Positions 1 to 37,657 of a stretch of DNA of 37,657 nt are shown here, in pieces. Position 1 is the first letter of the stretch; every line of letters starts with the position of its first letter. The notes under the pieces were generated by a model. It was not told where the DNA came from and did no database searches. It saw only the letters and a program-made list of their open reading frames with translations. Both the position numbers and the translations under genes were made by a program. This DNA is from a virus: positions 1-37,657 of the IMG/VR virus record IMGVR_UViG_3300042470_000503. The stretch is one strand, 5' to 3'.

Positions 1-37
1 AGCACCATCTATAACACCTCAACAGGAGTCCCAGTAA
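1..37 (+). CDS. 3' end of an upstream gene (partial)
   Basis: An open frame enters from the left edge (first full codon at base 2) and ends at a TAA at 35-37, coding for the tail APSITPQQESQ. The TAA overlaps the ATG of the next gene (TAATG), the same coupling seen throughout this genome. Eleven residues cannot be assigned. By P22 gene order, the gene just before the tailspike would be an ejection protein, so this could be the C-terminus of the gene that leaves the window at the right edge. That link is inference. Confidence 0.5.
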   Translation, partial: APSITPQQESQ

Positions 38-807
38 TGTCCTCTTCCATCGTATCTCCATTCCCCTTCTTCACTGACACGACAGGAGCCCCGCTAGAGG
101 GTGGTTATATCTATATCGGCCAGTCTAACCTGAATCCAGAGACTGCCCCTGTAAACGTGTTCTGGGACGCTGCATTGACCATTCCTGCGACCAACCCGGT
201 GAGGACTGTTGGTGGCTATCCAAGCAGACAGGGAACGCCTAGCAGGTTCTTTATTCAGGGTGCCTTTTACTCGATTACGATTAGAAACAAGAACCGGGCG
301 CTAGTGTTCTCGTCTCAGGTTGAAACGGCTGCCGGGACGCCTACCACAAGCAAGGTAGAGCTTCAGACGGCTACCGCAGGACAGTCCACGTTCAACCTGT
401 CCACGATCAACTACATTCCCAACTCCAACTCTCTTCAGATTTATCGGAACGGTCTGCTCTTGCTGTCTGGCGACTACTCTGAAACCAGTCCCACACAAGT
501 TGTGCTGGATACAGCAGGGCAAGTTGGAGATCAGTTTCTTTTTGTTGCAGCCGTTACTTCTGTCGCTCCGAATCCTACCAGCGCATCATTCCTGAGCCAG
601 GTGTTAACAGCTACTGCTGGACAGACTGTTTTCAATTTGACCACCATGACATATCCAAATGGAACCGGTGCGCTTATTGTATTTAGAAATGGAATGGCAC
701 TTTTGTCTGGGACAGACTTCACAGAAAGCACTCCAACTCAAGTCACACTCACAACAGGAGCCGCGCTAAATGACCAGCTTCTGTTTTTGACAGTCAAAAA
801 CGCATAA
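37..807 (+). CDS. Tailspike head-binding adaptor (P22 gp9 N-terminal-like)
   Basis: 256 aa. Residues about 1-100 resemble the P22 tailspike head-binding domain (GGYIYIGQ, then a variable strand and a FFIQGAFYSITIRN segment), the part that docks spikes on the tail hub. Two copies of a roughly 70-residue beta domain follow (about 106-172 and 190-254), each with TATAGQ(S/T)xFNL, a (Y/F)RNG turn and SGxDxxE(S/T)xPTQV. Such repeats are common in phage tail fibres. An AGGAG lies 9 bases before the ATG. Unlike P22 gp9 there is no beta-helix on this chain; that is the next gene. It probably acts as an anchor for the separate spike. Confidence 0.8.
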   Translation: MSSSIVSPFPFFTDTTGAPLEGGYIYIGQSNLNPETAPVNVFWDAALTIPATNPVRTVGGYPSRQGTPSRFFIQGAFYSITIRNKNRALVFSSQVETAAGTPTTSKVELQTATAGQSTFNLSTINYIPNSNSLQIYRNGLLLLSGDYSETSPTQVVLDTAGQVGDQFLFVAAVTSVAPNPTSASFLSQVLTATAGQTVFNLTTMTYPNGTGALIVFRNGMALLSGTDFTESTPTQVTLTTGAALNDQLLFLTVKNA

Positions 808-813
808 TAATAT

Positions 814-2922
814 ATGAGCAGCAAATCTTTTGAAAACGCATCAAAGCTAAATGTTGGAAGCCTACAACAATTTGGCAACATTCCTTTAGTTGTAACTGTA
901 AATCAATTTGGAGCTGTTGGGAATGGAACGACCAACAATGTCACAGCATTTCAAGCGGCAGACAGTGCAGGGAATTTTGAAGTGCCCGCCGGAGTTTATA
1001 GGCTTTCCTCAAACATAACTCTTAACTCCACGCTCCAGTTTATGCCAGGAGCAAGACTGTTGGCTGATTCTGGAGTCACCGTCACACTGAACGAAAGGCC
1101 GGTCGCTGATCCTACTCAAATCATCTTTGACGGTGCAGGCACATACGCTTTCGGAGGAGACATTTCAAAGTACGACAACGCGCCTGTTAGGTGGTTTAGA
1201 GCTTCTGGGAGCACTGCAAACACGCTTGCTACAACAACAGCGTCGAACCCTGTGGTGACGTTGAACAATGCAATTGATTTCTCAAACGGAGAGCAAATTG
1301 CAATCGAGCACGCTGGACCTGCATCAACATTGACAGCTCCTACTATCACAGAAGTTTCTGCCAGTGGCCTGAACAGGCAGGGGCTACCCGGATCTACGAC
1401 ATACTCCTACAAGGCCGCAGCAGTTGATGAAAGTGGATCTGTTAGTGCAGCATCTGCGGCAGTCACGATTATCAACGGGAACGCTGAGCTTGGCACTATT
1501 AATTCAAGCGCACGGGCACTTGCGTTTAATCTGATCCGGTGGAATACGACAGCAACAGGTGCAGCATTGTGGAGAAGCAAATCCGGCGGCGCGTATCAGT
1601 TGATTGGAGTGTTTGGCCTTGGTCAGTCCGATTCCATTGCAAATGGCTGCCTTGATGCTGGACTGCCCGAAATCACCATCCCTTGGATTCCTGCAACTCC
1701 TCCAACCACTGCCCTTGCCGGTCGTTTAGTAACGCGCATTGTGTCTGGGGAGGGAACGACATCGTTAACGCTTCAGAACGCTCCAAGCACTTCTGGAAGC
1801 AGTTTATACGCCCGGCACGACGATACGGTGCCGCTAAACACTGTCGCGTCCCTTGTAAACAATATCAGCATTCCAACAGGGACTTACAACGTGTCGTCGT
1901 TGGAGATTCCAAACACAGTTTCCAGCATTTCTGGGAATGGGTATGGATCAGTTGTCTACGGATGGGGAGCCAGAACTGCTGTTGTAAATGTGCAGTGCAG
2001 CACGGGATTTTCTGCAAGCAACCTCAAGGTTGACTCGACTGCTTGGCATAATCAAATTGGGCTGCAACTTAACGGCGGGTTAAAATGCAGAGTAGAGAAT
2101 TGCTCAACTTCCGGGAATCTCCCAATTTTCCTTGTTGATTGCGCTTATTCCTTAATCAACAACAACATCTTAGAAAACTGGATTGACTCAGGCATCTTTG
2201 ATTTGCGCGGAAACGCTAATACGATCCAGAACAACTTCATAACTGCTGGATGTAATGCGATACCTCAAAATGCCGCTGCAATTCATACATATTTAACAAA
2301 TTCCGACATAATTTCTAACAACAGAACACTAGGAAAATGTGTGTATGCAATTAAGGTTGAAGCTGGAAATCAGAATTTGATTTCAAACAACTGGTCATAC
2401 AACACTTGGGCAGAAACCCATCACATCACTGGTTCTGCTTCTGGAAACAGGATTGTTGGCAACACGATGTATGGCGGTGATCTTAAAATGGATTATGCAA
2501 TATCCATTTCAAACGATAACAGACCAAACTGCGTGATGTATGGGAATGAAATCTCTGGCAATTTCATCTACCAGTGCGGAACATCTGCAATTGCTGTCTG
2601 TGAGTTTGGGGGAGCTAATCCTCAAATCAGATACACTACAATCAAGGGCAACACAGTCTACGGAGCGAGTCAAAACTCTCAACCAAATACTCCAGAGATT
2701 TTCATCAACGGATCTCACGTTGAAAACACATATGTTTCGGACCACACAACATTTAGCTATGCTGCCATTAATTACGTCGTAGAGGAAAGTGCTGCTGGAG
2801 GTTATGGACTTCCCAACAACACTCAGGTTGGAACCATCTTTGGCGATGGGGCGCCTTCTGGATTGACGCTTCTGACTGGAACTGGAAGCAGCAAGCTGAC
2901 TGGTGGTACAACTGGGAAATAA
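814..2922 (+). CDS. Tailspike, pectate-lyase-like beta-helix
   Basis: 702 aa. The segment VNQFGAVGNGTTNNVTAFQ followed by FEVPAGVYRLSS is the classic entry of a pectin-lyase-fold right-handed beta-helix as in tailspike depolymerases. Residues about 175-275 look like an inserted fibronectin-type module (TYSYKAAAVDESGSVS). From about 365 to 640 short NxxxGN(x)I turns repeat, typical of helix coils. A short Gly/Thr-rich tail ends the protein. It probably recognises or cleaves a host surface polysaccharide; the substrate cannot be inferred. It begins 6 bases after the adaptor gene with no clear Shine-Dalgarno, suggesting translational coupling. Confidence 0.8.
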   Translation: MSSKSFENASKLNVGSLQQFGNIPLVVTVNQFGAVGNGTTNNVTAFQAADSAGNFEVPAGVYRLSSNITLNSTLQFMPGARLLADSGVTVTLNERPVADPTQIIFDGAGTYAFGGDISKYDNAPVRWFRASGSTANTLATTTASNPVVTLNNAIDFSNGEQIAIEHAGPASTLTAPTITEVSASGLNRQGLPGSTTYSYKAAAVDESGSVSAASAAVTIINGNAELGTINSSARALAFNLIRWNTTATGAALWRSKSGGAYQLIGVFGLGQSDSIANGCLDAGLPEITIPWIPATPPTTALAGRLVTRIVSGEGTTSLTLQNAPSTSGSSLYARHDDTVPLNTVASLVNNISIPTGTYNVSSLEIPNTVSSISGNGYGSVVYGWGARTAVVNVQCSTGFSASNLKVDSTAWHNQIGLQLNGGLKCRVENCSTSGNLPIFLVDCAYSLINNNILENWIDSGIFDLRGNANTIQNNFITAGCNAIPQNAAAIHTYLTNSDIISNNRTLGKCVYAIKVEAGNQNLISNNWSYNTWAETHHITGSASGNRIVGNTMYGGDLKMDYAISISNDNRPNCVMYGNEISGNFIYQCGTSAIAVCEFGGANPQIRYTTIKGNTVYGASQNSQPNTPEIFINGSHVENTYVSDHTTFSYAAINYVVEESAAGGYGLPNNTQVGTIFGDGAPSGLTLLTGTGSSKLTGGTTGK

Positions 2923-3212
2923 TGAGACATCTCGCCCACCCAGTCATCGCTTTAGTACTGCAGGCCGTCATTGGTCTTGCAAGCGGTGACTGGTGGGCTG
3001 GTGCTGCTGCTGGTTCGTTCTACTTCATCGGGCGCGAATACGCCCAGGCAGAGTACCGCAACATTGAGCACAACTACGGCGGCCGGCGAGCAAACATGCC
3101 TTACTTCGGTGGCCTAGAGCCTTGTGCGTGGACCATCAAGGGGCTGCTGGATTTCATTCTCCCTTCCCTAGTCTGTGTCTTTGTGGCATGGTTGCGCTCG
3201 TGGATCTTTTGA
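2922..3212 (+). CDS. Small membrane protein, lysis-region
   Basis: 96 aa. Hydrophobic segments at about 8-22 and 26-36 and a strong one at about 76-93 (LDFILPSLVCVFVAWL) indicate an inner-membrane protein. The middle (REYAQAEYRNIE, then GGRRANMPYFGGLEP) is hydrophilic. The type is familiar to me from phage lysis neighbourhoods but has no assigned function. The ATG shares its A with the TAA of the spike gene. It could be a holin or holin-associated protein, but nothing in it is decisive. Confidence 0.65.
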   Translation: MRHLAHPVIALVLQAVIGLASGDWWAGAAAGSFYFIGREYAQAEYRNIEHNYGGRRANMPYFGGLEPCAWTIKGLLDFILPSLVCVFVAWLRSWIF

Positions 3213-3214
3213 CT

Positions 3215-3382
3215 ATGAAGACACTTATCCAAACTTACGTTCGTCAGCCTTCGACTTGGCTGGGTCTTGCCAAAATGGGTGCAGCATTTGGGCTTTATTC
3301 GAGTGGTGTAGGTGGCGCTTTGACTACGGTAATCGTTAGCATTTTTGGCGTCATTGACGTAATCCGCAACGAGCGTAGGTAA
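3215..3382 (+). CDS. Small membrane protein, holin candidate
   Basis: 55 aa, too short for a 60-aa ORF cutoff if begun at this ATG, which lies 2 bases after the previous stop. It has a short polar N-terminus, one or two weak hydrophobic stretches (LGLAKMGAAFGLY and VGGALTTVIVSIFGVIDVI) and a basic C-terminus RNERR. This layout fits class II/III holins. It overlaps the next gene by one base (TAATG). Four small ORFs in a row precede the endolysin; which one is the holin cannot be decided. Confidence 0.6.
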   Translation: MKTLIQTYVRQPSTWLGLAKMGAAFGLYSSGVGGALTTVIVSIFGVIDVIRNERR

Positions 3383-3636
3383 TGACCATTACGCCGGGCA
3401 ACCTCTCAATGCTGCTTGCGTTGGCCTCTTCGATTGCGCCAGGAACTTGGGCTGTTGTCGCTGGTGTGTCTGGTGTGCTTGTAGGCTTTTTCGGAAAACA
3501 ACTATTCAAAAAATATGACAGTTCTACCAGCCCCAGTGATTCCGGCGTTCCAAGAAAAGTACCTCGGAGCAGTGCCTCCAGCGGGACTTCAAATCCTCGC
3601 AAACGTAAAAAGAGTACTTCCTCCAGCGGGCACTGA
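3382..3636 (+). CDS. Single-TM protein with basic Ser-rich tail
   Basis: 84 aa. Residues about 8-40 are hydrophobic (LSMLLALASSIAPGTW, VVAGVSGVLVGFFG), followed by KKY and a Ser/Arg/Lys-rich tail ending KSTSSSGH. One membrane segment plus a charged cytoplasmic tail is holin-like. The tail (bases 3515-3636) is also coded in another frame by the following ORF, and its low complexity suggests that at least one of the two frames is overprinted. The start overlaps the previous stop. Confidence 0.55.
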   Translation: MTITPGNLSMLLALASSIAPGTWAVVAGVSGVLVGFFGKQLFKKYDSSTSPSDSGVPRKVPRSSASSGTSNPRKRKKSTSSSGH

Positions 3637-3748
3637 CGGCGTGGGTTTGCCGCCAGACAAGATCAACCCTTACTCTGGAATCTACGATGCAAACGGAAAA
3701 CTCCCCACAGTGCCAGGACCAGGAACCACTTTCATTGCTCATGCATAG
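3515..3748 (+). CDS. Hypothetical small protein overlapping the previous gene
   Basis: 77 aa, soluble and proline-rich (PAPVIPAFQEKYLGAVPPAGL, later PPDKINPYSGIYDANGKLPTVPGPG). I do not recognise it. It overlaps the upstream gene by 122 bases in another frame and has no good Shine-Dalgarno. Its end overlaps the next gene's ATG by 8 bases. It has no lipobox or signal peptide, so it does not look like an outer-membrane spanin. Normal-looking composition supports its being real. Confidence 0.5.
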   Translation: MTVLPAPVIPAFQEKYLGAVPPAGLQILANVKRVLPPAGTDGVGLPPDKINPYSGIYDANGKLPTVPGPGTTFIAHA

Positions 3749-3911
3749 CCGGCACCTCTTTGACTTGGCTACGGTCAATCTGGCAAACGTAGGTGCATTG
3801 GCGCTCTCGTTGAGCGAAGCAGAGCAGTGGATTCGAGTTGCCGGCTGTCTATTGGCAGCAGTCTTCACGCTGCTCAAAATCGTCGAGACAATACGATCTT
3901 TGCGAAAATAG
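3741..3911 (+). CDS. Small membrane protein, holin candidate
   Basis: 56 aa from the internal ATG at 3741. A longer frame opens at 3687 but would lie inside the preceding gene. It has a polar N-terminus, then a hydrophobic segment at about 32-49 (VAGCLLAAVFTLLKIVETI), and ends SLRK. One membrane span with a short basic tail is compatible with a holin or with an i-spanin-like anchor too short to span the periplasm. It is followed 4 bases later by the phosphoesterase gene. Confidence 0.55.
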   Translation: MHSRHLFDLATVNLANVGALALSLSEAEQWIRVAGCLLAAVFTLLKIVETIRSLRK

Positions 3912-3915
3912 CCAC

Positions 3916-4662
3916 ATGGCAAATATCACCCGCAGTTGGAAGCGATTCTTGGCTGTGGGATGTTCTCACGGTCATCACGCTGACCAACAGCTTCTCAAGC
4001 GTGTATTGGCCTTTAAGGCCCGCTGGAAGCCGCATACGACCCTGCATCTAGGTGATGCTATAGACTTGGCCTGTCTCCGCCAGGGTGCGGCGGGCAGCGC
4101 AGATGAAAGCGCAAACCCGGAAGGCGACCTGCAAGACGGTCTAGCCTTCCTGCACCAGCTCGAACCAAAGCTCTACTTCCTTGGCAACCACGAGGCTAGG
4201 CTCAACACGCTGATGGAATCACCAAAGGCCATTGTAGCCGCATTAGCGGGCCGTGTGATGGGTCAGATCACCGATCAGGCCAGACGGATGCGGTGCGAGG
4301 TGATCGACTATAATTTTCAGAACGGCTGGCGCCAGCTTGGAGACACGCTCTTTGGTCATGGATACATGGTCAATGAGGCGGCAGTACGAGACCATGCTGA
4401 GGCTGTGTGCGGGGGTACAGCTAACAAGGTGGTCATCGCTCACCTGCACAGGGTCATGCAGGCTGAAGGGCGCAATAGGGCGCATCCAACAGGTTACTGT
4501 GTTGGGTGGCTGGGGGACGTCAACCAGCTCGGCTACTGTGCAAACCGCAGGGCGACCACCAGTTGGTCACGCGGCTTCGCATGGGGAGAATGGTGCGATT
4601 CCGAAACTGTTGTGTGGCTTGCCAAAGAGACGCAGGCGCACGACTTTCGTTTGCCTGTATGA
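3916..4662 (+). CDS. Calcineurin-like metallophosphoesterase
   Basis: 248 aa. The motifs of the metallophosphoesterase fold appear in order: GCSHGHHAD (15-23), HLGDAID (44-50), LGNHE (89-93), FGHG (146-149) and IAHLH (174-178). They bind a two-metal centre that hydrolyses phosphate mono- or diesters. In motif I the usual first Asp (DxH) is Cys16 here, which may alter metal binding. Phage copies may act on nucleic acid or nucleotides; the substrate is unknown. The ATG at 3916 removes an upstream extension that would overlap the preceding gene. It overlaps the next gene by 4 bases (ATGA). Confidence 0.8.
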   Translation: MANITRSWKRFLAVGCSHGHHADQQLLKRVLAFKARWKPHTTLHLGDAIDLACLRQGAAGSADESANPEGDLQDGLAFLHQLEPKLYFLGNHEARLNTLMESPKAIVAALAGRVMGQITDQARRMRCEVIDYNFQNGWRQLGDTLFGHGYMVNEAAVRDHAEAVCGGTANKVVIAHLHRVMQAEGRNRAHPTGYCVGWLGDVNQLGYCANRRATTSWSRGFAWGEWCDSETVVWLAKETQAHDFRLPV

Positions 4663-4880
4663 AAAAGACACCTCTCGAACTGCTAAAAGATGAACTGGCT
4701 GGAGAAGACGCTCCAGAGGGCTGGTATACCATTCTTCAACTGATGGAGAAACTGGGAGCAAAACGCACTGCCATAGACAACCTAGTTAAAAGGAAGCAAT
4801 GGAAGGCCAAAAGGTTTCGAGCCATGTCTACAGATGGTAAGACTTTGCGAATGAACCATTACTACGTTGGAAAACTATGA
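4659..4880 (+). CDS. Small helix-turn-helix-like protein
   Basis: 73 aa. Residues about 22-55 (GWYTILQLMEKLGAKRTAIDNLVKRKQW) fit a helix-turn-helix in which a second helix after LGAK would be the recognition helix. A basic stretch (WKAKRFR) and a short beta segment ending NHYYVGKL follow, as in small winged-helix or excisionase-type proteins. It probably binds DNA. Overlaps of 4 bases on both sides place it inside the lysis-side operon. Confidence 0.6.
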   Translation: MKKTPLELLKDELAGEDAPEGWYTILQLMEKLGAKRTAIDNLVKRKQWKAKRFRAMSTDGKTLRMNHYYVGKL

Positions 4881-5101
4881 CAATGGAAGAAAAGCAGGCT
4901 TACATCGAGAAGGTTGCCGCCGACCTTGGCGAGCACTTTGACTGTGTCCAGATCTTGGCACACGACTCTGACACTGACAGCTACTCGACCTACGAAGCTG
5001 GTTCTGGTAGTTTGTTTGCCCGGCTGTATCAGGCGTCTCGTTGGGTTGAAGAGCCCGACAGCATACTTTTGGAGGACGACGATGACGAATCTATCGACTA
5101 A
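4877..5101 (+). CDS. Hypothetical acidic protein
   Basis: 74 aa, strongly acidic at the end (LLEDDDDESID). Residues 1-50 look like a compact alpha/beta unit (MEEKQAYIEKVAADLGEHFDCVQIL). I do not recognise the family. It overlaps the preceding gene by 4 bases (ATGA) and the endolysin gene by 20 bases, so the three are translationally coupled. Confidence 0.6.
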   Translation: MTMEEKQAYIEKVAADLGEHFDCVQILAHDSDTDSYSTYEAGSGSLFARLYQASRWVEEPDSILLEDDDDESID

Positions 5102-5687
5102 AGGCATTCAGGCCATAATCAACTGGGAAACCAGCGGGCAGGCTTATTACAAGGTCCACCCAATCTGGCCTGGCGCACAGTCCGGTGTGACGATTGGTGT
5201 AGGCTGGGACTTGGGCCACACCTCTGCTACCGATACGAGCCGGGCATGGTCGCCTCACTTGAATGCAGCTACACTGGCTCTGCTTGTCAGTGTGTCTGGG
5301 CGCAAGGGGGAAGCTGCCAGTGACGTATTGCCGCACGTTAAGCACCTAGTGATTCCTTGGGAATCAGCACTTTCTGTGTTTGAGAATGTGACTCTACCTG
5401 TGTGGTACATGCGCACTCTCAGGATCTATCCACAGGTTGTAGAACTGCATGGAGACTGTGCTGCTGCTCTTGTTGGCTTGGTATTCAACCGTGGAACTAG
5501 CCTCAGTGGTGAGCGCCGCAGAGAGATGTCTAACATTCAAGCACTTCTGCGTACTGGCAATCTTAAAGAAATTCCTAAGCAAATCCGCGAGATGAAGCGT
5601 TTGTGGCCTGACCTTCAAGGGCTTAGAAACCGCAGGGAAAAAGAAGCCGACCTGTTCGAGTCTGGGCTTGTGCCCGCTGGAGAATAA
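5082..5687 (+). CDS. Endolysin, lysozyme-like glycoside hydrolase
   Basis: 201 aa. Glu16 in NWETSG is followed by SGVTIGVGWDLG (34-45) with Thr37 and Asp43. This E-T-D spacing resembles the pesticin/T4-lysozyme-like fold, which cuts the MurNAc-GlcNAc bond of peptidoglycan. Further family hallmarks are LVFNRG near 135-140 and an RREM plus RNRREKEADLF C-terminal helix. No signal peptide or SAR helix is seen, so release needs a holin. GGAGG at 5071-5075, 6 bases before the ATG at 5082, decides the start; an upstream in-frame extension lies inside the preceding gene. Confidence 0.8.
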   Translation: MTNLSTKGIQAIINWETSGQAYYKVHPIWPGAQSGVTIGVGWDLGHTSATDTSRAWSPHLNAATLALLVSVSGRKGEAASDVLPHVKHLVIPWESALSVFENVTLPVWYMRTLRIYPQVVELHGDCAAALVGLVFNRGTSLSGERRREMSNIQALLRTGNLKEIPKQIREMKRLWPDLQGLRNRREKEADLFESGLVPAGE

Positions 5688-5704
5688 CGATTTGCCGGAT
5701 GGTG

Positions 5705-5721
5705 TGCAGGGAGATCCTGCA
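5705..5721 (+). other. Hairpin downstream of the endolysin gene
   Basis: Perfect 6-bp arms TGCAGG and CCTGCA around GAGAT, 17 bases after the endolysin stop. There is no T-run, so it is not a canonical rho-independent terminator. It may protect the 3' end of the lysis mRNA or mark a boundary before the early operon. Confidence 0.4.
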
Positions 5722-5808
5722 ACTGGGTGCAGGGGTGCTTCCACATGAAACAAAGGCACTTACGTTAGGGGCTGAAAAAAGATTACGTTTTTTATTGCGC
5801 GTCTGATC

Positions 5809-5823
5809 TGCGTACAATACGCA
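5809..5823 (+). promoter_or_regulatory. Palindromic operator over a -10 box
   Basis: TGCGTA-CAA-TACGCA is a perfect 6-bp inverted repeat. Its centre contains TACAAT (5813-5818), a good -10 hexamer for the HTH gene that starts 15 bases downstream. The -35 is poor (T-rich at 5791-5796). A start site near 5825 would give a leader of about 9 bases. The most economical reading is an operator for autoregulation by the Cro-like protein. Confidence 0.55.
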
Positions 5824-5833
5824 TTGAGCCGCA

Positions 5834-6061
5834 ATGAAAACACCTACGCTCAATGTGAGCAGTGTGGTTCAGTTCTTCGGTGGCCGAGGCGAGCTTTACA
5901 AGAAGCTCAGTGCGGCACAGATCGAACTGAGTCACCGCACAATCGACAACTGGCTGTATCACCGGGTCATCCCGATGAACAGGTTCTTGGAACTCATCGC
6001 AGTTGCCAAGGCAAACAAACTGAACCTTAAGATTGAGGACCATTTGAAATATGAAAATTAG
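5834..6061 (+). CDS. Cro-like helix-turn-helix regulator
   Basis: 75 aa. Residues about 9-50 (VVQFFGGRGELYKKL, then LSHRTIDNWLYHRVIPMNRFLEL) match the short HTH of Cro/YdaS-type DNA-binding proteins, with TIDNWLYH as the likely recognition helix. It is the first gene of the plus-strand early-type operon, preceded by a palindrome on its own -10 box, which fits autoregulation. No convergent or divergent CI-type partner lies next to it. It overlaps the nuclease gene by 11 bases. Confidence 0.7.
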   Translation: MKTPTLNVSSVVQFFGGRGELYKKLSAAQIELSHRTIDNWLYHRVIPMNRFLELIAVAKANKLNLKIEDHLKYEN

Positions 6062-7040
6062 GCACTCCTCACTACCCAAGCTCGCTCTGTGCGGGCAGTT
6101 TGAAGGCGCCGCTGGCAACAGCAGTGCAGCCTCACGGGGCACCATGCTTGACGGCGTATTCCGTGATGCCTGGGTCACCGGCGAACTGCCTCGTGACCTG
6201 AGTGACGAAGACGCAGCGGCAATCCAATGGGCACTTGCTCAGTGCATTCTGCTTGGTGGCGGCGCAGACGGGCTCACCACTCAGGAATCCAACTGCCGAA
6301 TTGAGACATCAGGCATTGAACACAAAGGCACAGCAGACGGCGTAGCAGTAAAGGGCCAGTGGCTCATCGACCTAAAGTCTGGTCAGGTCTACGACTACAC
6401 TGGTCAGATGGCGGCGTACGCCCTGGGCCTGATGGAGACTCACTTCGAGCAGGAATGGACGACTCATCTTCTATTCTGCGACCAACAGAAGATGGTGACC
6501 CAGCACTGGACCTATACCAGCGCCAAGGAAACCGTCCAGCGCATCTTGGACAACGTAGGGACTGCTCCCGTTCAAAACGATTACTGCAACTGGTGCGCCA
6601 AGTCGTTGACCTGTCCGGCTCGTGTTGCCAGTAAGGACTCTGCACTGGTCACTGTAGCCGGCTTGGCTCCGACTGTGCAGGACGAAGCCTTCCTATCGCT
6701 TCTTAACGATCCTGACCGGCTTGGCCAGTTCTTGGCTGCTTGCCAGACGCTGGAAGACTTTAGGGACGCAGCTAAGGCTAAGGCTTGCGAGTTGCTCGAG
6801 GCCGGTGAACAGGTGCCCGGCTGGCGCCTCCAGAAGCCTCGTGCGACTGAGTTTGTTTCGGCTGACTACGTTGCCAAGGCAGTCGAGGAAGGGCTGATCG
6901 GCGCAGGCAATGCCATCGCAGCCTACGGCTCACTGTCAGCGAAGAAAGCTGAACAGCTCTGGAGTGTGTCAGGTCACGAGATGCCTGCTTACATAGTGTC
7001 CCGTAAGGTTGGTAAGGCTCCTCTTGTTGCTGCCAAATGA
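6051..7040 (+). CDS. Cas4/RecB-like PD-(D/E)XK nuclease
   Basis: 329 aa. The PD-(D/E)XK core is visible: GTADG with Asp96, then LIDLKSG with Asp107 and Lys109, then GQMAAYALG with Gln119. Cys14 near the N-terminus plus Cys179, Cys182 and Cys188 (YCNWCAKSLTCPAR) reproduce the four-cysteine layout that holds a 4Fe-4S cluster in Cas4, AddB and related exonucleases. A helical C-terminal extension of about 130 residues follows. It probably resects DNA ends to feed the RecT-like annealase encoded downstream. No cas genes or CRISPR array are present. It overlaps the next gene by 4 bases. Confidence 0.78.
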   Translation: MKIRHSSLPKLALCGQFEGAAGNSSAASRGTMLDGVFRDAWVTGELPRDLSDEDAAAIQWALAQCILLGGGADGLTTQESNCRIETSGIEHKGTADGVAVKGQWLIDLKSGQVYDYTGQMAAYALGLMETHFEQEWTTHLLFCDQQKMVTQHWTYTSAKETVQRILDNVGTAPVQNDYCNWCAKSLTCPARVASKDSALVTVAGLAPTVQDEAFLSLLNDPDRLGQFLAACQTLEDFRDAAKAKACELLEAGEQVPGWRLQKPRATEFVSADYVAKAVEEGLIGAGNAIAAYGSLSAKKAEQLWSVSGHEMPAYIVSRKVGKAPLVAAK

Positions 7041-7510
7041 CCCAGCATTACATCGCAATCGACCCAGGTGTAGGAGGCGGGATCGCTTACGTTGACACTG
7101 ACGGCAGTGTTCATGCGTTGCCAATGCCAAGCACGCTCCACGACATGGATACGCAGTTTCAGATTCTTTGCGCAAATTCCGAGGGGCCATTCTTGCCAAA
7201 TTCTATCGTGTTTCTTGAGGAGTTGCCAAAGTTTGCCGGCAAGATGTCTGGTTCGAGCATGGCTACCATGTTTCGCAACTACGGGCGTATTGAGGGCATC
7301 CTCGCGGCTTACGGAGCCCGCATCGAATACCTGCCTCCCAAGAAGTGGCAGACTGCCCTGGGCCTAGGCGACAAGAAGACCCATGGCAACCGTTGGAAAG
7401 CTCATCTTAAAGGCAGGGCGCAAGCTCTGTACCCAAACCTGTCAGTCACCCTAAAAACCGCAGACGCTCTCCTCATCCTTGAGGCTGGGCTAAAAATGAA
7501 AACCAAATGA
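7037..7510 (+). CDS. RuvC-like Holliday junction resolvase
   Basis: 157 aa, the usual size for RuvC-family resolvases. IAIDPGVGGGIAYVD carries the first catalytic Asp (Asp9), VFLEELP carries Glu61/Glu62, and KTADALLILEA supplies the C-terminal acidic residue Asp143, together forming an RNase H-like metal site. It would cut branched intermediates made by recombination or replication before packaging. ATGA overlaps with both neighbours place it in the recombination operon. Confidence 0.78.
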   Translation: MTQHYIAIDPGVGGGIAYVDTDGSVHALPMPSTLHDMDTQFQILCANSEGPFLPNSIVFLEELPKFAGKMSGSSMATMFRNYGRIEGILAAYGARIEYLPPKKWQTALGLGDKKTHGNRWKAHLKGRAQALYPNLSVTLKTADALLILEAGLKMKTK

Positions 7511-7707
7511 AACACGAAAAAGAAGAACCATTGGAAAAAATTATCAGGCAACGACTTGATGCAGAATTATTTATTGTAATCTCAACAAAAGGAAAAAAGC
7601 TGGAATTGTTTACTGATTTGGATTTCACGCCAGCAAACGCAGCGTTGGTTTTGAAAATGATTGAAGCAGCAAAGCCGCCACTTGTAGCGCGAATGCACGA
7701 AAATTAA
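7507..7707 (+). CDS. Hypothetical small protein
   Basis: 66 aa, not recognised. It has a charged N-terminus (MKHEKEEPLEKIIRQR), a beta-like centre (LFIVISTKGKKLELFTDL) and a C-terminal helix (AALVLKMIEAAKPP). It overlaps the resolvase gene by 4 bases. Its codons are more A/T-rich than those of the flanking recombination genes, which may indicate later acquisition. Confidence 0.6.
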   Translation: MKHEKEEPLEKIIRQRLDAELFIVISTKGKKLELFTDLDFTPANAALVLKMIEAAKPPLVARMHEN

Positions 7708-7714
7708 AAGAAAC

Positions 7715-8467
7715 ATGCAACTAATACCATTCGATCAACTGGCAATGATGGCAGAAGTCATTGCGGACTCTAAATGCTTCGGCATTCAAAATGCAAAACA
7801 AGCTCTTGCTCTTGGCATTCTGTGCCAAGCAGAAGGTAGGCATATCGGAGAGGTTGGAAGGGACTACCACATCATCAGTGGTAAGCCGACATTGAAATCT
7901 GAAGCCATGCTTGCACGTTTTCAAGCTGCTGGCGGTAAAGTGGAGTGGCATGAATATACGGTTGAGTCAGTGTCTGGAACATTCACTCATCCTCAGGCTG
8001 GTAGCCTTAAGGTGACTTGGACCATACAAGATGCAAAGCGAGCTGGGCTTCTTAGCAATCCAACTTGGCAGAAGTATCCGCGCCAGATGCTTCGTAATCG
8101 CGTTACCGCAGAGGGTATCCGTTCAACCTATCCAGGCGTCTTGTCTGGATGTTACACGCCCGAGGAAATTGCTGACTTAAACCTGCCAGTAGTTGTTGAA
8201 ACGGTGCAGCCAATCCAGATTGAAGCACCTAAGCAACTTCAGATTGAGGCGCCCAAACAGGAACCTATTCCTGAGAAGATCGAGCGCATCAACCCGATGC
8301 AGCGTTTACTGGCCGGTAAAACGAAGGCTCAACGTGACAAGGTCACTGAGGGAGCACTCAAAAAGAACTGGATCAAGGAGAACGAGACCTACCTTGACAT
8401 TCCAGCAGACATTGCCATGCAGGCCGTAGCTTTCCCTGAGAGGTTCTTTGCCGCTTTCGGAATTTAA
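7715..8467 (+). CDS. RecT-like single-strand annealing protein
   Basis: 250 aa. The pattern YHIISGKPTLKSEAMLARFQAAGG, WTIQDAKRAGL, a W(Q)KYPRQMLRNRVTAEGIR block and GVLSGCYTPEEI is typical of the RecT/Bet-type annealase core (about 45-165). A more charged C-terminal region carries a QIEAPKQ repeat at 169-181. It would bind single strands exposed by the upstream nuclease and anneal homologous DNA. It starts 7 bases after the previous stop. Confidence 0.7.
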   Translation: MQLIPFDQLAMMAEVIADSKCFGIQNAKQALALGILCQAEGRHIGEVGRDYHIISGKPTLKSEAMLARFQAAGGKVEWHEYTVESVSGTFTHPQAGSLKVTWTIQDAKRAGLLSNPTWQKYPRQMLRNRVTAEGIRSTYPGVLSGCYTPEEIADLNLPVVVETVQPIQIEAPKQLQIEAPKQEPIPEKIERINPMQRLLAGKTKAQRDKVTEGALKKNWIKENETYLDIPADIAMQAVAFPERFFAAFGI

Positions 8468-8485
8468 CCCCAAACCAACAAAACC

Positions 8486-8884
8486 ATGCCATCCGTAAAA
8501 ATTGAACTAGGTGAACAGAAACAAGCAATCGAAGCAGGTATCCACCTCGCTAAGATCACAGACGCAGTCGAAGCCATCTCCAAAGCTGGCAACGACATGC
8601 TCAAACTCGAAGTTGCAGTTGGACCTCTCAAGTTCAACTCGTGGGTAGTCTTCACTACCAAGAACAGCCGCAACCTGGCTGACTTTGCTGAAGCTATCGG
8701 CCTCAAGGTAGAAGACGGGAAACCGCTCGCCATCGAGATCGACGACTGCGTAGGCAAGGTCGCAAAGGTAGAGCTTGCCCCCGGCGAGAAGATCAGCGAG
8801 AAGACCGGCAAGGCTTACCTCGAAATTAAGAGGTGGCTGCCAGTTGACTCGACAGATGTGAGCGGGGAAGAGATCCCGTTCTAA
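8486..8884 (+). CDS. SSB-like protein with EEIPF tail
   Basis: 132 aa. A compact beta-rich domain (about 3-118) resembles phage single-strand-binding proteins of the DUF669 type, e.g. AGIHLAKITDAVEAIS and KTGKAYLEIKRWLP. The last residues SGEEIPF match the acidic tip of bacterial SSB (DDDIPF in E. coli), the docking peptide for SSB-interacting enzymes. Position right after the annealase supports a role in coating single-stranded DNA. A weak terminator follows. Confidence 0.7.
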   Translation: MPSVKIELGEQKQAIEAGIHLAKITDAVEAISKAGNDMLKLEVAVGPLKFNSWVVFTTKNSRNLADFAEAIGLKVEDGKPLAIEIDDCVGKVAKVELAPGEKISEKTGKAYLEIKRWLPVDSTDVSGEEIPF

Positions 8885-8899
8885 GCGACTTATCGGGGG

Positions 8900-8926
8900 G
8901 TGCGCATCCGATCACGCACATTTTTT
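8900..8926 (+). terminator. Possible rho-independent terminator
   Basis: Arms GTGCG (8900-8904) and CGCAC (8915-8919) enclose a 10-base loop and are followed by ATTTTTT. The stem is short, so termination may be partial, giving more transcript of the recombination genes than of the replication genes downstream. Confidence 0.45.
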
Positions 8927-8940
8927 ACAGGGACAAGGCC

Positions 8941-9156
8941 ATGATGAAAGCAGACTTGTTGGAGGCAGAGAGGATTGCAGTGGAGTTGTTGAAGGTGGAT
9001 TACGATTTTAAGAGGACTGGGCAGGAAGGATTGAATATTGGTAAGCTGGAGGTGATGACACTGGCTAAGGCAGTGCAGATTTTTGAGGGAAGACTGGAAG
9101 CGAAACCGCTTTCGAGTGCGGCTAGGTTGCAGCGAGAATTAGAGGCGACTCTCTAA
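8941..9156 (+). CDS. Hypothetical helical protein
   Basis: 71 aa (70 if the second ATG at 8944 is used). It is predominantly helical and charged (LLEAERIAVELLKVDYDFKR, then KLEVMTLAKAVQIFEGRLEAK). I do not recognise it. It lies between the SSB-like and helicase genes, 3 bases before the latter, so it may be an accessory replication protein; this is position only. Confidence 0.55.
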   Translation: MMKADLLEAERIAVELLKVDYDFKRTGQEGLNIGKLEVMTLAKAVQIFEGRLEAKPLSSAARLQRELEATL

Positions 9157-9159
9157 ACG

Positions 9160-10500
9160 ATGAGAGACCTAACCATCCCGCAGGCTGAGCAAGCCGAGCG
9201 GGCGGTGCTGGGGTGCCTGTTATTTGCACCTCATACGGCACTGCCTACCCTAGTCGCAAAGGGGCTGACCCAGGGCGACTTTCATAACCCCCAGTTTGGC
9301 GCGATTTACGCCGGCGTACAGGAAGGCGTACGTTCTGGCCTGAGTCTTGACCCCATTGGTCTGGCAACGCACTTAGCGAAGAAGGGAATCCCGTTTGCGC
9401 TCCTCACAGAGCTTGCAACGGCTATGCCGTCTCTTGAGCCGCTTCCGAGCTGGTGCGAACTGGTTCAAGACGCAGCCCGGCGCAGGGAATTGCTCTCTGC
9501 TGTCCTGAAGGCCACTAAGGCTATTTCGGCCGGAGAGGCCACAGAAGAGGTTGTTGCGGGCCTGAGCGTGGCAACGCTGGCAGCTAATGCTGAACGTGGG
9601 CTGGGTTCTATAGTACAGTCTACGTTCAATGACCTGCTGTTCTATGATACAGAGCACGATACAAACACACTGATCGGGAATCGCTGGCTGTGCAAAGGCG
9701 GGAGTGTGCTCATAAATGCTCAATCGGGAATCGGAAAGAGCAGTCTGACGATGCAGTTGGCAATCGGCTGGGCACTCCACGGGATAGGTGCTTTTTCACA
9801 TGTGCTCACCTTTGGGCTCACGCCGGTCAAGCCACTAAAGAGTCTGATCCTTCAAGCCGAGAACGACCAGGGCGATCAGGCTGAGATCTTGCAATCTGTC
9901 TTTTGCAAGTATGGGAAGCACCAATGTGGAGAGACTGAGCGGCAGCTACTGAATGAGAGGCTTGTCTTTTATCGAGACAACGTCCATTCAGGACAGGATT
10001 TCATCAGGGTGCTAGAGACTCTTGTCATCAAGCATCAGCCAGACATCGTGTGGATTGACCCACTGATGTGCTACTTGGGGGATGACATTAGTGACCAGGC
10101 GGTAGTGACAAAGTTCTGTAATGAGCTAAACAGAATCAGCACTAAGACAGGTGTACTTTTGGCAGTGATTCATCACCTTCCAAAGCCTAGAGAAAACGGT
10201 CCAAAGACGGACTCAGACTTAGCTTATGCAGGCTTTGGATCGAGTGCATTGACCAACTGGGCGCGTGAGGTCATCACGTTGCAGCGGGTTGAGACGCCTG
10301 ATAAAGACCCTTTGACTTGTAGTCTGACGATGACTAAACGCAGGTTACGCTCAGACATCAGGTGCTTTGAGAAAGGGATTCCCACTTCAAAGATCTACAT
10401 TCGCCACAGCCCGACCCCTGAGAAGCACGGCATGATTTGGCAGCAATGCTTAAAACCAATTATCGAAAGTGACGAAGAGAAACCAAAAAGAAGACGATGA
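9160..10500 (+). CDS. Replicative ATPase: DnaB N-domain plus RepA-type core
   Basis: 446 aa. Residues about 5-110 match the helical N-terminal domain of DnaB (QAERAVLGCLL, later GDFHNPQFGAIYAGV). The rest is a RecA-fold ATPase of the RepA/AAA_25 kind: Walker A in AQSGIGKSS (187-195), Walker B in DIVWIDP (295-301) and a sensor-like IHHLPKP near 338-344. The combination suggests a hexameric replicative helicase or helicase loader. No primase or polymerase is encoded nearby, so host enzymes would be recruited. It ends in a basic KPKRRR tail and overlaps the next gene by 4 bases. Confidence 0.75.
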   Translation: MRDLTIPQAEQAERAVLGCLLFAPHTALPTLVAKGLTQGDFHNPQFGAIYAGVQEGVRSGLSLDPIGLATHLAKKGIPFALLTELATAMPSLEPLPSWCELVQDAARRRELLSAVLKATKAISAGEATEEVVAGLSVATLAANAERGLGSIVQSTFNDLLFYDTEHDTNTLIGNRWLCKGGSVLINAQSGIGKSSLTMQLAIGWALHGIGAFSHVLTFGLTPVKPLKSLILQAENDQGDQAEILQSVFCKYGKHQCGETERQLLNERLVFYRDNVHSGQDFIRVLETLVIKHQPDIVWIDPLMCYLGDDISDQAVVTKFCNELNRISTKTGVLLAVIHHLPKPRENGPKTDSDLAYAGFGSSALTNWAREVITLQRVETPDKDPLTCSLTMTKRRLRSDIRCFEKGIPTSKIYIRHSPTPEKHGMIWQQCLKPIIESDEEKPKRRR

Positions 10501-11048
10501 ACTACACAAAGATCGGAGCACTACCAACACACAGGTACATCTGGGTGGACAGTCAGTACACTCATGAAGAGCCCTGTGGCCTTGTAGAAGCCATGTGGGT
10601 GGGCTTAACAGCCATCCCTGGTAGAGCCTGGGGGATCAACGTAATCTTGCGAGACGGGGGCGCCTTGTACAGGAACATCCCGCCTCATGCTGTAGCATTT
10701 ATTCTTGAACCAGATGATGACTGGAGCATCAGTGATGCCCAGCTCTGGGACTGTTACAGCTACCATTTTGCAGTGCTCCAAAACCCAATTATGCGTGGAA
10801 TGGAGGTGAGTGTGAGGCTAAAAACCGACGTAATTTTGCATGGGCAATACCTTTTTTCGACTGCTCACATGCACGACGGCTGGTCTGACAGCCCGGATCA
10901 GGACAAGGAGTTTATCTTTGTGCAGTTAAACAATGGTAGACTGACAATCCAGCCCACCAACAGAGTGCGCTTCATTGACCACAGTTTCACTACAAACGAA
11001 CTGCCAAAGTTGAAATTGCAAGAAACCGTGTACAGTTGCGAACAATGA
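10497..11048 (+). CDS. Hypothetical protein in replication operon
   Basis: 183 aa, soluble and beta-rich, not recognised. Notable segments are RYIWVDSQYTHEEPCGLVEAMWVGL, GRAWGINVILRDGGALYRNIPPHA and DAQLWDCYSYHF. The density of aromatic residues and the single-domain size suggest a compact globular fold. ATGA overlaps with the helicase gene and the following winged-helix gene argue for co-translation with the replication functions. Confidence 0.65.
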   Translation: MNYTKIGALPTHRYIWVDSQYTHEEPCGLVEAMWVGLTAIPGRAWGINVILRDGGALYRNIPPHAVAFILEPDDDWSISDAQLWDCYSYHFAVLQNPIMRGMEVSVRLKTDVILHGQYLFSTAHMHDGWSDSPDQDKEFIFVQLNNGRLTIQPTNRVRFIDHSFTTNELPKLKLQETVYSCEQ

Positions 11049-11713
11049 ATCCACGTTCTGAAACACCAAAAGACGAAGGCCCATGGGGCTGGCAGTCGCG
11101 TGAAGCGGTCAAGAAAGCCGGCCAACTTGGCCCTAATCACTACGCGATTTACTGTGCTTTGACACACATTCAGAGCGCAGCTCCAAGCCCTCACAAACGC
11201 AGATTTGCCGCCTCATACGAGGAGATCGCAAGCCATGTTGGGTGCTCAGAAAGGACCGTTGCGAGGTGCCTGGTAGACCTCCAAAAAGCGGAGTTGATCC
11301 ACGTCTTTTCGGGCTCAAACGGAGGCCGTAGAGCGACCCGTAACGCCTTTTTTTTGGCCTCGATTAGCTATGACTGTGTGGCAGACGGCTATGACTCACA
11401 GTCAGGGCTGGTGAATGCCACACAGTCATACCACGTGAATGCCACACAGTCATCCTTTAGTAAGAAAAAGAACAAATACAAGGCGGGGCCTCAAGCCCCC
11501 GCCGTTGTATTAAAGAAAGCAGAACCGCAGCCCACTTGCCCGCCCTTGAGGGGCGGCAGTGGTCAGCAAAAGAACCCGGAGATTATCCACGACTTTTCGC
11601 ACCTGCCAGAACGTGACAGGGCGTACATGGTGGCGATGCGTGCAATTGCTGCTGAGGCTGACGAGGCGATTGCGGAACAGCGCAGGCAAGCAGAGGCTGA
11701 AAACTTTTCCTAA
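11045..11713 (+). CDS. Winged-helix replication-initiator-like protein
   Basis: 222 aa from the ATG at 11045, chosen because it overlaps the previous stop (ATGA); an in-frame TTG lies 9 bases upstream. Residues about 15-100 form a typical winged helix: NHYAIYCALTHI, FAASYEEIASHVGCSERTVARCLVDLQKAELI and a wing GSNGGRRATRNAFFL. Such domains occur in phage replication initiators and helicase-loading proteins. The centre is low-complexity with a repeated VNATQS, and a C-terminal helix follows. It probably recognises an origin or represses its operon. Confidence 0.65.
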   Translation: MNPRSETPKDEGPWGWQSREAVKKAGQLGPNHYAIYCALTHIQSAAPSPHKRRFAASYEEIASHVGCSERTVARCLVDLQKAELIHVFSGSNGGRRATRNAFFLASISYDCVADGYDSQSGLVNATQSYHVNATQSSFSKKKNKYKAGPQAPAVVLKKAEPQPTCPPLRGGSGQQKNPEIIHDFSHLPERDRAYMVAMRAIAAEADEAIAEQRRQAEAENFS

Positions 11714-11746
11714 AGTCCAAGCCGACCCAAGCCGATACCAACTTTG

Positions 11747-12043
11747 ATGACAACGACACACCACACCAACTCGCTCATCAGGGACGTAATCATCCCTGAA
11801 GAGATCGCAGTCTTGAAACGAACCATCAGCCGGCTGGCTCAACGAGCCAACGAACTCGAAGGCCAACTCAGGGCAGCAATCTGCCTCCTCGACCACGTTG
11901 ACGCGACCAGCGTGAACTTGTACTGGGGAACGCAGTCTCAGTTTATGAATGACCGCAGAGACCTGCATCATGCTTTTGAACAGCTAACTAAACTGCCAAT
12001 AGAGGCCCTTGGCAGCCCCGTGAAGGCCCCTTATGACATCTAG
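11747..12043 (+). CDS. Hypothetical coiled-coil protein
   Basis: 98 aa from the ATG at 11747; a TTG lies one codon earlier. Residues about 16-50 are a heptad-like helix (EEIAVLKRTISRLAQRANELEGQLRAAICLLDHV). Function unknown. It overlaps the zinc-ribbon gene by 11 bases. Confidence 0.55.
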   Translation: MTTTHHTNSLIRDVIIPEEIAVLKRTISRLAQRANELEGQLRAAICLLDHVDATSVNLYWGTQSQFMNDRRDLHHAFEQLTKLPIEALGSPVKAPYDI

Positions 12044-12494
12044 CAATATGACCACAGCCAAAGGCATTAAAACTAGAACACAAAAGCAAGGGTGCTTAGG
12101 CAGAAAGCGCAACGAGCTTTCGGCTCTTCGTTGTGAAAAATGTGGCTCACAAAAAAATAAAACTGTCGATAACAGGCCCAATTTTCGCGACTCTAAAACA
12201 CGAAGAAGGAGAGAGTGTTTAATATGTAAGCACAGATTTACTACTTATGAGTTTGTGCAGCCTGCAAACATGCCCACATCGGACGATATAAAAAAGAAAC
12301 TTCATTTTTCAAAAACGAAGGCGCAACTCGATGCTGAGATTGCTGACCTAAAGGAGGCTCTCACCATTGCGGTGGAGACAGCAGCAGAACTTCTCAAGAT
12401 TGGGCAGCCTCAAGCACGAAACCGGCAGAGCCTGCTAACGTGGAGTCAGCTTGCCGTAGCCGTAGACATCCTCAAGCGTGAGGTGCATAAATGA
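12033..12494 (+). CDS. NrdR-type zinc-ribbon protein without ATP-cone
   Basis: 153 aa. Residues 33-74 closely follow the N-terminal zinc ribbon of NrdR, the repressor of ribonucleotide reductase genes: LRCEKCG, TVDNRP, then RRRRECLICKHRFTTYE with Cys34, Cys37, Cys62 and Cys65 as ligands. The ATP-cone that follows in NrdR is absent; a helical region (about 95-150) replaces it. It may bind NrdR boxes to influence host dNTP synthesis, or may simply be a DNA-binding module. The start at 12033 overlaps the previous gene; ATG 12048 is an alternative. Confidence 0.7.
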   Translation: MTSSNMTTAKGIKTRTQKQGCLGRKRNELSALRCEKCGSQKNKTVDNRPNFRDSKTRRRRECLICKHRFTTYEFVQPANMPTSDDIKKKLHFSKTKAQLDAEIADLKEALTIAVETAAELLKIGQPQARNRQSLLTWSQLAVAVDILKREVHK

Positions 12495-12652
12495 AAAAGA
12501 AGGAAGAACTCGATTTGGTGTGGGAGTTACTGCACCGGGCCATGTCAGTGATTGACGACCTGACAAGCCTCAGACCAATTGCGTCAAGGTTGGAGCAGGA
12601 GATTGAGGAGATCCAAGATGAGATCGCTGAGATTGAAGGGAGGCAGGAATGA
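12491..12652 (+). CDS. Small coiled-coil protein
   Basis: 53 aa, MKKKEELDLVWELLHRAM at the start and IASRLEQEIEEIQDEIAEIE near the end, almost wholly helical with heptads. ATGA overlaps with both neighbours support it as a real gene. Function unknown; coiled-coil small proteins often act by binding other phage or host proteins. Confidence 0.55.
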   Translation: MKKKEELDLVWELLHRAMSVIDDLTSLRPIASRLEQEIEEIQDEIAEIEGRQE

Positions 12653-12831
12653 CACCTATTGAACGCTTAGAAAATCAATTCCTCATTGAGTCACTGAAGA
12701 TGCAGTTGCAGGAGGCAAAGAATCGACTGCTACGGGAAAAAGCCAGAACAGCAGCACTGGAAATACAGATGCGAAGAGAAGGCTGGACAGAAGAAGACCT
12801 TAACGAGGTTGAACCGAAAATCGAACAGTAA
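12649..12831 (+). CDS. Small coiled-coil protein, last gene of the operon
   Basis: 60 aa, helical and highly charged (LIESLKMQLQEAKNRLLREKA), ending EEDLNEVEPKIEQ. It overlaps the previous small coiled-coil gene by 4 bases; the two might form a heteromer. A strong bidirectional terminator begins 23 bases after its stop. Confidence 0.55.
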   Translation: MTPIERLENQFLIESLKMQLQEAKNRLLREKARTAALEIQMRREGWTEEDLNEVEPKIEQ

Positions 12832-12853
12832 CCGTTCAGAAATCCAGACACAA

Positions 12854-12889
12854 AAAGAGGGCGCCCCGGTAGAATGGGACGCCCTCTTT
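12854..12889. terminator. Bidirectional rho-independent terminator
   Basis: Perfect 10-base arms AAAGAGGGCG (12854-12863) and CGCCCTCTTT (12880-12889), with CCC and GGG continuing the stem inside. A-rich sequence on the left and T-rich on the right let it work on both strands. It separates the plus-strand early operon from the convergent minus-strand pair. Confidence 0.85.
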
Positions 12890-12903
12890 GCTTAGGGGGA
12901 CGA

Positions 12904-13494
12904 CTACTGTTTAGTCCCCTTGGCAGCTAATCGCAATGCCCGCCTTTGAGCGTGATGATTGTCTCTGACAACCTTGGCACATGCAGCGTTGCAGGTCTTG
13001 GCCCAACCAGCACCAGACATCCTGGCCTCAAACTGAGAGCCACACACTGTGCAGCTATGTACTGGCCGGAGCTTGACTGGCTTCTTAAACGACTTCCTGA
13101 CACAGGCATCAGAACAGCACTTGAGCCACCTCTCCTTTGCTCGGAACATAGTGCCACAGACAGTACAGGACTTCTGAAGCCGGCACTCTGTACAGGTATC
13201 GTACTTCATCGCCATACGAATGAATGGCTCTTTACACCTGATACAGGTGATCTTCTGCCAGTCAGCAACACGCTGCTTACGAGTTGAGCCATCTGAGTTC
13301 CTTGGCTCTGGTTCGAGTTCTTCCTTTGCAGGTGGCGTGATCAGCCCGGCAGCAATGGCTCGTGCGACCAGAAACGGCATCTCTTCCATGCCCTTTGGTG
13401 CAGCGGGCACAGTTTGCTCGATGAATTTGTCTCCCAAAGAGCGAGTGTGTCTCGTGGGGGGACTGTAGTACGGGTTACCGTTCATCAAGCTCAT
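12904..13494 (-). CDS. Multi-zinc-finger protein
   Basis: 196 aa. After a polar N-terminal region (about 1-80) come three consecutive cysteine modules: CIRC with CTEC, CTVC with a CSDAC, and CTVCGSQFEAR with CNAAC. They resemble small treble-clef or ribbon zinc fingers. The C-terminus is basic (HHAQRRALRLAAKGTKQ). This suggests a DNA- or RNA-binding protein, perhaps regulatory. It is downstream of a membrane-protein gene with one base between them, and its 3' end faces the early operon. Confidence 0.65.
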   Translation of the reverse strand: MSLMNGNPYYSPPTRHTRSLGDKFIEQTVPAAPKGMEEMPFLVARAIAAGLITPPAKEELEPEPRNSDGSTRKQRVADWQKITCIRCKEPFIRMAMKYDTCTECRLQKSCTVCGTMFRAKERWLKCCSDACVRKSFKKPVKLRPVHSCTVCGSQFEARMSGAGWAKTCNAACAKVVRDNHHAQRRALRLAAKGTKQ

Positions 13495-13495
13495 A

Positions 13496-13753
13496 TTAGC
13501 GGGTGAAGTTAAGTGCCCAGAGGTTAACGATGACGAGAATGACCAGCGCAGTAGACTCGACCAGGTTTGCGCTCCCGATTAGGGCAAGTAGGTCGATCAT
13601 CAGGAGGGCAGCAGTGGTGACCAGTTTGACTGCTGTCCACTTGCGCGTGTTGGGCTGGATAGCTGAGAAGTCCAGCTTGATGCCGGGTTCAGGGTAGTCG
13701 TCTGTGTTAGATGGAGAAGTGATGTCAGGTTTGGAGTAGCGTGATGTGCTCAT
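13496..13753 (-). CDS. Small two-TM membrane protein
   Basis: 85 aa. About 40 polar N-terminal residues are followed by two hydrophobic segments (VKLVTTAALLMIDLLALIG and ALVILVIVNLWALNF). Function unknown; superinfection exclusion or membrane anchoring are possibilities by position only. It is the first gene of a minus-strand pair served by the promoter at 13779-13807. There is no Shine-Dalgarno; the sequence before the ATG is GGACCCATCCC. Confidence 0.6.
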   Translation of the reverse strand: MSTSRYSKPDITSPSNTDDYPEPGIKLDFSAIQPNTRKWTAVKLVTTAALLMIDLLALIGSANLVESTALVILVIVNLWALNFTR

Positions 13754-13778
13754 GGGATGGGTCCGTTTTCACGGGGCA

Positions 13779-13807
13779 ATTTTAGTTTTGAGAAATGGTT
13801 TTTCCAA
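13779..13807 (-). promoter_or_regulatory. Sigma70-type promoter for the minus-strand pair
   Basis: On the minus strand TTGGAA (13807-13802), 17 bases, then TAAAAT (13784-13779). The expected start near 13772 leaves a leader of about 20 bases to the ATG at 13753. A hairpin CCGATT-TTAGG-AATCGG sits just upstream (13811-13827), where a regulator could bind. Confidence 0.6.
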
Positions 13808-13812
13808 TTTCC

Positions 13813-14105
13813 GATTTTAGGAATCGGCAAATGGAAGCGGGAGGTTTAGGAGAATCTTCATGCGTGTGCAACTACCGAGGATTGCTCGGTAGTTCGTGCG
13901 CACCATAGCGGTGACCGCACCGAAATGATCCAGGCACGAGCCTAGCTCGCAACTGACAAGGATTCCTTGACAGTTGGATCTATTTCGTGACGCCACGGAA
14001 ATGATCCCGGCAGGCCAGCTCCCAGCCGGGATTCGACTGAGCCTCCTTTTCACCGACCAAATTGACTTTTGTAAAATTATTCCAGCGATTTTGGATTTTA
14101 GGAAT
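13813..14105. repeat. Direct repeats GATTTTAGGAAT flanking the hairpin element
   Basis: GATTTTAGGAAT occurs at 13813-13824 and again at 14094-14105, in the same orientation. They bracket the tandem hairpin element. The left copy is part of the CCGATT/AATCGG hairpin next to the minus-strand promoter. They could be protein-binding sites or the ends of an inserted segment. Confidence 0.5.
13870..14012. repeat. Tandem duplicated hairpin element with covariation
   Basis: Two diverged copies. Copy 1: a 25-base hairpin (13870-13894, arms AACTACCGAG/CTCGGTAGTT), a linker, then GTGAC, six bases, GAAATGATCC, one base, GGCA (to 13936). Copy 2: a 25-base hairpin (13951-13975, outer arms AACTG/CAGTT, inner CAAGG/CCTTG), a linker, then the same GTGAC...GAAATGATCC...GGCA (to 14012). 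The hairpins differ by compensatory changes. Further palindromes lie between and after the copies: CGAGC/GCTCG (13938-13950), GGATC...GATCC (13976-14007) and ATCCCGGC...GCCGGGAT (14004-14032). It has no convincing ORF. It may be a structured RNA, replication origin or protein-binding array. Confidence 0.65.
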
Positions 14106-14357
14106 TTGACTACGGAAACAGGCTGTTTTGAGGGGTCACTAGGGTGGCCTAGGGGTGTCTTTAGGGTGCTTTAGCACGCTTGGAAGGGTGCTTTCTAAGG
14201 GCAGGAAGGGCTGTTCTGGGGGTGCTTTGTTTGCTGGCAGGGTCGCCATAGCTGAAAGAGGGGAAAAGGCTTTTAAAGGGGTGTTTTGTACGTTGTGGGC
14301 GCGTATGGGGAAGGGGGGGTGAGAAAGGGGTGGAAAGGGGGCAGTGTAAATGCAAAA
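14106..14357. other. Non-coding G-rich region with GGGTGCTTT iterons
   Basis: No gene is supported here. The plus strand is rich in G runs. GGGTGCTTT occurs at 14164-14172, 14186-14194 and 14220-14228, and CTAGGGTG is followed closely by CTAGGGGTG. The short frames across this stretch have biased, low-complexity products. The repeats could be iterons for an initiator or regulator. Confidence 0.45.
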
Positions 14358-14385
14358 AAGGGACCCCCTTTTCAGGGAGTCCCTT
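14358..14385 (-). terminator. Terminator of the minus-strand gene block
   Basis: Arms AAGGGAC and GTCCCTT with an inner CCC/GGG pair. Read on the minus strand the stem is followed by TTTTTT, as expected for a rho-independent terminator of the block at 14419-16963. Confidence 0.75.
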
Positions 14386-14418
14386 GTTCGGACTTGCGTT
14401 TAGTTAGTGTCGGTCGGA

Positions 14419-14574
14419 TTAAATCAAGCCAACATCAAGGTGGCGAGTTCGTCGGACCTTTAGTCTTTGAGTCTCTGCCCACATTCGGGCAGCTTTTGCA
14501 GTTTGCCAATAGGTGGCGCGAAGGCCAGTGTTGAGGCACCAATCAAGGCCAAATCGGTACAGGTTGGCACTCAT
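14419..14574 (-). CDS. Hypothetical small protein
   Basis: 51 aa, basic (TAKAARMWAETQRLKVRRTRH), with two likely helices. I do not recognise it. The ATG at 14574 overlaps the stop of the preceding gene (TAATG), which favours it over a longer frame beginning 30 bases upstream. Last gene before the minus-strand terminator. Confidence 0.55.
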   Translation of the reverse strand: MSANLYRFGLDWCLNTGLRATYWQTAKAARMWAETQRLKVRRTRHLDVGLI

Positions 14575-15002
14575 TATTCGTTCCCCCTTTCCAGCATGTC
14601 GCACGCGGCGTTTATCTCATCAGCAAAGCGTGCTGCATCAGGTGCAGACAGGTGACCGTAGACAACGGCGTCTTGAATGTCGGAAGCGGTGGCAGAGGCT
14701 CCGTTTGCGTCCAGCAATTCAAGACGGTAAAAGGCCTTTTCAAGGGCAGGGTGAAGGGCGATAAGTTGGGGAAAGGTTAACTCATCGGGTGCAAGTAAAT
14801 CTAGAATCTCAGTATCCATTTTGATGCGTTCAGCCATACGGGCGGCGTCTTCGCGTGCCCCTTGGATTTGGGCGATAGCTTCATCAACAAGGGCAAGAGC
14901 CTCATCGGCCAAGTCTTGTGTTTTGATAGCGTCTTGTTCCGCCCAAAAAACAGCGGCCTCCAGTTTGATGCGGACAGTTTCGAGAATGGGTTCTCTTTTC
15001 AT
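14574..15002 (-). CDS. Hypothetical helical protein
   Basis: 142 aa from the ATG at 15002 (MKREPILETVRIKLEAAVFW). A longer frame to 15134 overlaps the upstream membrane-protein gene and has a proline/serine-rich translation unlike the rest, so it is rejected. The protein is mostly helical with a coiled-coil-like region at about 20-65. It is acidic overall, ending DMLERGNE. Family unknown. Confidence 0.6.
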   Translation of the reverse strand: MKREPILETVRIKLEAAVFWAEQDAIKTQDLADEALALVDEAIAQIQGAREDAARMAERIKMDTEILDLLAPDELTFPQLIALHPALEKAFYRLELLDANGASATASDIQDAVVYGHLSAPDAARFADEINAACDMLERGNE

Positions 15003-15009
15003 AAGGTGT

Positions 15010-15189
15010 TTACAGTGAGAATTTAGACTTGATGGGTGCAATGGCGACGACCAGCGCAACGGTGGCGCAAAACCAGAGGACAAGGGCGGAAAATGCCGAT
15101 GGGTAAAGGGAGAGGGTGAGGCAATCGAAGGCAAACAAGGCCATGCATGCCAAGCGGAAATAGAGGGTGTTTTTAGGGGTGTTTTTCAT
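15010..15189 (-). CDS. Small two-TM membrane protein
   Basis: 59 aa, MKNTPKNTLYFRLACMALFAF at the start, then a second hydrophobic run (FSALVLWFCATVALVVAIAP) and a basic end IKSKFSL. Positive-inside ends and two spans suggest a hairpin membrane protein. It fills the gap between the clamp-like gene (8 bases after its stop) and the next gene (7 bases before it), which supports its reality. Function unknown. Confidence 0.55.
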   Translation of the reverse strand: MKNTPKNTLYFRLACMALFAFDCLTLSLYPSAFSALVLWFCATVALVVAIAPIKSKFSL

Positions 15190-15197
15190 GGGAAAGA

Positions 15198-15749
15198 TTA
15201 AGCGCGCACCGGCATGATGAGTCCGAAGGCTTCGTCACAATTCTCGCCCATCGGGCGGACTATAACGACATCGGCCTCCCCTGAAATTTCCAAGCAAACT
15301 CTGTCGTTTTGAGAGCCCAAGGCCTTTGCAAGGCGAAGCAAAAGAGAAGCGTCTAAACGGATTTTTGCAATGGCGGGGGCGCGGTTTTCATCGGGCACAA
15401 TTCCCGCCATGCGTGGCGGCTCGTATTGGGTGACAGGATAGTGTGCACCGCCCGTTGCAATGCTTGCGGCATTTCCAAGTGACACAAAAGCATGTTCGGC
15501 TTTTGAGCCGCCAGCCTTGCGGGACTCTTTAAGCGCCTTAATGGCAATGCGGTTGCCGGTGTCCTCGTGCTGTAATTCAACGGGGACAACTGCAAGGATT
15601 TTGCCATCGGTAGCAATGGCACGCGGTCCGATGCCGGTAACTAGTTTCGCGCTTTCGCCGTTGGATTCAATCCAAGGCTCGCAGATTGCATGGCGGCTTG
15701 CGTCCGCGCTGCAGGCTTCCTCTAGTTTATAGGACTTCTTAATCTTCAT
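15198..15749 (-). CDS. Sliding-clamp-like protein (DnaN C-terminal-domain-like)
   Basis: 183 aa. IATDGKILAVVPVEL resembles the ATDxxRLA signature of DNA polymerase III beta domains. The C-terminus, LLLRLAKALGSQNDRVCLEISG followed by FGLIMPVRA, parallels the last domain of beta clamps, which end in VMPMRL in E. coli. At half the length of DnaN (366 aa) it may assemble as a higher oligomer or act as a decoy or modulator of the host clamp. It lies in a minus-strand block away from the helicase. Two hairpins lie in its 5' leader and no Shine-Dalgarno is seen. Confidence 0.55.
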   Translation of the reverse strand: MKIKKSYKLEEACSADASRHAICEPWIESNGESAKLVTGIGPRAIATDGKILAVVPVELQHEDTGNRIAIKALKESRKAGGSKAEHAFVSLGNAASIATGGAHYPVTQYEPPRMAGIVPDENRAPAIAKIRLDASLLLRLAKALGSQNDRVCLEISGEADVVIVRPMGENCDEAFGLIMPVRA

Positions 15750-15773
15750 TTTGTTTATTTTGTTAGGTTTAGC

Positions 15774-15814
15774 GAAGCCGAAGGGCTTCCCTATGTCCCC
15801 GCTGTAACGGGGAC
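15774..15814 (-). other. Two tandem hairpins in a minus-strand 5' leader
   Basis: GAAGCC-GAAG-GGCTTC (15774-15789) and GTCCCCG-CTGTAA-CGGGGAC (15795-15814) are both perfect. On the minus strand they precede the clamp-like gene by 25-65 bases and follow the stop of the gene ending at 15827. They may be a processing site, an mRNA-stability element or a weak terminator. Confidence 0.5.
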
Positions 15815-15826
15815 AACGGGAAACGC

Positions 15827-16153
15827 TTAGAAGCTGCGAATGATGATTCCTTCGGGAAAAGTGATAACTTCAGTCCGGTCGCAAAGCCAATCTAAGGCTT
15901 CGGCTTCCGTATCTTCTTCTGACCAATCGTTTTCAACGTCAAAGCCTTGATCCTTAGCGGCTTCCGTTGCGTTGTCATATTCGCAGTAGTCACAACGGAT
16001 AGCTATGGCATCAAATTCGATTTCGGCTCCGCAGTCTTCTTCAAGTTGTTCCAGATGTTCGACTAAGGCGCGGGCGCCGGAACGGGACCAACGAGCGTTG
16101 GTGTCGGCTTTTAGGAGGTCAACGGCTTGGGAAGTGGACAGTGTGGTTTTCAT
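15827..16153 (-). CDS. Hypothetical acidic protein, phage-conserved type
   Basis: 108 aa. The segment SGARALVEHLEQLEEDCGAEIEFDAIAIRCDYCEY is a pattern I have seen in many uncharacterised phage proteins. The protein is very acidic (WSEEDTEAEALDWL) and ends IIIRSF. Its ATGAAAACC start and C/A-rich leader are shared with two neighbours. Function unknown. Confidence 0.65.
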   Translation of the reverse strand: MKTTLSTSQAVDLLKADTNARWSRSGARALVEHLEQLEEDCGAEIEFDAIAIRCDYCEYDNATEAAKDQGFDVENDWSEEDTEAEALDWLCDRTEVITFPEGIIIRSF

Positions 16154-16201
16154 TTGAGGATTTGGTTTATTTTGTGGGAGTTGTGGGAGTTGTGGGGAGG
16201 G

Positions 16202-16435
16202 TTAAACTAGTTTTGCGCTGGCAAACACTGGACGCTGATATGCGCCTTGCCAGAGGTACACGCTGGCAGATTCTAATGGTTTGAAGTTACCACGTTTAGC
16301 GTCTGCAATTGTGCCGTGTTTGAGCACATGAGTTGCGGAGAGAATACGCAGGAATTGCACTAAGGCATTCTCTGCGGATTTGGCGCGAAGCGTGCCGTTG
16401 TCTCTGTTGTCGAAGGTGATGCGATAGGTTTTCAT
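16202..16435 (-). CDS. Hypothetical small protein
   Basis: 77 aa, MKTYRITFDNRDNGTLRAKSAENALVQFLR at the beginning (an alpha/beta pattern), ending PVFASAKLV. The N-terminus matches the next gene upstream over MKTY. Function unknown. The leader on the minus strand is C/A-rich and lacks a Shine-Dalgarno. Confidence 0.6.
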   Translation of the reverse strand: MKTYRITFDNRDNGTLRAKSAENALVQFLRILSATHVLKHGTIADAKRGNFKPLESASVYLWQGAYQRPVFASAKLV

Positions 16436-16477
16436 GATTTGGGGATTTGGTTGGATTTGTGGGGGGTGTTGGGAGGG

Positions 16478-16711
16478 TTAGCGGTAGATTGAAAGCGTGC
16501 GCAGAGCATTTGAGAATGCTGCACGCTGGCAGGTGCCGATGTCTGAAAAGAATTTGCGCATCCGTACGCCAGATGGGTTCGTAAATGTCAGCATGAAAGA
16601 TGTTTGCCTTCCGAGGGGGTGAAAAGCGTCGCGCTTTGTGTACCGAATGGAACGAAGGTTTAGGGTGAAGGTGAAGGAATTCTGTCCTTCGTGGTAGGTG
16701 TAGGTTTTCAT
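16478..16711 (-). CDS. Hypothetical small protein
   Basis: 77 aa. Beta-rich N-terminus (MKTYTYHEGQNSFTFTLNLRSIRY) and a C-terminal helix (CQRAAFSNALRTLSIYR). It has the same start MKTY as its neighbour, which may mean shared ancestry or only shared leader duplication. A (TTGGG)6 repeat lies just upstream of its start. Confidence 0.55.
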   Translation of the reverse strand: MKTYTYHEGQNSFTFTLNLRSIRYTKRDAFHPLGRQTSFMLTFTNPSGVRMRKFFSDIGTCQRAAFSNALRTLSIYR

Positions 16712-16725
16712 GGGGTTGGTTTGGT

Positions 16726-16755
16726 TTGGGTTGGGTTGGGTTGGGTTGGGTTGGG
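16726..16755. repeat. (TTGGG)6 tandem repeat, G-quadruplex candidate
   Basis: Six perfect TTGGG units on the plus strand, 15 bases upstream (in the minus sense) of the start at 16711. Six GGG runs with two-base TT loops can fold into an intramolecular G-quadruplex on the template strand of the minus-strand genes. Unit-number change by slippage could tune expression of the genes downstream. Confidence 0.75.
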
Positions 16756-16789
16756 TGAGAAGGGGTCGGACCTTCTCGGGGTGATGGGT

Positions 16790-16963
16790 TTAAGCTTCGC
16801 AGAGCTCGTAGCAAAACTCCGAAGCATCGGGTTGATTCTTAAGCCATTCGATAGTAGCAAGGGCGGCTTCGTAGGAAGGCTCGTAGCAAAGGATTGTGGG
16901 CTCATGTCCGAAAGGGACGAAGGAGGTTTCGAGGATGCAGTAGGAGACGGGGTTGTTTGTCAT
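16790..16963 (-). CDS. Hypothetical small protein, first gene of the minus block
   Basis: 57 aa, MTNNPVSYCILETSFVPFGHE at the start, then an acidic helix (SYEAALATIEWLKNQ) and FCYELCEA at the end; four cysteines in all. Not recognised. A promoter places its ATG almost at the transcription start, so the mRNA would be nearly leaderless. It is followed on the minus strand by a hairpin (16757-16777, arms GAGAAGG/CCTTCTC). Confidence 0.55.
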   Translation of the reverse strand: MTNNPVSYCILETSFVPFGHEPTILCYEPSYEAALATIEWLKNQPDASEFCYELCEA

Positions 16964-16969
16964 GCGTTG

Positions 16970-16998
16970 AAGATACGTAGGAGACAGAGAGAGTGCAA
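16970..16998 (-). promoter_or_regulatory. Promoter of the minus block, leaderless type
   Basis: On the minus strand TTGCAC (16998-16993), exactly 17 bases, then TATCTT (16975-16970). The ATG at 16963 begins only 6 bases after the -10 box, so the start site and start codon should nearly coincide. The same TTGCAC/TATCT pair recurs on the plus strand at 17857-17884. Confidence 0.6.
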
Positions 16999-17000
16999 GA

Positions 17001-17057
17001 AGTTTGTGCGTTTTTTTTGTGTAGGGGGAGAGGGAGTTGGGCTAAGTAGTTTGTGCG
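17001..17057. repeat. Direct repeats AGTTTGTGCG in the divergent control region
   Basis: AGTTTGTGCG occurs at 17001-17010 and 17048-17057. The first abuts the -35 of the minus promoter. The spacing of 47 bases (about 4.5 helical turns) and the location between divergent operons suggest binding sites for a regulator. A plus promoter may lie at TTGAGA (17082-17087) with a GAAAAT-type -10, but this is weak. Confidence 0.45.
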
Positions 17058-17121
17058 CATGGATTAAGTAGGGAGAAAAAAGATTGAGAGAACGCTTTTT
17101 TAGCTCGAAAATAGCGCGATC

Positions 17122-17553
17122 ATGAAAGGGACACTGCCGGAAGCAATGAAAGAGAACATGTGGAAGCCGGGCGAAAGGCTCGTGGGTCGCGCTAAAGGCA
17201 CGCAAAACAAGCTAACGCTATCGGTCAAAGAGGCTATCGAGCGTGCTTTCGATAAACTCGGCGGGACCGATTACCTGGTGCATGTAGGGCAGTCCGACCC
17301 GCGTACGTTCTGCGCGCTTCTCGGGAAATTGCTCCCGACTAAACTCGCCAACGCCGATGGCTCGCCATTACTGGCAGCCCTGACCGAACTAACGGATGCT
17401 CAGTTAGAGGCCCGTACTGCTCGGGCGCTTCAGGATGCTCAACGGGCGGGCCTAATGAGCCCGCCAGAGGCCGTGTCTAGCGTGCCGGTGCTGGAGGTAC
17501 AGGCTGAGGTGGTGCAGCCGGTAGAGTGTGACGGGGAGGACGTGTCACGTTAG
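17122..17553 (+). CDS. Probable small terminase subunit (DUF5681-like)
   Basis: 143 aa. GRAKGTQNKLTLSVKEAIERAF followed by a DPRTFCALLGKLLP helix is the N-terminal DNA-binding pattern of a phage protein type often found before large terminases. The C-terminus is variable and acidic. The role assigned, recognising the packaging site and feeding DNA to the large subunit, rests on family type and position; about 1.3 kb separates it from the large terminase. A regulatory role is an alternative. Confidence 0.5.
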   Translation: MKGTLPEAMKENMWKPGERLVGRAKGTQNKLTLSVKEAIERAFDKLGGTDYLVHVGQSDPRTFCALLGKLLPTKLANADGSPLLAALTELTDAQLEARTARALQDAQRAGLMSPPEAVSSVPVLEVQAEVVQPVECDGEDVSR

Positions 17554-17856
17554 TTGTCACGTTTGGCTTGTTCACCGTGACAAACTAGGCAGGTTTACTC
17601 TGTTAAGAGCGCCAAGGGGAATCGAACTGCCAGATAGATTCACCGTCACGGTGGGCATAGTGCATTGATCTTAAGTATACCAGAACGATATACATTGACT
17701 ATACGTAGTATGGGTAATCACCCCCATCCAGGTTCCTATAGAAAAGAAAGTCGAGGTCCCTACACAGCCGCCCTTCGTCACATCCTCAACCAGTACCCCC
17801 ATCACCCTTAGCCCTTCAGTTTAGCAGCCCAGTACCCCCCTTCCTCTTTTTTCCAG
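17554..17856. other. Non-coding region with hairpins and repeats
   Basis: No gene is supported. It holds a stem TTGTCACG (17554-17561)/CGTGACAA (17576-17583) just after the preceding stop, a perfect palindrome CACCGTCACGGTG (17641-17653) and a cluster of TATAC-type motifs (17677-17712). Two copies of CCAGTACCCCC lie further on. TTGATC near 17665 with TATACA 18 bases on could be a promoter. The right part is C-rich on the plus strand. Confidence 0.5.
17608..17632 (-). other. tRNA 3'-end-like segment, possible attachment-site remnant
   Basis: On the minus strand the segment reads CAGTTCGATTCCCC followed by TTGGCGCTC. This looks like a T-loop (TTCGATT), the 3' half of a T-stem and a 3' acceptor strand. 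The upstream bases do not complete a T-stem or supply the matching 5' acceptor strand (AGCGCCA), so it is not a full tRNA gene. A phage attP often contains just such a tRNA 3' fragment. No integrase gene is in the window. Confidence 0.35.
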
Positions 17857-17884
17857 TTGCACAAACCTCTCTTCATGCTATCTC
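17857..17884 (+). promoter_or_regulatory. Promoter, near-leaderless, for the gene at 17895
   Basis: TTGCAC (17857-17862), 16 bases, TATCTC (17879-17884). Only 10 bases separate the -10 box from the ATG at 17895, so the leader would be about 4 bases. The hexamers match the minus-strand promoter at 16970-16998. Confidence 0.5.
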
Positions 17885-17894
17885 TCCCAGAGTT

Positions 17895-18287
17895 ATGGAA
17901 ACACTCATTAAGACCCGCAAGCCTCGTACTCGCAAAGAAACTAATCCCCAGATTAGTGCATTAAAGAAATCCGTTAGTGCAGCTCTCAAGGCAGCCTGGA
18001 TGGTTGAGTCTGTAAAGACTCGGCAAGAGAAGGCAGTGCGTAGGAGCAGGGTTACGCTGGAAGCTAAGGTCGAAGAACAGCGTGAGGCGCTTAAGGCGAT
18101 TAAGGCCAGTGTAGACGCCTTCCTAGTGGCACTCACCCCAGAGGCCGGCATCACCCCAGACGAGGCCACCCCTATCACCCCAGCGGGCCAGACCTTGGTA
18201 GAGACTTTCGCTGGTCCTCAGTCCGCTTTGGATCAGGCATTCGGACCGGGCAGCACCGTAGTCCTCGACCCTAGTGCTGCTGCTTAG
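17895..18287 (+). CDS. Hypothetical helical basic/acidic protein
   Basis: 130 aa. The N-terminal 75 residues are basic and helical (TLIKTRKPRTRKE, later RRSRVTLEAKVEEQREALKAIK, a coiled-coil-like stretch). The C-terminus is Pro/Thr/Ala-rich with PITPAGQ and ends DPSAAA. It could be a DNA-binding or packaging accessory protein. It is separated from the next gene by a non-coding hairpin pair. Confidence 0.55.
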   Translation: METLIKTRKPRTRKETNPQISALKKSVSAALKAAWMVESVKTRQEKAVRRSRVTLEAKVEEQREALKAIKASVDAFLVALTPEAGITPDEATPITPAGQTLVETFAGPQSALDQAFGPGSTVVLDPSAAA

Positions 18288-18345
18288 TTTACTTCCGCGA
18301 CACCTGCGTGGCTTCGACCTTCTCGGGGCTAAAAGTGGTGCGACA

Positions 18346-18430
18346 GCAGGAGAGACTGCCCAATCTTCGGGTACGCCGAATCGGGAACGCCGCCAAGCGT
18401 CAATGGGCGTGACAGCCGGGAGAGACCGGC
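18346..18430 (+). other. Pair of covarying GAGAGA-loop hairpins (candidate structured RNA)
   Basis: Hairpin 1 at 18346-18359: GCAG-GAGAGA-CTGC. Hairpin 2 at 18415-18430: GCCGG-GAGAGA-CCGGC. Both follow GACA, have the identical six-base loop, and differ in the stem by compensatory pairs. Between them lie 55 bases with more complementary bits (CTTCGGG, CCGAATCGGG). They sit directly upstream of the ATG at 18440. They may be a cis-regulatory RNA, protein-binding hairpins or part of the packaging site. Confidence 0.5.
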
Positions 18431-18439
18431 AACTCTTTT

Positions 18440-18607
18440 ATGGACCTCAACTCTATCCCCGAAGAAGCGCAACAGGCTGCTGATATTGCCTATGCTCTTC
18501 TCCTTAACTCGATGTCCAGAGACATGGAATACGAAGAGTTTACTTTTCAGATGGAAGGCGGGCCGGAGGACGGAGACGAATACAAGATCATCGTGATGAA
18601 GATATGA
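18440..18607 (+). CDS. Hypothetical small acidic protein
   Basis: 55 aa, MDLNSIPEEAQQAADIAYALL at the start, then FTFQMEGGPEDGDEYKIIVMKI, a likely two-strand unit. Strongly acidic. Its TGA overlaps the next ATG (ATGA), supporting it as a gene. The start lies 9 bases after the second GAGAGA hairpin, without a Shine-Dalgarno, so its translation may be hairpin-controlled. Confidence 0.55.
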   Translation: MDLNSIPEEAQQAADIAYALLLNSMSRDMEYEEFTFQMEGGPEDGDEYKIIVMKI

Positions 18608-18813
18608 GTTATCTCGATGAGGACACTTTTTTAAGCCTCAGTCTTGCCAATGATTTATGCAACGAACACGAGCGTGCAGAGACGTGGAAGCAGATGGCAG
18701 TGCTGTTGGCTAGTGTGCTCAGGGAGTCTTGGAGTAGCCCGCACTCGATAAAAAATGACGCTCTCGACGCATTTAAGGACTTGCTCAAAAGTGAACAATC
18801 TCTCAAGGTTTAG
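18604..18813 (+). CDS. Hypothetical small protein
   Basis: 69 aa, helical (LDEDTFLSLSLANDLCNEHERAETWKQM, then DALDAFKDLLKSEQSLKV). Unrecognised. Coupled to the preceding gene by a 4-base overlap and followed by a terminator before the large terminase. Confidence 0.55.
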   Translation: MSYLDEDTFLSLSLANDLCNEHERAETWKQMAVLLASVLRESWSSPHSIKNDALDAFKDLLKSEQSLKV

Positions 18814-18859
18814 CTTCAACCAGTCAACCCGGGGGTATGGCTGTGGAAACGGAAAACGG

Positions 18860-18894
18860 AACCCGGCCCATCGTGTGATGGTGTCCGGGTTTTT
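18860..18894 (+). terminator. Rho-independent terminator before the terminase gene
   Basis: Outer arms AACCCGG (18860-18866) and CCGGGTT (18885-18891), inner CCATC/GATGG around GTGT, then a run of T. It ends only 9 bases before the large terminase ATG, so late transcription either reads through it (antitermination) or begins at an unrecognised site. Confidence 0.75.
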
Positions 18895-18902
18895 CTCTTT
18901 GT

Positions 18903-20351
18903 ATGAGTGATCTTCTCGACAATCTCGATAAGAACTTAGAGCTGACTCTCTTGCTTGAAGAGTCTCTGAGGCGCCGCAAGGAACGCAAGATCGGTACTTA
19001 CTTTCCTGACACTGGCGAGTACCGGCGTGAACTGTATCCTAAGCACATCGCTTACTTCGAGGCTGGGGCACGGTATAGAGAGCGCCTCATGATGGCTGCC
19101 AACCGTATCGGCAAGACTGAGTCGATTGGTGGGTACGAGATGGTGCTGCATATGACTGGCCGTTATCCCGCTTGGTGGAAGGGCAGGAAGTTTGACCAAC
19201 CCATTAGTGCTTGGGCGGCGGGAGACACCGGCAAGACGACTCGTGACATTCTTCAGATGAAGTTGCTAGGGCCGCCTGGGGAGTTTGGCACGGGGCTCAT
19301 TCCAAAGGCTGATCTCATCAAGACTACTGCCAAGGCTGGGGTAGCTGAGGCTATCGAAGTCATTACTGTTCGCCATGCCTCAGGTGGAGAGTCTCGCCTT
19401 ACCTTCAAGTCCTACGACCAGCGCCGGGAAGCGTTTCAGGGCTCTGAACAGGATGTGATCTGGTTGGACGAAGAACCTCCGTTGGACGTGTACACAGAGT
19501 GTTTGCTCCGTACCATGACCAACAACGGGATGACGATGCTTACGTTCACTCCTCTTATGGGGATGAGTGAGACAGTCATGTCGTTTATGCCCAATGGCGA
19601 AGTCCAAGAACAGGCTTCAGGGAGCAAGTACGTTGGCATGGCGACTTGGGACGATGTCCCGCACCTGACTAAGCAACAAAAGGACGAGCTTTGGGCGTCT
19701 ATCCCGCCTTTTCAACGTGACGCTCGTTCTAAAGGCGTTCCACAGCTTGGAGCTGGTGCTATTTACCCAGTGCCAGAGAGTGAGCTGATCTGTGAAGAGT
19801 TTGCCATCCCTGAGCACTGGCGCCGCTGCTACGGCATGGACGTAGGCTGGAACAGGACTGCTGTTATCTGGGGAGCGACGAACCCGGATACTGAGGTGAC
19901 TTATCTGTACTCAGAGTATTACAGAGGCCAAGCAGAGCCGATTTTGCACGCAGAGGCGATTAAAGCCCGTGGCGAGATGCCGGGGGTAATCGATCCAGCC
20001 AGTCGCGGTCGAGCGCAGACTGACGGGCAACAGCTTCTTGGCATGTATCGCAGACACGGCCTCGACATAACCCTTGCGAATAACGCAGTGGAGAGTGGGC
20101 TGTACACGGTGTGGCAGACGATGTCAGCCGGCAAGCTTCGTGTTTTCCCAAATCTTCGCAACTGGCTAAACGAGTTTCGCCTTTATCGTAGGGATGAAAA
20201 GGGGAAGGTTGTGAAAGATAACGACCATTTGATGGACGCGACACGGTATTTAGTAGTTAGTGGCTTGAGTAGAGCTGCTATTCCATCTAAGTATGGTACA
20301 AAGAGGAATAGCTCATTTGTGATGCCAGTGATTAACTTTTTCAAGAGATGA
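18903..20351 (+). CDS. Terminase large subunit
   Basis: 482 aa, close to P22 gp2 (499 aa). ATPase: Walker A-like AANRIGKTES (65-74), Walker B VIWLDEE (185-191), coupling motif TFTP (214-217). Nuclease: Asp313 in GMDVGWN, Asp364 in GVIDPASRG and Asp445 in HLMDATRY form the RNase H-like metal site. It cuts concatemers and pumps DNA into the prohead through the portal. It overlaps the portal gene by 4 bases (ATGA). Confidence 0.92.
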   Translation: MSDLLDNLDKNLELTLLLEESLRRRKERKIGTYFPDTGEYRRELYPKHIAYFEAGARYRERLMMAANRIGKTESIGGYEMVLHMTGRYPAWWKGRKFDQPISAWAAGDTGKTTRDILQMKLLGPPGEFGTGLIPKADLIKTTAKAGVAEAIEVITVRHASGGESRLTFKSYDQRREAFQGSEQDVIWLDEEPPLDVYTECLLRTMTNNGMTMLTFTPLMGMSETVMSFMPNGEVQEQASGSKYVGMATWDDVPHLTKQQKDELWASIPPFQRDARSKGVPQLGAGAIYPVPESELICEEFAIPEHWRRCYGMDVGWNRTAVIWGATNPDTEVTYLYSEYYRGQAEPILHAEAIKARGEMPGVIDPASRGRAQTDGQQLLGMYRRHGLDITLANNAVESGLYTVWQTMSAGKLRVFPNLRNWLNEFRLYRRDEKGKVVKDNDHLMDATRYLVVSGLSRAAIPSKYGTKRNSSFVMPVINFFKR

Positions 20352-22363
20352 CCGAAGACAAACTTTCTATTATCCATCAAGCCGCCCGCGCTGAGTTCGA
20401 TCAGATCCAGGGCGCGATGTACCAAGAGCGCATGAACTGCCTTGGGGACCGCAGATTTTGCTCGCTGGCAGGCGCACAATGGGAAGGCCCTCTTGGCGAT
20501 CAGTTCGAGAACAAGCCTAGGTTCGAGGTAAACAAGATCCACATGGCGGTGCTTCGTATCATTAACGAGTATCGCAACAACAGGATCACAGTGAACTTCT
20601 CTTCCAAAGAAGGAGAAGAATACGACAAACTCGCTGACACTTGTGCAGGGCTGTATCGGGCAGACGAACAGGACTCAGGTGCAGAAGAAGCCTACGACAA
20701 CGCCTTTGAAGAGGCTGTTATGGGTGGTTTCGGTGCTTGGAGACTGAGGACTGAGTATCAGAACGAGGAAGACCCGGAAGACGACAAACAGCGTGTGTGC
20801 ATCGAGCCAATCTTCGACGCTGACACTAGCGTTTACTTTGACTTAGGTGCCAAGAGACAGGATAAGGCAGACGCCAAGCGGTGCTTTGTGCTCACCAGCA
20901 TGACGTATGACGCCTACAAGGCTGAGTGGGACGACGATCCCTCAACCTGGCCCAAGACGATCACTCGCTCCCAGTTCGACTGGTATACACCCTCTGTTGT
21001 CTACGTCGCTGAGTACTACAAAGTCGAAGAAGTCTCTGAACAGATTCGTATCTACAAAGACTTCAACGGCGAAGAAGAGTCGCTCCGGCCGGAGGAACTG
21101 TACAAGGAAGAGGAGATGCTTGCTACTGGCTGGAAAGAAGTCCGGCGCAAGAAGGTCAAGACGCGCAAGGTGCGTAAGTACATCATGTCAGGGGCCAAGA
21201 TCCTTGAAGACTGCGGGTACATCGCCGGCAAGAACATCCCGATTATCCCTGTGTACGGGAAGCGTTGGTTCGTAGACAACGTCGAGCGTTGTATGGGGCA
21301 TGTCAGGCTGGCTAAGGACGCCCAGCGCCTCAAGAACATGCAGTTGTCAAAGCTGGGCGAGATCAGTGCGCTTTCGGCCATGGAGAAGCCTATTCTTGTG
21401 CCTGAACAGGTGGCGGGACATCAGTTGATGTGGGCAGAGGATAACCTCAAGAACTATCCGTACCTGCTGATTAACACGCTTACTGACGCCAACGGCAGCC
21501 CTATGGTGGCTGGTCCTGTGGCCTACACTAAGCCTCCTGCTCTGCCGCCCTCTATGGCTGCCCTCCTTCAGTTGACTGAAGTAGACATGCAAGAGATCCT
21601 CGGCTCGCCGGGGCAGGGAGACAAGATGGTCAGTCACCTCTCTGGAAAGACCGTCGAACTCATCCAGCAGCGCCTCGACATGCAGACCTTCATCTACATG
21701 TCCAACATGGCAAAGGCTGTGAAGCGTTGTGGCGAAGTCTGGCTGTCTATCGCTCGTGACATCTTCATCGAAGAAGGCCGCAAGATGAAGACAGTCCACG
21801 AGTCCGGCAAGATGGAGCCTATTGAGCTACTCAAGCCTGTCGTCAATGAAGAGGGTGAGATCGAGTACGAAAACGACATGTCTAGTGCTGAGTATGACGT
21901 TGTCGTCTCTGTTGGCCCAAGTAGCGCCACCAAGCGGCTCGCCACTGTTAGGGCGCTCACCGACATGATGACCATGACTCAAGACCCTGAGATGACTCAG
22001 GTGCTCTCTGCGATGGCTATGCTTAACATGGAAGGCGAAGGGATCAGTGACGTTCGTGATTACTTCCGTAAGAAGCTTCTCATGATGGGAGTTCTCAAGC
22101 CTACAGAGGCAGAGGCGCAGGAAATGGCTATAGCGGCTCAGAATGCCCAGCCTGACCCGCAGGCGCAGTACTTGCAGGCAGCCAGTGAGGAAGCCATTGC
22201 ACGAGCCTCTAAAGCGCAGGCAGACAGCATTCTCGCAGTGGCTAAGGCTGAAGAGGCCCGCGCCAAGACGACTGAGACGCTTTCCAAGGTTAGCACGACC
22301 GATCAGGATCGTATCTTTGCGCTTGCTGACCGCTTGACTCAGCCTGCGCAACCAATGCAATAG
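20348..22363 (+). CDS. Portal protein, P22 gp1-like
   Basis: 671 aa (P22 gp1 is 725). The N-terminal pattern RMNCLGDRRFCSLAGAQWEG, then PRFEVNKIHMAVLRIINEYRNNRITVNF, is typical of P22-type portals. The centre has GDKMVSHLSGKTVELIQQRLDMQTF. The C-terminus is a long helical, Ala/Gln-rich barrel-like region (AQYLQAASEEAIARASKAQAD). It forms the dodecameric DNA channel at one capsid vertex and docks the terminase and later the gp4-type adaptor. Confidence 0.9.
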   Translation: MTEDKLSIIHQAARAEFDQIQGAMYQERMNCLGDRRFCSLAGAQWEGPLGDQFENKPRFEVNKIHMAVLRIINEYRNNRITVNFSSKEGEEYDKLADTCAGLYRADEQDSGAEEAYDNAFEEAVMGGFGAWRLRTEYQNEEDPEDDKQRVCIEPIFDADTSVYFDLGAKRQDKADAKRCFVLTSMTYDAYKAEWDDDPSTWPKTITRSQFDWYTPSVVYVAEYYKVEEVSEQIRIYKDFNGEEESLRPEELYKEEEMLATGWKEVRRKKVKTRKVRKYIMSGAKILEDCGYIAGKNIPIIPVYGKRWFVDNVERCMGHVRLAKDAQRLKNMQLSKLGEISALSAMEKPILVPEQVAGHQLMWAEDNLKNYPYLLINTLTDANGSPMVAGPVAYTKPPALPPSMAALLQLTEVDMQEILGSPGQGDKMVSHLSGKTVELIQQRLDMQTFIYMSNMAKAVKRCGEVWLSIARDIFIEEGRKMKTVHESGKMEPIELLKPVVNEEGEIEYENDMSSAEYDVVVSVGPSSATKRLATVRALTDMMTMTQDPEMTQVLSAMAMLNMEGEGISDVRDYFRKKLLMMGVLKPTEAEAQEMAIAAQNAQPDPQAQYLQAASEEAIARASKAQADSILAVAKAEEARAKTTETLSKVSTTDQDRIFALADRLTQPAQPMQ

Positions 22364-22397
22364 TTAATTTCTATTGCGCTGAGATAGTTTTAGACAT

Positions 22398-23249
22398 ATG
22401 AATAGCACCACACCGGCAGACGATAAAGCAACAGAAGAAGTATCCGATAAGATTGAAGTCGTAACAGAGGCTGTAGAAAATACAGAGCCTGAGAAAACTG
22501 AAGATCTCGGAGACGAAACTGTAGTTACTATCGCAGGGGAATCGCCACCCCAGGAAGAGGAAGAGAAGCAGGCGCCCGAATGGGTGCGTAACCTAAGAAA
22601 GAATTACCGCGAGTTGCAGCGCGAGAAGCGCGAACTTGAGGAAAGACTCAAATCTGTTTCACCGGCTCCAGAGAATAATCCTGTTGTCCCCGGCAAGAAA
22701 CCGACACTTGAGGACTGCGATTACGATTCAGATAGGTTCGAGAACGAACTTGCTGACTGGTTCGAGCGCAAGCGTCAGTCTGAAGAGGCTGAAGCCAAGT
22801 TAAGAGCCAAACAGCAGGAGGAAGCAGAATCCTGGCAGAAAAAGTTAGCCGGTTACAATGAGTCCAAGACTGGGCTTAAAGTATCTGACTTTCAAGACGC
22901 TGAGGAAACTGTTCTTGAAACTTTGAATGTGACTCAGCAGGGAATCATTCTTCAGGGTGCTCAAAATCCGGCCATAGTTGTGTATGCTTTGGGCAAAAAT
23001 CCAAAGAAGGCAAAAGAACTTGGTGAGATCACTGATCCTGTTAAGTTCGCATTTGCTGTAGCAAAACTTGAAACCCAATTGACTGTGACCTCTCGAAAAC
23101 AAGCTCCTCCTCCTGAAAAAAAGATTAACGGAAACGGTAGTCTTGACTCGTCCAACGCACAGTTGGAACGGTTGCGTGAAGAAGCAGCGCGCACCGGCGA
23201 CATGACGAAAGTTATTGCTTACAAACGTCAGTTAAAAAACCAATCCTAG
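22398..23249 (+). CDS. Scaffolding protein
   Basis: 283 aa (P22 gp8 is 303), placed between portal and coat as in P22. It is acidic at the N-terminus (EKTEDLGDE), then highly charged and helical: VRNLRKNYRELQREKRELEERLK and ADWFERKRQSEEAEAKLRAKQQEE are coiled-coil segments. The basic C-terminus (IAYKRQLKNQ) could bind the coat, as the P22 scaffold C-terminus does. It directs prohead assembly and leaves before packaging is complete. Confidence 0.8.
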   Translation: MNSTTPADDKATEEVSDKIEVVTEAVENTEPEKTEDLGDETVVTIAGESPPQEEEEKQAPEWVRNLRKNYRELQREKRELEERLKSVSPAPENNPVVPGKKPTLEDCDYDSDRFENELADWFERKRQSEEAEAKLRAKQQEEAESWQKKLAGYNESKTGLKVSDFQDAEETVLETLNVTQQGIILQGAQNPAIVVYALGKNPKKAKELGEITDPVKFAFAVAKLETQLTVTSRKQAPPPEKKINGNGSLDSSNAQLERLREEAARTGDMTKVIAYKRQLKNQS

Positions 23250-23252
23250 TAT

Positions 23253-24521
23253 ATGGCTAATGCATTTAGTAAAGAAGAACGGGTAGCCTTTGAAAACCTC
23301 CTTGAAGGTTTCCAAGACGCCCTTGTCCTGTCCCGCAACGTCTCGATCTACACCACGGATCAGACGATGATGGAACGCACCAACAACACGATCTGGAGGC
23401 CGCAGCCTTATATCAGCCGCTCGTACTCGGGCACTGATATGACCTCGAACTTCCTCGATTACACCCAGCTTGCGGTTCCCGCGACAATCGGGTTCAACCA
23501 GTCTGTGCCGTGGATTATGACGGCTACTGAACTGCGTGACGCCCTTCAGGAACAGCGCCTCGGTGATTCGGCCAAGCAGAAGCTGGCGTCCGACATCAAC
23601 GTGGCTGTGATGAACGTGGCCTCCGCGCAGGGCACGCTCGTTGTGAAGCGTCTCTCGGCAGCCTCTGGTTTTGACGATGTCGCCCAGTGCGAAGCCATCT
23701 TCAACGAGCAGGGCGTGAACTTCGATTCGCGCTACTTGGCGCTGTCCACCCGCGACTACAACGGCATGGCGAGCAACCTCGCTGGTCGTCAGACGCTTCA
23801 GGGCAAGGCGTTGACCGCTTATGACCGGGCCTACATCGGCCAGGTTGCGAGCTTCGACACCTTCAAGCTCGACTACTCCAACCGCATCGCTGCTGCTGCT
23901 GGTTCCAGCATCACGATTGATACTCGTGACGCTGCTTTGAACTACCAGATTCCTCGGGCCGTTACTGCGTCCCCGACGACCTCTGAGCGTCTCAATGTGG
24001 ACAACCGCTTCCAGACGGTGACCGTGTCGAGCACAACCGGCGTTGCCGCTGGTGACTGCTTCACGATCGCCAACGTGTTTGCGGTGCATCACATCACGAA
24101 GGGCAACACTGGTCAGTTGAAGACGTTCCGCGTCATCAGCGTGACCAATGGCACCCAGATGGTGATCAGCCCCGGCATCGTGTCCAACCAGGTTCCCTCT
24201 ACCGCTTCGGCTGAGTACCAGAACTGCGTTGTGACCACGAAGGCGTCTAACGCCGCCATTGTGTTCCTCAACACTGCCGCAGCTCCCATAAACTGCTTCT
24301 GGCAGAAGGACGCGATTGAGATCCTCCCCGGTCGCTATGCAGTGCCTTCGGACGCCGGTGCCAACGTGATGCGTGCTTCCACCGATCAGGGCATTGAACT
24401 GGTCATGCAGAAGCAGTACGACATCAACACGATGAAGACTCGCTATCGCTTGGACACCATTTTTGGTGTCGTCAACAAGCAGCCTGAGATGAGCGGGATC
24501 ATCCTGTTTGGTCAGCCCTAA
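23253..24521 (+). CDS. Major capsid protein, P22 gp5-like
   Basis: 422 aa (P22 gp5 is 430). The start MANAFSKEERVAFENLLEG, then VSIYTTDQTMMERTNNTIWRPQP, is a clear P22-coat-type N-arm. GQVASFDTFKLDYSN and a beta-rich middle (about 225-345) match the HK97 fold with the inserted domain of this family. The end, DIDTMKTRYRLDTIFGV-like with a NKQPEMSGIILFGQ tail, is also typical. It builds the icosahedral shell. It starts 3 bases after the scaffold stop and is followed by a strong terminator. Confidence 0.92.
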   Translation: MANAFSKEERVAFENLLEGFQDALVLSRNVSIYTTDQTMMERTNNTIWRPQPYISRSYSGTDMTSNFLDYTQLAVPATIGFNQSVPWIMTATELRDALQEQRLGDSAKQKLASDINVAVMNVASAQGTLVVKRLSAASGFDDVAQCEAIFNEQGVNFDSRYLALSTRDYNGMASNLAGRQTLQGKALTAYDRAYIGQVASFDTFKLDYSNRIAAAAGSSITIDTRDAALNYQIPRAVTASPTTSERLNVDNRFQTVTVSSTTGVAAGDCFTIANVFAVHHITKGNTGQLKTFRVISVTNGTQMVISPGIVSNQVPSTASAEYQNCVVTTKASNAAIVFLNTAAAPINCFWQKDAIEILPGRYAVPSDAGANVMRASTDQGIELVMQKQYDINTMKTRYRLDTIFGVVNKQPEMSGIILFGQP

Positions 24522-24543
24522 GGCTTAGTCCTTAATCACACTG

Positions 24544-24573
24544 GGGAGGGTAGTTGACTCTACCCTCCCTTTT
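24544..24573 (+). terminator. Rho-independent terminator after the capsid gene
   Basis: Perfect 10-bp arms GGGAGGGTAG (24544-24553) and CTACCCTCCC (24564-24573), a 6-base loop, then TTTTGTG. Partial readthrough would let coat exceed the downstream tail proteins. Confidence 0.85.
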
Positions 24574-24588
24574 GTGTATTCAATCTGT

Positions 24589-24750
24589 ATGCCACTGAAA
24601 AGAGGTTATTCCCCAAAAACGATTTCCAGCAATATCAGTGCTGAGATGAAATCTGGCCGTCCTCAAAAGCAGGCTATTGCTATTGCTCTGAGCACAGCTC
24701 GCACAGCAAAGAAAGCCGCAGGTAAACCAGTTGGAAAGCTCAAGAAATGA
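24589..24750 (+). CDS. Small basic protein, DUF6496-like
   Basis: 53 aa. MPLKRGYSPKTISSNISAEM followed by GRPQKQAIAIALSTAR is the pattern of a small phage protein family (DUF6496 type) seen near head genes. The C-terminus is very lysine-rich (KKAAGKPVGKLKK). It probably contacts nucleic acid or the head interior; no function is established. It overlaps the next gene by 4 bases. Confidence 0.7.
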   Translation: MPLKRGYSPKTISSNISAEMKSGRPQKQAIAIALSTARTAKKAAGKPVGKLKK

Positions 24751-25052
24751 CTGAGTTTCCTGCTTTGGTTTACAAGGTTCCGGGCAAATATGTACGTCCC
24801 TATGGAACATACGATTTTGAAGGCGTAAATAACGCTGAAGAACTACAAGCAAAGCTCAAAGAAGGCTGGTTTTGTTCTCTTTCAGAAGCTATTGAGCCTC
24901 AAGACAAAGAAGAAGTCACAGAAGAAGATGACACTGCACCTCCTACTCGCCAGGAACTTGAGGAAAAGGCTACTGAGCTTGGCATTAAGTTTGATGGCCG
25001 GTTTTCTGATAAGAAAATCGCGCAGTTAATCGACGAAGCACTCGTTAAATAG
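24747..25052 (+). CDS. Hypothetical head-region protein with HeH/LEM-like end
   Basis: 101 aa. N-terminal YKVPGKYVRPYGTYDFEGVNN looks like a beta unit, followed by an acidic linker (EEVTEEDDTAPP). The end, TRQELEEKATELGIKFDGRFSDKKIAQLIDEAL, has the helix-extended-loop-helix pattern of Rho-N/HeH/LEM-like domains found in several phage head proteins. Role unknown; perhaps head completion. Confidence 0.65.
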   Translation: MTEFPALVYKVPGKYVRPYGTYDFEGVNNAEELQAKLKEGWFCSLSEAIEPQDKEEVTEEDDTAPPTRQELEEKATELGIKFDGRFSDKKIAQLIDEALVK

Positions 25053-25053
25053 T

Positions 25054-25536
25054 ATGGGTTACACCAAGAGACAGATCATTGAGCAGGCCTTCGAGGAGAT
25101 GGGCCTTGCATCTTACGTCTTTGATCTGACCGCAGATCAGTTTGAGAGCGCACTGAGGCGCCTCGACCTGATGGTGGCCTCTTGGTATCTCAAAAACATC
25201 CGTATTGGCTATCCTCTGCCGATTAGTCCTGAAAACAGCAATATCGACCAAGAGGTTGATACGCCAATGCAGGCTAACGAGGCTCTAGTGCTCAATCTGG
25301 CTGTTCGTTTGGCGCCTTCTTATGGAAAGTCGCTATCTCCTGACACTAAAGCAAACGCCAAGCTGACGTATGACCAGCTTTTGATTCAAGCTGCTGCGCC
25401 AATTCAGTTGCAATACGATAAAACCTTGCCACTTGGGGCTGGATACAAACGCACAGAGCGTGTATTTGTAGACGTACCGAATTTAGATCCAGTACAAGTA
25501 CAGCCCAACGGCCAAATCCTCTTTAGGAACTCCTAG
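25054..25536 (+). CDS. Tail accessory/adaptor protein, P22 gp4-like
   Basis: 160 aa (P22 gp4 is 166). KRQIIEQAFEEMGLASYVFDLT, RRLDLMVASWYLKNIRIGYPLP and MQANEALVLNLAVRLAPSYGK match the helical head-completion adaptor of P22-like phages, which binds the portal ring after packaging and provides the platform for gp10 and the tailspikes. Position after the coat gene agrees with P22 order. Confidence 0.85.
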   Translation: MGYTKRQIIEQAFEEMGLASYVFDLTADQFESALRRLDLMVASWYLKNIRIGYPLPISPENSNIDQEVDTPMQANEALVLNLAVRLAPSYGKSLSPDTKANAKLTYDQLLIQAAAPIQLQYDKTLPLGAGYKRTERVFVDVPNLDPVQVQPNGQILFRNS

Positions 25537-25537
25537 C

Positions 25538-26005
25538 ATGTCCATTGAACGCCTTTCACTAATCGACACAGTCACGGCATCGACCAACTTTGCCGTTAAC
25601 GTCAATGGACAGGACTACCGGGTTCTCGCCCAGTCCGTTTACGACTACATCATCAATGCTACAGAGGAGTTTGGTGGTGGAGACGGCATTCTTGGTGACA
25701 AGACCATTCAATACTTTGCGCCTTCTGCGACTGGCTGGTCTGTTGCTGTTGCGGCCGAAAGCCAGAGCGCATGGCTCGTGATTACGCCCACAGCAGGCTT
25801 TGCTACTGGCACAATTACGATGCCGGCATTGATTAACGTGAAGGAAGGTCAGGAAGTGCTGGTAAACTGCACGCAGTCCGTTGGAACACTCACTGTTCTT
25901 GGTAATGGCGCAAATGTGATTGGCGCACCTACGTCACTGGCTGCAAACGGCTTCTTCCTGATGAAGTTTGAACCAATTCTGAGTAATTGGTATCGTGTTG
26001 GATAA
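25538..26005 (+). CDS. Structural protein with beta-sandwich-like domain
   Basis: 155 aa. The C-terminal 100 residues follow a widespread phage virion pattern: QYFAPSATGWSVAVAAES, WLVITPTAGFATGTITMPA, EGQEVLVNCTQSVGTLTVLGNG and FFLMKFEPILSNWYRV. The N-terminal 40 residues look like an attachment stretch. It is probably a head decoration or tail-fibre component. Confidence 0.65.
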   Translation: MSIERLSLIDTVTASTNFAVNVNGQDYRVLAQSVYDYIINATEEFGGGDGILGDKTIQYFAPSATGWSVAVAAESQSAWLVITPTAGFATGTITMPALINVKEGQEVLVNCTQSVGTLTVLGNGANVIGAPTSLAANGFFLMKFEPILSNWYRVG

Positions 26006-26016
26006 CTACTAAATTT

Positions 26017-26316
26017 ATGGGCCTTGCTTTTCAACCTGCTTACAACCTTGGCGTCACGGTTACGCCAGATGTGACCTCTGCCTCTGTGACTCTTGGATTC
26101 ACTTCTGAGTCCGTTGTGTTCACCAACCTCGGATCAACCGTTGTCTACGTCCGCGTTGGGACTGCGACCTCTGGGACGCCTGCAACGACTGCTGGCTATC
26201 CCGTGCTGGTTGGTTCTCAGGTGTCGATTGGAAAGGATCAGGACGATGACACTGTCTCGTTCATCTCGCCCGGTGGCCCTGGCTCACTGCATATCATCCA
26301 AGGAATTGGCCTGTAA
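26017..26316 (+). CDS. Hypothetical beta-rich structural protein
   Basis: 99 aa from the ATG at 26017; an in-frame upstream extension would overlap the previous gene. It is beta-rich (LGVTVTPDVTSASVTLGF, VYVRVGTATSGTPATT, DDTVSFISPGGPGSLHI). It looks like a small decoration or fibre-associated domain. It shares one base with the next gene's start (TAATG). Confidence 0.6.
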   Translation: MGLAFQPAYNLGVTVTPDVTSASVTLGFTSESVVFTNLGSTVVYVRVGTATSGTPATTAGYPVLVGSQVSIGKDQDDDTVSFISPGGPGSLHIIQGIGL

Positions 26317-26462
26317 TGATCCGTTTCCTGTCACGGCGCCGGTCCAAGACTCCTGCAACGGCTGGTGGAGTGCCTCCAGTTGTTACATTCACTTACCTGC
26401 GTCCCGATGGGACATCTCAGTTCCGGCGCCCTGACGGCACCTCAATCTACATCCGACCCTAG
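26316..26462 (+). CDS. Small basic protein with RPDGTS repeats
   Basis: 48 aa, basic N-terminus (MIRFLSRRRSKTPAT) and two copies of (R)RPDGTS ending in IYIRP. It starts on the TAATG overlap and stops 2 bases before the next ATG, so it fits the operon. Function unknown. Confidence 0.5.
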   Translation: MIRFLSRRRSKTPATAGGVPPVVTFTYLRPDGTSQFRRPDGTSIYIRP

Positions 26463-26464
26463 CC

Positions 26465-27454
26465 ATGCCAAATCTCACGGTTTCTTCTGATATTGATTCT
26501 TTCCTTCAGTCTGCAAGCAGGCAGGCGGCAATGGATAACCTCGCTGGCGCGGCAACTTCAGGTCAATACTTGAGAGGGAATGGATCTGATGTTGTCATGT
26601 CAGCCATTCAGGCTGGGGATGTACCTACTCTGAACCAGAACACGACTGGCACGGCAGCAAACGTCACCGGCACTGTGGCTGTAGCCAATGGAGGCACTAA
26701 CGCAACAACGGCTCAAGCTGCCATTTCAAGTCTGGGTGTTGGAATGCGTATGGTCGAGGCGCAGACAACGGCCAACATCACCGGTAACATGGTTGGTAAT
26801 GTGTTTACTGTTGGAGCAGTAGGAGTGTTTGCGACAGATGGATACACTCCAGTGCTGGGTGACATTATTGCGTTTGCACTTCAAACCACAACAACGCAAA
26901 ATGGGTTTTGGGAAGTCACAACCGTTGGCACTGCTAGTGTTGCTGCTGTTTTTACGCGACCATCTTGGTACACAGGCGTCGTCAAAAATTCGATGTACAT
27001 GACCCGTTTTGGTTCAGCTCAAAACGGATTTGTTCAAACATTTGTAGGACCGACTGGAACAGGAAACACTGAAATCACTGTTGGGACAACCAACATTACG
27101 ATGGTTCGCGTTAATTTAAGAGCGTCGCCTGCGAGTCTTGGCACAAACTTGTTTACTGGGTACCAAACCTTTAGGTCAAATGGTGCTGGCGTTAATTCAG
27201 TTCCGTTCTTTTTTCAGACTGGGGCAGCATTAATGACCGCACCTCAAGCAAATGCTGTTGAGTGGTTTAACGACCAGATGTATTTGACCAATGCAGCAGG
27301 TGTGCGCACAACTAACACAAACCATGTTGCCATTCCTGCCACTGCAACATCTACAGGTCAAGTTGGTCAAATTGCAGTCGATAACGCAGGCAGTTGGCTT
27401 TACGTTTGCACTGCTACAAACGTATGGAAGCGAGTGCTTTTGACTACATTCTAA
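26465..27454 (+). CDS. Tail-fibre-like protein
   Basis: 329 aa. TGTAANVTGTVAVANGGTNATTAQAAISSLG (about 60-92) is the fibre-shaft pattern common to phage tail fibres. It is preceded by an N-terminal helix region and followed by a beta-rich domain with NGFWEVTTVGTASVAAVF (an NG-W type module). The C-terminus VGQIAVDNAGSWLYVCTATNVWKRV resembles fibre end domains. It is likely a virion appendage, location unknown. It lies among genes inserted between gp4-like and gp10-like genes. Confidence 0.65.
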   Translation: MPNLTVSSDIDSFLQSASRQAAMDNLAGAATSGQYLRGNGSDVVMSAIQAGDVPTLNQNTTGTAANVTGTVAVANGGTNATTAQAAISSLGVGMRMVEAQTTANITGNMVGNVFTVGAVGVFATDGYTPVLGDIIAFALQTTTTQNGFWEVTTVGTASVAAVFTRPSWYTGVVKNSMYMTRFGSAQNGFVQTFVGPTGTGNTEITVGTTNITMVRVNLRASPASLGTNLFTGYQTFRSNGAGVNSVPFFFQTGAALMTAPQANAVEWFNDQMYLTNAAGVRTTNTNHVAIPATATSTGQVGQIAVDNAGSWLYVCTATNVWKRVLLTTF

Positions 27455-27490
27455 CTTTCCCCCGGACAAACGCAGTAAACAAAAACCAAT

Positions 27491-28954
27491 ATGGCTAACC
27501 AGTTCCTTCTAAAGTATAGCGCCACTTCTGGCGTTGTCCCAACGTCCGCAGAGTTGCCTCTGCGCCAAATTGCCCTTAACACGGCTGATGGGAAGCTCTT
27601 CATCAAAAAGACTGATGGCACGATCATCAGCTTTGAGAGCGCGTCCGCCTTTGCCCGTGCAGTACACACCCATGTCATCTCTGATGTCACCGGCCTCCAG
27701 AGCGCCCTTGACACGCTGACGACGGCAGCCGCTGCTGCTCAGTCTGGTGCAGACGCTTCTTTGAAGATCGCGTCGAACCTGAGTGACCTCGCCAGTGCTT
27801 CGTCTGCTCGGACCAACCTCAGTGTTGACAGCTCCTCGGAAGTTGACGGTAAGATCAGCACCTCCAAAAGCGCCTCTGATGCCTACACCGACGCCGCCAT
27901 TGCAGCGTTGATCAATGGGAGTCCTTCGACGCTCGACACCCTGAAGGAAATTGCTGACGCTCTGGCCGCTGGCTCTGACGTCGCAACCGCGCTGGCTTCC
28001 AGCATCGCTGCTGTTTCTTCCCGTGTTGACACGCTGGAAGGGCAGAACCTTGACAGCCGTCTTTCGACTGCTGAAGGCGAAATTGACACTCTTCAGAGCG
28101 ACGTTGTAGCTGCTCAGAGCGCAGCCGACGCTGCCCAGGGCACCGCTGATAGCGCAGTGTCTGCTGCTGCAACGGCACAGTCCGCTGCTGAAGCCGCTCA
28201 GTCCACTGCGGATAGCGCCGTTTCGGCTGCCGCAACCGCGCAGTCTGGCGCTGATGCGTCTGCCAAGAAGTCTGCAAACCTCAGCGACCTCGCTGACGCT
28301 GCTGCTTCCCGCTCGAACCTGAGCGTTGATTCGTCCGCTGAAGTGGACACGAAGGTCTCGAACGCTGTTAGTTCAGCTTCTAGCACGCTTCAGTCCAGCA
28401 TCGACGGAGTAAGTGGCCGGGTTACGACCCTCGAAGGTCAGAACCTCGATTCCCGCCTCACCGACGCAGAAGATGCGATCGCTGGCCTGGGCACGATGTC
28501 TGCACAGGATGCAAACAACGTGAACATCACTGGCGGCCTGATCGGCGCCGGTTCCGTTCCTACCGATTCGGGTGTGATTCTCACTGAGAACAGCACTTTG
28601 GACGGAGGCACCTTCTCGGGTTTTAATGGCGGGGGTGGTGGAGGCAACACCACTCCCGTGATCGGGGCCTACTTCTACGCCAGCTCTGGGAACGATTGGA
28701 GCACGCTTGCTAACTGGTCTGGCGACAGCGCCCGGACTCAGGCGGCAACGCAGCTTCCAGACGGAACCACTGACGTAACACTGCTCAGTTCCGGGTCTGC
28801 CGACCTGGATACTTGGACGCAGCCGCAGAGCATTGACATTGGGTCGAATGACCTGACGTTGACCTCGGCGGCCGATCCTTCGGCTAACTTGACCTGTGGC
28901 GTTAGCGGCACAACAGGTATCATCACGCTCAATGGCGTGGCGTTTAATCGCTAA
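27491..28954 (+). CDS. Tail fibre with coiled-coil repeats
   Basis: 487 aa. The start ANQFLLKYSATSGVVPTSAEL, then LPLRQIALNTADGKLFIKK, is a common fibre N-terminus. Residues about 75-330 hold duplicated blocks: SGADASxKxxxNLSDLA...NLSVDSSxEVD (twice), a TLEGQNLDSRL block (twice) and a repeated ADSAVSAAATAQS run, giving a trimeric coiled-coil shaft. A Gly-rich hinge (GFNGGGGGGNTTP) leads to a beta C-terminal domain with NDWSTLANWSGD. Likely a trimeric fibre. Confidence 0.75.
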   Translation: MANQFLLKYSATSGVVPTSAELPLRQIALNTADGKLFIKKTDGTIISFESASAFARAVHTHVISDVTGLQSALDTLTTAAAAAQSGADASLKIASNLSDLASASSARTNLSVDSSSEVDGKISTSKSASDAYTDAAIAALINGSPSTLDTLKEIADALAAGSDVATALASSIAAVSSRVDTLEGQNLDSRLSTAEGEIDTLQSDVVAAQSAADAAQGTADSAVSAAATAQSAAEAAQSTADSAVSAAATAQSGADASAKKSANLSDLADAAASRSNLSVDSSAEVDTKVSNAVSSASSTLQSSIDGVSGRVTTLEGQNLDSRLTDAEDAIAGLGTMSAQDANNVNITGGLIGAGSVPTDSGVILTENSTLDGGTFSGFNGGGGGGNTTPVIGAYFYASSGNDWSTLANWSGDSARTQAATQLPDGTTDVTLLSSGSADLDTWTQPQSIDIGSNDLTLTSAADPSANLTCGVSGTTGIITLNGVAFNR

Positions 28955-28965
28955 CACAACTGCGG

Positions 28966-29004
28966 GGGTGGCTGGCTAAACACCGGCCATCCCTGCTCTT
29001 TTTT
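28966..29004 (+). terminator. Rho-independent terminator after the fibre gene
   Basis: Stem of GGGTGGC-TGG against CCG-GCCATCCC (28966-28975 with 28983-28993, one mismatch) followed by CTCTTTTTT. It would reduce expression of the repeat protein that follows. Confidence 0.7.
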
Positions 29005-29013
29005 CTTTCTATT

Positions 29014-29829
29014 ATGGTTCAAAACATCTCAATCGCATGTGACGCCACTTTTGGCGACGGCTCAGAAAACTTTGGCACTGTCACTGGGAACGTGACGTTT
29101 CAGGATGGTTCTGCGAACAGTGGGACAGTGACTGGCAATGCTACGTTTGAAGGCACTGCTGAGAACAAGGCAGGTGCAACTATCACTGGCAACGCTACGT
29201 TTGCAGAGGGAACAGCAGTCAATAATGGAACTGTGAGTGGTTCTGTTACTTTGTTTGGGCCATTTACAACATGGCTAGCTGCAAACGCTGGAGTGGGTCA
29301 GTACACTGGCGTTGGATACAAGAACAGCCAGTGGGCATACAACTCGACTGAGTACGCTTCGGAAGTTGCTGCTCAGGCAGCGGCAGACGAGGATGCTTAT
29401 CAGACATGGTTGGCCGCAAACGCTGGTGTTAATCAGTACAGTGGTGCAGGTTCCAATAATGGAAAATGGTTCCAGAATCAAAATGGGCCATTTAACAACA
29501 AGGGAGACGCGCTTGATAGCCAATACAATTATGCAGCGTGGCTTGCAGCTAATACTGGCGTAAACCAGTTTGTGACTGCTGATGGTAATTCTGTTGATCC
29601 AGAAGCTACTCACTACGGCCAGTGGGCATACAACTCGACTGAGTATGCTTCGGAAGCTGATGCGAGGAATGCGCAATACGAGGCTGGATTTCAGGCATGG
29701 TTGGCTTCCAACACTGGTGTCAACCAATACGCTGTGGAAGCTCGTCCTGGTAGGTTTGCATACAACTCAACAGAGTACCCGTCTATGGCCGACGCACAGG
29801 CTGCCTACGACGCTGCCAACCCTCAGTAA
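29014..29829 (+). CDS. Repeat-built structural protein (WLAAN...NSTEY repeats)
   Basis: 271 aa in two parts. Residues about 11-80 repeat a TGNxTFxxGTxxNxGTV unit four times, as in a beta-solenoid. Residues 87-270 hold four units beginning at Trp87, Trp132, Trp176 and Trp229: WLAxNxGVxQ(Y/F), a variable 12-25 residue loop, then (W/F)AYNSTEY with xSxADA (the second unit is degenerate in this half). The units suggest repeated binding modules on a fibre or spike. It is flanked by terminators. Family unknown. Confidence 0.7.
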   Translation: MVQNISIACDATFGDGSENFGTVTGNVTFQDGSANSGTVTGNATFEGTAENKAGATITGNATFAEGTAVNNGTVSGSVTLFGPFTTWLAANAGVGQYTGVGYKNSQWAYNSTEYASEVAAQAAADEDAYQTWLAANAGVNQYSGAGSNNGKWFQNQNGPFNNKGDALDSQYNYAAWLAANTGVNQFVTADGNSVDPEATHYGQWAYNSTEYASEADARNAQYEAGFQAWLASNTGVNQYAVEARPGRFAYNSTEYPSMADAQAAYDAANPQ

Positions 29830-29840
29830 AACTCACTCAC

Positions 29841-29878
29841 ATCAAGCCGTTGTCCAATCCGGCGGCTTGATTTGTTTT
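29841..29878 (+). terminator. Rho-independent terminator
   Basis: Perfect 9-bp arms ATCAAGCCG (29841-29849) and CGGCTTGAT (29863-29871) followed by TTGTTTT. It isolates the repeat protein gene as its own unit between two terminators. Confidence 0.8.
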
Positions 29879-29891
29879 GAGTTAGTGCTAC

Positions 29892-30308
29892 ATGAAAGAA
29901 ATGCCAACGATTCTGTTGAATAACAAAGTAAACGACGGCTCTGCCCCAAGTCCGTCAGACGTAGCGGTTAGGGAACTAGCTATTGACGCTTCCACTGGTT
30001 CCTTGTGGACCAAACTCAAGACTGGTCTTGTCCGCAAGATCCTAGCTATTGCAGCCCCTCACGCAGGCAGTCACGCCGCTGGTCAGCCTGACGCTATCAC
30101 GCCCACCTCGATTGGTGCAGCAATGATCGACCACGAGCACACTCCTCTGGATCTCGTGGGCTGTGGAGACATTCTGACTTCCAACGCAGCAGACTTTGCC
30201 GCTGCATCGCACAGTCACGGAGTAGGCCAAGTAACCGGGCTTTCTGCCCAGCTAGACGCTCTGGCTCAACGCATTTCAGCTCTCGAACAACAAGTTCATC
30301 CTCAATGA
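29892..30308 (+). CDS. Short tail-fibre-like protein
   Basis: 138 aa. PTILLNNKVNDGSAPSPSDVAVRELAID and GSLWTKLKTGLV resemble fibre N-termini. Then AAPHAGSHAAGQPDAITPTSIGA and HSHGVGQVTGLSAQLDALAQ follow the His-containing fibre-repeat style (AxAxHxHxxxxV). The C-terminal helix ends ALEQQVHPQ. Likely a small fibre or chaperone-like appendage. It overlaps the next gene by 4 bases. Confidence 0.6.
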   Translation: MKEMPTILLNNKVNDGSAPSPSDVAVRELAIDASTGSLWTKLKTGLVRKILAIAAPHAGSHAAGQPDAITPTSIGAAMIDHEHTPLDLVGCGDILTSNAADFAAASHSHGVGQVTGLSAQLDALAQRISALEQQVHPQ

Positions 30309-30577
30309 AAAAGAAGCAGGTAAACCTTTCAGTGTCCAAGGGCGAGAAGCTGCCAGTGTCGAAAGGCGCTGGGCTGACTGCTAAGGGCAGGGCTAAGTAC
30401 AACAAAGAGACTGGCTCGAACTTGAAGGCTCCCGCTCCGAATCCCAAGACGCCAAAGGACGCTGCTCGCAAGAAGTCTTTCTGTGCGAGAATGTCTGGAA
30501 TGCCTGGTCCTATGAAGGATGAGAAAGGCCGGCCAACACGCAAGGCTGCAAGCCTCAAACGCTGGAACTGTAAATGA
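30305..30577 (+). CDS. Small basic protein, DUF6321-like
   Basis: 90 aa. LTAKGRAKYNKETGSNLKAPA, then SFCARMSGMPGPMKDEKGRPTR and an ASLKRWNC end, match a widespread small basic phage protein type. It is rich in Lys/Arg, implying nucleic-acid contact. Function not established. ATGA overlaps on both sides. Confidence 0.7.
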   Translation: MKKKQVNLSVSKGEKLPVSKGAGLTAKGRAKYNKETGSNLKAPAPNPKTPKDAARKKSFCARMSGMPGPMKDEKGRPTRKAASLKRWNCK

Positions 30578-30720
30578 AAGACGGACTCTACAAGAACATT
30601 CATCAGAAGCGCGAGCGCATCGAGGCCGGTTCCAAGGAGCGTATGCGCAAGCCGGGATCTAAAGGTGCGCCCACTGCTGCCGCATTCAAGGCTTCTGCCA
30701 AGACCGCAAAGAAGAAGTAA
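30574..30720 (+). CDS. Small basic protein
   Basis: 48 aa, MKDGLYKNIHQKRERIEAG at the start, then RMRKPGSKGAPTAAAF and a KTAKKK end. This is a small phage protein pattern often found beside the preceding gene. Strongly basic. The TAA shares its last base with the ATG of the gp10-like gene. Confidence 0.65.
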   Translation: MKDGLYKNIHQKRERIEAGSKERMRKPGSKGAPTAAAFKASAKTAKKK

Positions 30721-32123
30721 TGCAAGTTCCAATCCTCAACGGCATCTACACTGACACCGCTGGGGACTTCCGCGTGGAGTATCCGCGCAACATGGTGCCT
30801 GTTATCCTGAAGTCAGGCATCTCTGATGCATACCTTCGCCCAGCAGACGGCATTGTCAGCCTTGGCACAGGCCCAGGCATTGACCGTGGCGCTATTGAGT
30901 GGCAAGGGCTGCTCTACCGCGTGATGGGCACTAAGCTGGTGTCAATCTCTAGTACGAACGTAGTGACTGTCATAGGGGACGTAGGAGGCACTGGTCAGGT
31001 TACGTTTGACTACTCGTTTGACTACTTGGCTGTCGCCTCTGGAGGCAATCTGTTCCTGTATCGGCCCAGCACCGGGCTGCAACAGGTCACTGATCCTGAT
31101 CTCGGCACTGTCGTCGATGTCGTCTGGGTGGACGGTTACTTTATGACGACTGACGGGGAGTTCCTGATCGTCACTGAACTCAATAACCCGTTTGCAGTCA
31201 ACCCGCTTAAGTACGGCTCCGCTGAAGCCGATCCTGACCCGATTGTTGCCCTGCAAAAGGTCCGCAACGAGGTCTATGCGCTCAACAGGCACACCATCGA
31301 AGTCTTTGACAACGTGGGTGGTCAGTTATTTCCGTTTCAGCGTGTAGAAGGCGCACAGGTACAGCGTGGCACAGTTGGCACTCATGCGTGCTGCGTGTTC
31401 ATGGAGTCCATCGCGTTCATTGGTGGCGGCCGGAACGAGGCTCCTTCTGTGTGGCTCATTACTGGAAGTAATGCAGAACGAATTGCAACTAGGGAGATTG
31501 ACCAACTGCTTACTGAATTTACAGAGGAAGAGTTGTCCAACGTCCTTGTCGAGGCCCGTGTCGATAAGGGTTACCGCCATCTGTACATTCACCTGCCCAA
31601 CCAGACGCTCGTGTTTGACGCAGCAGCAACCACTGGAGCCGGCGCCCCGGTCTGGTTCACGTTGGCTACCAGCCTTGTTGGGAACAGCCAGTATCGTGCG
31701 AAGAACCTCGTTTGGGTGTATAACCGCTGGAATGTGGGTGACCCGGCAAGCACTGCGTTTGGTCACTTGTCTGACTCGCTGTCCTCTCACTGGGGTGTCC
31801 TGAATGGCTGGGAGTTCTCGACCATCATCCTTTACAACGAAAGCAGAGGGCTGCTGTTCCATGAACTGGAACTTGTCTCGTTGACTGGTAACTCGATCTT
31901 TGGAACTGACCCAAGCATCTGGACCTCGTACACAGAGGATGGGTTAACCTGGGGACAGGAACGAGTCTGCAAGGCCGGCATGACTGGTGTGCGTGGGAAG
32001 CGGTTGTCATGGTTGCAGCAGGGCCGTATGAGGCAGTGGAGAGCGCAGAAGTTTCGTGGCACCAGTGATGCACAACTGACTGTGGCCCGACTTGAGGCCA
32101 GAGTCGAACCTCTGGCTGTTTAG
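30720..32123 (+). CDS. Tail hub / DNA stabilisation protein, P22 gp10-like
   Basis: 467 aa (P22 gp10 is 472). VPILNGIYTDTAGDFRVEYPRN, GLLYRVMGTKLVSIS, NLFLYRPSTGLQQVTDPDLG, VVWVDGYFMTTDGEFL and VEVFDNVGGQLFPFQ-type segments are characteristic of the P22 gp10 beta-propeller-like hub that closes the portal after packaging and carries the needle. Position before the presumed needle gene matches P22. Confidence 0.88.
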   Translation: MQVPILNGIYTDTAGDFRVEYPRNMVPVILKSGISDAYLRPADGIVSLGTGPGIDRGAIEWQGLLYRVMGTKLVSISSTNVVTVIGDVGGTGQVTFDYSFDYLAVASGGNLFLYRPSTGLQQVTDPDLGTVVDVVWVDGYFMTTDGEFLIVTELNNPFAVNPLKYGSAEADPDPIVALQKVRNEVYALNRHTIEVFDNVGGQLFPFQRVEGAQVQRGTVGTHACCVFMESIAFIGGGRNEAPSVWLITGSNAERIATREIDQLLTEFTEEELSNVLVEARVDKGYRHLYIHLPNQTLVFDAAATTGAGAPVWFTLATSLVGNSQYRAKNLVWVYNRWNVGDPASTAFGHLSDSLSSHWGVLNGWEFSTIILYNESRGLLFHELELVSLTGNSIFGTDPSIWTSYTEDGLTWGQERVCKAGMTGVRGKRLSWLQQGRMRQWRAQKFRGTSDAQLTVARLEARVEPLAV

Positions 32124-32124
32124 T

Positions 32125-32910
32125 ATGGACGGCCCATACAAGATCACGCGGAACGAGCTGGCTCAGTTCCTTCCGTCGCAGCGTGCGATTCGGGCTTTTG
32201 AGCAATTGTTTGACCTGATCCCGTCCAGCCTGGACTCAAACACGACACTAATCGAGGAAGCCTCGATAAACGCACAGAATGCCGATTCTAAGGCCGTTCA
32301 GGCACTGTCCGCTATAGACAGACTCGCAAACGCAGTCGAACTGCTGGCACTGGCTCCTCGAAGCATCGAAGTCAGCACTGTTTCGGATATTTCCCCGCCA
32401 ACTACACAAATTGTTGCGCAAACTGATATTTTGCCGCCAGTCATCAATGAGGTGCGCAGGAAACGCTACGGAGTGTTTCACAGCACAGTCACTCAGACTG
32501 CTGCTGCGATCAATACGGCGTATCCGATGACGCTGAACACGACTGACATTTCGTTTGGCGTGTATACTGGCACTCCAAACAGTCGTATCTACATTGACAC
32601 AGAGGGCTTTTACAACTTTCAGTTCTCTGCGCAGCTTCACAAAACTTCTGGTGGACTTGGCGCTATTTATATTTGGGCTAGGGTCAACGGCGTTGACATT
32701 CCAGACAGTGCAACTAAGATACGAATTCAAGGCAACAATGCAGAAACAGTTGGTGCTTGGAATTTCGTTCTTCCAATTAACGCAGGAGATTACTTCGAGT
32801 TAGTTTGGAGCACAGATGATACCAGTTGTGAGATATTAGCTCTGCCAGCAAGTGCGCCACATCCTAGCATCCCTTCAGTGATTCTTACGGTCACAGACAA
32901 CATTTCCTAA
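32125..32910 (+). CDS. Candidate tail needle with C1q/TNF-like knob
   Basis: 261 aa from the ATG at 32125, one base after the hub stop. Residues about 5-90 are helical with coiled-coil character (LIEEASINAQNADSKAVQALSAIDRLANAVELL). Residues about 115-260 fit a C1q/TNF-like jelly roll: RYGVFHSTVTQTAAAINTAY, YIDTEGFYNFQFSAQLHK, GAIYIWARVNG and LPINAGDYFELVWST. In P22 the needle gp26 follows gp10, and in phage Sf6 the needle ends in a TNF-like knob. This gene fits by position and layout, but could be another appendage. Confidence 0.5.
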   Translation: MDGPYKITRNELAQFLPSQRAIRAFEQLFDLIPSSLDSNTTLIEEASINAQNADSKAVQALSAIDRLANAVELLALAPRSIEVSTVSDISPPTTQIVAQTDILPPVINEVRRKRYGVFHSTVTQTAAAINTAYPMTLNTTDISFGVYTGTPNSRIYIDTEGFYNFQFSAQLHKTSGGLGAIYIWARVNGVDIPDSATKIRIQGNNAETVGAWNFVLPINAGDYFELVWSTDDTSCEILALPASAPHPSIPSVILTVTDNIS

Positions 32911-32912
32911 CT

Positions 32913-33248
32913 ATGGCTGTCACAGTCAAAAACATCGTCCCTCCTAAGCAGCTTGAGAACACTCAGACTGCGCAGTACACCGCTGTCAACTGCAAGACCA
33001 TTATCGACAAGGCGACTGTGACGAATACGAACACAGCTAACGTGACGTTGAGTGTCAATCTGATCGTGTCTGGTGGTTCTGCCGGCAACTCCAACTTGGT
33101 GGTTAAGACCCGCTCGATTGTGCCCGGCGAGACTTACCTGTGCCCTGAGTTGGTTGGTCAGGTGCTTGAGGCTGGTGGGTTCATCTCGACACTGGCTGGG
33201 ACTGCTTCTGCTTTGACGTTTACGGCCTCTGGGAGGGAGATCACCTAG
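32913..33248 (+). CDS. Small beta-rich virion protein
   Basis: 111 aa, beta-strand pattern: AQYTAVNCKTIIDKATVTNTN, VTLSVNLIVSGG, LVVKTRSIVPGETYLCPELVG. The type recurs next to tail genes of many podo- and siphoviruses. Likely a structural accessory. Its stop TAG overlaps a GTG start (TAGTG). Confidence 0.6.
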   Translation: MAVTVKNIVPPKQLENTQTAQYTAVNCKTIIDKATVTNTNTANVTLSVNLIVSGGSAGNSNLVVKTRSIVPGETYLCPELVGQVLEAGGFISTLAGTASALTFTASGREIT

Positions 33249-33706
33249 TGGATGAGCGCCTGACATCACTGAGGCAGAATCTGGAAGAACACTTCCAGTT
33301 GCCTGCTTCTGCCATTGAGTGGCTATTGATGATGTTTCAGGTGACCCAGGTCTTTGACGATGTCGCAGATGGTGACGAAGTCTCTCGGGAGGAGTTAAAC
33401 AAGTGCATCTGGAACACACTTGTTGCGATGCCACTAAATCCCTTCTTTGCAGCAAACTCTACAACACTGCTTCCAGTAGTGGCACTGAGTATCCTTAAAT
33501 GGCAGGGAAGTGATGCTGTTGAGCGTGCAGGACAGGCTAACGAAATGTCATTTGCTTGGAGAGCGGCTTTCTATGACCTTTGCATGATCGCAGTTCAGGC
33601 ATGTCATGGAGTCAAAAGGGCAACTGAACTTTCTGGCGATGTACTGAAGCTATACGGAGAGACTTTTAGCGATTACCAAAAGGAGTTTTATGGCAGATCC
33701 ATTTAA
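33248..33706 (+). CDS. Helical protein upstream of ejection genes
   Basis: 152 aa with a GTG start coupled to the previous stop. It is all-helical: VFDDVADGDEVSREELNKCIWNTLVAMPLNPFF, then LPVVALSILKWQGSDAVERA. Its place just ahead of the ejection genes is where P22 has gp14. I have seen this type in related gene orders but know no proven function; it may assist ejection-protein loading. It overlaps the next gene by 17 bases. Confidence 0.6.
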   Translation: MDERLTSLRQNLEEHFQLPASAIEWLLMMFQVTQVFDDVADGDEVSREELNKCIWNTLVAMPLNPFFAANSTTLLPVVALSILKWQGSDAVERAGQANEMSFAWRAAFYDLCMIAVQACHGVKRATELSGDVLKLYGETFSDYQKEFYGRSI

Positions 33707-34403
33707 GGCAATTGGCAACTACTTTTCTTCAAAAGAAAAGGCAAAGGCTGCAAAGGGAGCGGCTAGAGCCCAAGCAAATGCAGCAACAGAAGCAATAAAG
33801 GAGCAGGAACAATCGCTTCAGGCAATTTATGGGCTTTTAAGGCCATACATGGAAGCCGGTAGACCTGATTTGACGCAGCCCTACATCCAGGCCGGGCAGC
33901 AGGCGCTACAGGGAGCGCAGGGACTTCTAGGGCTTCGTGGTGCAGGTGAACAGCAGGCTGCAATAAATCAGATCCAACAGGGCGCTCAGTTTCAAGAGTT
34001 GGCCCGGCAAGGTGAACAGGGCATCCTTCAGAACGCAGCAGCAACAGGTGGTCTTCGAGGTGGAAATGTACAGGCTGCCTTGTCTCAGTTTCGCCCGGCT
34101 CTGCTCAACCAGCTTATCGAGTCGCAGTATGGCAAGCTGGCTGGACTAACCAGTATGGGCGGCACTGCTGCTCAGAATCTACTTAGCATGGGACAACAAG
34201 CTGCCGCCGGCATTGGAACAGCAGAGCAACAGAGAGCAGCGAACATTGGCAACTTCCTTACGCAAATGGGAGCAGCTCAGGCAGGTGGTATTTTGGGCGC
34301 AGGAAAGGCTTACGCTGGCTTGTATCAAGATCTTGGAAACATGCCGGCAGAGGCAGCAAAACAGGCTGCTCAATTAGCTGCTTTGAAAAGAATTGGAACT
34401 TAA
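33690..34403 (+). CDS. Ejection (DNA transfer) protein, P22 gp7-type
   Basis: 237 aa (P22 gp7 is 229), Gly/Ala/Gln-rich and helical. KAKAAKGAARAQANAATEAIKEQEQ, LRPYMEAGRPDLTQPYIQAGQQAL, GILQNAAATGGLRGGNVQAALSQFRP and LLSMGQQAAAGIG follow a pattern common in phage ejection proteins, which are packaged in the head and injected with the DNA to bridge the periplasm. Position agrees with P22 gp7. Confidence 0.72.
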   Translation: MADPFKAIGNYFSSKEKAKAAKGAARAQANAATEAIKEQEQSLQAIYGLLRPYMEAGRPDLTQPYIQAGQQALQGAQGLLGLRGAGEQQAAINQIQQGAQFQELARQGEQGILQNAAATGGLRGGNVQAALSQFRPALLNQLIESQYGKLAGLTSMGGTAAQNLLSMGQQAAAGIGTAEQQRAANIGNFLTQMGAAQAGGILGAGKAYAGLYQDLGNMPAEAAKQAAQLAALKRIGT

Positions 34404-34415
34404 ACAGGCACACAC

Positions 34416-35864
34416 ATGCAGCCATACAATTACACAATTGATCTGCCAAAGCCTCCTGCTGATAATTTTCTTCAGAACATCATGGGCATTGCCCAGTTGC
34501 AAGGGCTTGCACAGCAGCAGGAGATTGCAAAACAGCAGGCTGCGTTTCAGAAGGAGATGCAGCCTTATGAGGTGCAAAAAGCGCAGGCCTCGATTGCAGC
34601 GCAACAGAGTGCATTGGCTGGGTCAGAACAGTCTCGCAGGCAAAACGAAATCTTGTTCAAGCAAGCGCAAGAAAATCGTGTTCGCGAAATGGAGCAGCAG
34701 GCTGTTGCACAGGCAAAGCAGAGTGAATTGTTTGGACGGCTATCAGCACTGCCTCCAGACGCCCCTATCTCTCAGATTCTTCCTATTGCAAATGAGCTAA
34801 CGGCCTATAAGCCAGAAGCAGCAAAGCAATTGATGGCAAATTATGAAAATGCCCCAAAGCAATTTCAGAAAGCATCAGAAACGACCTTAGTAAATGCGCT
34901 TAATCAGCTTAATGCAAACAACATTAAGGGGGCAAAAAAAACTTACTCTACTTTTGTAAGCGCAATCGAGGGGAGCATGGGTAATAACCCAGAACTAAGG
35001 GCACTTGCTGATGCTGCGAAGGTTCAAATTGCTGCACTCGATGTTCCAAACGAAGAAGGAGTAAACATAGCAAAGACTTCTGCGGTTCAGTTGCTTTCAT
35101 TGGTTAATCCACAGGCAGTCAATGCGTTTGTTGGAGCGCAAGAAACTCAGGCGAAGACCAAAAAAGAACTGGCTGAAGCAGAAGAAAAAACGTGGCAGGG
35201 CGCTCTTACGAAGTGGAAAGCGCAAAACGCCATGAAGGGCGAACTCGATCCTGACGAAGCTATTAAACGAGAGAACTCACTACGTGAGAACTTCTTGGCT
35301 CAACCAGCCGTTAGAGGTTATCAGGATAAGATTGAAAGCTACGATAATGTTAAAAACGCAGAACCAACCACGCCTGGTGATGTTGCGAAGATGACTGCGT
35401 TTATTAAACTTGGCGATCCACGCTCCACTGTAAGCATGGGCGAATCTGGTCAGTTAGTTGCTTCAAACATTGGAGAGCAGACAGCAAAACTTGTTGAGCA
35501 ATTTAATTTAAATGGGGGCAAATTGACTGATCCCATGAGAAAAAAGATTGATGCTCAGGCTGATGCAACCATGAGGGCTGCTAAAAAATCTTTTGAAAAC
35601 GGAATTCTTCGTGGCTTCAATGAAACGGCAAAACGTCAAAAAATAAATCCTGAGAATGTAACTGGATTCCTGCCCCCTGTTTCTATTCCAGAAAAAGAAG
35701 ATCAAGGCCCAACCTCAGAAGAGCAGAGAATCCGCGCAATGCTTCGTCCCGCTGCCGGGTTTGGAAATACGATGACTCCTTCTCAGATGCCGCCTCAAGG
35801 CAGTACATTCCAAGGCCGGCTTGCTGACGTTGATGCAATTCTAAAACAGCTTGGAGTACAATAA
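34416..35864 (+). CDS. Ejection protein, P22 gp20-position
   Basis: 482 aa (P22 gp20 is 471). Gln/Ala-rich helices dominate: MGIAQLQGLAQQQEIAKQQ, QASIAAQQSALAGSEQSRRQNE and REMEQQAVAQAKQSELFGRLSALP. A repeat-like helical middle (about 130-240) and a charged C-terminal part (EKEDQGPTSEEQRIRAMLRPA) follow. Size, composition and position suit the second ejection protein. The stop overlaps the next start (TAATG). Confidence 0.68.
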   Translation: MQPYNYTIDLPKPPADNFLQNIMGIAQLQGLAQQQEIAKQQAAFQKEMQPYEVQKAQASIAAQQSALAGSEQSRRQNEILFKQAQENRVREMEQQAVAQAKQSELFGRLSALPPDAPISQILPIANELTAYKPEAAKQLMANYENAPKQFQKASETTLVNALNQLNANNIKGAKKTYSTFVSAIEGSMGNNPELRALADAAKVQIAALDVPNEEGVNIAKTSAVQLLSLVNPQAVNAFVGAQETQAKTKKELAEAEEKTWQGALTKWKAQNAMKGELDPDEAIKRENSLRENFLAQPAVRGYQDKIESYDNVKNAEPTTPGDVAKMTAFIKLGDPRSTVSMGESGQLVASNIGEQTAKLVEQFNLNGGKLTDPMRKKIDAQADATMRAAKKSFENGILRGFNETAKRQKINPENVTGFLPPVSIPEKEDQGPTSEEQRIRAMLRPAAGFGNTMTPSQMPPQGSTFQGRLADVDAILKQLGVQ

Positions 35865-37657
35865 TGGCAACTCTTGAACAGCTTTACGAAGGAATACGCA
35901 GAGCGAACGCTGCTGGTGACGAGAATGCTGTTCGCGTGCTCGGAGCAGAGATTGTAAGAATGGAGCCGAATCCAGAGCGGATTCAACTGCAAGGACAACA
36001 GCAGACCATTCAGAGCGGTCCTAGCACTGACTTCGGTGTAGGCCAGAGACAAGAAAGCCCGCTGGCAGCCGTTGCTGGTATCCCTGGGGCTATTGCAGAG
36101 TCTTTCACTGGAGAGCAGAGGAAGACAGAAGCCAGCCAGTTCTTTCCAGACTGGAGAAACAATCTGCCTGAGTTCTCGCTGACTCAAGGTCCAAGCGCAG
36201 TCAAAGCCATCAAAGTGGCTGCGGCTACCATGACTGCTTCTCCAGAGGAGACAGCAAAGATCGTCAAGGCACAGTATCCTGATGTAAATGTGCTTCAGGA
36301 CGACAAAGGAAACTTCTTTTTTGAGTCTGGCATCGACAAGAAGATCTACGCCATTCCTCCCGGCTTTGGTGCTACTGATATTCCTAGAGCACTCGTTGCT
36401 GGAGCTATGTTTGCTCCAGCGGCAGGGGCAGCAACAGCGGCTGGCAGGATCATTGGCACTGGCTTAACACAGGCCGGCATCGAAGCTGGACAGGCAGCAG
36501 TAGGTGGCGAGTTCAACGCTGCTGACATTCCGATTGCAGCGGCTACGCAGGGCGCCTTTGAAGCGTTTGCTGCTAGGAATGCGATCAAGCAGTCTGTTGG
36601 CGAGCTTCTTGGTGGCCTCCTTCAGAAAGAACAGGCAGCAATACCTGGCAGATATGTTGGCCCGACTGGACAGGCTGCATCTGCTGTTCCCGCCAATATC
36701 GCAGCAGAGATGGGTGGCGCGCTTTCGCCCACACAGGCAGCATTGGTGTCTGCTCAAATGCAAGCAGAGATGGGTGGAGCACTTGATGCTCAGGCTAGGG
36801 TTGCAAGGCTTGGTCAGTATATTTCTCCGACCGGCGAAAGAGTTGCTGTTCCTCCTCAGGCAATGGCGGCAGAAGCTGGTGGAGCACTTGGTTATCCTGA
36901 AGGGCGGTTCGTATCTCCAGAAGGGGTGCCTACTCCTGCTGCGCCGGCAAACATTCGAGCAGAAATGGGCGGGGCATTGACTGCGCCTCCACAGCAGTTC
37001 CCGTCACCAACTGGGGTAATGACTGCTGAGATCCCGGCAAACATTCGTGCTGAGATGGGTGGCGCTCTTTCGCGAGAAGCACCGCCAGCTCCTCGATACA
37101 TCAGCCCAACTGGTGAGCCTGTCATGCAGCCGCCAGCAGCCATGCAACGTGAAGCTGCCGGTGGTCTTTTTGATACGTTTGCTGCTAGAAACGCAAATGT
37201 ATTGGAGCCTGAAGTTGCTGCCGCACGACCAACTCCTGTTACAAGTGCAACACGAGCTGCTATTCAGGCAGAAGCTGAAGCTGCAACTGGAGCACCATTG
37301 AATGCAGCTGAACGTCTTAGGGCCGGTATAATGGACGAGGCAGAGCTTGGAGAGCTTCTTAGAAAGGCATCAAGTAATGAGATTGGCTCCACTAAGGCAA
37401 AGGAAGAACTGGCAACCCTTATTGGTGAAAATCCTGAGAAAAGGGCTGTGTTTGAAAGACTTGGCATTGAACCACTCATAGATTGGTTGTCTGATAACCA
37501 GCAAGTCAGGGCGGGGATTGGATTGACTAGATCAAAAGTTGGATCTGCTGCTGAATCTGAGTATCTTCAAACTCTTATTCCCGCTACAAAAAGAGTAGAC
37601 GCACTCATGGCGTCTATTGATGGCTCCAAAGACATTTCCTTAGTCTCTGAAAGCGTT
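35864..37657 (+). CDS. Large ejection protein, P22 gp16-position (partial)
   Basis: At least 598 codons, open to the window edge with no stop. It begins MATLEQLYEGIRRANAAGDE, an N-terminal helix style common in ejection proteins. Residues about 165-255 are a Gly/Ala-rich membrane-active-looking stretch (RALVAGAMFAPAAGAATAAG, then a GG-type motif). Residues about 263-435 hold five (Y/F)xxP(T/E)G motifs and six (A/R)E(M/A)(G/A)GxL motifs in alternation, an internal repeat array. It probably forms part of the injected periplasm-spanning conduit. Confidence 0.65.
   Translation, partial: MATLEQLYEGIRRANAAGDENAVRVLGAEIVRMEPNPERIQLQGQQQTIQSGPSTDFGVGQRQESPLAAVAGIPGAIAESFTGEQRKTEASQFFPDWRNNLPEFSLTQGPSAVKAIKVAAATMTASPEETAKIVKAQYPDVNVLQDDKGNFFFESGIDKKIYAIPPGFGATDIPRALVAGAMFAPAAGAATAAGRIIGTGLTQAGIEAGQAAVGGEFNAADIPIAAATQGAFEAFAARNAIKQSVGELLGGLLQKEQAAIPGRYVGPTGQAASAVPANIAAEMGGALSPTQAALVSAQMQAEMGGALDAQARVARLGQYISPTGERVAVPPQAMAAEAGGALGYPEGRFVSPEGVPTPAAPANIRAEMGGALTAPPQQFPSPTGVMTAEIPANIRAEMGGALSREAPPAPRYISPTGEPVMQPPAAMQREAAGGLFDTFAARNANVLEPEVAAARPTPVTSATRAAIQAEAEAATGAPLNAAERLRAGIMDEAELGELLRKASSNEIGSTKAKEELATLIGENPEKRAVFERLGIEPLIDWLSDNQQVRAGIGLTRSKVGSAAESEYLQTLIPATKRVDALMASIDGSKDISLVSESV

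Follow-up and report, generated by a model that had tools for sequence, protein, structure and literature searches.

Two 25-bp hairpins in an intergenic region of a phage genome are probably orphan binding sites for proteins of the RhuM family, carrying two different specificities and recognized as duplex DNA rather than as RNA. A palindrome of the same form lies within rhuM genes, its arms covary with the DNA-reading helix of the encoded protein, and the two phage sites are nearly identical to two of the types found in those genes. From these comparisons we infer that RhuM binds and dimerizes at the palindromes. The winged helix-turn-helix of RhuM would bind the 25-bp palindrome as a symmetric pair, with the recognition helix contacting arm bases 5–10, and in rhuM itself the site, placed in wing-strand codons ~15 residues after the helix, changes together with that helix. 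Pairing between the arms would be preserved by the need of a dimer for a symmetric site, and not by RNA folding. Because no RhuM-type helix was found in the window (the whole 37,657-base virus record that we analyzed), the RhuM protein reading these sites would be encoded outside this phage, by the host, a prophage or a competing phage.

The hairpin region and its features

The window contains genes for a phage portal protein, terminase, RecT, an exonuclease and a DnaB-like helicase. Its hairpin region is intergenic, extending from 13754 to ~14420 with minus-strand ORFs on both sides (Table 1), and a DNA similarity search against annotated phages returned no relative of it. We considered and rejected a coding reading of 13817–14053 on the minus strand; the frame is lost in L137, and from reading the relatives the stretch was judged non-coding. 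The initial annotation had described a tandemly duplicated element here, and most of its description was borne out: the layout GTGAC-N6-GAAATGATCC-N-GGCA does occur twice (85% identity, spacing 76), the 25-base hairpins with AACT/AGTT ends are present, the linkers measure 16 and 11 bases, and GATTTTAGGAAT repeats at ~13813 and 14094 bracket the whole.

The right boundary of the intergenic region is a terminator-like hairpin that has counterpart hairpins in related phages. Between this hairpin and the sites lies a G-rich stretch with irregular repeats of the AGGGGTGTCTTTAGGGTGCTTT type (14106–14350), which is well conserved among relatives and is a candidate replication origin. A module of the form TTTTGAGAAATGG...GATTTTAGGAAT, located at 13754–13830 and again at ~14030–14110, recurs in the same orientation in the window and in relatives, and its minus strand looks like a promoter followed by a leader.

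Table 1. Sequence features of the intergenic hairpin region, in window coordinates.
Feature	Position	Strand	Remarks
Promoter-like site, TTGGAA-17-TAAAAT	13779–13807	-	upstream of 85-aa ORF 13496–13753; consensus match only
Putative orphan RhuM-type palindrome 1, AACTACCGAG-GATTG-CTCGGTAGTT	13870–13894	+	DN-type half-site ACCGAG; 10/10 pairs
Palindrome B copy 1, CATAGCGGTG-ACCG-CACCGAAATG	13904–13927		includes GTGAC core; 8/10 pairs
Direct repeat copy 1 (GTGAC...GGCA)	13911–13936		family D1
Putative orphan RhuM-type palindrome 2, AACTGACAAG-GATTC-CTTGACAGTT	13951–13975	+	QN-type half-site GTCAAG/GACAAG; 9/10 pairs
Palindrome B copy 2, CTATTTCGTG-ACGC-CACGGAAATG	13980–14003		7 Watson-Crick + 1 wobble of 10 pairs
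Direct repeat copy 2 (GTGAC...GGCA)	13987–14012		family D1
Terminator-like hairpin	14358–14385	-	12-pair stem then TTTT; for minus-strand genes on right

Both hairpins belong to a widespread family of palindromes

The two hairpins have the 10-bp arms and 5-nt centre of RhuM-type palindromes and lie 81 bp apart, with differing half-site types. Palindrome 1 scored 39.8 bits with covariance model R1 (E 2e-10) and palindrome 2 had a covariance-model score of 39.5 bits (E 3e-10). Each differs by only 1 nt from sites inside rhuM genes: palindrome 1, of a type present in 27 viral contigs, from those of genes having [ST]xDN[IV][GS]L helices, and palindrome 2, for which an identical 25-mer occurs in L328, from those of genes having [ST]KQN[IV]SL helices. 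The window half-sites ACCGAG and GTCAAG are thus the ones paired with DN and KQN helices, respectively. In orphan copies the base just outside the 25-mer is G or C on the left in 67 of 75 cases and on the right in 71 of 75, and the window sites have C/C and C/G at these positions. Pairs 5 and 8, the stem pairs said to change together between the two hairpins, indeed differ on both sides, but the description passed over pair 6, where C-G gives way to A·A; one of the three differing pairs is therefore broken, and this A·A is the lone mismatch of palindrome 2.

Searches with AACTACCGAGGATTNCTCGGTAGTT found it in 27 viral contigs that differ in content, in intergenic positions, next to apparent tRNA genes and within coding sequence, and a relaxed pattern, AACTNNNNAGGATTNCTNNNNAGTT, matched at least 120 stretches. 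Among the 104 non-duplicate matches listed, 277 of 416 free positions were paired between the arms, compared with a maximum of 206 in 2000 shuffles of the right arms. Stem types ACCG, GTCA, TGTA, GGTA and GACA recurred, as did others, and most copies within genes shared one frame, with proline-rich linkers a frequent location. The window hairpins are two of these existing types, near letter-for-letter copies of each occurring in rhuM genes as well as in unrelated viruses, and ACCGAG and GTCAAG-like sites are also found close together in L221, L242, L261, L263 and L302. RhuM-type orphan palindromes beside or between apparent phage tRNA genes were seen in L219, L239, L245, L264 and L295 (flanks read by eye).

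Among Pseudomonadota genomes, 15 of 120 had matches to the covariance model, one to a few each, and the chromosomal matches were mostly inside rhuM genes. When we looked for RhuM-type helices near orphan sites, we found them only at the rhuM loci themselves, plus weaker cases in L366 and L375. Among open-licence PMC papers, we found no published description of the palindrome, of the peptides it encodes, or of RhuM together with a hairpin.

The palindrome resides within rhuM genes

The gene family in which the palindrome is at home is rhuM (PF13310), which is listed in PADLOC as candidate defence (PDC-S05 and PDC-S23) and had been proposed as a toxin/defence domain (PMC3710099). The PF13310 profile detected rhuM in 76 of 299 and 39 of 148 sampled genomes of two phyla, or about one quarter. 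Sixty loci made up a set found by profile only, of which 29 could be parsed by residue pattern and 31 could not. In the parsed genes, 267 of 290 pairs formed at one fixed codon offset (shuffle maximum, 183), with 23 of the 29 genes having 9–10 of 10 pairs, even though the 29 genes had 26 different left arms. With rhuM genes found in other ways included, 32 of 47 had all 10 pairs, and no other stretch of these genes exceeded 8/10. Genes with an in-gene 25-bp palindrome include L381, L339, L383 and L398–L509. A further 40 rhuM loci were fetched as a held-out set, and in all 24 that could be parsed (16 could not) the palindrome was at the same offset. The centres of the rhuM palindromes vary widely (GGATT, AAATT, CCGTA, CTATC), and therefore the spacing and the arms matter, not the loop.

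The recognition helix and the half-site change together

The residues that track the half-site are the nine that end just before an HLKNI motif, at the start of the second helix of the winged helix-turn-helix. Similarity between helices correlated with similarity between half-sites (Mantel r 0.65; null maximum, 0.18), with control correlations of 0.12 for the helix-to-site linker, 0.08–0.11 for pre-helix residues and 0.02 for 35 downstream residues; related rhuM genes are not independent of one another, and these control regions of the same proteins were without correlation. Because the linker would have come along if a DNA segment had simply been co-inherited, its lack of correlation disfavours that explanation. 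Mutual information peaked in order along the helix and the arm, pairing helix position −6 with arm position 6, −5 with 7–8, and −4 and −1 with 9.

The helix types and the half-sites found with them were [ST]xDN with ACCGAG, KQNxxL with GTCAAG, PQN with TGTAAG, VPN with GTTAAG or ATTAAG, KxTxSE with GTTCGG, VRTxxE with ATCCGG or GTCCGG, VPAxxK with TTTCC, RSxxxK with TGTGCA, and KSTISR with GTTGCA. In the 24 held-out genes, prediction from the nearest known helix gave 5.3 correct bases of the 6 in the half-site, as opposed to 2.5 for random choice, and the misses were partly orderly: a KQNxxK helix went with GTCAAC, as against GTCAAG for KQNxxL.

An AlphaFold2 model of RhuM places the helix at residues 41–53 and the wing strands at 63–72 and 75–85, with the palindrome encoding the first strand. 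Searching the PDB with this model gave no fold match below E 0.001, and no sequence relative of RhuM was found in the PDB. Its neighbours among the predicted viral folds of BFVD include Bro-N and phage repressor/antirepressor proteins, whose DNA-binding domains are thus among the nearest predicted viral folds to the model.

A separate palindrome in the GTGAC core and the origin of the tandem

The GTGAC core falls within a second palindrome, which we call palindrome B. This palindrome is a separate element of the phage family, apart from the 25-bp hairpin, and possibly represents a second family of protein-binding palindromes. Several relatives have it in perfect form, CATATCGGTG-N4-CACCGATATG followed by ATCC, and changes to it in the window (twice), L150, L186 and L203 break pairs without compensation. 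The claim that pairing rather than sequence is conserved therefore applies to the 25-base hairpin but not to palindrome B and its GTGAC core. Outside the relatives, palindrome B was found in six viral contigs (L252–L257), mostly in a longer form, CCATATCGGTG-N4-CACCGATATGG; some copies of CCATATCGGTG-N4-CACCGATATG(G) in these contigs are coding, with the peptide HIGDVTDMV. It was absent from 398 Pseudomonadota genomes when up to one mismatch was allowed. A scan of genomes with GTGAC-N6-GAAATGATCC gave only scattered single matches, apparently due to chance, and was set aside.

Protein searches of viral contigs identified ~10 related phages that share the gene order of the window. The GTGAC/GAAATGATCC unit of the initial annotation does not recur in them with pairing intact: relatives having the core carry one unit each, not two, pairing is lost in palindrome B, and the 25-base hairpin is mostly absent. 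Of the relatives, only L150 and L186 share this hairpin with the window, the same place being empty in the others; it is therefore dispensable, and the description of it as modular was apt. Because the 3′ flank of unit 2 is common to L186 and unit 1 resembles L134/L203, the tandem arrangement seems most easily explained by recombination between two phage lineages. Elsewhere in a related phage, L211, a degenerate RhuM-type palindrome (AGTTGTAAAGGATTCCTTGACTACT) is found at 6593–6617, and L186 has a long low-complexity insert (GTGCGTGCGTG type) in its intergenic region at ~4395–4540.

Alternative explanations for the hairpins

The original interpretation was that two modular units, their stems preserved through compensatory mutation, make up a structured non-coding RNA or else a single-stranded DNA origin. 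The arms do covary across the palindrome family, and the region folds strongly as RNA (z −7.8 versus shuffles), although any row of palindromes would do likewise. We nevertheless regard this interpretation as very unlikely, because the same palindromes occur in many unrelated contexts, coding linkers included, with centres that vary between copies and arms that follow the DNA-reading helix, whereas the 25-base hairpin is absent from most relatives and the changes in palindrome B disrupt pairs. Rfam had no match for the region, either at gathering scores or at E up to 1. Instead of having arisen by tandem duplication and compensatory mutation, the hairpins are two pre-existing, widespread types, and their covariation with the helix points to a DNA site bound by a dimer. 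Still less likely is an attachment site, intrinsic terminator or packaging site, for which the intergenic position of the hairpins would be suitable; copies lie within genes of unrelated phages, no integrase was found among the genes examined, and no terminator (a G+C stem followed by a T run) was predicted at the 25-bp hairpins.

A mobile palindromic element, either self-spreading or kept symmetric by template switching, would explain the patchy presence among relatives, the in-frame copies in proline-rich linkers, the copies by apparent tRNA genes and the copies paired at close range, and likeness to RhuM sites would then arise because rhuM frequently hosts the element. Template-switch correction of imperfect palindromes would also make both arms change together. 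Such an element leaves unexplained why the helix, and not the neighbouring residues, tracks the half-site and why helix positions map to bases in order, and no transposase or target duplication was noticed, short of a systematic search; we consider it improbable as an account of the hairpins. We think it just as improbable that they form the operator of a local regulator for the minus-strand genes starting at 13753. The sites do lie upstream of a promoter-like sequence and adjoin palindrome B, which is kept in the phage family, but the window lacks a RhuM-type helix, relatives that have these genes lack the site, and elsewhere the sites are found in genes or by tRNA genes, not at promoters.

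Comparison with known systems

The window palindromes match, to within 1 nt, those inside DN- and QN-type rhuM genes, and they differ from the RhuM family in that the site is present without the gene. Like REP sequences, which are GTAG/CGTC-tagged palindromes (PMC3733652), RhuM-type palindromes are short and scattered in genomes; unlike them, they number one to a few copies per genome (two in the window, as opposed to the high copy number of REP sequences), have no GTAG/CGTC tag and occur in phage coding regions. The solitary repeats of RNA anti-CRISPRs (PMC10651486) are likewise solitary viral copies of an element from a host defence locus and offer a possible analogy for a decoy, with the difference that a CRISPR repeat acts there as RNA, whereas a duplex DNA site is indicated here.

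Possible roles of the orphan sites

Our first guess, which we hold to be somewhat likelier wrong than right, is that orphan sites titrate RhuM as decoys, because they sit in harmless-looking places, two specificities occur together, and RhuM is listed as candidate defence. The main alternative is that they spread as small mobile palindromes, and recruitment of RhuM to the benefit of the phage is another possibility. A broader and slightly more doubtful proposal is that a helix and its own site in the wing codons evolve as a cassette, and that phages accumulate orphan sites matching several RhuM specificities, which would serve at any position as decoys, either against RhuM-family defence or against superinfection control.

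It is unusual for the reading frame of a gene to include a site that fits the DNA-reading helix of the encoded protein and co-evolves with it. A readable helix-to-base code would give a predicted target for each RhuM protein, which would allow its targets to be catalogued across host, plasmid and phage genomes and then tested. A decoy role, if true, predicts a higher density of orphan sites in phages than in bacterial chromosomes. With orphan sites present in phages, an odd pair of hairpins becomes a question of phage–host conflict that can be tested.
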